A stretch of 41,062 nt of DNA, from positions 1 to 41,062 of the forward strand of contig JAILSC010000004.1 of assembly GCA_024697865.1 (NCBI GenBank). The letters are read 5' to 3'. Positions 1 through 41,062 of this stretch are shown piece after piece (position 1 is the stretch's first letter; the number at the start of each line of letters is the position of its first letter). Source of the stretch: Candidatus Saccharimonadota bacterium. GTDB lineage: Bacteria; Patescibacteriota; Saccharimonadia; Saccharimonadales; Saccharimonadaceae. Under the pieces are notes generated by a model, which did not search any database, had not been told where the DNA came from, and saw only the letters and a program-made list of their open reading frames with translations. The position numbers were made by a program, and so were the translations under genes.

Positions 1-3000
1 ATCCAAGAGATCTACCTTCAAACCCAAACCTTGCAATTCTTTCACTAACACATTGAAGCCTTCAGGGAGTTTTGGACCCTCAATTGGCTCGTGTTTGATG
101 ATTGCCTCATAAGCCTTGGCCCGACCATATACGTCATCCGACTTAATCGTCAACATTTCCTGCAAAGTGGTGGCTGCACCATAAGCTTCCAAGGCCCAAA
201 CCTCCATTTCCCCAAATCTCTGACCACCGTTTTGCGCCTTACCACCTAGTGGCTGTTGAGTCACCATTGTGTATGGACCAGTTGAACGAGCGTGAATCTT
301 ATCTTCCACCATGTGGTGTAACTTCAAGATGTGCATTACGCCCACACTGGTACGCTCATTAAATGGTTCACCAGTCAAGCCATCAAACAGTTGTACTCGA
401 CCGTCTTCCGCAAAGCCGGCTTTCTTTAATTCTTCATTAATTTTCTCGTCTGGGACTCCGTTAAAGGACGGGGTAGCAACTCTATAGCCCAAGGCCTTAG
501 CTGCCATACCTAGGTGAGTTTCAAATAACTGTCCTAAATTCATACGTGAAGGCACGCCCATTGGCGAAAGAATCACATCGATTGGTGTTCCGTCTTCCAT
601 AAATGGCATGTCTTCTACCGGTAGGATTCGCGAAACCACACCCTTGTTACCGTGGCGACCAGCCAATTTATCACCCACACCGATCTTACGCAACTCAGCG
701 ACGAAGATCTTAATCTGCATGATTACACCAGCTTTTAGTTCATGGCCTTGTTCGCGGGTGTATACGCGAACGTCTACTACCTTACCTACCGAAGAACCAT
801 TCATCCGGACAGAAGTATCGCGTACATCTTTGGCTTTTTCACCAAAGATAGCCCTTAGCAAGCGTTCCTCAGAACTTAACTCTTGCTCGCCTTTTGGTGT
901 GATCTTTCCAACCAAGATATCGCCATTTTTCACTTCCGAGCCCACAGTAACAATACCGTCTTCGCCCAAATGTCGCAACGAGTGCTCAGATACATTCGGA
1001 ATATCCCGGGTTACCTGTTCTGGGCCTAGCTTAGTTTCACGTACTTCTACGTCAAAATCTTTAATATTGATTGAAGTTAAGGTATCATCTTCTACTAATC
1101 TACTAGAAATTACAATGGCGTCATCCATATTGTAGCCACGCCAAGGCATAAAGGCCACCAATAGATCGCGACCCAAAGCTAGTTCGCCGTCTTTTACCGA
1201 AGCACCTTCGATCAAAGAGTCGCCCTTCTTAACCTTCTGCCCCCGAGCTACCGCTGGATGTTGATTATAACAGCGGTCGTCGTTGGTCTTTTCAAAGTGT
1301 TGTAATTTATATTCTACATCTCCACCGTTGTTGTAAGTTACGATCACTGATTCACCATCAGCTTTCTTAACTACACCTGGACCCTTAGCCATCACTAATT
1401 GTGAGGTATTCTGAGCTACTTCTCGCTCAATACCCGTACCCACTACTGGAGTATCTTGACGTAATAGAGGTACCGCCTGCTTCTGCATGGCGCAGGCCAT
1501 CAAGCTACGGTCTACCCGGTTCTTCTCAACGAATGGAATTAAGCTCGCTGATACACCCAAAATCTCTTTGTGCGCTGCATCAATGTGAGTTACCCGCGAG
1601 GCTTCTACTTGTGCTGGCGTGCCATGCACCCGTGCTGACACCCAGTCTTCTACGAACTTTTTATTTTTATCTAATTTAACTGAAGCATCGGCAATTACCA
1701 TGTCATTCTCGGTGTCAGCGTCCATATAGACCACTTCATCCGTGACTTTACCGTTCTTCACTACCAAGTATGGGGCTTCGATAAATCCGTATTTGTTGAT
1801 CTTGGCGTAAGTAGCAAAGTTCAATACCAAACCTACGTTGCCACCTTCTGGAGTCTCCACTGTACAAATTCGACCATAGTGAGTTGGGTGAGCATCGCGT
1901 ACGTCAAAACCAGCTCTTTCTCGAGTTAGACCACCAGGACCCATCGAAGAGAGGCGTCGTTTATGGGCTAGTTCTGAGAATGGGTTAACCTCGTCCATTA
2001 ATTGCGAGAGCTGCGAGGTAGCGAAGAATTCTTTCACCGCCGCTACTACCGGTCGCGAGTTGAGTAGTTGTGACGGAGTAACTTCGTCCAAATTCGCCAT
2101 TGACATTCTATCAAGAATATTGCGTTGTAAACGAAGCATTCCTAGACGGAATTGACGTTGAACCAATTCGCCCACTAACTTTACCCGACGATTCGATAGC
2201 GAGTCGATATCGTCTGGGGCTTCTTGAGTATTATTTAAACGGATAATTTCTGATACGATAGCCACCACGTCTTGCATTTGCAAAGTGCGATATTGTGGTT
2301 CATTTGGTGTATCAAAGCCAAGTCGGCGATTAATCTTAAACCGACCCACGTTCGAATAGTCGTAACGCTTCGGATCGAAGAACATTCGTTCAATCATCGA
2401 ACGAGCGTTTTCAACAGTAGCCAAATCACCTGGTCGCAAACGACGATAGACTTCAAGTAAAGCCTCACCCTGAGTTGAAGTAGTATCCTTCTCTAGGGTA
2501 GTTTCAATATATTTTCTTTCACCAGTGTCAATCTTTTCAAAGCTCTTTTTAATCTCAGATTGAGACATACCGAGCGCTCTTAAGAATGTAGTGACTGGCA
2601 ACTTGCGGCGACGATCGATTTTTACGTAAATCGCTCCGTGTGCTGCAGTTTCAAATTCCAACCACGCACCTCGTCCCGGAATTACTTTAGCTCCGTAGTA
2701 GTTACGGAGTCCAATAGCCTCCGCGTTGAAGAATACCCCTGCTGAACGAATCAACTGCGAAACGATCACTCGCTCCGTACCGTTGATGATGAACGTAGCT
2801 CTGTCGGTCATCCACGGATAATCACCGAAGTAAATATCCTGTTCTTTCTTCTTACCAGTGGCCTTGTTCTCTAGTTCCACTAATACGTGCAAAGGCGCCT
2901 CGTAAGTAGCCAAGTTATACTTAGCTTCCTGCTCGGTTTCCTTTGGTTCTTTAAAATAATAATCTTTGAACCGTAAAGATAGTTTTTGGCCGGTGTAATC

Positions 3001-3156
3001 GTCAATCGGATTTAACTCAGCAAAAACCTCTCTCAGTCCATTTTTGACAAAGTCTTCCCATGAATCTTTCTGGTGTGCAGTCAGATCCGGAATGGGAAGC
3101 GCATGGTCACCTTCGGTGAAAAACACACGTTCACCGGACTTTTGAGTTGTAGCCAT
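1..3156 (-). CDS. rpoB: RNA polymerase beta subunit, C-terminal end cut by window
   Basis: Catalytic beta subunit of RNA polymerase. The frame is open for 1052 codons from an ATG at 3154-3156 to the window edge. The last residues visible (KELQGLGLKVDLLD) align with the extreme C-terminus of the family, so only a few residues are missing. Motifs read on the minus strand include the rifampicin-pocket block SQLSQLMDE...HKRRLSS with the usual Asp, His and Ser, then GPGGLTRERAGF, HPTHYGRIC, ETPEG, the active-site GYNMDDAI and the C-terminal GGKAQNGGQRFGEMEVWAL. The start follows AAAGGGG at good spacing. No rplL or rplJ lies upstream. By sequence the enzyme should be rifampicin-sensitive, which is an inference. 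Confidence 0.97.
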   Translation of the reverse strand, partial: MATTQKSGERVFFTEGDHALPIPDLTAHQKDSWEDFVKNGLREVFAELNPIDDYTGQKLSLRFKDYYFKEPKETEQEAKYNLATYEAPLHVLVELENKATGKKKEQDIYFGDYPWMTDRATFIINGTERVIVSQLIRSAGVFFNAEAIGLRNYYGAKVIPGRGAWLEFETAAHGAIYVKIDRRRKLPVTTFLRALGMSQSEIKKSFEKIDTGERKYIETTLEKDTTSTQGEALLEVYRRLRPGDLATVENARSMIERMFFDPKRYDYSNVGRFKINRRLGFDTPNEPQYRTLQMQDVVAIVSEIIRLNNTQEAPDDIDSLSNRRVKLVGELVQRQFRLGMLRLQRNILDRMSMANLDEVTPSQLLNSRPVVAAVKEFFATSQLSQLMDEVNPFSELAHKRRLSSMGPGGLTRERAGFDVRDAHPTHYGRICTVETPEGGNVGLVLNFATYAKINKYGFIEAPYLVVKNGKVTDEVVYMDADTENDMVIADASVKLDKNKKFVEDWVSARVHGTPAQVEASRVTHIDAAHKEILGVSASLIPFVEKNRVDRSLMACAMQKQAVPLLRQDTPVVGTGIEREVAQNTSQLVMAKGPGVVKKADGESVIVTYNNGGDVEYKLQHFEKTNDDRCYNQHPAVARGQKVKKGDSLIEGASVKDGELALGRDLLVAFMPWRGYNMDDAIVISSRLVEDDTLTSINIKDFDVEVRETKLGPEQVTRDIPNVSEHSLRHLGEDGIVTVGSEVKNGDILVGKITPKGEQELSSEERLLRAIFGEKAKDVRDTSVRMNGSSVGKVVDVRVYTREQGHELKAGVIMQIKIFVAELRKIGVGDKLAGRHGNKGVVSRILPVEDMPFMEDGTPIDVILSPMGVPSRMNLGQLFETHLGMAAKALGYRVATPSFNGVPDEKINEELKKAGFAEDGRVQLFDGLTGEPFNERTSVGVMHILKLHHMVEDKIHARSTGPYTMVTQQPLGGKAQNGGQRFGEMEVWALEAYGAATTLQEMLTIKSDDVYGRAKAYEAIIKHEPIEGPKLPEGFNVLVKELQGLGLKVDLLD

Positions 3157-3331
3157 TTAGCCCCTTTTTCTATTAGTGTTATTAATCTTTCCAGCAATTC
3201 GAAAATATACGCTCTCGCTATTTTTATTTTCAAATCACCGCAGCGCTTGAAGATTACTGCCCTATTTACCACCCTGGCCTCGCTACTTCCAGAGTCACCA
3301 TCAAAATAAGGCACACTACTTCTTGAATTCC
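3157..3331 (-). other. rpoB 5' leader, about 170 nt
   Basis: Region between the predicted rpoB start of transcription (about 3325) and the rpoB ATG. It ends in a Shine-Dalgarno AAAGGGG. A GTG-initiated frame at 3081-3314 runs through it and into rpoB out of frame, but it has no clear ribosome site and no recognisable protein. I see no strong hairpin or terminator. A leader this long contrasts with the leaderless starts common elsewhere here and could hold a control element. Confidence 0.4.
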
Positions 3332-3360
3332 ATTATACGCAATTTCTGTGGAAAAATCAA
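3332..3360 (-). promoter_or_regulatory. rpoB promoter
   Basis: On the minus strand TTGATT (3355-3360) and TATAAT (3332-3337) are separated by 17 nt. This is a good sigma-70-type promoter pointing to rpoB, about 175 nt upstream of its ATG. Confidence 0.75.
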
Positions 3361-3399
3361 GTCAAAATTTTAAAAATCCCAAAAAAGTCTAAAAAGCTC

Positions 3400-3428
3400 T
3401 TGCTTTTTTCAAAACATCCACATATAAT
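3400..3428 (+). promoter_or_regulatory. Promoter of the putative small RNA
   Basis: TTGCTT (3400-3405), 17-nt spacer, TATAAT (3423-3428) on the plus strand. It faces away from rpoB and towards the 3' end of khpA. No plus-strand protein gene lies downstream, but a factor-independent terminator does, at 3501-3529. Confidence 0.7.
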
Positions 3429-3434
3429 AGAGCC

Positions 3435-3530
3435 TAAGCTAACTAACTGCGAGTCAGCTTAATAAGAGAACATGCAAAAGTTGAGAGCTTATCTATGTTC
3501 AAAAAATCCCTACCGTTGAGGGATTTTTTG
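3435..3530 (+). ncRNA. Putative small structured RNA, about 95 nt
   Basis: A complete transcription unit without a convincing protein: promoter at 3400-3428, predicted start near 3435, terminator at 3501-3529. The RNA can form a 5' hairpin (AAGCT at 3436-3440 with AGCTT at 3456-3460, extended by ACT/AGT), a second stem (GAACAT 3468-3473 with ATGTTC 3495-3500), and the terminator hairpin. A 15-codon frame from ATG 3472 lacks a ribosome site. It does not resemble 4.5S, tmRNA, RNase P or 6S RNA as far as I can judge. It converges on khpA, so it may also affect that transcript's 3' end. Confidence 0.55.
3501..3529. terminator. Bidirectional terminator between small RNA and khpA
   Basis: AAAAAATCCCT, a 7-nt loop, then AGGGATTTTTT: the stem is flanked by A and T tracts and works on both strands. 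It would stop the plus-strand small RNA and the leftward khpA transcript. Confidence 0.85.
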
Positions 3531-3547
3531 GTGGTTTTGTTGATCTT

Positions 3548-3970
3548 CTAGATATCTAGATCGTCTAGGTCTGCCAACTCGGCTCGAGTTTTCTCGGCTA
3601 ACTCAGAAGTTTCTCCTTCTTCCTGCTCTGGTTCTGCTTCAACCTCTTCAACTTCCTCGATTTCCGTCACCGTTTCCGCTTCATCCTTGGCTGGCTTTTC
3701 TTCCGGCTTCGGAGCACCTTCTTCATCAGTGTTAACAATTTTTAGGTTATAACGTGCGTCTTGCTTAGTCCCTAACGCCCTTAGCAGCACTCGAATCGCC
3801 TGGGCTGTTACACCCCTTTTACCAATCACGCGACCAACATCTTCTGGATCCACGGTCAACGACAATAAGACGCCTTTTTCGTCGATCTTGCGCTCTACTG
3901 CTACTTTATCGGGATTATTGACTAAAGTTTTTACGATATATTCTACAAATTGCTGGTCAATAGTAGCCAT
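3548..3970 (-). CDS. khpA: KhpA-like KH-domain RNA-binding protein
   Basis: Small single-KH RNA-binding protein. The first ~80 residues form the KH domain, with the GxxG loop as GKRG at residues 50-53 in the context GRVIGKRGVTAQAIR, typical of the KhpA/YlqC family, which acts in global RNA binding and cell-size control in Firmicutes. Usual members are ~75-80 residues; this one is 140, with a strongly acidic Glu/Ala/Pro tail from about residue 85. It lies downstream of rpsP, as in many bacteria, but rimM and trmD do not follow. A GGAGG ribosome site precedes the ATG, and an extended -10 at 4003-4011 suggests separate transcription. Confidence 0.9.
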   Translation of the reverse strand: MATIDQQFVEYIVKTLVNNPDKVAVERKIDEKGVLLSLTVDPEDVGRVIGKRGVTAQAIRVLLRALGTKQDARYNLKIVNTDEEGAPKPEEKPAKDEAETVTEIEEVEEVEAEPEQEEGETSELAEKTRAELADLDDLDI

Positions 3971-4002
3971 ATTTCCTCCATTAAAATTATGTTAATAACC
4001 CA

Positions 4003-4011
4003 ATTATAACA
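4003..4011 (-). promoter_or_regulatory. Extended -10 of khpA
   Basis: TGTTATAAT on the minus strand, starting within the right-hand edge (minus-strand sense) of the rpsP terminator palindrome. No good -35 is visible. Confidence 0.45.
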
Positions 4012-4045
4012 TAAAATAGTCCCGTACGGGACTATTTTATGTTAT
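4006..4045. terminator. Perfect 40-bp palindrome, rpsP terminator
   Basis: Both 20-nt halves are exactly complementary around CCCGTACGGG. The rpsP stop codon (4042-4044) lies inside the left arm on the minus strand, and the khpA -10 overlaps the other end. It is probably an intrinsic terminator or attenuator separating rpsP from khpA. Confidence 0.7.
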
Positions 4046-4422
4046 TCTGCCTTAGCTTCTTCAGCTGGAGCTTCCTCTGCCGGAGCCTCCGCAGCTGGAG
4101 CTTCTTCTTTTGGCTGATTCTTACGCAATTTATCTGCGTGTTTAGCCTTAGCTTGCTTTTTCGGAGCTTCCTTATACCACTTCGGTAACTTCACCCCGTT
4201 TTTCTTGAGGATGAACGCTACTCGTGATGACGGTTGCGCTCCGTTGCTTAGATATTTTTCTACCAACTCCTTGTCTAAAGTCAAAGCTTTAGTTTGGGGG
4301 TTGTAATTGCCGACCTCAGCCACTACGCGCCCCGACAAGGGGTGACGCTGGGATTCTTGGACGACTATCCGGTACGTAGGATAATGCGCCCGGCCTTTAC
4401 GTTGCATGCGAATCGCTAGCAT
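4042..4422 (-). CDS. rpsP: 30S ribosomal protein bS16
   Basis: Small-subunit protein bS16. The N-terminal half (MLAIRMQRKGRAHYPTYRIV, then RHPLSGRVVAEVGNYNPQ and a central PSSRVAFILKKNGV) matches the family. The 126-residue length exceeds the usual 80-90 because of a Lys-rich stretch and then an Ala/Glu/Pro-rich tail with EAPAEEAPAEE repeats. The start follows AAGGAG, and a TATAAT (4451-4456) lies about 30 nt upstream. It precedes khpA, the common bacterial arrangement. The tail is a lineage feature shared in style with several other proteins in this window. Confidence 0.96.
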   Translation of the reverse strand: MLAIRMQRKGRAHYPTYRIVVQESQRHPLSGRVVAEVGNYNPQTKALTLDKELVEKYLSNGAQPSSRVAFILKKNGVKLPKWYKEAPKKQAKAKHADKLRKNQPKEEAPAAEAPAEEAPAEEAKAE

Positions 4423-4475
4423 TTTTTCTCCTTAAAATTAATTTCCACCCATTATAGCACAAAAATCTTAAATTG

Positions 4476-4502
4476 AAAAGGGGGCTCGTTTACCGAGCCC
4501 CC
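4476..4502 (-). terminator. Terminator of the 154-residue orphan gene
   Basis: A 9-bp stem (GGGGGCTCG with CGAGCCCCC, 5-nt loop, 4480-4502) followed by TTTT in the minus-strand sense. It lies just after the stop codon at 4512. Confidence 0.85.
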
Positions 4503-4511
4503 GCCCCCCTT

Positions 4512-4976
4512 CTATATCTCTCTCAGTGAAACCGCCGCCTTCGCTTTGTTCAATCTCCTTTCGCATTTTCTGCGATACGAATCATAGTCTTTGGCGTCTA
4601 CCAGTTTGTGGTACAGCCAGTTACGGCTAATCCTTTCGACCCTGTAGGAGTCGCAAGTCGTATCAAATTCGCCTAACAGCCGATCCACCGCGAGCGACAG
4701 CTCCTGTTCGTGATTGTGCACTCGCCCCACGTGACCACCGTAGTAGTCGTTCACTACTCGCTGGACCATATGTCGGGTCTCGTCGTGAGTAGCGTTAATG
4801 TAGAGCTTCTTGACGCTCTGGTACTTAGCCCAGATATTCACTACCTCAAGAGCTTTCTGCCAATACTGGCGGGGGTCAAGCTCTTTCACGCTCCTTTCGA
4901 TTTCTTCAATCTGATCCAGTTCATCCCAAATCCCAAATTCTTCGTCGAACTCTCCAAACTGCATCTGGCTAGGCAT
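4512..4976 (-). CDS. Hypothetical 154-residue protein, orphan gene
   Basis: I do not recognise this protein. It is cytosolic-looking, with no signal or membrane segment. It has an acidic N-terminus (residues ~8-32, rich in Asp/Glu), a central region rich in aromatics and His (YYGGHVGRVHNHEQELS), and a basic C-terminus (YRRKCERRLNKAKAA). It looks mostly helical. It is a self-contained unit: strong -35/-10 promoter at 5026-5054, Shine-Dalgarno AAAGGTGGTGG, and a strong terminator at 4476-4502. Its codon use is more GC-rich than its neighbours. The promoter and ribosome site resemble those of the lipoprotein gene at 15975-16859 and the ribosome site of the gene at 38608, suggesting a shared expression class. 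Confidence 0.75.
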   Translation of the reverse strand: MPSQMQFGEFDEEFGIWDELDQIEEIERSVKELDPRQYWQKALEVVNIWAKYQSVKKLYINATHDETRHMVQRVVNDYYGGHVGRVHNHEQELSLAVDRLLGEFDTTCDSYRVERISRNWLYHKLVDAKDYDSYRRKCERRLNKAKAAVSLREI

Positions 4977-5025
4977 TTAGCCCACCACCTTTCACTATAA
5001 ATCGATATTTTAAGGTTCTAACTTA

Positions 5026-5054
5026 ATTATACCACATCTCATCAAAAAAGTCAA
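5026..5054 (-). promoter_or_regulatory. Promoter of the 154-residue orphan gene
   Basis: Minus strand TTGACT (5049-5054), 17-nt spacer, TATAAT (5026-5031) with TGG extension. It is very similar to the promoter at 16930-16958. Confidence 0.85.
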
Positions 5055-5085
5055 CCACAACCTCTATCTGCTCTGGATCTTAGCT

Positions 5086-5787
5086 CTATTTCGCTTGGCG
5101 GTATTTCTTAATTCCCTCGCGAGCCGCCTCTGTTTGAGCTTCTTGCTTGGAGTGCCCTACCCCTGTACCTTTCAATTTACCGCTAACGTATACTCCTACA
5201 GTAAATAACTTATCGTGGTCTGGCCCCTCTTCTTTCAAGGTCTGATACACTGGAGTAGCCCCGTCACTTTTCTGAGCTAATTCCTGCATGTAAGACTTAG
5301 GGTCACGCCAACTTTCTTCCTCTAAAATTGTGTCAATTTTTACCAAAATATGTTTAGCAATAAAATCTCTAGCCGCCTCATATCCTTGATCTAGATAAAT
5401 CGCCCCAATTACTGCCTCAAAACAATCCGCTAAAATCGATTCATGCGCCCTCTCGGTCCCTTTTTGTTCGCCCTTGGACAATCTAACTAGCGGCTCATAC
5501 CCTAGTTCCTTACCTGCGTCACCAATAGACTCCGTTCGCACCAGGGCAGCTCTTAGAGCCGTCATCACCCCTTCCGGATAATCATAATTCCGATACAAAA
5601 AATCCGACGTCACCAGCTCCAACACCGCGTCCCCCAAATATTCCAGTCTTTCGTTATGTTCTTTGACTGATTTTTGATGTTCGTTCACATAGCTCCGGTG
5701 CGTCAACGCTGTAACCAAAAGATTAATATCATTAAACTCAAAGCCTAATTTGGTCTTAGCAAATTCCCGGTAAGGTGTAATATCCAT
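5086..5787 (-). CDS. rnc: Ribonuclease III
   Basis: Double-strand-specific endoribonuclease that processes rRNA and other RNAs. The catalytic signature NERLEYLGDAVLEL at residues 45-56 carries the acidic Glu49 and Asp53. The second acidic cluster is in ADCFEAVIGAIYLD near residues 122-136. A double-stranded RNA-binding domain follows from about residue 162 (DPKSYMQELAQK...). At 233 residues the length is normal. The ATG overlaps the Nudix stop (TAATG), so translation is probably coupled. It is the last gene of the leuS-to-rnc run, and I see no strong terminator before the next gene's promoter at 5026-5054. Confidence 0.97.
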   Translation of the reverse strand: MDITPYREFAKTKLGFEFNDINLLVTALTHRSYVNEHQKSVKEHNERLEYLGDAVLELVTSDFLYRNYDYPEGVMTALRAALVRTESIGDAGKELGYEPLVRLSKGEQKGTERAHESILADCFEAVIGAIYLDQGYEAARDFIAKHILVKIDTILEEESWRDPKSYMQELAQKSDGATPVYQTLKEEGPDHDKLFTVGVYVSGKLKGTGVGHSKQEAQTEAAREGIKKYRQAK

Positions 5788-6491
5788 TAATAATCTCCCG
5801 CACGAATTTTTTTCTTCGCAATTAACATTAATTTTTCGATATCATCATATTCTATCAAATTCAAAGCTTCTGCAAAAGAAAACCACTGGATCCCCTTCAT
5901 CCACTTCTCTGGAACGGGCTTTTCATGGCCGTCCAGAGATTGCACTAGATAGATCTGCGTGGTCATTAATACTAATTTATCCATTCGACGATATTTAAAG
6001 TGAATTTTACCCAGCCAAGTCAAAACTGTAATATTCTGCAAACCAGTTTCTTCCTCGATTTCCCGTCTGGCCGTCATCTTAGCCGTCTCACCTGGTTCAA
6101 TATGCCCCTTCGGAATAGTCCAACGCTCTTTCGAATCCTGAATTAGTAAAATCTCAATGTCTTTTTGGTCTGGCGTGAATCTAAACACAATCCCACCTGA
6201 AGTCGGCTCCCGGACGATTTCTTGAATTGCCGTTTTTCGACGAAAAGCTGACTTGATCTTATCTAAAGTCGTCTTTTTTTCTACCGGTAGTGCTTCTGGA
6301 ACCTTCAAAGATCTTCTGGCCAGTGGCTCGTTAGTCTTTTTTGGGCTCGTCTTCGGCTGCGGCCGTGGTTGTGGTCGTGGTTGCGGTTTCTGCTGCGGTC
6401 GTTGCGGCCTCATCTGCGGTCTCGCCTGCTTTGGCCTTGCCCGATACGGATCCAGACTTTGCTTGCTTTTTTCCATTGTTATCTGTTTCAT
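5787..6491 (-). CDS. Nudix hydrolase with Pro/Arg/Gln-rich N-terminus
   Basis: Nudix family pyrophosphohydrolase; the substrate cannot be told from sequence. The Nudix box is GHIEPGETAKMTARREIEEETGL in the C-terminal two-thirds, matching GX5EX7REUXEEXGU. The first ~55 residues are low complexity, with runs of Arg-Pro-Gln repeats, followed by a linker; the folded domain begins near residue 90. The 161 nt coding the N-terminal tail are shared, in another frame, with the 3' end of nusB. The ATG at 6491 is preceded by AGGA, so this start is plausible, but a later start would remove most of the overlap. The final stop overlaps the rnc start. Confidence 0.88.
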   Translation of the reverse strand: MKQITMEKSKQSLDPYRARPKQARPQMRPQRPQQKPQPRPQPRPQPKTSPKKTNEPLARRSLKVPEALPVEKKTTLDKIKSAFRRKTAIQEIVREPTSGGIVFRFTPDQKDIEILLIQDSKERWTIPKGHIEPGETAKMTARREIEEETGLQNITVLTWLGKIHFKYRRMDKLVLMTTQIYLVQSLDGHEKPVPEKWMKGIQWFSFAEALNLIEYDDIEKLMLIAKKKIRAGDY

Positions 6492-6921
6492 TAATTCCTA
6501 ATTGCTTATAAGCCGTGCCTAGCACTCCGTTAACGAATCGAGATGAGTTCTCCGACCCGAATTCTTTAGCTAGTTCCACGGCTTCATTAATTGCCACCTT
6601 CGGCGGGATACTGTCCCGACACTCCGAAAGTTCATATAGCCCCATCCTGAGTACATTTCTATCTATCGCGGCGATCGAGGCAATTGGCCACTCTGGTGCG
6701 AGTGGGGTGAGTACCTTATCCAAAGTTTCAAAATTCTCTGCTACCTTGCGAGCTAAATTATATACAAATTCCGTATCCCCTAAAGCTTTCTCGTAAGGCT
6801 CAATATTCTTAGCCACCACGATATCTAGATCGACTTCTGGGTCCTTAGCTAGCGTTCTAAGCTCGTATTCATACAAGCTCTGTAACACTATTACTCTACC
6901 TAAATGTCGATTACTTGCCAT
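6331..6921 (-). CDS. nusB: Transcription antitermination protein NusB
   Basis: NusB binds boxA RNA with NusE (uS10) and supports rRNA transcription. Residues 1-143 match the all-helical NusB fold, including PLAPEWPIASIAAIDRNVLRMGLYEL, PPKVAINEAVELAKEFG and the terminal FVNGVLGTAYKQLG. The family usually ends here, at ~130-150 residues. This protein continues to 196 with a Lys/Ala then Thr/Ala-rich tail (TAAETATTTTTTAAAEDE), coded entirely within the overlap with the Nudix gene. rpmF lies 28 nt upstream. The ribosome site is weak (AAGAAAAGAAG), suggesting reliance on upstream translation. Confidence 0.94.
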   Translation of the reverse strand: MASNRHLGRVIVLQSLYEYELRTLAKDPEVDLDIVVAKNIEPYEKALGDTEFVYNLARKVAENFETLDKVLTPLAPEWPIASIAAIDRNVLRMGLYELSECRDSIPPKVAINEAVELAKEFGSENSSRFVNGVLGTAYKQLGINETDNNGKKQAKSGSVSGKAKAGETADEAATTAAETATTTTTTAAAEDEPKKD

Positions 6922-6949
6922 CTTTTAAACTTCTTTTCTTTAGTGGTTA

Positions 6950-7135
6950 TTATTTTTTCTTTGCTTTTGCAGGCTTAGACTTTACCGTCTTAACCTTCAA
7001 ATTCGGAGTGCGTTTCTTCGTTTCAAATACTTTAACCGGGGAAATCTTGTTTACCCGCTTCGCTAATTCTAATCGAAGATGACTCCGTCGTAGACCAGTC
7101 TTACGTGGACTACTCTGTTTCTTAGGTTCAGGCAT
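6950..7135 (-). CDS. rpmF: 50S ribosomal protein bL32
   Basis: Small basic large-subunit protein of 61 residues. The N-terminus MPEPKKQSSPRKTGLRRSHLRL matches the bL32 family hallmark (PKxxxSxxRxGxRRSH). The C-terminal half carries no cysteines, so it is a zinc-free form, and ends in a Lys/Ala-rich tail. AAGGAG precedes the ATG, and an extended -10 (TGCTATAAT, 7169-7177) lies upstream, overlapping the end of the methyltransferase gene. The gene can therefore be transcribed separately from leuS. Confidence 0.88.
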   Translation of the reverse strand: MPEPKKQSSPRKTGLRRSHLRLELAKRVNKISPVKVFETKKRTPNLKVKTVKSKPAKAKKK

Positions 7136-7162
7136 TTTACTCCTTAAATTTAATAGATAATT

Positions 7163-7675
7163 TTATTCATTATAGCACATTAATTCAAACATCGCAATCC
7201 CTGCCGCCACTGAAACATTAAAAGATTCCTTCTGGCCTCGCATCGGGATCTCTAAAAACAGGTCAATTATCTCATAGAGCGAATCGTCAATCCCCTCTAC
7301 TTCTTCACCTAAAACTAGCACCACCTGGTCCGACAATCGCTCTTTCAATCCCTTATCGCTCAAAGCAATTAATCTTTCATCTTGAATATTGTTTTCTAAG
7401 CCTACAATCTGCCATCCCTGATTATGCCATTTTTTTAAATCGGTCAATATATCACCAGACGAATAAATCTCTAGTAAATCTTCTGCCCCTAACGCTGTCT
7501 TGTGGATCTCCCGGTCCAATTTGTCCCTTAAATGCGGCAACAAATTAGCGTCATGCACTCTCGGAGTATACCCGGATAATACTACCCCCGAAACCCCTAG
7601 GCCCTCAGCCGTACGTAGAATCGCTCCTACATTATAACAGGACCGAATATTGTGCAAAACTAATTTCAATTTCAT
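7163..7675 (-). CDS. SPOUT (TrmH/SpoU-family) RNA methyltransferase
   Basis: RNA ribose 2'-O-methyltransferase of the SPOUT superfamily. The three family motifs are present: N-terminal NIRSCYNVGAILRTAEGLG (with the motif-1 Asn and Arg), central VVLVLGEEVEGI, and C-terminal IPMRGQKESFNVSVAAGIAMFEL, which forms the SAM-binding knot. Its 170 residues correspond to the catalytic domain alone, as in TrmL-type tRNA methylases, so tRNA is the likely substrate but rRNA is not excluded. The ATG overlaps the leuS TGA stop (ATGA), implying coupled translation with leucyl-tRNA synthetase. Confidence 0.9.
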   Translation of the reverse strand: MKLKLVLHNIRSCYNVGAILRTAEGLGVSGVVLSGYTPRVHDANLLPHLRDKLDREIHKTALGAEDLLEIYSSGDILTDLKKWHNQGWQIVGLENNIQDERLIALSDKGLKERLSDQVVLVLGEEVEGIDDSLYEIIDLFLEIPMRGQKESFNVSVAAGIAMFELMCYNE

Positions 7676-10044
7676 ACTACAATATTCACCAGTTTGGCTT
7701 TCTTCACAAAAATCGTCTTTTTCACTCCCTCGGTTGTGTATTTCTGGACTTTTTTCTCAGCTAGGGCCATTTCTACAATTTTGGCTTCATCTTCCAAATC
7801 AGTCACATCCACCATTAGCTTAGCTCTCAGTTTACCGTTCACCTGTACTACCACTTCAGCTGTATCCGCCACCAAATATTTTTCTTCCCACTTTGGCCAT
7901 TCATCATCGGCGCCTAATCTTTCCAACATTTCGCTTGCCAAATGCGGCGCAAACGGCTTGAGTAACTTCGAAAGAATTATCAAATCCTCTTTGGTCGCTC
8001 CTACTTTATATAATTCGTTCACATATTCCATCAACGCCGCCACCGCCGTGTTGAACTGGCATTTATAGATGTCCTCGGTGACTTTCTTGATGGTTTTATG
8101 GCGAATATGAGTCAATTCCTGATTCGGGGAATTTCGGAGCGCGGCAGCGCGAGAGTTAGCGCCGGCCGCCCGTGGCGACGGGCCGGCCGGACGCGACCCC
8201 GAACAGGAATTGATTACATCTGCATTTAATAAGTTGTAGCATCGATTAAGGAATCGATAAACACCGCCAACACTTCGTGGATCCCACGCTGCATCTAGCT
8301 CCACCGGCCCGATGAACATCTCGTAAGTACGCAAAGTATCTGCTCCATAGCCATCATTAATCACATCCAGAGGATCGATCACGTTACCCTTGGATTTGCT
8401 CATCTTCTTGCCATCCGGGGCGTTAATATAACCATGATAAATCAATTTTTTGATCGGCTCGCGGAATGGCAAATATCCTTCATCCGCAAAGAATTTACAC
8501 CAGAATCTTACATACAATAGATGCGCTACTGCGTGGTCCGCCCCTACGTAAATATCCGTTGGCGCCCAATATTTAATGGCCACTGGATCCCAAGCATGCT
8601 CGGCATCATGCGGCGATACATATCGCCACAAGTACCACGAAGAACAAGCATACCCATCGAGCGTATCTGTTTCTCGCGTACACTCTTCCATGTGAGTTTC
8701 ACCGGTTTCTGGATCTACCACTGGAATTTCTACCTTCAACCAATCTTTGGCTTTTGCTAGCGCGCTTCGCCCTGAAGAATCCGGTTTGTAGTCATCAATT
8801 TCTGGCAACATTACTGGCAACTGGTCTTCCGGAATCGGATGCGCATTACCGTCTTTATCGTAGGCAATCGGAATCGGACAGCCCCAATATCGCTGACGGG
8901 AAATCAGCCAATCTCGCATTCGGTAAGTTGTTTTCGGTGTACCAAACTTATCAAACTCACACAACTCTGTCTCCACTATTGGCAAATCAAATTTTTCGGC
9001 AAATTCCTTATCTCGTTCATCCATCGCTGGTACCGCCATAATCGCTCCGGTTCCATAACCGCTCAAAACATAATCTGCCACCCAGATCGGAATTTTTTCT
9101 TTTGTCGCCGGGTTAATCGCATACGCTCCCGTAAACACCCCTGTCTTCTCCTTATTTTCTTGACGCTCAATTTCCGACTTTTTCATCGCCTCAGCTTTGT
9201 AAGCCATTACTTCTTCCCGTGCATCGTCGCTCACTAACGCTTCCAACCCTGCGTACTCAGGAGCCACCACCAAGAATGTCGCACCATAAATCGTATCCGG
9301 TCGGGTGGTAAACACCGTAATATGTGGCGCGCCCCCTTCTACCTTAAATTCAATCTCTGCGCCGGTCGATCGTCCGATCCAATTTTTCTGCATCGTTTTA
9401 ATCTTCTCTGGCCAGTCTAGTGCATCAACCTCGTCTAAGAGCTCGTCCGCATACTCGGTGATTTTAAAGAACCACTGTTTCATCTTTTTCTTCTCTACTT
9501 CGTGACCACAGCGCCAGCAACAACCATTCTCCACCTGTTCATTGGCCAACACTGTCTGGTCTACTGGACACCACCACTGGTAAGACTCTTTCTGATACGC
9601 TAGTCCCTTCTTGTACAACTGCAGAAAACACCATTGTGTCCACTTATAATACTCCGGATCCGAGGTGTTAATTTCTCGGTCCCAATCAATAGCGTAACCT
9701 AGTCTTTTTGCCTGCTTTCGGAAATTTGCCACATTCTCGGCCGTTACGTCCTTCGGCGATCGCCCAGTTTTAATCGCATAATTCTCCGCCGGCAAACCAA
9801 AAGTATCATAACCAAACGGACGCATCACATTTAATCGTTGCTGTCCATAAAATCGCGTCAATACATCTACGATCGTAAAATTCCGTACGTGACCTACATG
9901 TAGGCCCGCTCCGCTCGGATAGGGAAACATCTCCGCAAGATACATCTTCGGTGCGCCGTCTTTTTCTACGGCCTTATACGGTTTCTCCTGTTCCCAAATT
10001 TTCTGCCATTTTTCTTCGATTTTCAGTGGTTCGTATCTTTCCAT
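7672..10044 (-). CDS. leuS: Leucyl-tRNA synthetase
   Basis: Class I synthetase charging tRNA-Leu. Signatures are the HIGH-type HVGH at residues 49-52 in PYPSGAGLHVGHVRNFT, a zinc-ribbon stretch with CxxC pairs around residues 160-180, an editing domain containing TTRPDTIYGATFLVVAPE, and KMSKS in DGKKMSKSKGN near residue 545. At 790 residues the length is near normal. Between the catalytic core and the anticodon-binding domain there is an odd Ser/Arg/Pro/Ala-rich stretch (about residues 611-645) coded by a GC-rich palindromic insert (8112-8213). The stop is TGA, which shows UGA is not reassigned. An extended -10 ends 7 nt before the ATG, so the mRNA is probably leaderless. Confidence 0.98.
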   Translation of the reverse strand: MERYEPLKIEEKWQKIWEQEKPYKAVEKDGAPKMYLAEMFPYPSGAGLHVGHVRNFTIVDVLTRFYGQQRLNVMRPFGYDTFGLPAENYAIKTGRSPKDVTAENVANFRKQAKRLGYAIDWDREINTSDPEYYKWTQWCFLQLYKKGLAYQKESYQWWCPVDQTVLANEQVENGCCWRCGHEVEKKKMKQWFFKITEYADELLDEVDALDWPEKIKTMQKNWIGRSTGAEIEFKVEGGAPHITVFTTRPDTIYGATFLVVAPEYAGLEALVSDDAREEVMAYKAEAMKKSEIERQENKEKTGVFTGAYAINPATKEKIPIWVADYVLSGYGTGAIMAVPAMDERDKEFAEKFDLPIVETELCEFDKFGTPKTTYRMRDWLISRQRYWGCPIPIAYDKDGNAHPIPEDQLPVMLPEIDDYKPDSSGRSALAKAKDWLKVEIPVVDPETGETHMEECTRETDTLDGYACSSWYLWRYVSPHDAEHAWDPVAIKYWAPTDIYVGADHAVAHLLYVRFWCKFFADEGYLPFREPIKKLIYHGYINAPDGKKMSKSKGNVIDPLDVINDGYGADTLRTYEMFIGPVELDAAWDPRSVGGVYRFLNRCYNLLNADVINSCSGSRPAGPSPRAAGANSRAAALRNSPNQELTHIRHKTIKKVTEDIYKCQFNTAVAALMEYVNELYKVGATKEDLIILSKLLKPFAPHLASEMLERLGADDEWPKWEEKYLVADTAEVVVQVNGKLRAKLMVDVTDLEDEAKIVEMALAEKKVQKYTTEGVKKTIFVKKAKLVNIVV
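8112..8213. repeat. GC-rich palindromic element inserted in frame in leuS
   Basis: A 102-bp segment, far richer in GC than its surroundings, bounded by arms TCAATTCCTG[A]TTCGGGG and its complement (8112-8129 with 8197-8213). Inside are a hairpin around CGCGGCAGCGCG and a larger one with arms near CCGGCCG-CCCGT and ACGGGCCGGCCGG. Its length is 34 codons, so the reading frame is kept. It encodes a low-complexity Ser/Arg/Pro/Ala peptide with no counterpart in LeuRS. It shares GGCCGGACGC with the inverted repeat at 10052-10163. It is reminiscent of the palindromic elements inserted in Rickettsia genes. Confidence 0.7.
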
Positions 10045-10051
10045 AACCCAT

Positions 10052-10060
10052 ATTATAACA
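10052..10060 (-). promoter_or_regulatory. Extended -10 of leuS
   Basis: TGTTATAAT on the minus strand ends 7 nt before the leuS ATG. No good -35 is visible, and transcription should begin at or next to the ATG. Confidence 0.6.
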
Positions 10061-10154
10061 CGAAAATGCCCTTTTGAGGACCGTAAGCTTGGCCGGACGC
10101 CCCTTGGGACGCGTTCTTTCGCAGCCTTAAGCGTGTCCGAGAAAGGGCTTTTCG

Positions 10155-10163
10155 TGTTATAAT
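10155..10163 (+). promoter_or_regulatory. Extended -10 of glutaredoxin gene
   Basis: TGTTATAAT on the plus strand ends 6 nt before the ATG at 10170, so the transcript is probably leaderless. Confidence 0.6.
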
Positions 10164-10169
10164 GAGATT

Positions 10170-10370
10170 ATGATAAAAGTATACACTACTCCCACTTGTG
10201 CTTACTGCCACGCCCTTATGGACTGGCTCGATAGCAAAGGTATTGAATACGTAGAAATGGATGCCACTAAAGAAGAGGGCATTACTTCTGTCCCTGTCAC
10301 CGAAATAAACGGTGAACGCATCGTCGGTTTCGACCGTCCCGCTATCAAACGCGCCCTTAAGAATCTTTAA
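10170..10370 (+). CDS. Small glutaredoxin/NrdH-like thioredoxin-fold protein
   Basis: Redox-active thioredoxin-fold protein of 66 residues. MIKVYTTPTCAYCHALMDWLD has the CxxC active site as CAYC at residues 10-13. The cis-proline segment is TSVPVTEI and the C-terminal GFDRPAIKRAL matches the family. It is about ten residues shorter than common glutaredoxins or NrdH, between helix 1 and the cis-Pro strand. It could reduce ribonucleotide reductase or protein disulfides; the sequence does not decide. Its 3' end overlaps the glycosyltransferase gene by 14 nt, tail to tail, with no terminator between them. Confidence 0.9.
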   Translation: MIKVYTTPTCAYCHALMDWLDSKGIEYVEMDATKEEGITSVPVTEINGERIVGFDRPAIKRALKNL

Positions 10371-11619
10371 CCACTTGCCGATAAATATTCTCGAACTTAT
10401 CTAGGGTCCTTTCGAAGTCGTGCTCGGCAGCAATTTTAAGAGAAGCCTGGGCAAATTTTTCCCGCGTCTTTTTATCTGTCAGAATGTTAATCATCGCATT
10501 CGCTATCGCTTGAGTGTCTCCGGCTTCACACAGCACTCCATTTACGCCATCCTGGCATACTTCCGCCACTGCGCCCTTGTCTACTGCAATTAAAGGCATA
10601 CCGCAAGCCGCCGCCTCAATCAAAACAATCCCTTGCGTTTCAATTGGCGAAGCCGTCACGAATATCTGCCCCATTTGATAAATCTCATACAAATCCGGCG
10701 GCAATACCTTGCCTAAAAGTACCACCGATCCAGTTAGTCCTAATTTCAGACTCAAACCTTCCAACCGCGCTTTATCAGTCCCATCCCCCACAATCACTAG
10801 CAGCGGGTCTATCCCTATTTTCGCTAATTCTGTACGCGCCTTATTAAAGGCTTCGACTACTAGCCCGACTTGTTTTTCCGGATCCAATCTCCCTACATAT
10901 AGCACCACTGGCCGATCAGGCGCCACTCCGTATTTTTCATAAACTGTCTTTGGCGCTTTCCCTGGTTTAAAACACGTCAAATCCACCCCATTTGAAACTG
11001 CCGCCACCGGTACACCTAAATCTCGTCGCATATCTTTCAGTAGCCCTCGAATTGCTCGCTCCGTCGGCATGGTCACAAAATCACTTTTACTTTGCCGATT
11101 CCGGAAATACGTCGAAAGCACCACGTTTGCCCCTTTCTTCACCACAGAAGGCATCTTCAAAGAATCCGTCAACACTTCTGGTTGATTATGTTCCGTGGTT
11201 ACTACCGGTATATTATGCCGCCGCGCATACCCCACTACAGAAAGCCCAATCGGATCCGACACCTGTACATGTACTACATCCGGTTTAAACTCATCCAAAA
11301 TTTGTCGCACTTCTCTAAACGGAAACACCGACACCCTTAGTCCGTGTCGATAAAACAATTGCGGCAACTTCACTCGTCCAACTTGTTTTTTCTCAGGCAC
11401 TTCATGAATTTGATCTGGATAGACCTTTGCATCTACCGACTTCAAATAGCAAACTCGCACCCCGTCCTGTGTTTTCGTATAATTTTTGCCAGTAGTGGAC
11501 GGGCAGATTACCAATACCTCATGCCCCCGCTTAGCCAAACCACAAGCCAAATTGTGCGAGAACACCGCCACCCCGTTAATTTGAGGATAATACACAGCGG
11601 TGGCTATTACGATACGCAC
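10357..11619 (-). CDS. GT4-family glycosyltransferase
   Basis: GT-B fold glycosyltransferase, probably acting on a membrane lipid or cell-wall precursor. The N-terminus VRIVIATAVYYPQINGVAVF with HNLACGLAKRGHEV is the acceptor domain. The donor domain has VLYVGRLDPEKQVGLVVEAF and the EX7E motif in ETQGIVLIEAAACG. It is closest in style to glucosyl-diacylglycerol synthases and PimB-like enzymes. I place the start at the GTG at 11617-11619, which overlaps the ctpA stop (TAGTG) and follows AAAGGAG. This gives 420 residues. A longer reading from 11745 would add 42 unrelated residues inside ctpA. It is the last gene of the ftsE-to-GT run. Confidence 0.9.
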   Translation of the reverse strand: MRIVIATAVYYPQINGVAVFSHNLACGLAKRGHEVLVICPSTTGKNYTKTQDGVRVCYLKSVDAKVYPDQIHEVPEKKQVGRVKLPQLFYRHGLRVSVFPFREVRQILDEFKPDVVHVQVSDPIGLSVVGYARRHNIPVVTTEHNQPEVLTDSLKMPSVVKKGANVVLSTYFRNRQSKSDFVTMPTERAIRGLLKDMRRDLGVPVAAVSNGVDLTCFKPGKAPKTVYEKYGVAPDRPVVLYVGRLDPEKQVGLVVEAFNKARTELAKIGIDPLLVIVGDGTDKARLEGLSLKLGLTGSVVLLGKVLPPDLYEIYQMGQIFVTASPIETQGIVLIEAAACGMPLIAVDKGAVAEVCQDGVNGVLCEAGDTQAIANAMINILTDKKTREKFAQASLKIAAEHDFERTLDKFENIYRQVVKDS

Positions 11620-12812
11620 TACAGCTCCTTTGCTTTGTCCAATTGCGGATCCCGCATCGCGTTGATGTCTTCGTAGGTCCGCTCTACTTCTACATCTGGA
11701 GTAATACCCTCCCCGTTGATCGAGCGTTCTTTTGGCGTAAACCATTCGGCCGTAGTCACTTTCAAAGTACTGCCGCCAGACAAATTATACAAATTCTGAA
11801 CTACCCCCTTGCCGTAAGTCTTCTCCCCGACGAGTGTAGCCTTACCATAATCTTGTAAAGCTCCCGCCGCGATTTCTGAGGCCGAAGCTGTTGAGCCATT
11901 GACCAGCACAATAGTCTTTATGTCCTTCAAAATAGCCTTACCGGAATTAGAATTTTCCGTGGAATCGCCAAAATGTTTAGATTTCTGAATCAAAATTGGC
12001 TCGTTATCCAACCAGAGGCTTAACAAATCTTTTGCCGCCGACACATAGCCCCCGCCATTACCCCTCAGATCCAAAATCACTTTATCCACCCCCTTATCCT
12101 TGAATTCATTAGTAAAGCCCTGAATCATTGTTCCAGTATTATCATCAAATCTAGTTATCGTAATAATTGCCGTAGAGCCATCATAATCAACATAAGCCGA
12201 AACATTATTTATCTTCTCTCGTTCCATGGTGAAAGATTTTTCTTTACCATCTCGTACGACCGTAACACTTACCTCAGTGCCCTGATCACCTCGCACCTTC
12301 TTAGCGATTTCCTCGCTAGATAGAGTGTAGACTTCTTCGCCATCCACTTTGTACAAAATATCTCCAGCCAATATTCCTGCTCTGCGAGCTGGATTATCTG
12401 GCAAAGTTCTTAACACTCTTACGTAACCATCGCGCTCGCCAATCTCTACTCCAATACCCGAGCCTACATTACCGTGTAAATCATCATAAAAATCCGAAGA
12501 TGTTTCTGAATCCATATAAACCGTATATTTATCGCCCAAAGATTCCGTCAAGCCTTTTTTGGCTCCTTCGATTGCCTCACTCTCAGAAATTTCGCCATTA
12601 TAAGTCGTAGCTAGTTTATCGTATACTTCATCTAGAGCCGACCAGTTGACCTTGGTGCTATTCCCGGATAAACCCAAATATGGACCAAATCCACCAAACA
12701 AATTTCCCCAGTTCGCCCCAATAACTCCCCCCACAACTGCCAGCACCGCACCGATAATAATCGCGCTGCTCAAATTAACTTTTTTTTCTTTCCACTCCTT
12801 TTTTTCTTCCAT
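11619..12812 (-). CDS. S41 family C-terminal processing peptidase (CtpA-type)
   Basis: Membrane-anchored periplasmic-side serine protease of 397 residues. An N-terminal hydrophobic segment (about residues 17-38) is followed by a PDZ domain (GIGVEIGERDGYVRV...PARRAGILAGD) and the S41 catalytic domain. The Ser/Lys dyad is expected in NGSTASASE and GEKTYGKG. The linker ILDLRGNGGGY is characteristic. The C-terminal segment NGEGITPDVEVERT is typical of the family. Such proteases trim or degrade cell-wall hydrolases and their regulators. Its place just after the CHAP hydrolase suggests it acts on that protein or on the FtsEX complex, an inference. An extended -10 lies 6 nt before the ATG. Confidence 0.95.
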   Translation of the reverse strand: MEEKKEWKEKKVNLSSAIIIGAVLAVVGGVIGANWGNLFGGFGPYLGLSGNSTKVNWSALDEVYDKLATTYNGEISESEAIEGAKKGLTESLGDKYTVYMDSETSSDFYDDLHGNVGSGIGVEIGERDGYVRVLRTLPDNPARRAGILAGDILYKVDGEEVYTLSSEEIAKKVRGDQGTEVSVTVVRDGKEKSFTMEREKINNVSAYVDYDGSTAIITITRFDDNTGTMIQGFTNEFKDKGVDKVILDLRGNGGGYVSAAKDLLSLWLDNEPILIQKSKHFGDSTENSNSGKAILKDIKTIVLVNGSTASASEIAAGALQDYGKATLVGEKTYGKGVVQNLYNLSGGSTLKVTTAEWFTPKERSINGEGITPDVEVERTYEDINAMRDPQLDKAKEL

Positions 12813-12818
12813 TACTCA

Positions 12819-12827
12819 ATTATAGCA
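12819..12827 (-). promoter_or_regulatory. Extended -10 of the S41 peptidase gene
   Basis: TGCTATAAT on the minus strand ends 6 nt before the ATG, with no good -35. It predicts a leaderless mRNA. Confidence 0.55.
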
Positions 12828-12834
12828 CAAGAAT

Positions 12835-13995
12835 TTAAAAGTGGATATAATTGTACTGGCCAACTTCTCCTGCCGGAATTGTCCTAGCCCCGAAGTCACC
12901 ATAGTGAAAACTGCCCGAATAAAGTCTGGTAGCTTCTGCGTTATTATACTCAGTTACGTTAATGGAACCATCGCCGTTAACACTCTCTACCCAGAAGACG
13001 TGTCCATAAGGATAACCATCCACTTGGCCCACTGTCCCGGCCGCCGGAGAATTATCTACTCGGTATCCAGCCGCCCTAGCGTAATCGTCCCAAGAGTAGG
13101 CGTGGCCCCAAGCTAGATAAACGCCGTAATACTCATAAGCCTTCCAGCCGGCATAGCTTACGCATTCACAAACATAGCCACCTACAGCTCTGCCGTCAAT
13201 ATAAGTCATATAATAATCTTGGCTACCCGGACAATCGCCCTGCCACGGATAGGTATTGTCGCCTGAATAGTAAGCTAAACCGCCTAAACTATCTCGGTGA
13301 GTTTCCTGCCAAGCTCGCTCTGCTGCTTGTTTTTCTTCCCGCGCGGCCTTAGCCACTGCTTCATAGGCATCAGCATCATTCTGATATTTAGCGACTAGTT
13401 GCTCTCGTTCTTGTCGCTTTGCTACCAATTCTTCTTTGGCTTGTTTTTGTTGCGACAATTTGGACTCCACTTTAGCCTTGTCGCTCTCTAGCGCAGCCTT
13501 AGTTTTTTTAATCTTGTTAGATTGAGCGTTAATTTGTTCCCGAGCTACTTGTTCGCGGGCAGCTTTTTCTGCCAAATCCGAAATTGAAACCGAACCAGCT
13601 AAAATTTTGATAGGCTCGGCATTCGATTTAAAATGTTCGTTATGTAGTAAGTCGGCCAAAGCCTCTCTTTCATCTGCAATTTTAGCAGTGTTCTTTTCGA
13701 TTTTAGCTTCCAAGGCTTCAACATCAGCCTTAGTCTCCGCAATTTCTGCTTCCTTAGAAGCAATCTGAGCCGCTGTTTCACTTACCTTAATCTGATAGGC
13801 ATTAGCCGAACTCGTGGCCTGCGCTGCCGCCTTATTAGCTTCAGCTTCTTTTGCCGCCGCTGCCACACACTCGGGTGAACTCTGACAAGCTCGCGACAAG
13901 GCGCTAGCCTGTCCTACATTTAAACTCAAAAACGGCACCGCTAAAAGCACCGTTGCAATTCCTAGAACTGATTTTTGTAAAGTTTTTGTTTTCAT
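12835..13995 (-). CDS. PcsB-like coiled-coil CHAP peptidoglycan hydrolase
   Basis: Secreted cell-wall hydrolase of 386 residues. A signal peptide covers about residues 1-32 (hydrophobic core GIATVLLAVPFLSL, cleavage near ASA). A long Ala/Glu/Lys-rich coiled coil covers ~45-235. A CHAP domain (~255-386) has the catalytic Cys in CECVSYAGWKAY and His in YGHVFWVESV, with a polar VTEYNN following. This layout matches PcsB, whose coiled coil docks on FtsX and whose CHAP domain is switched on by FtsEX. ftsX lies immediately upstream, so the same mechanism is likely here. An extended -10 with a 16-bp palindrome above it (14014-14029) suggests its own control. Confidence 0.93.
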   Translation of the reverse strand: MKTKTLQKSVLGIATVLLAVPFLSLNVGQASALSRACQSSPECVAAAAKEAEANKAAAQATSSANAYQIKVSETAAQIASKEAEIAETKADVEALEAKIEKNTAKIADEREALADLLHNEHFKSNAEPIKILAGSVSISDLAEKAAREQVAREQINAQSNKIKKTKAALESDKAKVESKLSQQKQAKEELVAKRQEREQLVAKYQNDADAYEAVAKAAREEKQAAERAWQETHRDSLGGLAYYSGDNTYPWQGDCPGSQDYYMTYIDGRAVGGYVCECVSYAGWKAYEYYGVYLAWGHAYSWDDYARAAGYRVDNSPAAGTVGQVDGYPYGHVFWVESVNGDGSINVTEYNNAEATRLYSGSFHYGDFGARTIPAGEVGQYNYIHF

Positions 13996-14001
13996 AATTT
14001 T

Positions 14002-14010
14002 ATTATACCA
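14002..14010 (-). promoter_or_regulatory. Extended -10 of the CHAP hydrolase gene
   Basis: TGGTATAAT on the minus strand ends 6 nt before the ATG. It predicts a leaderless mRNA. Confidence 0.55.
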
Positions 14011-14013
14011 TAA

Positions 14014-14029
14014 GCATTATTAATAATGC
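14014..14029. promoter_or_regulatory. Perfect 16-bp palindrome, possible operator
   Basis: GCATTATTAATAATGC is exactly symmetric and lies immediately upstream of the CHAP gene's -10, in the -35/spacer region. It has no T-tract on either side, so it is not a good terminator. It looks like a binding site for a dimeric regulator. Confidence 0.5.
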
Positions 14030-14047
14030 AAGTTTTTGCTGTTTTTT

Positions 14048-15097
14048 TTAAGTTTTGCGCAAATATTTGTGGACTGCCAGTCGCGCCGAAATCCGCCCGA
14101 TCAAAGCTCCGGCCACAATAAAGACCAAGAATACTAACACTAATTGATTAGATTCCAATATACTATTAATCTGGGATACGTCAATTCCGTATTTTGTCAA
14201 TTTAGGCGACATAAACTCAAATCCAAAGTATGAAACAATCCCGGCAACCACCCCCGCAATTACCCCGCAGATTTCAGCTTCCACTAGGAACGGCCCGCGC
14301 ACAAATCCCTTATCTGCCCCTACTAGATTCATCATGTAGATTTCTTCTCGGCGAGAGAAAATCGCCATCCGGATGGTTGAGAAAATAATCAAAATCGAAA
14401 TCACCAAGAACACTATTGCCAGAATAATCCCGCCGGTCCGAGCAATTCGCGCCCAAGAAGTAATAGTATTGATTTCTGCCTGGTTAACATCGTAGGTCGG
14501 CGCCATTTCCTTATCGGTGTTAGCAGTAAACAACTCGTCCGTTTCAACAATTTGCTTAATACTGTTCAAATTATCTACATTGTAGACTTTGATTCGCATT
14601 GTTGCCTGCATTTTAGCGACCATAACGGCAGCCATTTCGCTATCAATCACTTCCAAAATATCATCGCTATTTTCATTTTCTTTGAGAAACTTTTCATATT
14701 CCTGCTCCGAAGTGGAAGTGTCTACTGTTTTGATGTTAGGGTCCGAGCTAATTCGCCCCTCTAATTCGTCCAGCACTTCCTGCGAAGTATTCGGCTTGAA
14801 GTAAATCGTGATATCGATTTTATCCTTCATCATCTCCGCCGTGTTAGTCAGAATCACGCTAGCTACTACCGTCACGAACAAGATGATCAAAGTAATCGCC
14901 ATCACTACGGTAGCTGCAGTTGATAGCCAAATATTCCGGCCAAAGCTCTTGGTTCCATATTTCACAACCCGAGCCTTATTACGCACCACGTGACGATTGC
15001 GATTTTTCTGCATCGTCTTTAGGCCTTTTTTCGAGATACTTTTCAATCTTTGTTCTTTAGCGGCCTTGGTCTGCCCACTCTTTGCTTCGTTTGTCAT
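14048..15097 (-). CDS. ftsX: Cell division protein FtsX
   Basis: Membrane subunit of the FtsEX complex, which relays ATP hydrolysis to cell-wall hydrolases at the septum. It has a basic N-terminal cytoplasmic tail (~50 residues, rich in Lys/Arg/Asn), TM1 (~57-84), and an extracellular loop of ~130 residues containing ITIYFKPNTSQEVLDELE, where hydrolase partners bind. Three more membrane segments follow near residues 225-250, 275-298 and 318-340. The signature SRREEIYMMNLVGADKGFVRGPFLVEA matches the FtsX/MacB core. Its 349 residues are slightly longer than usual because of the N-tail. The start overlaps the ftsE stop (TAATG), so the two are translationally coupled. The PcsB-like gene follows 52 nt downstream. 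Confidence 0.95.
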   Translation of the reverse strand: MTNEAKSGQTKAAKEQRLKSISKKGLKTMQKNRNRHVVRNKARVVKYGTKSFGRNIWLSTAATVVMAITLIILFVTVVASVILTNTAEMMKDKIDITIYFKPNTSQEVLDELEGRISSDPNIKTVDTSTSEQEYEKFLKENENSDDILEVIDSEMAAVMVAKMQATMRIKVYNVDNLNSIKQIVETDELFTANTDKEMAPTYDVNQAEINTITSWARIARTGGIILAIVFLVISILIIFSTIRMAIFSRREEIYMMNLVGADKGFVRGPFLVEAEICGVIAGVVAGIVSYFGFEFMSPKLTKYGIDVSQINSILESNQLVLVFLVFIVAGALIGRISARLAVHKYLRKT

Positions 15098-15864
15098 TAA
15101 ATTACCTTCCTTCTAGTTTTCAATGCATGTCCTGGTGTCTGTACAGCTCGTGCCGGACGCTTTGGCGCTGGCGCTTCGTCCAGCTTATAAACTCCACCGG
15201 TTTTCTGGTCATCCACAATCTTACCGTTTTTCAGAGTCACTACTCGCTTTTGTAAATTATTCACGATCCCTTCGTTGTGGGTAGTTACTAGAATCGTTGT
15301 GCCAAAATCGTTAATTTTCTTTAATAAATCAATAATTTCTTTTGTAGTCAATTTATCAAGGTTCGCCGTTGGCTCATCAGCAATCAAAATCTTCGGTTGC
15401 CTAGCTACTGAACGCGCAATCGACACCCGCTGTTGTTGGCCGCCCGATAATTGATGTGGGAATTTCTTAGCTTGATCAGCTAGATCTACTAATTCTAGGA
15501 CCTTCGGCACTGTCCGACGGATATCCTTGCCGCTCATTCCGGCAATTTCTAAGGCGAAAGCTACATTTTCATAAACCGTGCGACGCGGCAATAGCTTAAA
15601 ATCCTGAAACACTACGCCCAGTCGCCGACGATAGCCCGGAATATGGCGTTTTTTCACGTAATCAAGATCAATACCCCCGATGATTATTTTACCCGAATCC
15701 GGATTTTCTTCTTTAGTAATCATCTTCATCAAGGTCGACTTACCCGCCCCAGATTTACCAACCAAAAACACGAATTCATTTGGTTCAATATGTAAAGATA
15801 CATCATCCAAAGCTGGCTCCGTGTCGCCAGCGTATTTCTTCGTTACCGAATCGAGTAATATCAT
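15097..15864 (-). CDS. ftsE: Cell division ATP-binding protein FtsE
   Basis: ABC-type ATPase partner of FtsX. Walker A is GKSGAGKST at residues 36-44, the Q-loop is VVFQDFKLLPRRTVYENV, the signature is LSGGQQQRVSIARS, Walker B is ILIADEPT, and the switch His is in TTHNE. A ~30-residue basic, Pro/Ala-rich C-terminal extension follows the ATPase core, giving 255 residues. Located with ftsX and a CHAP hydrolase, it should drive septal peptidoglycan cleavage from the cytoplasmic face. A possible extended -10 (TGTTAATAT) ends 6 nt before the ATG. Confidence 0.97.
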   Translation of the reverse strand: MILLDSVTKKYAGDTEPALDDVSLHIEPNEFVFLVGKSGAGKSTLMKMITKEENPDSGKIIIGGIDLDYVKKRHIPGYRRRLGVVFQDFKLLPRRTVYENVAFALEIAGMSGKDIRRTVPKVLELVDLADQAKKFPHQLSGGQQQRVSIARSVARQPKILIADEPTANLDKLTTKEIIDLLKKINDFGTTILVTTHNEGIVNNLQKRVVTLKNGKIVDDQKTGGVYKLDEAPAPKRPARAVQTPGHALKTRRKVI

Positions 15865-15870
15865 ACCCCC

Positions 15871-15879
15871 ATATTAACA
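15871..15879 (-). promoter_or_regulatory. Extended -10 of ftsE
   Basis: TGTTAATAT on the minus strand, 6 nt before the ATG. It fits the leaderless pattern with a less perfect hexamer. Confidence 0.4.
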
Positions 15880-15912
15880 TAAGTAGAAAAAGATTTCAAA
15901 TAATTCGCATAT

Positions 15913-15957
15913 AAAAATGCGCCAGTGCAACCGTTATAAAAACGATTGCACCAGCGC
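15913..15957 (-). terminator. Terminator of the lipoprotein gene
   Basis: A long stem (GCGC..GTGCAA with TTGCAC..GCGC, 15919-15957) followed by a T-tract in the minus-strand sense. It separates the lipoprotein gene from ftsE. Confidence 0.8.
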
Positions 15958-15974
15958 AGAGGCAGGCAGCTAGC

Positions 15975-16859
15975 TTACACTACCTTGTAAACTCCCAGAC
16001 CTTCAAAGTAATAGAGGCCGGGTTCGAGCTTGGAGATGTCGTAGCCGTAGTAAGTGTCAAGCCTATTGCCGTTTTTGATGTCGACTTTTCCGCCAGTGAT
16101 TTCGGTTTTCTTATCACTCACGGAGTAGACATAGCTATCGGCATGCATCGGGTAGCTCTGACCGCCACACTCAACGACGACCTCTTCTCCCAGGGTCCAG
16201 TCCAGCGGATTAGCCCGCGATTGACCGTTGGCGTCGACAAATCGAGCGTTTTTGAGGTCGCCGACCGGAATCAAATCGTTCTGGTTCCAAATAGCATTCT
16301 CGTCATCGACGAAGGCTACGGTACAACCAGCCAGTTCACATCGATACGCTACTAGGTTACCGTTTGAGCCATCCCTTGCTAAGATTCTGTCAGCTTGACG
16401 ATTCAGCTCAACGACCGGAATATCGCCGTAAGTACCGATCAAACGGCTATATCCATCCAGCACCGACAATCCAGAAATAGGGTAATAAAGGTGTTTCATT
16501 TTATAGCCTAAATGACCTTCATCGTCATAATACCCATATTCAGCTACGACATCGTCGCTTCCAACGTAGATTTTTTCCCCAGACGGTACCCCTATCTTCC
16601 CACCTATCACCAAATTTATTCCGGTTTCAGGGTTTCCACTAAAAATCTTATAATCTTCCGCCCCTGCTATCCTCACTTCCTGTTTTTTCGTTCCGCCGGG
16701 CACCGCCTCAGAGGCCGCGCTACCACTGGAAACTGCCGTGCTCGCCGTGCTGCTGTTCTGGGCTTGGTTCGAGCTTTCCTGTTGGCCACCACAAGCAACC
16801 AGCATCACACTCGTCAAAACCAAGCAAACTACCAGTCCCGCCAACTTCTTAAAGCTCAT
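15975..16859 (-). CDS. Putative lipoprotein of unknown function
   Basis: 294-residue exported lipoprotein. The signal peptide has a KK N-region, a hydrophobic core and a lipobox LVAC with the lipidated Cys23, followed by Gly-Gly and a Ser/Ala-rich linker to about residue 55. The mature part is unfamiliar: Gly/Tyr/Asp-rich, probably beta-rich, with repeated GYYDDEG, YGYDISKLEPG and YYFEGLGVY motifs and a CELAGC cysteine pair. It is an isolated unit with its own promoter (16930-16958), Shine-Dalgarno GAAAGGGTGGGG and terminator. Its GC-richer codon use resembles the orphan at 4512-4976. I cannot assign a function. Confidence 0.8.
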   Translation of the reverse strand: MSFKKLAGLVVCLVLTSVMLVACGGQQESSNQAQNSSTASTAVSSGSAASEAVPGGTKKQEVRIAGAEDYKIFSGNPETGINLVIGGKIGVPSGEKIYVGSDDVVAEYGYYDDEGHLGYKMKHLYYPISGLSVLDGYSRLIGTYGDIPVVELNRQADRILARDGSNGNLVAYRCELAGCTVAFVDDENAIWNQNDLIPVGDLKNARFVDANGQSRANPLDWTLGEEVVVECGGQSYPMHADSYVYSVSDKKTEITGGKVDIKNGNRLDTYYGYDISKLEPGLYYFEGLGVYKVV

Positions 16860-16929
16860 CTTACCCCACCCTTTCTGTTATCCTGCCTTTGTTAAATTAC
16901 ATGGACCACCATCGGTTCACCTTACCTTA

Positions 16930-16958
16930 ATTATACCACAGACGCTTTAAAAAGTCAA
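16930..16958 (-). promoter_or_regulatory. Promoter of the lipoprotein gene
   Basis: Minus strand TTGACT (16953-16958), 17-nt spacer, TATAAT (16930-16935). The stretches TTGACTTTTT and TGTGGTATAATTAAG are shared with the promoter at 5026-5054. Confidence 0.85.
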
Positions 16959-16973
16959 GTAATTATGCTTATG

Positions 16974-19271
16974 CTAACGCTCAAGATGAAAAGTCATATT
17001 TTTCGTCTGTTGCCCTGGGGCTTGATAGATCACCCCTGGCGCAATCGCCGCCCCCGGGTACTTATCTTGTAGTTCTCTCAACACCTCTGCATAAGTTCTG
17101 TCGGTTGTTATAGTTATGTCTTCTTTCTTTTTATCCCCTAGTCTTATCTCTGGAGAATGCACCGAATATTGCATAATTAAACCTAGGTCCAGCTCAAATC
17201 CTGCCACATAATCCGCTAGTTTAAACTCATGTTTTACTGAATTCTTAAATTCACCTACCACTCCAGCATATTCACCGTTGACCCAGATTTCTGCAGCTCT
17301 TTTCGCCTCAAACGGCCTACCTTCCGCCGTTTCCTGTTTTATCGGCGTAAACTCCGCCTTAATGTTCAAGCTCTCTAACAATCTAGCTGCGTATAATTTT
17401 GCTTTATAAAAAGCCGTTTCTTTGTTTTTACGCTCTGCCACCACTAAGCCTAATTGCATTCTCTCTACCGGCACACCCTCAGCATCCATCCCCCACGTTT
17501 TACGGTAAACTTTATTCAGCTCAAAAATCGCAAATTTTTCAACCGGTAATTTCTCATTGAGATAAGTCTTCTCTAGCAAGCTCGGGATTAGTGATTGCCT
17601 AACATGCTGCAATTCCGGTGAGATCGAATTTACAATCTTATATGAATTCTTCGGATCTTGACCCGCCTTTTTCAAAAGCCTCTCACTAACAAAGCTATAA
17701 GTTAATACTTCGTTTGCTCCAAATCGCGCTAAAGTATTGCGGATTTGCCGTTTTAGCTCCCACATTTCATTCTTGCCGGCCGTTCCGTGCAGAGGCAAAG
17801 TTGGTTCAATATTATCATAGCCTAAAAGCCGGCCCACTTCTTCAATAATATCTTCTTTAATGTGAATATCTGTCCGCCAAGCCGGGGCGCACACCTCGAG
17901 CTCCTCTCGCCTACCTTTTACCACAAATCCTACATTTTCTAAAGTATCTACGATCAATTTCTTATCATAATCTGTGCCCAACAGTTCGTTGATTTCGTCT
18001 GTTGTAATTTTTACAACAATATCCTTAGTTGGTTTGGGGTATTCGTCCCCCACCGCGGCCACTTCGAAGCCATCTGTTAGCATCTCGGCACATTTTTCCG
18101 CTACGATTAAAGTCTGATATGGTGGTTGGCCCTTAGTAAACCTTGTGATCGCTTCGCTAAAAATCCCGTGTGCCATCTGGGTTTTTCGCAAATTATACAG
18201 GCTGAACGTCGCTGATTCTAAGATAACATTCTTAGTATTTTCATCAATCATCGTGGATTTACCCCCCATTGCCCCTGCTAGAGCTACCGGCGTATCACCC
18301 GAACAAATTACAATGTCGTTTTCGTTTAGCGCTACTTCCGTATCGTCTAATAATTCTAATTTCTCGCCCTTGCGCGCCAATCGCACCCTAATCTCTGGCT
18401 CTCCGCCCCCACCTACTGCCACAAACTTATCATAGTCAAAAGCGTGTAAAGGCTGACCAGTTAGTAGCATCAAATAGTTCGTCGCGTCAACAATCGGGCT
18501 AATCGGCTTCATCCCAGACTTAGATAACACCGTGTCGATCCACGTCAAATATTTTTGTCTCATCTCGCCATGCTTCTCTAGTACGATCGCACTATATCTG
18601 CTACATATCTTCTCGTCTTCGATTGCTATTTTTATCCCATTATGGACATTTAAATTACTCCTAATTTCATTTTCTTCAAATTCTTCACCTAATATTCCTG
18701 CCACCTCCCTAGCAAACCCAATAATTCCAAAACAGTCCGGCCGGTGCGTCAATGATTTATTTTCGATATCCAAAATCAAGTCATCCAGCCCAAATACGTC
18801 TACTAATTTATCTCCTGGCTGCGCTGTCTCTGGTTCAATTTCTACAATACCACTATGATCTTCGCCAAAATCTAGCTCATCCGCCCCTGCTAACATCCCG
18901 CAGGATTCATAGCCTTGCATTTTACGCTTGCCAATTACAAATGGTGCATCTTCATGTACCGAAGCCGGCACAATGGCCCCTGGCGCAATCCAGACCGCCA
19001 ACATCCCCGCTCGCACGTTCGGCGCACCACAAACCACCTGCACTAGCTCAGAATCACCACCGATATTTATTTGACAAAGCGTCAAATGCGTGTTGGGGAT
19101 TTTTTCACAAGTTTCTACTCGCACTACGTAGATATTGTCATATTTTTTGCTCTCATCAATCACCCCCTCAACTTCCACTAATCTCGCACCAATTAGGCGC
19201 ACTAGCTCTTCATTCGATACCGTTTCCGGAATTTCTACATATTTTTTTAACCAATTTAGACTGATCTTCAT
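16974..19271 (-). CDS. pheT: Phenylalanyl-tRNA synthetase beta subunit
   Basis: Beta subunit of the heterotetrameric PheRS; it binds and edits tRNA-Phe. The domain order is visible: N-terminal MKISLNWLKKYVEIP, tRNA-binding OB fold (~40-150, with LTLCQINIGGDSELVQVVCGAPNV), B3/B4 editing region, B5 domain (~410-480), catalytic-like core, and the C-terminal FDX-ACB domain (VHSPEIRLGDKKKEDITITT...). At 765 residues the length is slightly short of the ~790 norm. The start follows directly after the pheS stop. Confidence 0.97.
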   Translation of the reverse strand: MKISLNWLKKYVEIPETVSNEELVRLIGARLVEVEGVIDESKKYDNIYVVRVETCEKIPNTHLTLCQINIGGDSELVQVVCGAPNVRAGMLAVWIAPGAIVPASVHEDAPFVIGKRKMQGYESCGMLAGADELDFGEDHSGIVEIEPETAQPGDKLVDVFGLDDLILDIENKSLTHRPDCFGIIGFAREVAGILGEEFEENEIRSNLNVHNGIKIAIEDEKICSRYSAIVLEKHGEMRQKYLTWIDTVLSKSGMKPISPIVDATNYLMLLTGQPLHAFDYDKFVAVGGGGEPEIRVRLARKGEKLELLDDTEVALNENDIVICSGDTPVALAGAMGGKSTMIDENTKNVILESATFSLYNLRKTQMAHGIFSEAITRFTKGQPPYQTLIVAEKCAEMLTDGFEVAAVGDEYPKPTKDIVVKITTDEINELLGTDYDKKLIVDTLENVGFVVKGRREELEVCAPAWRTDIHIKEDIIEEVGRLLGYDNIEPTLPLHGTAGKNEMWELKRQIRNTLARFGANEVLTYSFVSERLLKKAGQDPKNSYKIVNSISPELQHVRQSLIPSLLEKTYLNEKLPVEKFAIFELNKVYRKTWGMDAEGVPVERMQLGLVVAERKNKETAFYKAKLYAARLLESLNIKAEFTPIKQETAEGRPFEAKRAAEIWVNGEYAGVVGEFKNSVKHEFKLADYVAGFELDLGLIMQYSVHSPEIRLGDKKKEDITITTDRTYAEVLRELQDKYPGAAIAPGVIYQAPGQQTKNMTFHLER

Positions 19272-20231
19272 TTATTTAAACTCCCGCAAGAAATTAAGGT
19301 TACCACTTTCAAAATATCGCACATCTTTCAGACCATAACGTAGCATCACTAGCCGATCAATTCCGCCGCCCCACGCAAAGCCGTGATATTCTTCCGGATC
19401 AATCCCGGCCATCTTCAGTACGTTTGGGTGAATCATTCCGCAACCCAGCATTTCTAGATAATCGCCTTTCTTCCCGCCTAATGATTTTGGCTTTTCAATC
19501 ATAAACTCAAGAGATGGCTCCGTAAATGGGAAATACCCCGGCTGAGTCCGAATATTCAACTTCTGTTCATAGTATTTTTCAAAGAAATCTCGCAGAATTC
19601 CTAGCATCTGACCCATATTGCAATCTCGCGATACGTATACACCCTCGCATTGATAAAAAGTATGTTCGTGTGTAGCGTCAACATCCTCATTGCGGTATAC
19701 TCGCCCCGGCACTACTACTGCAATTTGCCCCTCTTCTTTTAATTTTGATTTAAATTGTTTCAAGGCTCGGTTCTGCATGGTTGAAGTATGGGCTGGAGGA
19801 ATCAAACCTTCTTCTGTTCGGAAAGTATCATAACCATCTCGCGCCGGATGATCTTTAGCGAAGTTTAAAGAATCGAACATATGATATTCGTCATCCAGCT
19901 GTCGTGATTCAATCACGTCAAAGCCCATCATTTGGTAAATCTCCACTACCCGATCTAGCTCCGTCATTAAGGGATGTTTAGACCCTTGCAAAGTCGGGTA
20001 CAGTTCCGGCATTGGTTCGTTCACTCCGCTCCAAGCCGTTACGTCGATCGGTTCTACCTCTTTGTCTAATTCAGCTTTTTCCAAGGCTGCAATTTGCGCT
20101 AAAATCTCTTGTTTTTCAGTATTTAATTTTCGCCCGAATTCCGCTCGCTTTTCCGCGGCTATTTCACGAATCTGCGCCGCTTTGGCGTTCAGGTTTTTTA
20201 ATTCTTGTTTTAATCTTTCCAGCTCTTGCAT
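19272..20231 (-). CDS. pheS: Phenylalanyl-tRNA synthetase alpha subunit
   Basis: Catalytic alpha subunit of PheRS, class II, 319 residues. After an N-terminal coiled coil (1-55) come HPLMTELDRVVEIYQMMGF (motif 1), GRVYRNEDVDATHEHTFYQ (motif 2) and GFAWGGGIDRLVMLRYGLKD (motif 3). The Phe-pocket segment YFPFTEPSLE is also present. It is read together with pheT. An extended -10 at 20241-20249, overlapping the stop of the upstream 1000-residue gene, leaves a leader of only 2-3 nt. Confidence 0.97.
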   Translation of the reverse strand: MQELERLKQELKNLNAKAAQIREIAAEKRAEFGRKLNTEKQEILAQIAALEKAELDKEVEPIDVTAWSGVNEPMPELYPTLQGSKHPLMTELDRVVEIYQMMGFDVIESRQLDDEYHMFDSLNFAKDHPARDGYDTFRTEEGLIPPAHTSTMQNRALKQFKSKLKEEGQIAVVVPGRVYRNEDVDATHEHTFYQCEGVYVSRDCNMGQMLGILRDFFEKYYEQKLNIRTQPGYFPFTEPSLEFMIEKPKSLGGKKGDYLEMLGCGMIHPNVLKMAGIDPEEYHGFAWGGGIDRLVMLRYGLKDVRYFESGNLNFLREFK

Positions 20232-20240
20232 ATATCATAT

Positions 20241-20249
20241 ATTATATCA
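20241..20249 (-). promoter_or_regulatory. Extended -10 of pheS
   Basis: TGATATAAT on the minus strand, 9 nt before the pheS ATG and overlapping the stop codon of the upstream gene. Confidence 0.5.
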
Positions 20250-23244
20250 TAAAGGTCCGGTTTCGCACATCAGCATAAACGATTCCTTCAATCATGGTAG
20301 CCATCCCGCCCATTACATCTTCTTGCCCGAATTGCAAAGTTTTTTCATTTTCGTCCACTACTGCTCCTCCGAAGGCATAACGCTCGCTCGCGTCATAATT
20401 ATCCACGTATGCATAATAAGCCACTACGTCCAACAAATCTGACACCGTTTCTTTATCTAGCCCCGACCATCTGGCTAGTTGCCCTTCGTAGGTTTCGTCT
20501 AACGGGTTTTCTTCATAATATTCTTCTAGAGCCACCGTTACGGCTGATTTTTCTATTATCCCCATCGATTCGGCTAGGGATTGATCCTCGATGAAACGTT
20601 GGTATTGGCTAGCAGCCCCCCATGCAGAAGTCCTCTCCGTCAGGGCATCGTTTCCCAAATTATTCCCCGCCACGCAAGATTGCCCACTGATATAGCCCAT
20701 ATAGCCTATCGTCTCCGTGTCTTCGTATATTTCAACTATATCCCCTAAAACTGGTGCCGCCCCAATAATAGTGTCAGCCGTCGAATTTCCAGTGCCACCC
20801 TTGATGCCCGCAATAATCTCTTGGTCCGCTACCCCAAAAGGCGAAGTTCGCTCACTACAATACGTAATATACTTCATCAATTCTGAACCCTTCTTGATTT
20901 TAACATTCCCGTCACTAGTTTCTTGTTTTTCAAAATTATCGCCATCATCAAGCTCTGCGATTATATCTGCTGGATCTTCATCCATTGTACTCATGTCCGT
21001 CACCATATACGGGTTACAGAACGAATCTCCTACCGCTCCAATCTCCGCCAAATATGGGCAAATCTGAGCGTAATCCTCCGTGCTTGGCAAAGTTTCCGCA
21101 ATCTGCGAGGCGACCGCCGAGATCGACGGCAAGAGTTTCGTTAAGGAAGAACCCATCACCGAACTAGCCGAAGTTAACGTACTCATTAATGAGCTAGAAG
21201 CATTAAAGCTCATTAGCTGCGTCATCAATGACCCCATAAAGGTGTTCTTAGACGTCATATCAAACGGACTCAAGCTCTCTCTTTCCTCGCGCGCTTCTTC
21301 TGCAATCACTTGTTGTTTGGCTATGGTAAATTCTTCATATTTTTCCCTTGTCGCTAAAGACCCACCATTGGCCTTATGTATATAACCATGATACATATTA
21401 GCTCCCGAAACCAGTGCATTGCCTAAATCTTCACCAGCCAATTCTGACACCAAATCTCGCCCCAAAGTACTAACTAACCACGGCGTCAATATATCAATTA
21501 CCCCCTGTATTGCTAATCCGATAGCTATGCCTTTACCAAATTCCGCTAATACATCTATGGCACATCCTACCCCTAGCGACGCTGCACAAGACGCCACAGT
21601 TACACCCGCACTAGCTATCGCCGCTGTCGCCCTGGCTACAGTGCAAGCCCTAAATGACGCCATACTTATGCCAACTCCGCCTAGTAGCGTACTCATATTA
21701 CTAGTTAAATTAAAGCTTTGCACGCTAGCATCCTTTGGATCCGTTAATCCATTACCGAACAGCGCCGCCATCCCAGCCGACTGCATCGCCGATTTCAGTT
21801 TTCCATCTTCTTTTTGAGAAGAAACTCCTCCACCATTCGCCACTATTTTTTCATGGTCAGTCACTGTTTGCTCATTTAGGGTTGTGGCTAGCTCATTAAT
21901 GGGCGCTTCATCGCCGTAACCAGCCTTAGTCTTGTCTACCGCCTCCATATATGGCGTTACGATATTTAAAATTTGTCTGGCTTCCTCAGCCGCCACCATC
22001 AAATTCACCACTCCCACAAAATCCGCTACTGCGCAACCCACGTTCGCTACTGAACCCGCATCAAAACTCCCTTTCAGGCTATTTAGTTTTTTCCCTATAT
22101 TACTCGCATCAATCTTCGAACTTTTTGTTATTGCCGATTTATCACTTACTTTCTTCATAGGATTACCATCTTCATCCAAAATAACATTGCCATCCTTATC
22201 CCTGGCGTCTTCCATCACCTTCCTCGACACCCCGCCCCCAGTACTATCAACCATTTTACTCTTGATCGTCTCTTTCACTAGATCCAGTGTCGACTTACCG
22301 CTCTTACTAGCCTCTTCTTTTTTCTGTTTCCAATCTTTAAACATATTTCGCGTTAATTTGTTTTTCTTCAAAAACTCGCCCGTATTCGTCCCAAACCAGT
22401 TGGCAAACTGCCCCCGCCAAGTCTGCGACGCAGCCGTAAACTTATGCGAGAAAGTCGAATCATTCAAAGCCGCGTCAAAAGACAAAGCATTAGTATGGCC
22501 AAGATTTCTTAACTTATCGGAATCAGCCTTCGTCGCTGCCACAATCCGCTTCTGCCCACCTTCGGTCTCATACTCAAGCACCCTAATCCCCGATCCTTCA
22601 TAATTGTCATTATATTTAATCCCCTGCTGTTCATACTTAGCAATCTGCTTTTTCGAAAGTACGAATTTCTGAGAACCAAATATCGTCCCCTTCCGCGGGT
22701 CTTTATTTCTTCCACTGTCCATCTGATAACGCAGAAACTTTGCCGACCGATTATAGGCCGATGTGTGCATCGAATTAAATGAATCCTGAAACTGCGCAAC
22801 CATTGAAAAGGGCTGGAACAGCTGCGTCCCCGCCATTACACCCCCCACCACAAAAATAATCAACAAAATTCCTACTGCCGGCCCCACCTTTTTGAACGCC
22901 CCCTTAAAATTCCCTTTCTTGATATCTTGGGCGGCGCTAGCAATTTTTCCGGCCTTATCGTTCGCACCTCCAGTATATAATCCGCCACCGTCTTGCTCGC
23001 TTTTTCGTGCTGCATCTAAACTATCTTCCTGCTTGGTTAACCCTTCGCTGGCCGCTCCCTCTGCATCTTTCAAATTGTCCGCCGCTAATCCATTGGTCAG
23101 AGCTCGTTCGGAAGCCTTTCTCTCAGCTCTTGATCCACTCGGAGCTTCACCCCCACCTTCACCGCCTAAAAATCCTGGCCTCGCCCCACCCTTAAAGCTT
23201 TTCTTTACACGATTAACTAAGCCGTTGCCAGATTCATCATCCAT
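20242..23244 (-). CDS. Large membrane protein of unknown function (1000 residues)
   Basis: I do not recognise the family. The N-terminal ~120 residues are hydrophilic and cytoplasmic-looking (Gly/Ser/Ala/Lys-rich). One clear membrane segment follows (about 123-148, VGILLIIFVVGGVMAGTQLF). After a long polar region come Ala/Gly-rich hydrophobic stretches near 400-425 and 520-605, rich in Cys and small residues, that could be membrane-inserted helices. The C-terminal third is acidic and polar with scattered Cys. Its size and layout recall large envelope or secretion-system membrane proteins seen in CPR genomes, but no signature supports naming one. A 78-residue membrane protein lies upstream; pheS is 10 nt downstream. 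Confidence 0.85.
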   Translation of the reverse strand: MDDESGNGLVNRVKKSFKGGARPGFLGGEGGGEAPSGSRAERKASERALTNGLAADNLKDAEGAASEGLTKQEDSLDAARKSEQDGGGLYTGGANDKAGKIASAAQDIKKGNFKGAFKKVGPAVGILLIIFVVGGVMAGTQLFQPFSMVAQFQDSFNSMHTSAYNRSAKFLRYQMDSGRNKDPRKGTIFGSQKFVLSKKQIAKYEQQGIKYNDNYEGSGIRVLEYETEGGQKRIVAATKADSDKLRNLGHTNALSFDAALNDSTFSHKFTAASQTWRGQFANWFGTNTGEFLKKNKLTRNMFKDWKQKKEEASKSGKSTLDLVKETIKSKMVDSTGGGVSRKVMEDARDKDGNVILDEDGNPMKKVSDKSAITKSSKIDASNIGKKLNSLKGSFDAGSVANVGCAVADFVGVVNLMVAAEEARQILNIVTPYMEAVDKTKAGYGDEAPINELATTLNEQTVTDHEKIVANGGGVSSQKEDGKLKSAMQSAGMAALFGNGLTDPKDASVQSFNLTSNMSTLLGGVGISMASFRACTVARATAAIASAGVTVASCAASLGVGCAIDVLAEFGKGIAIGLAIQGVIDILTPWLVSTLGRDLVSELAGEDLGNALVSGANMYHGYIHKANGGSLATREKYEEFTIAKQQVIAEEAREERESLSPFDMTSKNTFMGSLMTQLMSFNASSSLMSTLTSASSVMGSSLTKLLPSISAVASQIAETLPSTEDYAQICPYLAEIGAVGDSFCNPYMVTDMSTMDEDPADIIAELDDGDNFEKQETSDGNVKIKKGSELMKYITYCSERTSPFGVADQEIIAGIKGGTGNSTADTIIGAAPVLGDIVEIYEDTETIGYMGYISGQSCVAGNNLGNDALTERTSAWGAASQYQRFIEDQSLAESMGIIEKSAVTVALEEYYEENPLDETYEGQLARWSGLDKETVSDLLDVVAYYAYVDNYDASERYAFGGAVVDENEKTLQFGQEDVMGGMATMIEGIVYADVRNRTFMI

Positions 23245-23310
23245 ATATAATATATATTATATAATACTTATGTTAAAAAATCGACCCACAATTTCCACCC
23301 CCTAATCATC

Positions 23311-23547
23311 TTAAATAAATACAATCGAGATAATCGAAATCACTGCCAAAATTATCAACACAGCCCAAATCCAGCTGAATCGTCCAGTTTTTTTCATATT
23401 TTTTACATACTCCGAATCATCTGCAAAGTCTGGATCTGGATTACCTTCAATATCAGCCGTCGCCATTTGCTTGGCTTTTAAATCTGCGTCGATCCGTTTA
23501 GATAATTCATCTTTATTAGTGTTTTGTTTATTGACTATTACGCCCAT
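23311..23547 (-). CDS. Small C-tail-anchored membrane protein (78 residues)
   Basis: Hydrophilic N-terminal domain (NKQNTNKDELSKRIDADL...) and a single C-terminal membrane helix (SWIWAVLIILAVISIISIV), so it is tail-anchored with the N-terminus in the cytoplasm. I chose the ATG at 23545-23547 because it follows AGGA at proper spacing and lies downstream of the -10 at 23579-23587. A longer frame back to 23814 would run through the divergent promoters and the aquaporin gene. No function is recognised. It may work with the large membrane protein next to it. Confidence 0.7.
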   Translation of the reverse strand: MGVIVNKQNTNKDELSKRIDADLKAKQMATADIEGNPDPDFADDSEYVKNMKKTGRFSWIWAVLIILAVISIISIVFI

Positions 23548-23578
23548 AATTTTCCTAAATAAGTTAATAACTTTTTCC

Positions 23579-23587
23579 ATTATAGCA
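23579..23587 (-). promoter_or_regulatory. Extended -10 of the 78-residue protein gene
   Basis: TGCTATAAT on the minus strand, about 30 nt upstream of the chosen ATG, back to back with the aquaporin promoter. Confidence 0.55.
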
Positions 23588-23596
23588 CAAAAAGTG

Positions 23597-23605
23597 TGAT
23601 ATAAT
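23597..23605 (+). promoter_or_regulatory. Extended -10 of the aquaporin-like gene
   Basis: TGATATAAT on the plus strand; the transcript would have a ~20-nt leader containing AAAGGAGG before the ATG at 23633. Confidence 0.6.
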
Positions 23606-23632
23606 AAAGTAAATATTATTAAAGGAGGAAAA

Positions 23633-24526
23633 ATGGCGACCAAAAAGTCGAAATCGTCGACCAAGTCCAAAAAGACTGCATCGACCAAATCCAAGACTGC
23701 CGATAAGGTAGTCAAAACCAACACGGTGGAGAAAGCTGGCGCACAGAAATCCTGTTTTTGCGGTTTCTTCGCCAAAAAATACGATGAAAAGGAATCCATC
23801 CTAACCATCTTCAAAAATCATAAATTCTACGGTTCACTCTTGGGCGAAGTTCTAGGTACTATGCTAATTGCATTGTTACTCTTCTCTTTGTTCCTCATGG
23901 GTCTACCTAACATCGCAACCTACGCCTTTGCCGTAATCGCAATTCTAGTTGCAGTTTACGCATTTTCTGGCGCCTGCCTCAACCCTATCGTGGTTGTCGG
24001 TATGATGGCTAGCCGCCGCATGTCCGTTATTCGCGGTATCATGTACATCATCGCGGAAGTCGTTGGTGCTTGGCTCGGCTGGATGATTTTCAATGGTTTC
24101 CACCTAGCTGGTGGCGAAACTGCCTACGACATCCCAGCTATTTCCGCTCTCGCCGAGAACGGATTCTGGCCAATCGCTATGATTGAGTTACTCGGCGCAG
24201 CCGTTATTGCGTTCTTCTTTGCTCGTGCTTTGAAGTACAAACGCAGCGTCTTCACCTTTGGCGCAGTTGTAGCTGGTGGCTTAATCTTGGCCATCCTAGT
24301 TGGCTACGTTGTTTCTGCTGCCTTCCTTGGCGCCAATAACAGCTTCGTCATGAACCCAGCTGTAGCTATGATGTTACAAATTTTCCCTTCATCTGGTGAT
24401 GATTTTGGGCAAATCCTCGGCGGCATCTGCCAAGCTTTGTCACTCTACGCAATCATTCCGATGATTGGTGGCGTAATCGGTTTCTATCTATCCGACTTCG
24501 CCAGCAAACTCTCTGCTGAAGAGTAA
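23633..24526 (+). CDS. Aquaporin/MIP-family channel with unusual pore motifs
   Basis: Six-helix membrane channel of the major intrinsic protein family, 297 residues. The Asn-containing half-helices are FSGACLNPI (NPI at 117-119 in place of NPA) and SFVMNPAV (NPA at 241-243). The Arg that normally follows the second NPA, part of the selectivity filter, is Val here. A 60-residue Lys/Ser/Thr-rich N-terminal tail with a CFC motif precedes the first helix. It may conduct water, glycerol or another small neutral solute; the substrate is not predictable. AAAGGAGG precedes the ATG, and a terminator follows at 24534-24575. Confidence 0.87.
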   Translation: MATKKSKSSTKSKKTASTKSKTADKVVKTNTVEKAGAQKSCFCGFFAKKYDEKESILTIFKNHKFYGSLLGEVLGTMLIALLLFSLFLMGLPNIATYAFAVIAILVAVYAFSGACLNPIVVVGMMASRRMSVIRGIMYIIAEVVGAWLGWMIFNGFHLAGGETAYDIPAISALAENGFWPIAMIELLGAAVIAFFFARALKYKRSVFTFGAVVAGGLILAILVGYVVSAAFLGANNSFVMNPAVAMMLQIFPSSGDDFGQILGGICQALSLYAIIPMIGGVIGFYLSDFASKLSAEE

Positions 24527-24533
24527 ATTCGTT

Positions 24534-24575
24534 ATGCCTCGAAAAGCTAAAACTTGCGATTCGAGGCATTTTTTA
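24534..24575 (+). terminator. Terminator of the aquaporin-like gene
   Basis: ATGCCTCGAA (24534-24543) pairs with TTCGAGGCAT (24560-24569) and is followed by a T-run. It lies between the convergent ends of the aquaporin gene and metG. Confidence 0.85.
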
Positions 24576-24589
24576 TTGCTTAATAAAAT

Positions 24590-26008
24590 TTAGTTTTTCG
24601 GAAACAGTGGCTGTTTTGGCGGTTCAATTTTACCCGCAAAAATCTCTTTTAGTTTCTCAGCCGTTGCCGGAATAAACGGTTGCAACATTTGATTAGTATT
24701 CAATAAATCAGTTACAATTCCATTCAGGCACGTTTTCAGCTTCTCCATTTCGCCATTTTTAGCCAGTACCCACGGCTTTTCATCATCAATTCGTTTGTTT
24801 AAGCCTTGCACTAGCTCCCATACATAATCGAAGGCTCTTGCGTATTCGAATTTATCCATCAATTGGATATATTTCTCGTCTAGCGCTAAGTCAGGCTCTC
24901 GCTCTAATGCTATACCATTTTTTGCGCACATCGCCGCCAGCCTTTGTACTAAATTACCCAAATCATTAGCTAGTTCATTATTATAGGCATTTTCAAATTT
25001 TTCCCAGGTAAAGTCCGAGTCGGCAAAAGTATCAATATGCCTTAAGAAATAATATCGGAACGCATCCAAGCTATATCTATCAATGACTTCTGTCGGGTTC
25101 ACTACATTGCCAATCGATTTGCTCATTTTCTGGCCATCAGCTAGTACCATCCCGTGCGAAACCAAGACTTTTGGTAAAGGTAATCCCAACCCAAGCAGCA
25201 TTGCTGGCCAAATAATCGCATGAAACCTTAAAATATCTTTACCTACAAACTGAGCCGCCGCTGGCCACCACTCCGTAAAATCCGTCGCCTCCGGATAGCC
25301 TAACACCGTAATATAATTAGCTAAAGCATCCATCCAGACATACATAACCTGAGTATCGTCGCCAGGTACCGGAATTCCCCACTCTAGCTGCGTTCGTGGC
25401 CGAGAAATCGACACATCCGGCGAATCCGCAAGCAGTTTCAAGATCTCTTTTTTGCGAAATTCCGGCAAAATCAACATTTCATCTTTTTCAATCGCCGCCG
25501 CAATTTCTTCCTTAAAATCTGCAATTCTCAGATAATAGTTTTCTTCTTTTAATTTTTCGTATGGTTTCAAGTGATCCGGACAAACTCCGTTATTCTCCTC
25601 ATATTCTTTATTCGTAATAAATCTCTCACAACCAGTACAATACCATCCCTCATAAGTATCTAAATAAATATGATCTGCTAGTCGTTGCCAAATTTCCTGC
25701 ACTCGTTTTTCATGTTCAGTATCTGTAGTCCGAACGTAATCCGTATATTTAATTCCTAATTTTTGAATAAACTTTATGAATGCCTCAGTTTTCGTATCTA
25801 CAAAATTTTGCACCGATATACCGGAATCAATCGCCTTTTGCCAGATCTTACTACCGTGCTCATCCGCACCCGCCTGCAAACGCACTTCGTCTCCTCGTAA
25901 TCGATAATATCGGGCACAAACATCGGCCAAGCAATAATCCAGTGCATGGCCGATGTGAGGATCGCCATTCATATACGGAATCGCCGTAGTAATATACTTC
26001 TTTGTCAT
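24590..26008 (-). CDS. metG: Methionyl-tRNA synthetase
   Basis: Class I synthetase charging tRNA-Met, 472 residues. HIGH is at residues 18-21 in YMNGDPHIGHALDY, and KMSKS is in DGQKMSKSIGN near 296. A partial zinc-finger-like insert has CTGCERF and a single later Cys (GVCPDHL), so metal binding is uncertain. The catalytic core and anticodon-binding helical domain are complete. The C-terminal tRNA-binding extension of longer MetRS is absent, as in many compact bacterial forms. A TAAAAT box ends 6 nt before the ATG, within the end of the upstream gene, so the mRNA may be leaderless. Confidence 0.97.
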   Translation of the reverse strand: MTKKYITTAIPYMNGDPHIGHALDYCLADVCARYYRLRGDEVRLQAGADEHGSKIWQKAIDSGISVQNFVDTKTEAFIKFIQKLGIKYTDYVRTTDTEHEKRVQEIWQRLADHIYLDTYEGWYCTGCERFITNKEYEENNGVCPDHLKPYEKLKEENYYLRIADFKEEIAAAIEKDEMLILPEFRKKEILKLLADSPDVSISRPRTQLEWGIPVPGDDTQVMYVWMDALANYITVLGYPEATDFTEWWPAAAQFVGKDILRFHAIIWPAMLLGLGLPLPKVLVSHGMVLADGQKMSKSIGNVVNPTEVIDRYSLDAFRYYFLRHIDTFADSDFTWEKFENAYNNELANDLGNLVQRLAAMCAKNGIALEREPDLALDEKYIQLMDKFEYARAFDYVWELVQGLNKRIDDEKPWVLAKNGEMEKLKTCLNGIVTDLLNTNQMLQPFIPATAEKLKEIFAGKIEPPKQPLFPKN

Positions 26009-26017
26009 GAAAATATT

Positions 26018-27151
26018 TTACAATACTTTACAGACAAAATCAAGTGACTCATAGTTAGTCTGAATCACTACCTTATCCAAATCTAGAGCCCCTGAACGGT
26101 TCGTCGGCAGATAATAAATCTTCGCACTTTCCAATGTTAAATCACTTGCCAAGGCTTCGTGCACGGCATTTTCTACCGGCTCGTTATTTACTGCGTTATC
26201 ATCATTGTAAGTCACCATTTCAGTCAGTGCGATCTTCGTCAGCATTTCCTCGGCGTCAAATTCCGCACTAATACTAATTGCGCCTGAAGCCGCGTCATTT
26301 AATCTAGCAATTTCCGCCGGCGTCATATTTCTCGTACAACTTAATGTTCCTCCAACCGCAGTTGCAGTTGAAACAGTGCTATCACTTGTGTCGTTGGTCG
26401 AATCACTCTTAGTCGTGTCGCCAGAATCATCGATCTCTACCGGAGTGTTAGTCGTAGTACTGACTGGTTTACTTTGATCATTCAAAAGCTGAAAAATCAA
26501 CACCGCAGCCAAAGCAACTACGATTACCGCTGCCACAGCGATCAAAATTATCAAAGTTTTCTTATTAGTTTTAGGCTTAGCTGGCACCACAGTATCTCCA
26601 CCTGTCGCCGGTTCTGGTTGTGTGGCCGGATCGTTGAAGGCTACATTTGGCGTCTTCTGTGGGCCGTTAGCAAACGGGTTTACTGCCGGGGCTGGAGTTT
26701 CTTCTGCTGGAGTCTCACCCGCTGCTGGACCAGATACCGCCGAGCCAATTGATCCTGGAACTGGTGCCGCTGCTTTCATCGGAGCTTTTAATTCTTCTTC
26801 TACTGGATCCGGCGCCGGAGCTGGTTCCGGCATCATAATTGGATCCGTCGCCGCTAGCCCTTCTGGTTGTGCCGTTGGGTTGCCTATTGGCGCAGGGGCA
26901 GGAGTCGTCATCCCAGGCGCAGCCGGCTTGATTACTGGGTTTACTGGCGGAGTAGTAATACCGCCTGCTGCTGTAGCCGGAGTTGGCGTTGGTGCGGCTA
27001 CTGGCGCCGTCGGTGCAATTGGCGCAACAGGTGCTGCTGGCGCAGCTGGCGTCACTGGCGGCGTAACTGGCGCAGTTGGCGCTCCCGGAACTGGTCCAGG
27101 TACACCAGGTACCGGATTAGGTGTTGGTGTAGGATTTGTAGTTGGATCCAT
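26018..27151 (-). CDS. Single-pass membrane protein with long Pro/Ala-rich N-terminus
   Basis: 377 residues. The first ~190 are low complexity (Pro/Ala/Thr/Val/Gly), then a KTNKK basic patch leads into one membrane helix (about 199-222, LIILIAVAAVIVVALAAVLIF). An acidic Ser/Thr/Asp linker and a ~110-residue C-terminal domain follow, with two Cys (LSCTRN and the near-terminal FVCKVL) that could form a disulfide outside the cell. By the positive-inside rule the Pro-rich part is cytoplasmic. No family is recognised. AAGGA precedes the ATG. It lies between the DUF2207 gene and metG on the same strand. Confidence 0.8.
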   Translation of the reverse strand: MDPTTNPTPTPNPVPGVPGPVPGAPTAPVTPPVTPAAPAAPVAPIAPTAPVAAPTPTPATAAGGITTPPVNPVIKPAAPGMTTPAPAPIGNPTAQPEGLAATDPIMMPEPAPAPDPVEEELKAPMKAAAPVPGSIGSAVSGPAAGETPAEETPAPAVNPFANGPQKTPNVAFNDPATQPEPATGGDTVVPAKPKTNKKTLIILIAVAAVIVVALAAVLIFQLLNDQSKPVSTTTNTPVEIDDSGDTTKSDSTNDTSDSTVSTATAVGGTLSCTRNMTPAEIARLNDAASGAISISAEFDAEEMLTKIALTEMVTYNDDNAVNNEPVENAVHEALASDLTLESAKIYYLPTNRSGALDLDKVVIQTNYESLDFVCKVL

Positions 27152-27211
27152 TTTAATATTCCTTCAAAATTAAATATTAATAACGCTTATGCCTAAATTG
27201 TATCATACTTT

Positions 27212-29092
27212 TTATCTTCCGCCAAATCCTCCGCCCCCTCCGCCCCCACCGGAGAATCCTCCGCCCCCTCCGCCCGAAAATCCAGACGAAAAGCCCCCAC
27301 CGCCAGACACCGAACCACTAGCATAATGAGTTGCGCTGTTCGCATATCCAGCTGCGTTTCGCATGGTTCGCGATAATTCATAAGCTGTGATTCCAGAAAG
27401 CAAATAATCCGGTTCCTCAATTTCCTTCAACTCACAATATTGTTTCATTTCATTCATCCAGCTTTCTTCTAAACCAAATACTGCCGCATACGGCAACAAT
27501 TTCTCATACAATTTCACAATTCCCGTATTAGAAGTATCTGCACCCTTTACGCTTTGTAAGAATTTCATTCTCTCTGTCTCGGCCATTTTGATATACAATT
27601 TTAGCCCTTCCATGTATTTAGACGCCTTCAAACCATCAGTAGTATAGTGGCCATATTTTCGCGTTCTACTGTTCAGAATCATCCAAGTCACAATCATCGC
27701 CAACACGATAATCGAAACCACCGGAATAAAACAGTTTTCACCTATTATTTTACCCCCAAAATCCTTTACCGAATCCATAACTACTGCGGCTATGCCAGAT
27801 AGGAACATCCACCCCATCAATAATAGTGGCACTGTTACTATCACCGTTGCAATTTTACCCGCCGAGCCACCAGTCCGACTATTGCCGATCCTATAACCAT
27901 CCTCCACCAATTTATCTCGTTTTAATTTCGCCAAAATCTCGTCGTCAAATTTCTTGCCCAATTTTTGCAGGGCACTCGTCGCCGTTTGGGATTTAATCAC
28001 AATTGTATCACCATTTTTTACCGCTGCTCCGCCATTCAACAGCTCCAAGACGCATTGTTCTTCTAACTCTAATTTAGCCGCATCTTTAACAATTATTTCC
28101 CACTGCCGTGATTTCTTTTCAGCCTCGTTTTTCTTAATTTCAATTTTCTTTCTCACTACCAAATCTAAGATAATTCCGACTTTAGAATCTTCTTTTTGAC
28201 CTAAATAAATTTCCGTCATTTCTGCCAATCCGTATTTATCGTTTGGCTGATACCGTGGCGCGGTGAAAATCCCCTTATATTCTTTAATTTTTGCCGCCGC
28301 CTTACGATATTTTCGAATTGGGAAAATTAAAAGCAGCCCGCAAATTACACCCGTACCTACCATCGCCATTACTAGCAAATAATTATTCTCTGGCACTGGC
28401 ACAGTAAAACTACCTGGCTTTAACTCCACATCGAAAGTTAAATTCTCGTGACTGGCTAAATCATTGGCCGTAAATTCCAATCCGTCTTCAGTCTCATTAA
28501 TCGCGCATCGACTCTGCCCCTTCTCACCATATATCCCCACATAACACCATTGTTTTCCAGCATAGGCATCTTTTGTAAAATCATCAAAATGCACTCGCGC
28601 TGTCACTTTATCGAACTTTTGACTTGCTCCATTACCATTCGTGTCCCAATATAGTTCTTGATACGCGCCAAAATCCGTTACTACTTTTTCGAATTCATAT
28701 TCAAACGTAAATTGCTGCGTGCCTAGCAGATAATCTTCCGTGCCAGTGCATACTTCATAGTGACCGTTATATTTTTCGATACTGTAAATCGGTTCCATCT
28801 CACCGTTCCGAAGTACTTTAATGTCCGAACGATCTAATTTCGGCAATGTAGTATTCGCTCCATCCTGATTTTTGTAAGGAATTTGCCGGCAAATCCCCTT
28901 GTTTTGGTTATAATCCGGGAATTCCGCCGTGACATTCTCTACAACCTTCAAATGGCTAATTCCCTCAGCGTCTTTGGTCAGATAATAATCTCCCGTAAAA
29001 TCACTAAAATAAAAATTTTGCGTCCCGGCCGCCGCTGGTAACGCAATTAAACCTGATAGTCCAATAATTAATCCCAAAATCCACTTTCTCAT
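27212..29092 (-). CDS. DUF2207-type membrane protein with Gly-rich C-terminus
   Basis: 626-residue membrane protein. A signal peptide or N-terminal anchor (1-22, GLIIGLSGLIALPAAAG) is followed by a beta-rich extracellular domain (~25-235; WDTNGNGASQKFDKVTARVHF). Next are TM ~238-258, a cytoplasmic region, two further TM segments (~410-435 and ~450-470), a helical region, and a tail of Gly/Ser/Phe repeats (SGGGGGGFSGGGGGGGG). This is the layout of the DUF2207 (predicted membrane protein YciQ-like) family, whose function is unknown. An extended -10 ends 6 nt before the ATG and is divergent from the ldh promoter. Confidence 0.85.
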   Translation of the reverse strand: MRKWILGLIIGLSGLIALPAAAGTQNFYFSDFTGDYYLTKDAEGISHLKVVENVTAEFPDYNQNKGICRQIPYKNQDGANTTLPKLDRSDIKVLRNGEMEPIYSIEKYNGHYEVCTGTEDYLLGTQQFTFEYEFEKVVTDFGAYQELYWDTNGNGASQKFDKVTARVHFDDFTKDAYAGKQWCYVGIYGEKGQSRCAINETEDGLEFTANDLASHENLTFDVELKPGSFTVPVPENNYLLVMAMVGTGVICGLLLIFPIRKYRKAAAKIKEYKGIFTAPRYQPNDKYGLAEMTEIYLGQKEDSKVGIILDLVVRKKIEIKKNEAEKKSRQWEIIVKDAAKLELEEQCVLELLNGGAAVKNGDTIVIKSQTATSALQKLGKKFDDEILAKLKRDKLVEDGYRIGNSRTGGSAGKIATVIVTVPLLLMGWMFLSGIAAVVMDSVKDFGGKIIGENCFIPVVSIIVLAMIVTWMILNSRTRKYGHYTTDGLKASKYMEGLKLYIKMAETERMKFLQSVKGADTSNTGIVKLYEKLLPYAAVFGLEESWMNEMKQYCELKEIEEPDYLLSGITAYELSRTMRNAAGYANSATHYASGSVSGGGGFSSGFSGGGGGGFSGGGGGGGGFGGR

Positions 29093-29098
29093 AAATCC

Positions 29099-29107
29099 AT
29101 TATACCA
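29099..29107 (-). promoter_or_regulatory. Extended -10 of the DUF2207 gene
   Basis: TGGTATAAT on the minus strand ends 6 nt before the ATG. It predicts a leaderless mRNA. Confidence 0.6.
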
Positions 29108-29121
29108 AATTAAATTGCTTA

Positions 29122-29130
29122 TGCTATAAT
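29122..29130 (+). promoter_or_regulatory. Extended -10 of ldh
   Basis: TGCTATAAT on the plus strand ends 6 nt before the ldh ATG. It predicts a leaderless mRNA. Confidence 0.6.
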
Positions 29131-29136
29131 TGTACT

Positions 29137-30051
29137 ATGGACAATAATAAGATCATGATTGTAGGGACTGGTAACGTTGGGGCATCAATCGCTTTCGCCC
29201 TAATCAATCAACGCACCGCCGTTAACGAAATCGTTCTGACTGACATCATTGCCAAAGACGCCGAAGGCGAAGCGATGGACCTATGCGATGCTCTCGCCGT
29301 TGCTCCTAGTTACGTCAAAATCAAAAACGGCACCTATAAGGACGCTAAAGATTGCGACGTAGTAGTCATCACTGCTGGCGCCGCTCAGAAACCTGGCGAA
29401 ACTCGCATGGACTTACTCAAGAAAAACGTCAATATCCTAAAAGGCATGATCGATCAAATTATGGCTTCTGGCTTCGATGGTATTTTCTTAGTCGTCACCA
29501 ACCCTATGGACGTGATGACTTATTTCACTATGAAATTTTCTGGTCTCCCTGCCGAAAGAGTAATCGGCTCCGGTACGGTTTTAGACTCTGCCCGGCTGCG
29601 CGCTCGAATCGCCGGCTATCTCGACGTCAATCCTAAGTCTGTGCATGCTCACCAAATCGGCGAACACGGCGATTCTGAACTAACCCTTTGGTCTCTTGCC
29701 GATATCGGCGGTCAGCCAATCACCAAACTACTCCCCGCTAAAGTTCGCAAAGATATTTCTGATTTCGTTAAAAACGAAGCCTACGACATTATTGACAAAA
29801 AAGGCGCTACTTATTATGGTATTGCTACCTGTGTCGCCGCCATCCTTAACTGCATTTTAAATGATGAGCACCGTGTACTAGCGGTCTCTTCTCATGATCA
29901 TTTTTCCGATACTTGTTTTGGCTGGCCCACCGTAATCGGCCGTCAAGGCGTCATCCGTCGTTTAGATTTACAACTCTCTGAAAAAGAAGGTATATCCCTC
30001 CAGAAATCCATCAATACGCTTAAACAGGCTATCAAAATCATTAAGTTCTAA
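29137..30051 (+). CDS. ldh: L-lactate dehydrogenase
   Basis: NAD-dependent L-lactate dehydrogenase, 304 residues, reducing pyruvate to lactate and regenerating NAD in fermentation. The Rossmann motif is GTGNVG at 10-15. The substrate-loop AGAAQKPGETRMDL has Gln at the position where malate dehydrogenases have Arg, favouring lactate dehydrogenase. The catalytic His is in HQIGEHGDSE near 177, and NPMDVMTY is also typical. Its 3' end overlaps sbcB by 4 nt, tail to tail, without a terminator. A fermentative end step suits a reduced, probably non-respiring cell. Confidence 0.95.
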   Translation: MDNNKIMIVGTGNVGASIAFALINQRTAVNEIVLTDIIAKDAEGEAMDLCDALAVAPSYVKIKNGTYKDAKDCDVVVITAGAAQKPGETRMDLLKKNVNILKGMIDQIMASGFDGIFLVVTNPMDVMTYFTMKFSGLPAERVIGSGTVLDSARLRARIAGYLDVNPKSVHAHQIGEHGDSELTLWSLADIGGQPITKLLPAKVRKDISDFVKNEAYDIIDKKGATYYGIATCVAAILNCILNDEHRVLAVSSHDHFSDTCFGWPTVIGRQGVIRRLDLQLSEKEGISLQKSINTLKQAIKIIKF

Positions 30052-31451
30052 GTCAAAGATTGAAAGTAGAGCATTAGTTCTTCTTTGACAAATTCATCCG
30101 TCATATTTTCCAACTCCGTCAAGAACCTTGGCGCCTGCTGTTCTAATCGTTTTCTGCGGTATGTTTCATACTTTTCCATTTCTGCTTCTGATAATGACTG
30201 TGGGAAATTTCGTCCTTTATAGTGAAGTAACAGTTCCGGCAATCTTTCGTCATCAAACTCTGGATGAAAATCGGCTAATCTATTCGCATCCGCACTCCTG
30301 ACTACCGCCACCTTTGTTCGGTCTTTATCATTCAGAAATCCTTCATAAATCGCCGCTTCCGGTTCTTTAGCTGGCGGAAATTCTGGCTGATCTTCATAGG
30401 CACTACGTAGTTGCTCTGCGAATTCTGGATGCGCCAATAATATTTCCAAATTCTTCTGCACTGTCTCCGCATCTAAACCAATTTTATTCCATCCATCATT
30501 TACGTCCAGCACCGCTAGCGGCGACACAGCCGGGCATTTGTTATAGCACAATTCCTTCACAATCGGGAACAAACTCTGGGCGGGTCCTGCCGGACTTTTC
30601 CCTCCCGCAGCTCCACCCTCCGGGTGCTCTGCGGGAGCCCTTCCAAGTCCGTCACCCGCCCATACATCTTCTAGATTATAACGTAAATCAAATACTAGCA
30701 CATTCCCGTGTCGTCCCGCTGCTAGCGGAAATGCCACCGTAGTTTTATTGAATTCATTACTATATCTTCCACACGCATAAACGAACGGTTTCTTATCATC
30801 CAGATTCACTAATTTTTTAATCTCATTTTTATTTCGCATTTTTAATAAATAGGTAAATAATTTCGGTTGTTTTTCACGGATTAATCGTGCTACCGCAATT
30901 GTCGCATATACGTCCGATAGTGCATCATGGGCATGCACGTGTTCTAGTCCATTTAGTTTCGTAATTAATTCCAATCGATTCGTCGGCATTCCATCTTCTC
31001 GAAATGGCCATTCAATTCCTTCTGGCCTTAAAGCTCGCGTCAATCTCACTACATCTAGCATATCCCAACGCGATCGTTCTTCTCGCCACTCCCATTCATA
31101 TGGATCGTAAAAATTCCGCCAGAACAACGCTCGCATAAATTCATCATCAAATCTCACCGTATTATACCCCACAGCAATCGTTCCTGGCGTAAAAATTTCT
31201 GCTTGTACGTATTTACAAAATTCCGCCTCACTGATACCGTCCAGCAAAGTTTGTTGCGGCGTAATTCCTGTTACACTAATCGCCCCTGGACTCGGCAAAG
31301 CATCATCTGTCATTTTAACCAAAATATTTACCGGTTCGCCAATTGGCTCTAGCTCCATCGAGGTTCTTTGCCCCGCAAATTGCATAATTCGGTCCTCACG
31401 CGGCTTTAAGCCCGAAGTCTCTAAATCATAAAAGAAAAAATTTTGCTTCAT
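30048..31451 (-). CDS. sbcB: Exodeoxyribonuclease I
   Basis: Single-strand-specific 3'-5' DNA exonuclease, 467 residues, close to the ~475 norm. The DEDDh catalytic set is visible: FYDLETSGL (Asp9, Glu11), GYNTVRFDDEFMR, and HAHDALSDVYATI. The ExoI-specific central and C-terminal regions follow (NKCPAVSPLAVLD, RNFPQSLSEAE). Between them a Gly/Ala/Pro-rich stretch at about residues 263-292 is coded by a GC-rich palindromic insert (30577-30662), which preserves the frame. An extended -10 (31461-31469) leaves only 2-3 nt of leader. The gene lies downstream of the ribosomal cluster but behind its terminator. Confidence 0.93.
   Translation of the reverse strand: MKQNFFFYDLETSGLKPREDRIMQFAGQRTSMELEPIGEPVNILVKMTDDALPSPGAISVTGITPQQTLLDGISEAEFCKYVQAEIFTPGTIAVGYNTVRFDDEFMRALFWRNFYDPYEWEWREERSRWDMLDVVRLTRALRPEGIEWPFREDGMPTNRLELITKLNGLEHVHAHDALSDVYATIAVARLIREKQPKLFTYLLKMRNKNEIKKLVNLDDKKPFVYACGRYSNEFNKTTVAFPLAAGRHGNVLVFDLRYNLEDVWAGDGLGRAPAEHPEGGAAGGKSPAGPAQSLFPIVKELCYNKCPAVSPLAVLDVNDGWNKIGLDAETVQKNLEILLAHPEFAEQLRSAYEDQPEFPPAKEPEAAIYEGFLNDKDRTKVAVVRSADANRLADFHPEFDDERLPELLLHYKGRNFPQSLSEAEMEKYETYRRKRLEQQAPRFLTELENMTDEFVKEELMLYFQSLT
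30577..30662. repeat. GC-rich nested-hairpin element inserted in sbcB
   Basis: The segment folds as a nested series of complementary arms: TGGGCGGGT/ACCCGCCCA (outermost), GGACTT/AAGTCC, CTCCCGCAG/CTGCGGGAG and CACCC/GGGTG around a 3-nt loop. It is much richer in GC than the surrounding gene and encodes Gly/Ala/Pro/Glu low-complexity sequence with no ExoI counterpart. It resembles the leuS insert in position type and structure, though its sequence is mostly different (shared GCCGGAC). Confidence 0.7.
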
Positions 31452-31460
31452 CTTCCTTAT

Positions 31461-31469
31461 ATTATACCA
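31461..31469 (-). promoter_or_regulatory. Extended -10 of sbcB
   Basis: TGGTATAAT on the minus strand ends 9 nt before the ATG, leaving almost no leader. Confidence 0.5.
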
Positions 31470-31487
31470 TTCTCGCTAATTACCACC

Positions 31488-31513
31488 AAAAATAGCCCCG
31501 CAGGGCTATTTTT
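31488..31513. terminator. Terminator after the ribosomal protein cluster
   Basis: AAAAATAGCCC and GGGCTATTTTT form a strong symmetrical hairpin just beyond the rpsH stop. It ends the S10-type transcript before sbcB. Confidence 0.9.
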
Positions 31514-31528
31514 GACAAGTTCAACGGT

Positions 31529-31951
31529 TTACCAGACCTTAACTAAGATCTCGCCACCAAGACGCTGTTTCTTAGCTTCACGACCAGTCATTAAACCCTT
31601 AGAAGTAGATACAATAATCATACCTCGACCAGATTTTACTACTGGCAAATCGTCAGCGCTAGAGTACACTCGTCGCCCTGGCTTAGAAACTTTAGAAATC
31701 TCGTTAATCTTGGCAACTGTGCCTGGTTCGAAGATCACCACCTTAAGCATGCCGCGTGGAGTACCTTCCACTACTTCATAGTCTGCTAGGTATCCGTTTT
31801 TCTTCAAAACTTCCGTCACCCCTACCTTCAATTTAGAGGTAGGAACGAGGATTTCATTTTTGCCAACCATTACTGCATTACGAATGCGGGTCAATAAATC
31901 GGCAACTTGATCTGTAGATTGTAATGACATATTTCTCCTTTCTCCTACCAA
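31529..31951 (-). CDS. rpsH: 30S ribosomal protein uS8
   Basis: Small-subunit assembly protein, 140 residues. [22 protein letters not shown] at the start and the C-terminal [33 protein letters not shown] are family hallmarks. It overlaps rpsN by 7 nt. It is the last gene of this cluster: the usual rplF-rplR-rpsE-rplO-secY do not follow, and a terminator lies just downstream. Confidence 0.97.
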
Positions 31952-32214
31952 CTACTCTTTGTTACACCCGGAATTTCGCCTTTTGATGCTTTCTCCCGGA
32001 AATTAATACGGCTCAAGCCAAATCGGCGCATGTAACCGCGTGGACGTCCGTCCAATAGGTCACGGTTCTTGAGCCGCGTCGGGCTAGAATTGCGTGGTAA
32101 TTTCTGAAGTCCTTCCAAATCACCAGCTGCTTTTAGCTCAGCTCGCTTAGCTTGATATTTTTCATACATTTTGCGCCGCTTGATATCACGGTAAACTGCA
32201 GATTTTTTCGCCAT
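31945..32214 (-). CDS. rpsN: 30S ribosomal protein uS14
   Basis: Small-subunit head protein of 89 residues. It has [36 protein letters not shown], the uS14 core, and ends KSSW. It is the zinc-independent type with no CxxC pairs, longer than the 61-residue zinc form. It lies between rplE and rpsH in standard order, immediately after rplE. Confidence 0.97.
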
Positions 32215-32832
32215 TTACTTACCCTCCCTTTCAAATGGCATGCCGAAGAGTTCTAACAATTTTAGACTTCCTTCCTTTGAACCATTTTTAATAATAAACG
32301 TTACTTCTAGGCCGTGAAGCACGCTCGCATCCTCAAAAGTAATCTCTGGGAATACGGTTTGCTCCTTAATACCTAGGTTGTAATTACCCTGTGCATCAAA
32401 AGCCGTACGCGAAACTCCGTGAAAATCACGAACGTGTGGCAAAGCCACATTAATCAAACGATCCACGAATTCGTACATTTTATCATTACGCAAAGTTACG
32501 AGATAGCCAATTGGCGCACCCATGCCTTTACGGATTTTAAAGGTGGCAATTGATTTCTTCGCGAGTCTCGAAGTTGGTGCTTGACCGGTAATCTTAGCCA
32601 ATGTCAAAGCTACCGTTTCGGTAAATCGCTTGTCTTCACGCTTTTTACCTACACCACAAGATACCACTACTTTCTTTAGCTCTGGTACTTGGTTGATGTT
32701 TTCAAGCGCCAATTCTTTCGCTAGTTTCGCCTTAAACTCTTTATTATAGAGCTCTTTAAGGCGTGGTTGTGCTTTAGCTACTGTCGCTTTTTCAGCCGAC
32801 TTCGCTTTGGCAGCCGTTTTCTTTTCCGCCAT
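32215..32832 (-). CDS. rplE: 50S ribosomal protein uL5
   Basis: 5S-rRNA-binding large-subunit protein. The core from about residue 25 (LKELYNKEFKAKLAKELALENINQVPELKKVVVSCGVG) includes AKKSIATFKIRKGMGAPIGYLVTLR and ends LELFGMPF. Its 205 residues are ~25 more than usual owing to a Lys/Ala-rich N-terminal extension (MAEKKTAAKAKSAEKATVAKA). The ATG overlaps the rplX stop by 1 nt. Confidence 0.97.
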   Translation of the reverse strand: MAEKKTAAKAKSAEKATVAKAQPRLKELYNKEFKAKLAKELALENINQVPELKKVVVSCGVGKKREDKRFTETVALTLAKITGQAPTSRLAKKSIATFKIRKGMGAPIGYLVTLRNDKMYEFVDRLINVALPHVRDFHGVSRTAFDAQGNYNLGIKEQTVFPEITFEDASVLHGLEVTFIIKNGSKEGSLKLLELFGMPFEREGK

Positions 32833-33122
32833 TACTTAGCTCCTTTCTTAGTATTTTTCTTATCTGCTTTTTTAGCAGTCTTCTTTTCAAATTTAGCTGC
32901 TTCTACGAGCTTCAAATTCGAAAAGTCAATTCCTTGGTGAATCGTTTTCTTACCACCAGCTGGATTAAACTGAGTCTTTTTCATGTGGCGTTCTACTAGC
33001 CCAATCCCCTCTAGCATCGCCTTACCAGCTGCGCGGTCAATTCCTACGATTTTAGCCTCTTTGCCCTTGTGGTCACCAGCAATTACTTTGACCTTATCAT
33101 TAATTTTCAAACCTTTTGCCAT
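32832..33122 (-). CDS. rplX: 50S ribosomal protein uL24
   Basis: Assembly-initiator protein of the large subunit, 96 residues. The KOW motif is in INDKVKVIAGDHKGKEAKIVGI, followed by GIGLVERHMKKTQFNPAGGK. It is slightly short, with a Lys/Ala-rich C-terminal tail ending NTKKGAK. It sits between rplN and rplE in the standard order, 1 nt after the rplN stop. Confidence 0.96.
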   Translation of the reverse strand: MAKGLKINDKVKVIAGDHKGKEAKIVGIDRAAGKAMLEGIGLVERHMKKTQFNPAGGKKTIHQGIDFSNLKLVEAAKFEKKTAKKADKKNTKKGAK

Positions 33123-33123
33123 T

Positions 33124-33492
33124 TTAGAGTACCTCCGGTGCTAAGCTAATAATCTTCATAAAGCCCTTCTCGCGAAGTTCTCTAGGGATTGGACCAAATA
33201 CACGCGTACCTTTTGGCGTCTTATCGTCATTAACTAGTACTGCTGCATTTTCGTCGAATCGAATGGTTGAGCCATCTGGGCGTCGAATTGGTTGGCGAGT
33301 ACGTACGATTACTGCGCGTACAATCGCCTTCTTCTTTACGTTACCATTCGGTGTGGCTTCTTTCACCGAGCAGGTTACGATATCACCTACTCGTGCATAG
33401 CGAGCCCGTGTGCCGCCAAGTACTCGAATTACTCCGAGCTCCTTAGCCCCACTGTTGTCTGCTACTTTGAGTCTACTTTCTTGCTGTATCAT
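33124..33492 (-). CDS. rplN: 50S ribosomal protein uL14
   Basis: Intersubunit-bridge protein of normal length, 122 residues. It has [44 protein letters not shown] and the C-terminal [23 protein letters not shown]. It is the most conserved of the cluster and has no added tail. It overlaps the rpsQ stop by 1 nt. Confidence 0.98.
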
Positions 33493-33938
33493 TATTTGTC
33501 CTCCCCTTCAGCCTGTTCAGACTCTTTGGCGGCCTTCTTAGCCGCAGCCTTTTCGGCCTTTTCAGCTGTTTTCTCGGCTTCAGCGGCCTCTTCGGCGGCC
33601 TGCTTTTCAGCTGCTCGACGTGCGCGAGCTTCAGCGTCCGCGCCAACCTTTTCAGCTTCGTAAGCCTTATTTACGTCTTCTTTCAATTCTACTGTGCCAC
33701 GGGCCTTCTCTAATACTTTAACCAAGGTATAAGCCTTAGTCTTAGAAATTGGTCGACTCATAGCAATCTGTACCCGGTCACCCTCGTGAGCTTCATTATT
33801 AGCATCGTGCGCGGTGTATTTTCGAGTCTTAGAATACTGTTTGCGATAGAGGGGATGTGTCTCACGACTGACGATCGAGACGGTAATGGTCTTATCACGC
33901 TTGTCGGAAGTTACGGTCCCAATTAATGTGTGCGCCAT
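33492..33938 (-). CDS. rpsQ: 30S ribosomal protein uS17 with long charged tail
   Basis: Small-subunit protein. The uS17 core occupies residues 1-78 ([53 protein letters not shown]). The remaining ~70 residues form a Glu/Ala/Lys-rich, probably helical or disordered tail, making the protein nearly twice the usual size. rpmC (uL29), normally just before rpsQ, is missing: rplP ends at 33940 and rpsQ starts at 33938. Confidence 0.95.
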
Positions 33939-33939
33939 C

Positions 33940-34359
33940 TTAGAACTCCTCTTTCTTAATTATTTTACATTTCACTGGTAACTTATGCGATGCCAGACGC
34001 AAAGCTTCGCGAGCTTTGTCTTCAGCTACGTCTGCGATTTCAAACATCACCGTCCCAGCTTTCACCTTAGCTACGTAGAACTGTGGTTCACCTTTACCGG
34101 AACCCATTTTTACGTCTAACGGTTTCTTGGATACTGGCGTATGCGGGAAAATCCGAATCCAGATTTTACCACCACGCTTTACATAACGAGTAATTGCCTG
34201 ACGAGCTGCCTCAATTTGGCGTGAAGTGATTCGCTCGTTGTCTAGTGACATCAAACCAAATTCACCAAACGCTACTGTATTACAACGAGTTGCAACACCC
34301 GTGTTTTTGCCTTTACGCACTTTGCGGTGCGGAACTTTTCTTGGTACTAAAATTGCCAT
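33940..34359 (-). CDS. rplP: 50S ribosomal protein uL16
   Basis: Large-subunit protein near the A site, 139 residues. It has the N-terminal [69 protein letters not shown] and the C-terminal [15 protein letters not shown]. rpsC precedes it, and rpsQ rather than rpmC follows; AAAGAGGAG at its end serves as the rpsQ ribosome site. Confidence 0.97.
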
Positions 34360-34360
34360 C

Positions 34361-34987
34361 TTACTTTTCCCCCTTATAAATCCAAACTTTTACGCCTACG
34401 ATACCAGCAATAGTTGGTGCGTGATGACAGTAGAAATCGATATCCGCGCGAAGAGTATGTAGAGGCACAGACCCCTCGATAAACTTCTCTCGACGGCTCA
34501 TTTCTGCTCCATTAAGTCGCCCAGCTACTTCGATACGCACACCTTTAGCACCAGCGTTCATCGAAGATTGCAAAGCCATCTTCACGGCTCGACGGAAGTT
34601 CATCCGCTTACCCAGCTGGAAACCGATATTCTCGGCCACTAATTTGGCGTTTAGTTCTGGTTTCTTTAATTCTTCTACGTTGATCCTAATTGGACCATCC
34701 ACAATTTTCTCTAATTGCTTCTTCAACTCATTGATGCCCGAACCTTGTTTACCGATCACCGCGCCTGCTTTCGCAGTCAAAATTGTAATCGTCGTCAGAT
34801 TAGCCGAGCGTTCAATGTCGATTCGCGCAATCGTTGGGCGTGCTTTAAAGCGTTCCTCAATGATCTTACGGATCTTGTCGTCTTCTACCAACCAGTGGCG
34901 GAATTCACTCTTGCGAGTAAACCACTTCGAAGACCAGTCTTTGGAGAGCTGAAGACGGTAAGAGATGGGATTAACCTTTTGACCCAT
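34361..34987 (-). CDS. rpsC: 30S ribosomal protein uS3
   Basis: Head protein at the mRNA entry channel, 208 residues. [14 protein letters not shown] starts it, the type II KH motif [17 protein letters not shown] is central, and the C-terminal domain has [26 protein letters not shown] and [15 protein letters not shown]. It is shorter than the 233-residue E. coli protein because it ends right after the conserved core. Genes rplV and rplP flank it, each 1 nt away. Confidence 0.97.
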
Positions 34988-34988
34988 A

Positions 34989-35387
34989 TTACTTTTTCTC
35001 CTTTTCTACTGGCTTAGCAGCAGTTTTCTTTACTTTCTCTTCGCCTGCGACCTCAACAAATATGTTGGACGAAATTTTCTCATATGGTAATGCACGACCT
35101 CGAGATGCTGGCTTGTAGCGACGCATTCGGGTCCCCGTAGTTACGAAAATCCTAGCAATTCTGATAGTTTTTGGATCAATCGATACTCCAGAATTGTTTA
35201 ATAGGTTTGCGTTAGCTGATTCTACAGCTTTTAGAACTGCTTTCGCAGCTTTGCGTGGGGTATGTTCCAAAATTACTACTGCATCGGCTACGTAACGATC
35301 CCTAACCAACGATGCAACTATATTAGTCTTGCGTGGCTGGATATCTACACCCTTAGCATATGCGTGTGCAAAATGTGTATCTGCCAT
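34989..35387 (-). CDS. rplV: 50S ribosomal protein uL22
   Basis: Exit-tunnel protein, 132 residues. It has AKGVDIQPRKTNIVASLVRDRYVADAVVIL, the loop that lines the tunnel, and RMRRYKPASRGRALPYEK. An ~18-residue Lys/Glu/Ala tail extends the C-terminus (GEEKVKKTAAKPVEKEKK). Standard position between rpsS and rpsC. Confidence 0.96.
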   Translation of the reverse strand: MADTHFAHAYAKGVDIQPRKTNIVASLVRDRYVADAVVILEHTPRKAAKAVLKAVESANANLLNNSGVSIDPKTIRIARIFVTTGTRMRRYKPASRGRALPYEKISSNIFVEVAGEEKVKKTAAKPVEKEKK

Positions 35388-35390
35388 ATT

Positions 35391-35678
35391 TTACCCCTTT
35401 CCTTTCGCAGCCTCAGCGGCTTTTTTACCACCATGTCGGCGGAATTTACGAGTCGGCGCAAACTCACCCAATTTATGACCGACCATGTTTTCCGAAATAT
35501 AAACTGGTACGTGAACTTTACCGTTGTGCACAGCAATTGTTCGGCCTACCATTTCCGGAGAAATAGTAGAGGCGCGTGCCCAAGTCTTAATCACGGTGCG
35601 GTCTTCAGAAGAGAGAGCTGCGACTTTTTTAGCTAGTTTATAGTCCACAAACGGACCTTTTTTCAAACTCCTAGACAT
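35391..35678 (-). CDS. rpsS: 30S ribosomal protein uS19
   Basis: Head protein contacting tRNA and uS13, 95 residues, normal length. It starts [19 protein letters not shown], has [36 protein letters not shown], and ends in a short Lys/Ala tail. The ATG is adjacent to the rplB stop. Confidence 0.97.
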
Positions 35679-36514
35679 TATCTCCTCTTTCCTTCGTGGC
35701 GACTGCGCACGATCATTTTATTAGTTTTCTTATTGCGACGAGTACGGTAACCCAATGTCAACTGGCCCCAAGGTGTGCGAGGTGCCTTACCTGAACCGTG
35801 ACGACCACCGTCACCACCACCGTGTGGGTGATCCGCAGCATTCATTACTACACCACGTACAGTTGGACGAATACCCTTGCGGCGTTTTCGACCAGCCGAA
35901 CCAATCTTAATGTTCTGATGTTGTTCATTAGATACAGTACCGATCGAAGCTTCACAGCTGACCAACACCTTGCGAACTTCACCCGATGGCATCTTCAAAG
36001 TCGCATAACGACCTTCTTTAGCCATCAACTGAGCTGAAGTACCAGCTGAACGCACCATCTGGGCACCCTTGCCTGGATTCAATTCAATCGCATAAACGAA
36101 AGTACCTACCGGAATGTTTTCAAGCGGCATTCGGTTAGAAGTTTCTACTTCTACTTCTTTACCGGTCTTGAATTCGGTCCCCTTAGTCATCTTCGTATCA
36201 GCAATTACATAATAGTAAACACCATTTTGGTCTTTTACCCGAGCAATTCGTGCTGAACGATTTGGATCATACTCAATTTCTTCTACCGTGAAAGTCAAAT
36301 CTTGTGGTAGTCTGTAAGTAATGATCCGGTAGTGACGCTTAACCCCACCACCACGGTGTCGTACCGTAATACGACCTTGGTTATTTCGCCCGGCTTGCTG
36401 CTTCTTGGAAGCTAGTAGTGACTTCATCGGCTTCTTGGTTGTAATTTGGTCAAAATCCTGAGTCGTCTTTTGACGCTGAGCCGGAGTCATTGGGCGATAT
36501 GCTTTAATTCCCAT
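35678..36514 (-). CDS. rplB: 50S ribosomal protein uL2
   Basis: Primary rRNA-binding protein near the peptidyl-transferase centre, 278 residues, normal length. It has [39 protein letters not shown], the conserved [19 protein letters not shown] with the key His, and the basic C-terminus [19 protein letters not shown]. It overlaps neighbours by 1 nt on each side. Confidence 0.98.
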
Positions 36515-36924
36515 TATTTGTTCTCCTTACCTGCATTCTTGTCCGCCTTTTTAACGTCCGCTTTTTTAGCTTCAGCTTTTTTGACTTCCTTTGCGCTGGT
36601 TTTATTATCTTCTTGTTCTTCGAACACGCGGATCGAATTACCTTCTGCTAATTTAACGTAAGCAAACTTACGATCTTTGCGGTAGGTAATGCCTGGGTAA
36701 GCGTGTTTGCCTTTGCTAAAGCGAGTCTTTTTGCCTTTGCGGATTAGAGTTTTCACTTCAGTTACCTTTACGTTAAACTCGTCTTCTACTCTCTTAGCAA
36801 TTGCCTGCTTCGAAGCCTTCATGTCAACTGGAAATACATATACCCGCTTAGTTTGCTCAGCATAAGTTTTCTCGGTTGCACGTGGCTCTAGCATATTGAG
36901 TTTGATTCCTTTTGTCTCTGCCAT
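36514..36924 (-). CDS. rplW: 50S ribosomal protein uL23 with C-terminal extension
   Basis: Large-subunit protein at the tunnel exit, where nascent-chain factors dock. The core of ~95 residues includes PRATEKTYAEQTKRVYVFPVDMKASKQAIAKRVEDEFNVKVTEVKTL and a GKKTRFSKGKHAYPGITYRKDRKFAYVKL segment. The length of 136 comes from a Lys/Ala/Glu-rich tail of ~35 residues (AKEVKKAEAKKADVKKADK). It is in the usual place between rplD and rplB. Confidence 0.95.
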   Translation of the reverse strand: MAETKGIKLNMLEPRATEKTYAEQTKRVYVFPVDMKASKQAIAKRVEDEFNVKVTEVKTLIRKGKKTRFSKGKHAYPGITYRKDRKFAYVKLAEGNSIRVFEEQEDNKTSAKEVKKAEAKKADVKKADKNAGKENK

Positions 36925-36925
36925 T

Positions 36926-37525
36926 TTACTTCTCCTCCCCAGTGAGCCACTTCTCAGCTGCCTTTAATGCTGCCTCTGAAAATACGATTGCATCCGCGTT
37001 CATAATGTCGAAGACATTGAGGTAGGTCGCGCGGACCAATTTTACATTTGGCAAATTGTTAGTTGAACGTAAAACTTCTGGCGTCTTTTCGTTTGCAACT
37101 GCGAGCACGTTCTTGCCCTCGAGTTTCAAATCTTTCAAAACTTTCACTGCATCCTTAGTTTTACCAGTCAATTTTACGTCCTTTTCTAATACGATTACGG
37201 ACTTGTCGGCGTTTTTCATTGAAAGCGCTTGACAGACTGCTTGGCGCTTAGCTTGCTTGCTAATCTTCTTAGTGAAGTTTTCGTTACCAGTTCGCCCAAA
37301 AGCCACGCCACCATGTCGCCAAATTGGGTTTCTAGTAGAACCGAATCGAGCTCGACCAGTCCCTTTTTGCTTCCAAGGCTTTTTGCCGCCACCACGTACT
37401 TCACCCCGCTTCAAAGTTTTAGCGTGTGAACTGCGTGAGTTAGCTAGATATGCATCATAAGCGAGTTTTACGAGTTCGTGGTTTTCTACTTTCAGACCGA
37501 AAATATCTTTATTCAACGTAGCCAT
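36926..37525 (-). CDS. rplD: 50S ribosomal protein uL4
   Basis: Exit-tunnel protein, 199 residues. It has the loop GEVRGGGKKPWKQKGTGRARFGSTRNPIWRHGGVAFG and a C-terminal globular part with LVRATYLNVFDIMNADAIVFSEAALKAAEKWL. In E. coli uL4 represses its own operon by binding the S10 leader; here the leader at 38148-38382 carries an unusual set of hairpins that uL4 or another cluster protein might bind, an inference. Confidence 0.97.
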   Translation of the reverse strand: MATLNKDIFGLKVENHELVKLAYDAYLANSRSSHAKTLKRGEVRGGGKKPWKQKGTGRARFGSTRNPIWRHGGVAFGRTGNENFTKKISKQAKRQAVCQALSMKNADKSVIVLEKDVKLTGKTKDAVKVLKDLKLEGKNVLAVANEKTPEVLRSTNNLPNVKLVRATYLNVFDIMNADAIVFSEAALKAAEKWLTGEEK

Positions 37526-37526
37526 A

Positions 37527-38147
37527 TTACTCCTTTCCCTCCAAACTTACGATTCCTTTGCGTGGACCAGGCACTGCGCCTTTAAGTCCGATCAAATTTT
37601 TCTCCGCGTCAACATAGGCAACTACCAAATTCTTTACGGTCACCTGCTCATGACCCATTCGACCTGGCATTTTCTTGCCTTTCCAAACTTTCTGCGGATA
37701 CATCGAACCGATCGACCCAACTCGTCGGATATTCCCCTTAAATCCGTGCGTGTTGCGTGATTCGATAAAATTGTGTCGCTTCACCGTACCAGCAAAACCT
37801 TTACCTTTGCTTGTACCAGTTACCGCAACTTTGTCCCCAATTTTGAAACTTTCGACATTAATAGTGTCGCCCAGCTTCATTCCTTCTGGAATTTCTTCAA
37901 CGCGAAATTCTTTTAGGATCTTAGGACTATTGTTTTCGCCAGCCTTTTTTGCATGACCAGCGACCGACTTGCTCAGATTCTTACCCTGACCGTAGCCCAT
38001 TTGCACAGCATTATAACCATCGGATTCGATAGTCTTTATCTGAGTCACTGTGCACGGACCGGCTTGAAGGATAGTTACAGGAGTAACTACACCGTCATCA
38101 CCGATGATCTGGGTCATACCAATTTTGGTGCCGAGAATGACTTGCAT
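37527..38147 (-). CDS. rplC: 50S ribosomal protein uL3
   Basis: First gene of the cluster, 206 residues. MQVILGTKIGMTQIIGDDGVVTPVTILQAGPCTVTQIKT starts it, and the core has KGFAGTVKRHNFIESRNTHG, GSIGSMYPQKVWKGKKMPGRMG and VAYVDAEKNLIGLKGAVPGPRKG. GAAAGGAATAGG precedes the ATG. rpsJ, normally just upstream, is absent. A 235-nt leader and a strong promoter lie ahead of it instead. Confidence 0.97.
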   Translation of the reverse strand: MQVILGTKIGMTQIIGDDGVVTPVTILQAGPCTVTQIKTIESDGYNAVQMGYGQGKNLSKSVAGHAKKAGENNSPKILKEFRVEEIPEGMKLGDTINVESFKIGDKVAVTGTSKGKGFAGTVKRHNFIESRNTHGFKGNIRRVGSIGSMYPQKVWKGKKMPGRMGHEQVTVKNLVVAYVDAEKNLIGLKGAVPGPRKGIVSLEGKE

Positions 38148-38178
38148 CCTATTCCTTTCGTTTAATATTATTTTTTAA

Positions 38179-38205
38179 GTTTTGCCCCTGTACACCGGGC
38201 AAAAC
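38179..38205 (-). promoter_or_regulatory. Leader hairpin A with GGUGUACAG loop
   Basis: Minus-strand RNA: stem GUUUUGCCC/GGGCAAAAC (9 bp), loop GGUGUACAG. It is closest to the rplC start. Confidence 0.7.
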
Positions 38206-38242
38206 ATATTCTTTGCCTACCTCTAGTAAGCATTTCCAGGGT

Positions 38243-38269
38243 GTTTTACCTCTGTACACCAAGTAAAAC
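38243..38269 (-). promoter_or_regulatory. Leader hairpin B with identical loop
   Basis: Minus-strand RNA: stem GUUUUACUU/AGGUAAAAC (9 bp with one G-U), loop GGUGUACAG. Stem changes relative to hairpin A preserve pairing. Confidence 0.7.
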
Positions 38270-38284
38270 TACCTCTGTTTTTCG

Positions 38285-38309
38285 GACTTCACCCTCCACA
38301 GGTAAAATC
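38285..38309 (-). promoter_or_regulatory. Leader hairpin C
   Basis: Minus-strand RNA: GAUUUUACC pairs with GGUGAAGUC (9 bp with G-U pairs) around a 7-nt loop UGUGGAG. It is similar in size to hairpins A and B but with a different loop. Confidence 0.5.
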
Positions 38310-38388
38310 GCACTATTAAAACTAGACGTTTAGGCTGGTTTCCCTATTTTGGTTGGGACCTTACCTTCTGTCTAGATATAACTCTTCC

Positions 38389-38417
38389 ATTATATCACAC
38401 AATGCATCCCTTGACAA
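38389..38417 (-). promoter_or_regulatory. Promoter of the S10-type ribosomal cluster
   Basis: Minus strand TTGTCA (38412-38417), 17-nt spacer, TATAAT (38389-38394) with a TGA extension. It is a strong sigma-70-type promoter, divergent from the one at 38501-38529. Confidence 0.85.
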
Positions 38418-38500
38418 CCCCTATTTTATTATTTTTCTAGAATCTTCAAAGAACACATCATAGTTGCAGGATAATCCCGCGAAACTTCGAGGAGCCAAAC

Positions 38501-38529
38501 TTGACATTTTATTTAAAATATAGTAAAAT
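38501..38529 (+). promoter_or_regulatory. Promoter of the alpha-CTD/sigma-4-like gene
   Basis: TTGACA (38501-38506), 17-nt spacer, TAAAAT (38524-38529). A ~70-nt leader follows, containing a TCTAGttaCTAGA hairpin and a GAAAGGATGGTGG ribosome site. Confidence 0.8.
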
Positions 38530-38607
38530 TACAGAGATTGAGTTCAGCTTAATCTAGTTACTAGACCAGTAAAGCTCTTTTAAATCTCCAGAAAGGATGG
38601 TGGACAA

Positions 38608-39492
38608 ATGGCAGTTCGGAGAATCGATACAATTTCTGATCTCCACGAATTAGACCTCAAACCTAGCACGATGAAAGCCCTCGAGAAGGTCGACATTGAC
38701 GTTAAAGAGCTTGTCTTAAAAGCCAGGAACGATGCAATTTTGCAGAATTACTGGGTCAACCGGTCTTATAAGCCCGAAGCCGAGCAACTATCGACCTGCC
38801 CTGGCGTCGGCAAAGTTCGCGCCGTCGAGATTATCGCAGCGGTCGATCGGGCCGGTTTCATTTTGCACGAGAGCTCGCAATCTCGTAATGCTAGGAGGTT
38901 GGTTGCAGCCGTATTTAACAGCCCTAGGATTTTTATTGACAACTACGAAATCCTAGAGAACATGTCTACAGAGGCCTTGACCGCGGTGGATCGAGCCATA
39001 GAGGAGGCTCTCAGTAGGCAAGAAGCACGGTTCATCAAGGCTTATTACGGCTTAGCCGTCTACGGGACTCAGACTTATGTCAAAGGAGGTGATGGCCAAA
39101 GACCGTCTAATTCGCACTTACGCAACAAGGCCTTAGCCAAGTTGCGCCGCCCAGATTATTTGGCTAAACTGGAGGTAGCAACTTGCTATTCTCACCAAGC
39201 CTTGATTAAAAAGGTGACCAGCTTACGCCTCGAGATTAAAGAACTCCAACAGGTAGTCGCCGTCTTGATCGACAACAATCCTTACTCGGGTTCCAAAATC
39301 GATCAAAACGGGTCCTTAGAGGAGTTGAATCTTACCGCGAGAACACTCAACCTCCTCAAACGTAATAATATCTTCACTGTAAAATCGTTACTTAGATATA
39401 CAGATGAAGAATTGCTTAGCCTTCGTGGTTTTGGTGATCAAGCCTTGCGAGAAATCCATGAAGTTCGAGCTCGTTTAATGTTCAAGATTTAA
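38608..39492 (+). CDS. Putative DNA-binding regulator: HhH, sigma-4-like and RpoA-CTD-like domains
   Basis: 294 residues. The C-terminus (about 236-291: SLEELNLTARTLNLLKRNNI, FTVKSLLRYTDEELLSLRGFG) closely matches the C-terminal domain of RNA polymerase alpha, which binds UP-element DNA and activators. An earlier helix-hairpin-helix lies at 61-75 (LSTCPGVGKVRAVEI). The middle (~121-188) has RQEARFIKAYYGL and RNKALAKLRRPDYLAKL, resembling sigma-70 region 4, though the recognition helix is not well preserved. The N-terminus (DLHELDLKPSTMKALEKVDI) may be another alpha-CTD-like unit. There is no catalytic motif. It is a single gene with its own promoter and terminator, divergent from the ribosomal cluster. 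I infer a transcription regulator; the targets are unknown. Confidence 0.75.
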   Translation: MAVRRIDTISDLHELDLKPSTMKALEKVDIDVKELVLKARNDAILQNYWVNRSYKPEAEQLSTCPGVGKVRAVEIIAAVDRAGFILHESSQSRNARRLVAAVFNSPRIFIDNYEILENMSTEALTAVDRAIEEALSRQEARFIKAYYGLAVYGTQTYVKGGDGQRPSNSHLRNKALAKLRRPDYLAKLEVATCYSHQALIKKVTSLRLEIKELQQVVAVLIDNNPYSGSKIDQNGSLEELNLTARTLNLLKRNNIFTVKSLLRYTDEELLSLRGFGDQALREIHEVRARLMFKI

Positions 39493-39508
39493 ATCCGTCC
39501 TTCTAGAG

Positions 39509-39539
39509 AAATTCCCCTGCTTCTGCGGGGGAATTTTTA
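39509..39539. terminator. Bidirectional terminator between the regulator gene and prfB
   Basis: AAATTCCCC (39509-39517) pairs with GGGGGAATTT (39527-39536), followed by T's on the plus strand. It lies between convergent genes and overlaps the prfB stop codon. Confidence 0.85.
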
Positions 39540-40604
39540 TGCCATAAAAGCCTCGATGAATTCATCCAGCTCACCATCTAACACTTTATCTGGTTCCGTA
39601 GATTCATACCCAGTTCTCGTATCCTTTACTAACTTATAGGGCTGTAAGACGTAATTTCTAATCTGTTGTCCCCAACCCGCCGACTCGCCCGCCCTCAATT
39701 CAGACAAAGAAGCCGCGTGTTGTTCCAACTGCATTTGTACCAATTTACCTCTCAAGATTTCCATTGCTTTTTCTCTGTTCTGGATTTGCGAACGCTCATT
39801 CTGAATTGCCACTACTGTATTAGTGGGCAAATGAGTAATCCTCACTGCCGAATCCGTGGTGTTCACTCCCTGTCCCCCGTGTCCGCCAGAACGATAAACA
39901 TCGACTCTAAGATCTTTTTCGTCGATTCGAATATCAGTATCCGCCGTAATTCTCGGTAAAACTTCCACTAGCGCGAATGAAGTCTGCCTGAGATTATTGG
40001 CGTTAAACGGCGATAATCGCACCAATCGATGTACTCCGTGTTCTGATTTCAACCATCCATAAGCGTTAGTGCCAGCCACTTCATATACCGCAGTCTTGAT
40101 TCCTGCCTCTTCTCCTGTTACGCGCTCCAAGCAAGTGACCTTGAACCCATGTTTTTCACAAAATCTCAGATACATCCGCTCTAGCATTCCTGCCCAGTCC
40201 ATCGCCTCCGTCCCTCCTGCCCCAGAAGTAATTCGCAAAATCGCGTCCATTTTGTCGTATTCCCCTTGGAATCGCAAAGCCTTCTTTAGTTCTGTAAATT
40301 CAGCCTCCATCCCCGTAATCTGCCCCGCGATCTCCTCTTTCAAATCTTCGTCTGCTAGCCGAATCAACTCTTTTAGATCTCCAATCTGGGTTTTTAGCAG
40401 CTCCCACGGTTGCGTCTCGTCTTGCAATCTAGCCAATTCTTGGTTCATCTCTGTAGCTCTAGCCACGTCTTTCCAAATTTCCGGTTCCGCTACCTCTACT
40501 TCTAATTTCTGTAATTTCTGTAATTTCTCAGCAATCGCCAATTTTTCATACACTTGCAAAAACTCCCCCTCGAGCGCATCCAACCGTTTTTCCATTTCTT
40601 GCAT
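39537..40604 (-). CDS. prfB: Peptide chain release factor 2
   Basis: Class I release factor for UGA and UAA, 355 residues. The peptide-anticodon region has SPF in RLSPFNANNLRQTSFA, the RF2 signature. The catalytic loop is GGQ in SGGHGGQGVNTTDSAVRI near residue 240. The N-terminal helical domain and C-terminal LQPYKLVKDTRTGYES are as expected. The frame is continuous from the ATG, so the programmed +1 frameshift site found in many prfB genes is absent here. An extended -10 ends 7 nt before the ATG, predicting a leaderless mRNA. Confidence 0.97.
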   Translation of the reverse strand: MQEMEKRLDALEGEFLQVYEKLAIAEKLQKLQKLEVEVAEPEIWKDVARATEMNQELARLQDETQPWELLKTQIGDLKELIRLADEDLKEEIAGQITGMEAEFTELKKALRFQGEYDKMDAILRITSGAGGTEAMDWAGMLERMYLRFCEKHGFKVTCLERVTGEEAGIKTAVYEVAGTNAYGWLKSEHGVHRLVRLSPFNANNLRQTSFALVEVLPRITADTDIRIDEKDLRVDVYRSGGHGGQGVNTTDSAVRITHLPTNTVVAIQNERSQIQNREKAMEILRGKLVQMQLEQHAASLSELRAGESAGWGQQIRNYVLQPYKLVKDTRTGYESTEPDKVLDGELDEFIEAFMA

Positions 40605-40611
40605 ACTCTAA

Positions 40612-40620
40612 ATTATATCA
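40612..40620 (-). promoter_or_regulatory. Extended -10 of prfB
   Basis: TGATATAAT on the minus strand ends 7 nt before the prfB ATG. Confidence 0.55.
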
Positions 40621-40623
40621 TAG

Positions 40624-40643
40624 AAAATGGCCCCTAAGGGCCA
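40624..40643 (-). terminator. Terminator of the 82-residue orphan gene
   Basis: TGGCCC (40628-40633) and GGGCCA (40638-40643) form a stem with a 4-nt loop followed by TTTT on the minus strand. It lies just after the stop codon at 40648. Confidence 0.8.
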
Positions 40644-40647
40644 CCCT

Positions 40648-40896
40648 CTACACGAGATACCAGGACAAATTTCCCGAGTCAAACTCGAGCCGTAATTTTT
40701 CCCGGCCAATTAGCACGTCGAAGATATGCAACGCCACTCCACCTACGAAGCGAATTTGCGTCCGGAGTAATTCCGTTACTTCGGTTTCGTTTTCCCCTCG
40801 CCGCCGAATTGTTAACGGCTGGCAAGGCGTCATTTCGTAACCGAAGAGAGCCATTACCTCGACTTGCTCTTTTTGATTTTTGTTAAAGTTTTTCAT
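40648..40896 (-). CDS. Hypothetical 82-residue protein, orphan gene
   Basis: Small soluble protein with no signal or membrane segment and no family I recognise. The N-terminus is Lys/Asn-rich (MKNFNKNQKEQ); the rest looks beta-rich, with alternating hydrophobics (LTIRRRGENETEVTELL, IRFVGGVALHIFDVLIG, EKLRLEFDSGNLSWYLV). AAAGGAG precedes the ATG and a terminator follows. A ~140-nt untranslated leader runs back to an extended -10 at 41044-41052. The unit resembles the other stand-alone genes in this window. Confidence 0.7.
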   Translation of the reverse strand: MKNFNKNQKEQVEVMALFGYEMTPCQPLTIRRRGENETEVTELLRTQIRFVGGVALHIFDVLIGREKLRLEFDSGNLSWYLV

Positions 40897-41043
40897 AAAG
40901 ACTCCTTTAAATTAGATTTAATCAGAGTCATTTATGTGAGCCCGCATTTAATAGGCTCATAGCACACCGCGCAAATGACAAACGCGTGAATGCCGATAAA
41001 CTTTTCTCATCGCCAGTGACCTAGGTTTAGCATGAGTAGTTTA
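40897..41043 (-). promoter_or_regulatory. Long leader of the 82-residue orphan gene
   Basis: About 140 nt between the predicted start of transcription (~41037) and the ATG. It includes a hairpin TGAGCC/GGCTCA (flanked by TGTG/CACA) around positions 40935-40965, a weaker CGAT/ATCG stem nearer the 5' end, and the AAAGGAG ribosome site. No known riboswitch is recognised. Confidence 0.4.
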
Positions 41044-41052
41044 ATTATAACA
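41044..41052 (-). promoter_or_regulatory. Extended -10 at the right edge of the window
   Basis: TGTTATAAT on the minus strand; the -35 region falls partly outside the window. It probably drives the 82-residue gene. Confidence 0.5.
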
Positions 41053-41062
41053 CAAAAAATGG

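Follow-up and report, generated by a model that had tools for sequence, protein, structure and literature searches.

A conserved 5' element and clade-specific hairpins with palindromic loops in the rplC leader of Saccharibacteria: a candidate ribosomal-protein leader

The rplC locus

The window, that is, the whole stretch of 41,062 nucleotides analysed here, is contig 5 of the assembly of a 0.71-Mb genome whose nearest relatives are ruminant-gut records named Candidatus Saccharibacteria. It carries a ribosomal-protein cluster on the minus strand, the beginning of which comprises the following features:

38389..38417, minus strand: predicted promoter of the sigma-70 type, with TTGTCA at 38417-38412, a 17-nt spacer and a TG-extended TATAAT at 38394-38389
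38153..38158, minus strand: Shine-Dalgarno-like AAAGGA ahead of the uL3 start, read from the sequence and conserved in relatives as AAAGGAAAGGA
37527..38147, minus strand: rplC (uL3), open reading frame, Pfam PF00297
36926..37525, minus strand: rplD (uL4), Pfam PF00573, E 9.6e-58

The promoter matches the consensus at 11 of 12 positions, and transcription of rplC is expected from its sequence to start near 38382. The leader is followed by rplC, rplD, rplW (assigned with Pfam) and then the remainder of an S10-spc-type cluster. As the uS10 gene is located on a different contig, rplC is the first gene of the cluster.

Two other features of the region were observed. The uL29 gene (rpmC) is missing between uL16 (end 33940) and uS17 (start 33938) on the minus strand; Ribosomal_L29 had no match in 12 genomes of the genus and was present in seven of eight other families of the order. 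In addition, a divergent plus-strand gene at 38608-39492 encodes a protein of 294 amino acids with a stand-alone RNA polymerase alpha C-terminal domain and a weak additional helix-hairpin-helix match, and its promoter (TTGACA/TAAAAT) faces that of rplC.

Fold of the leader

The leader in the window (about 235-239 nt) folds at -67.7 kcal/mol (z = -4.64), and none of 200 dinucleotide shuffles was equally stable. From its 5' end, it contains these structures:

38322..38375, minus strand: conserved 5' element, with helices P1 (CUAGAC/GUCUAG), P2 (AGG/CCU), P3 (GGU/ACC) and P4 with an AA bulge; z -3.9
38311..38321, minus strand: conserved UUUUAAUAGUG immediately 3' of P1, from the alignments
38285..38309, minus strand: hairpin H1, GAUUUUACC UGUGGAG GGUGAAGUC; z -4.1
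38243..38269, minus strand: hairpin A, 9 bp, GUUUUACUU-GGUGUACAG-AGGUAAAAC; 44.5 bits with model R1
38214..38232, minus strand: intervening hairpin, UGCUUAC UAGAG GUAGGCA; z -3.5
38179..38205, minus strand: hairpin B, 9 bp, GUUUUGCCC-GGUGUACAG-GGGCAAAAC; 45.1 bits with model R1

A preliminary description of this DNA had reported two 27-nt hairpins with 9-bp stems and an identical loop, and hairpins A and B were found at exactly those positions on the minus strand. Their common loop has nine nucleotides, GG-UGUACA-G, which is two nucleotides, a 6-nt palindrome and one further nucleotide. The third hairpin (H1, 38309-38285) and the 5' stem of the same description are also real, the stem corresponding to P1. 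Two things had been missed: that this stem forms the outermost helix of the element that is most conserved in the leader, and the intervening hairpin at 38232-38214.

The accompanying hairpins have counterparts elsewhere. Those of the intervening hairpin include CGCUUAUAGGGCG and CCUGUUAUAGGCAGG in relatives, while counterparts of H1 with a GUGGAG-type loop recur in several multi-hairpin leaders. Hairpins like these two, with a loop that is GUGGAG in one and of the YUANAGG type in the other, accompany the double arrangement in leaders L036, L039, L040, L050, L132 and L134, and single-hairpin leaders often show a YUANAGG hairpin followed by GUGGAG. A long-range pairing of UUUUAAUA with UAUUAAA appeared in the fold of the window leader and was discarded on inspection, as it is not kept in relatives. 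No standard intrinsic terminator was found in the window leader by a scan limited to loops of 3-8 nt, in which P1 would not count.

A conserved 5' element at the head of the operon

Leaders were retrieved through uL3 from 80 loci in GTDB genomes, from 174 genomes of the same genus (151 with uL3) and from extra upstream stretches, giving 133 distinct leaders after removal of duplicates. The sequences are genome assemblies, mostly metagenomic, in which related species are counted repeatedly, and the E-values of the models built for this analysis are rough.

The 5' element is found ahead of uL3 in 125 of the 133 distinct leaders, just past the promoter. Its layout is P1-P2-RGUC[P4]GAAACY-P2'-P1'-U-tract, with a CG pair between P3 and P4, and in the window the strands of P1 (38375-38370 and 38327-38322) are followed by UUUUAAU. 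In other families, P1 is followed by CAUUUUURUGU, i.e., a stem and a U-tract resembling a pause site or terminator, and the first eight nucleotides after P1 contain four to six U in 122 of 125 leaders of the genus.

Covariation of the element was assessed at three depths. Among 28 rows from the genus, 7 of 16 pairs were changed on both sides; double-sided changes affected 11 of 16 pairs in 49 rows and 12 of 16 pairs in 32 order-wide rows, levels reached by 0 of 500 shuffles. The paired share of cells was 94-95% in these two larger alignments and 94.5% in the order-wide one. Both were fitted to the model, which somewhat favours it, and the slid and shuffled controls are far lower: the order-wide covariation was 0.434, compared with 0.158 in shuffles and less than 0.1 when slid. 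Model-fitted alignments were used since aligning the complete element directly with MAFFT (A2) placed the variable joint incorrectly. The compensatory changes in P1 are visible by eye, as the helix reads CUAGAC/GUCUAG, CUUGGUG/CACCAAG, UUGGC/GCCAA or CAUGGU/GCCAUG.

A genome-wide search of the order with the element model gave matches within the genus, in further genera of its family and in one other family, always upstream of uL3, and direct reading of 20 other families revealed the element upstream of uL3 in most. At the level of the phylum, the search with model R3 was too narrow to show where the element is absent; uL3 leaders were therefore retrieved and scanned instead. The core of the element was present near uL3 in 9 of 60 such leaders, which range from the same family to elsewhere in the phylum (two of the nine from the same order); it occurred in 0.33% of shuffles and never on the opposite strand. 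The 5' element was not found in the rest of this phylum sample; in those genomes, the operon may begin with a gene other than that of uL3. One leader (L103, JAISOF010000002.1) labelled Candidatus Nomurabacteria carries a Saccharibacteria-type uL3 and leader element, and this label is probably wrong.

Taken together, these comparisons indicate that the deeply conserved, ancient part of the leader is the 5' element and not the hairpins: the leader is defined by the P1-P4 structure rather than by tandem hairpins. The element at 38322..38375 is a candidate binding site for a ribosomal protein.

Distribution of the hairpins

A covariance model (R1) built from 47 distinct hairpin sequences detected the hairpin in 70 of the 174 genomes of the genus, as a single copy in 56 and as two copies in 14. 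All matches fall in the rplC leader, adjoining uL3 wherever uL3 is on the contig; no second locus that might provide a partner in trans was found in the 174 genomes, and a search of phage records gave no match. The recurrence of the hairpin upstream of uL3 in relatives goes beyond chance; the tandem form, in contrast, is confined to 14 of the 70 genomes and is not typical. The stems vary and keep pairing, as noticed earlier in the window: across relatives, 6 of 9 pairs show double-sided changes, and 98% of cells are paired. Model R1 scores 45 bits on the transcribed strand against 15-21 on the opposite strand, and the orientation to uL3 is constant.

A tree built from uL3 coding sequences places the hairpin-bearing leaders together in a single group (63 rows, with some losses), and the hairpins are a later insertion limited to one clade within the genus. 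They are positioned between the 5' element and the Shine-Dalgarno sequence, a gap of only 30-45 nt in hairpin-free leaders. The loss of one copy is tolerated, as exemplified by the second hairpin of L062 and the first of L040.

In leaders from different families (L265, L267, L269, L270, L272, L276, L281 and L258), the 3' strand of P4 is immediately preceded by the string AACAGRGG, which resembles UACAGRGG on the 3' side of the kissing-type hairpins. The latter may have arisen through copying of the P4 arm.

Palindromic loops

Perfect loop pairs in the hairpin alignment are partly due to the selection of rows; the unbiased count comes from a loop-blind scan that collected every stem of at least 8 bp with a 6-12-nt loop downstream of the 5' element. 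Among the 82 hairpins obtained, 71 have a 9-nt loop, and 70 of these 71 contain a 6-nt palindrome, which extends to the relatives the self-complementarity that the preliminary description had pointed out in the window. The common 9-nt loops are GUUGUACAG (n = 29), GGUGUACAG (n = 19) and GAUGUACAG (n = 14), and the rarer ones are GAUGAUCAG (n = 3), AGUGUACAA (n = 3) and GAUACGUAG (n = 2); a 10-nt loop, AACUGAUCAG, is present too. Positions 1 and 9 are purines (G or A) throughout, position 2 can be U (often) as well as G or A, and the loop as a whole is conserved more than the stem.

UGUACA accounts for 65 of the 70 palindromic 9-nt loops, and most of the loop conservation could therefore be for sequence. 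Where it is replaced, by UGAUCA or UACGUA, palindrome always gives way to palindrome. Only 5.9% of the alternative tetramers for the core GUAC are palindromic, and both replacement cores are. The two replacement loops lie in separate places of the uL3 tree, as do the occurrences of UGAUCA itself. The replacement evidence amounts to two hexamers and perhaps three or four events. The pairing strength of the bare hexamers is moderate (-4.3 to -5.0 kcal/mol vs -7.9 for HIV-1 GUGCAC). On balance, selection of the loop for self-complementarity is supported.

Partners of the loop and alternative explanations

The preliminary description proposed that the two loops of one leader kiss. Such a contact in cis would constitute a single-molecule switch like the tandem guanidine-II riboswitch, and it is in keeping with the identical palindromes in both loops of 10 of the 14 double leaders and with their regular loop-to-loop spacing of 60-66 nt. 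However, 56 of the 70 genomes have a single hairpin, and only 2 of 45 single-hairpin leaders have a second copy of the hexamer, searched for in the leader and in 500 nt of the coding sequence. Moreover, four double leaders (L003, L036, L037 and L134) have UGUACA in the loop of hairpin A and UGAUCA in that of hairpin B. Cross pairing of these two costs +1.4 kcal/mol as bare hexamers, while their homotypic pairing is intact, at -4.8 and -5.0 kcal/mol for the hexamers and -6.4 and -7.0 kcal/mol for the loops. As most leaders are single and the loops of these four are incompatible, a kiss in cis does not provide a general explanation, and we regard it as distinctly unlikely. Pairing in trans with a different RNA (a small RNA or another mRNA) appears very unlikely: any exposed UGUACA could pair with the 6-nt loop, and partners without the stem would escape model R1, but the hairpin occurs at no other locus of the 174 genomes and the self-complementarity would be left without a reason. 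Given that no other genomic locus was found, the simplest reading is that two copies of this mRNA make a homotypic contact, and the loop sequences favour it over a kiss in cis.

Readings that involve no contact between RNAs were also considered. A protein, either a ribosomal protein of the operon or another RNA-binding protein, may read the loop, with the palindrome as the recognised sequence. The dominance of UGUACAG, flanked by a G..G or A..A purine pair, agrees with this, as does the occurrence of the string ACAGRGG also in the P4 loop of the ancestral element, owing to which the hairpins might be copies of a protein site. Nevertheless, UACGUA alters four of six positions and UGAUCA two of six, and both are still palindromes, which a plain sequence motif would not need; we thus consider recognition of this kind unlikely. 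It is extremely unlikely that the hairpins are mere stability or spacer elements of the 5' UTR with no specific function of the loop, because conservation is higher in the loop than in the stem and the loop has 9 nt in 71 of the 82 strong hairpins, even though the copy number varies and the hairpin is absent from most of the genus. Finally, a hairpin with a palindromic loop also forms an inverted repeat in DNA, here just past the promoter, and might be the operator of a dimeric regulator instead of an RNA structure. In every 9-nt loop, the palindrome sits half a base away from the centre (2 + 6 + 1), the stems contain G-U pairs, and the strand preference and constant orientation noted above also speak against an operator, the probability of which we place close to negligible.

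A model of two layers

The homotypic contact between mRNA copies can be combined with the 5' element in a model of two layers, in which an old docking element for a ribosomal protein is joined by younger, mRNA-dimerising hairpins; we give this model an even chance of being correct. The first layer would be the old Patescibacteria element (P1-P4 and U-tract), which begins near the predicted transcription start and on which a ribosomal protein of the operon would most likely dock. By analogy, the best candidate is uL4, the ligand known for S10-type leaders, and uL3 would be the second because of its closeness. Binding would stabilise P1 and thereby promote a transcriptional pause or termination at the U-tract, keep ribosomes from entering, or both, the ribosome site being a few nucleotides from the 5' element in hairpin-free leaders. 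We infer that autoregulation of the rplC leader by one of these proteins is likely.

Mimicry of 23S rRNA was examined with models R1 (hairpin), R2 and R3 (element), and nothing beyond chance was found on the 23S of related genomes; without filters, model R3 gave only E 2 or worse. Local alignments of the 5' element to 23S were no better than shuffles after 17 tests, a comparison at the level of sequence that is compatible with structural mimicry. The proposed ligand is therefore unsupported by mimicry. A supposed resemblance of GAUACCGCCYAAAAG to a strand of helix 89 (H89) of 23S did not survive the shuffle-controlled comparison.

In the second layer, one or two inserted hairpins, with loops of two nucleotides, a 6-nt palindrome and one purine, would allow the mRNA to kiss a second copy of itself through the contacts A:A' and B:B'. 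In a cell about 0.3 micrometre across, a single molecule corresponds to roughly 0.1 micromolar, and two transcripts would suffice to form a kissing complex of normal affinity. Two transcripts would already amount to a high concentration in so small a cell, and dimerisation may sense the number of transcripts or lock the repressed leader; the dimers might repress, protect or localise the mRNA. The most far-reaching version of the model, which we hold only tentatively and rate as short of probable, is that a ribosomal-protein mRNA self-dimerises through loops like that of the HIV-1 dimerisation initiation site, DIS (in some species through two orthogonal palindromes, A:A' and B:B'), counting or pairing transcripts in the control of ribosomal proteins, atop an undescribed class of r-leader across a large part of Patescibacteria.

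How bacteria of the Candidate Phyla Radiation (CPR) balance ribosome synthesis is essentially unexplored, and a covarying leader of the rplC operon offers a direct handle, which extends to cultured oral Saccharibacteria if their leaders carry the 5' element. If true, an evolving palindromic kissing loop would be a rare case of programmed mRNA homodimerisation beyond viruses and a few eukaryotic mRNAs. As the palindromes interchange, dimerisation can be tested by simple loop swaps.

Comparison with known systems

The hairpins resemble the HIV-1 DIS in their stem-closed loop and in their interchangeable 6-nt palindromes flanked by unpaired nucleotides. The loop of the HIV-1 DIS has 9 nt (2 + 6 + 1). 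Its palindrome is flanked by conserved purines, and palindromes interchange with self-complementarity kept (PMC7357161). Unlike in the DIS, the palindromes here are less rich in G+C, the 5' flank is not always purine, the context is a bacterial mRNA leader and dimerisation is predicted. Retroviruses, oskar mRNA and others provide known examples of palindromic kissing loops (PMC7357161), and none was encountered in a ribosomal-protein leader in the literature searched. Tandem identical self-complementary loops in a bacterial 5' UTR are also found in the guanidine-II riboswitch (mini-ykkC; PMC7357161), where the loop is ACGR and the pair of hairpins obligate, whereas here the loop is RN-UGUACA-R and one hairpin is usual. 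The leader has no ACGR loops, no Rfam match to this riboswitch and no sign of a small-molecule pocket.

In the E. coli S10 leader, uL4 acts on termination with NusA and on translation (PMC10931766). Both leaders are structured and precede an operon with uL3, uL4, uL23 and uL2; both have a stem followed by a U-tract, and by analogy a joint control of termination and translation is plausible here. There is, on the other hand, no match in sequence or structure, the operon here begins with rplC, and its ligand is predicted. In the window, Rfam gave no match at gathering scores, and relaxing the threshold to E 5 for 38100-38450 yielded chance matches alone; the absence of any related Rfam family agrees with the earlier suggestion that the S10-type operon of this lineage has a distinct leader.

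Dozens of r-leader types, validated or predicted, are described in the main text of Eckert and Weinberg (2020, PMC7247131), which mentions none from a CPR lineage. No r-leader of CPR bacteria was encountered in the published main texts searched. The Archaeoglobi L4 r-leader, as presented in that main text, is a candidate r-leader upstream of rplC-rplD-rplW-rplB with covariation, as here; it is archaeal and the present leader belongs to Patescibacteria, a distinction drawn from the text (PMC7247131). As in r-leaders generally, the structure described here lies consistently in the 5' UTR of uL3 and has a covarying secondary structure.
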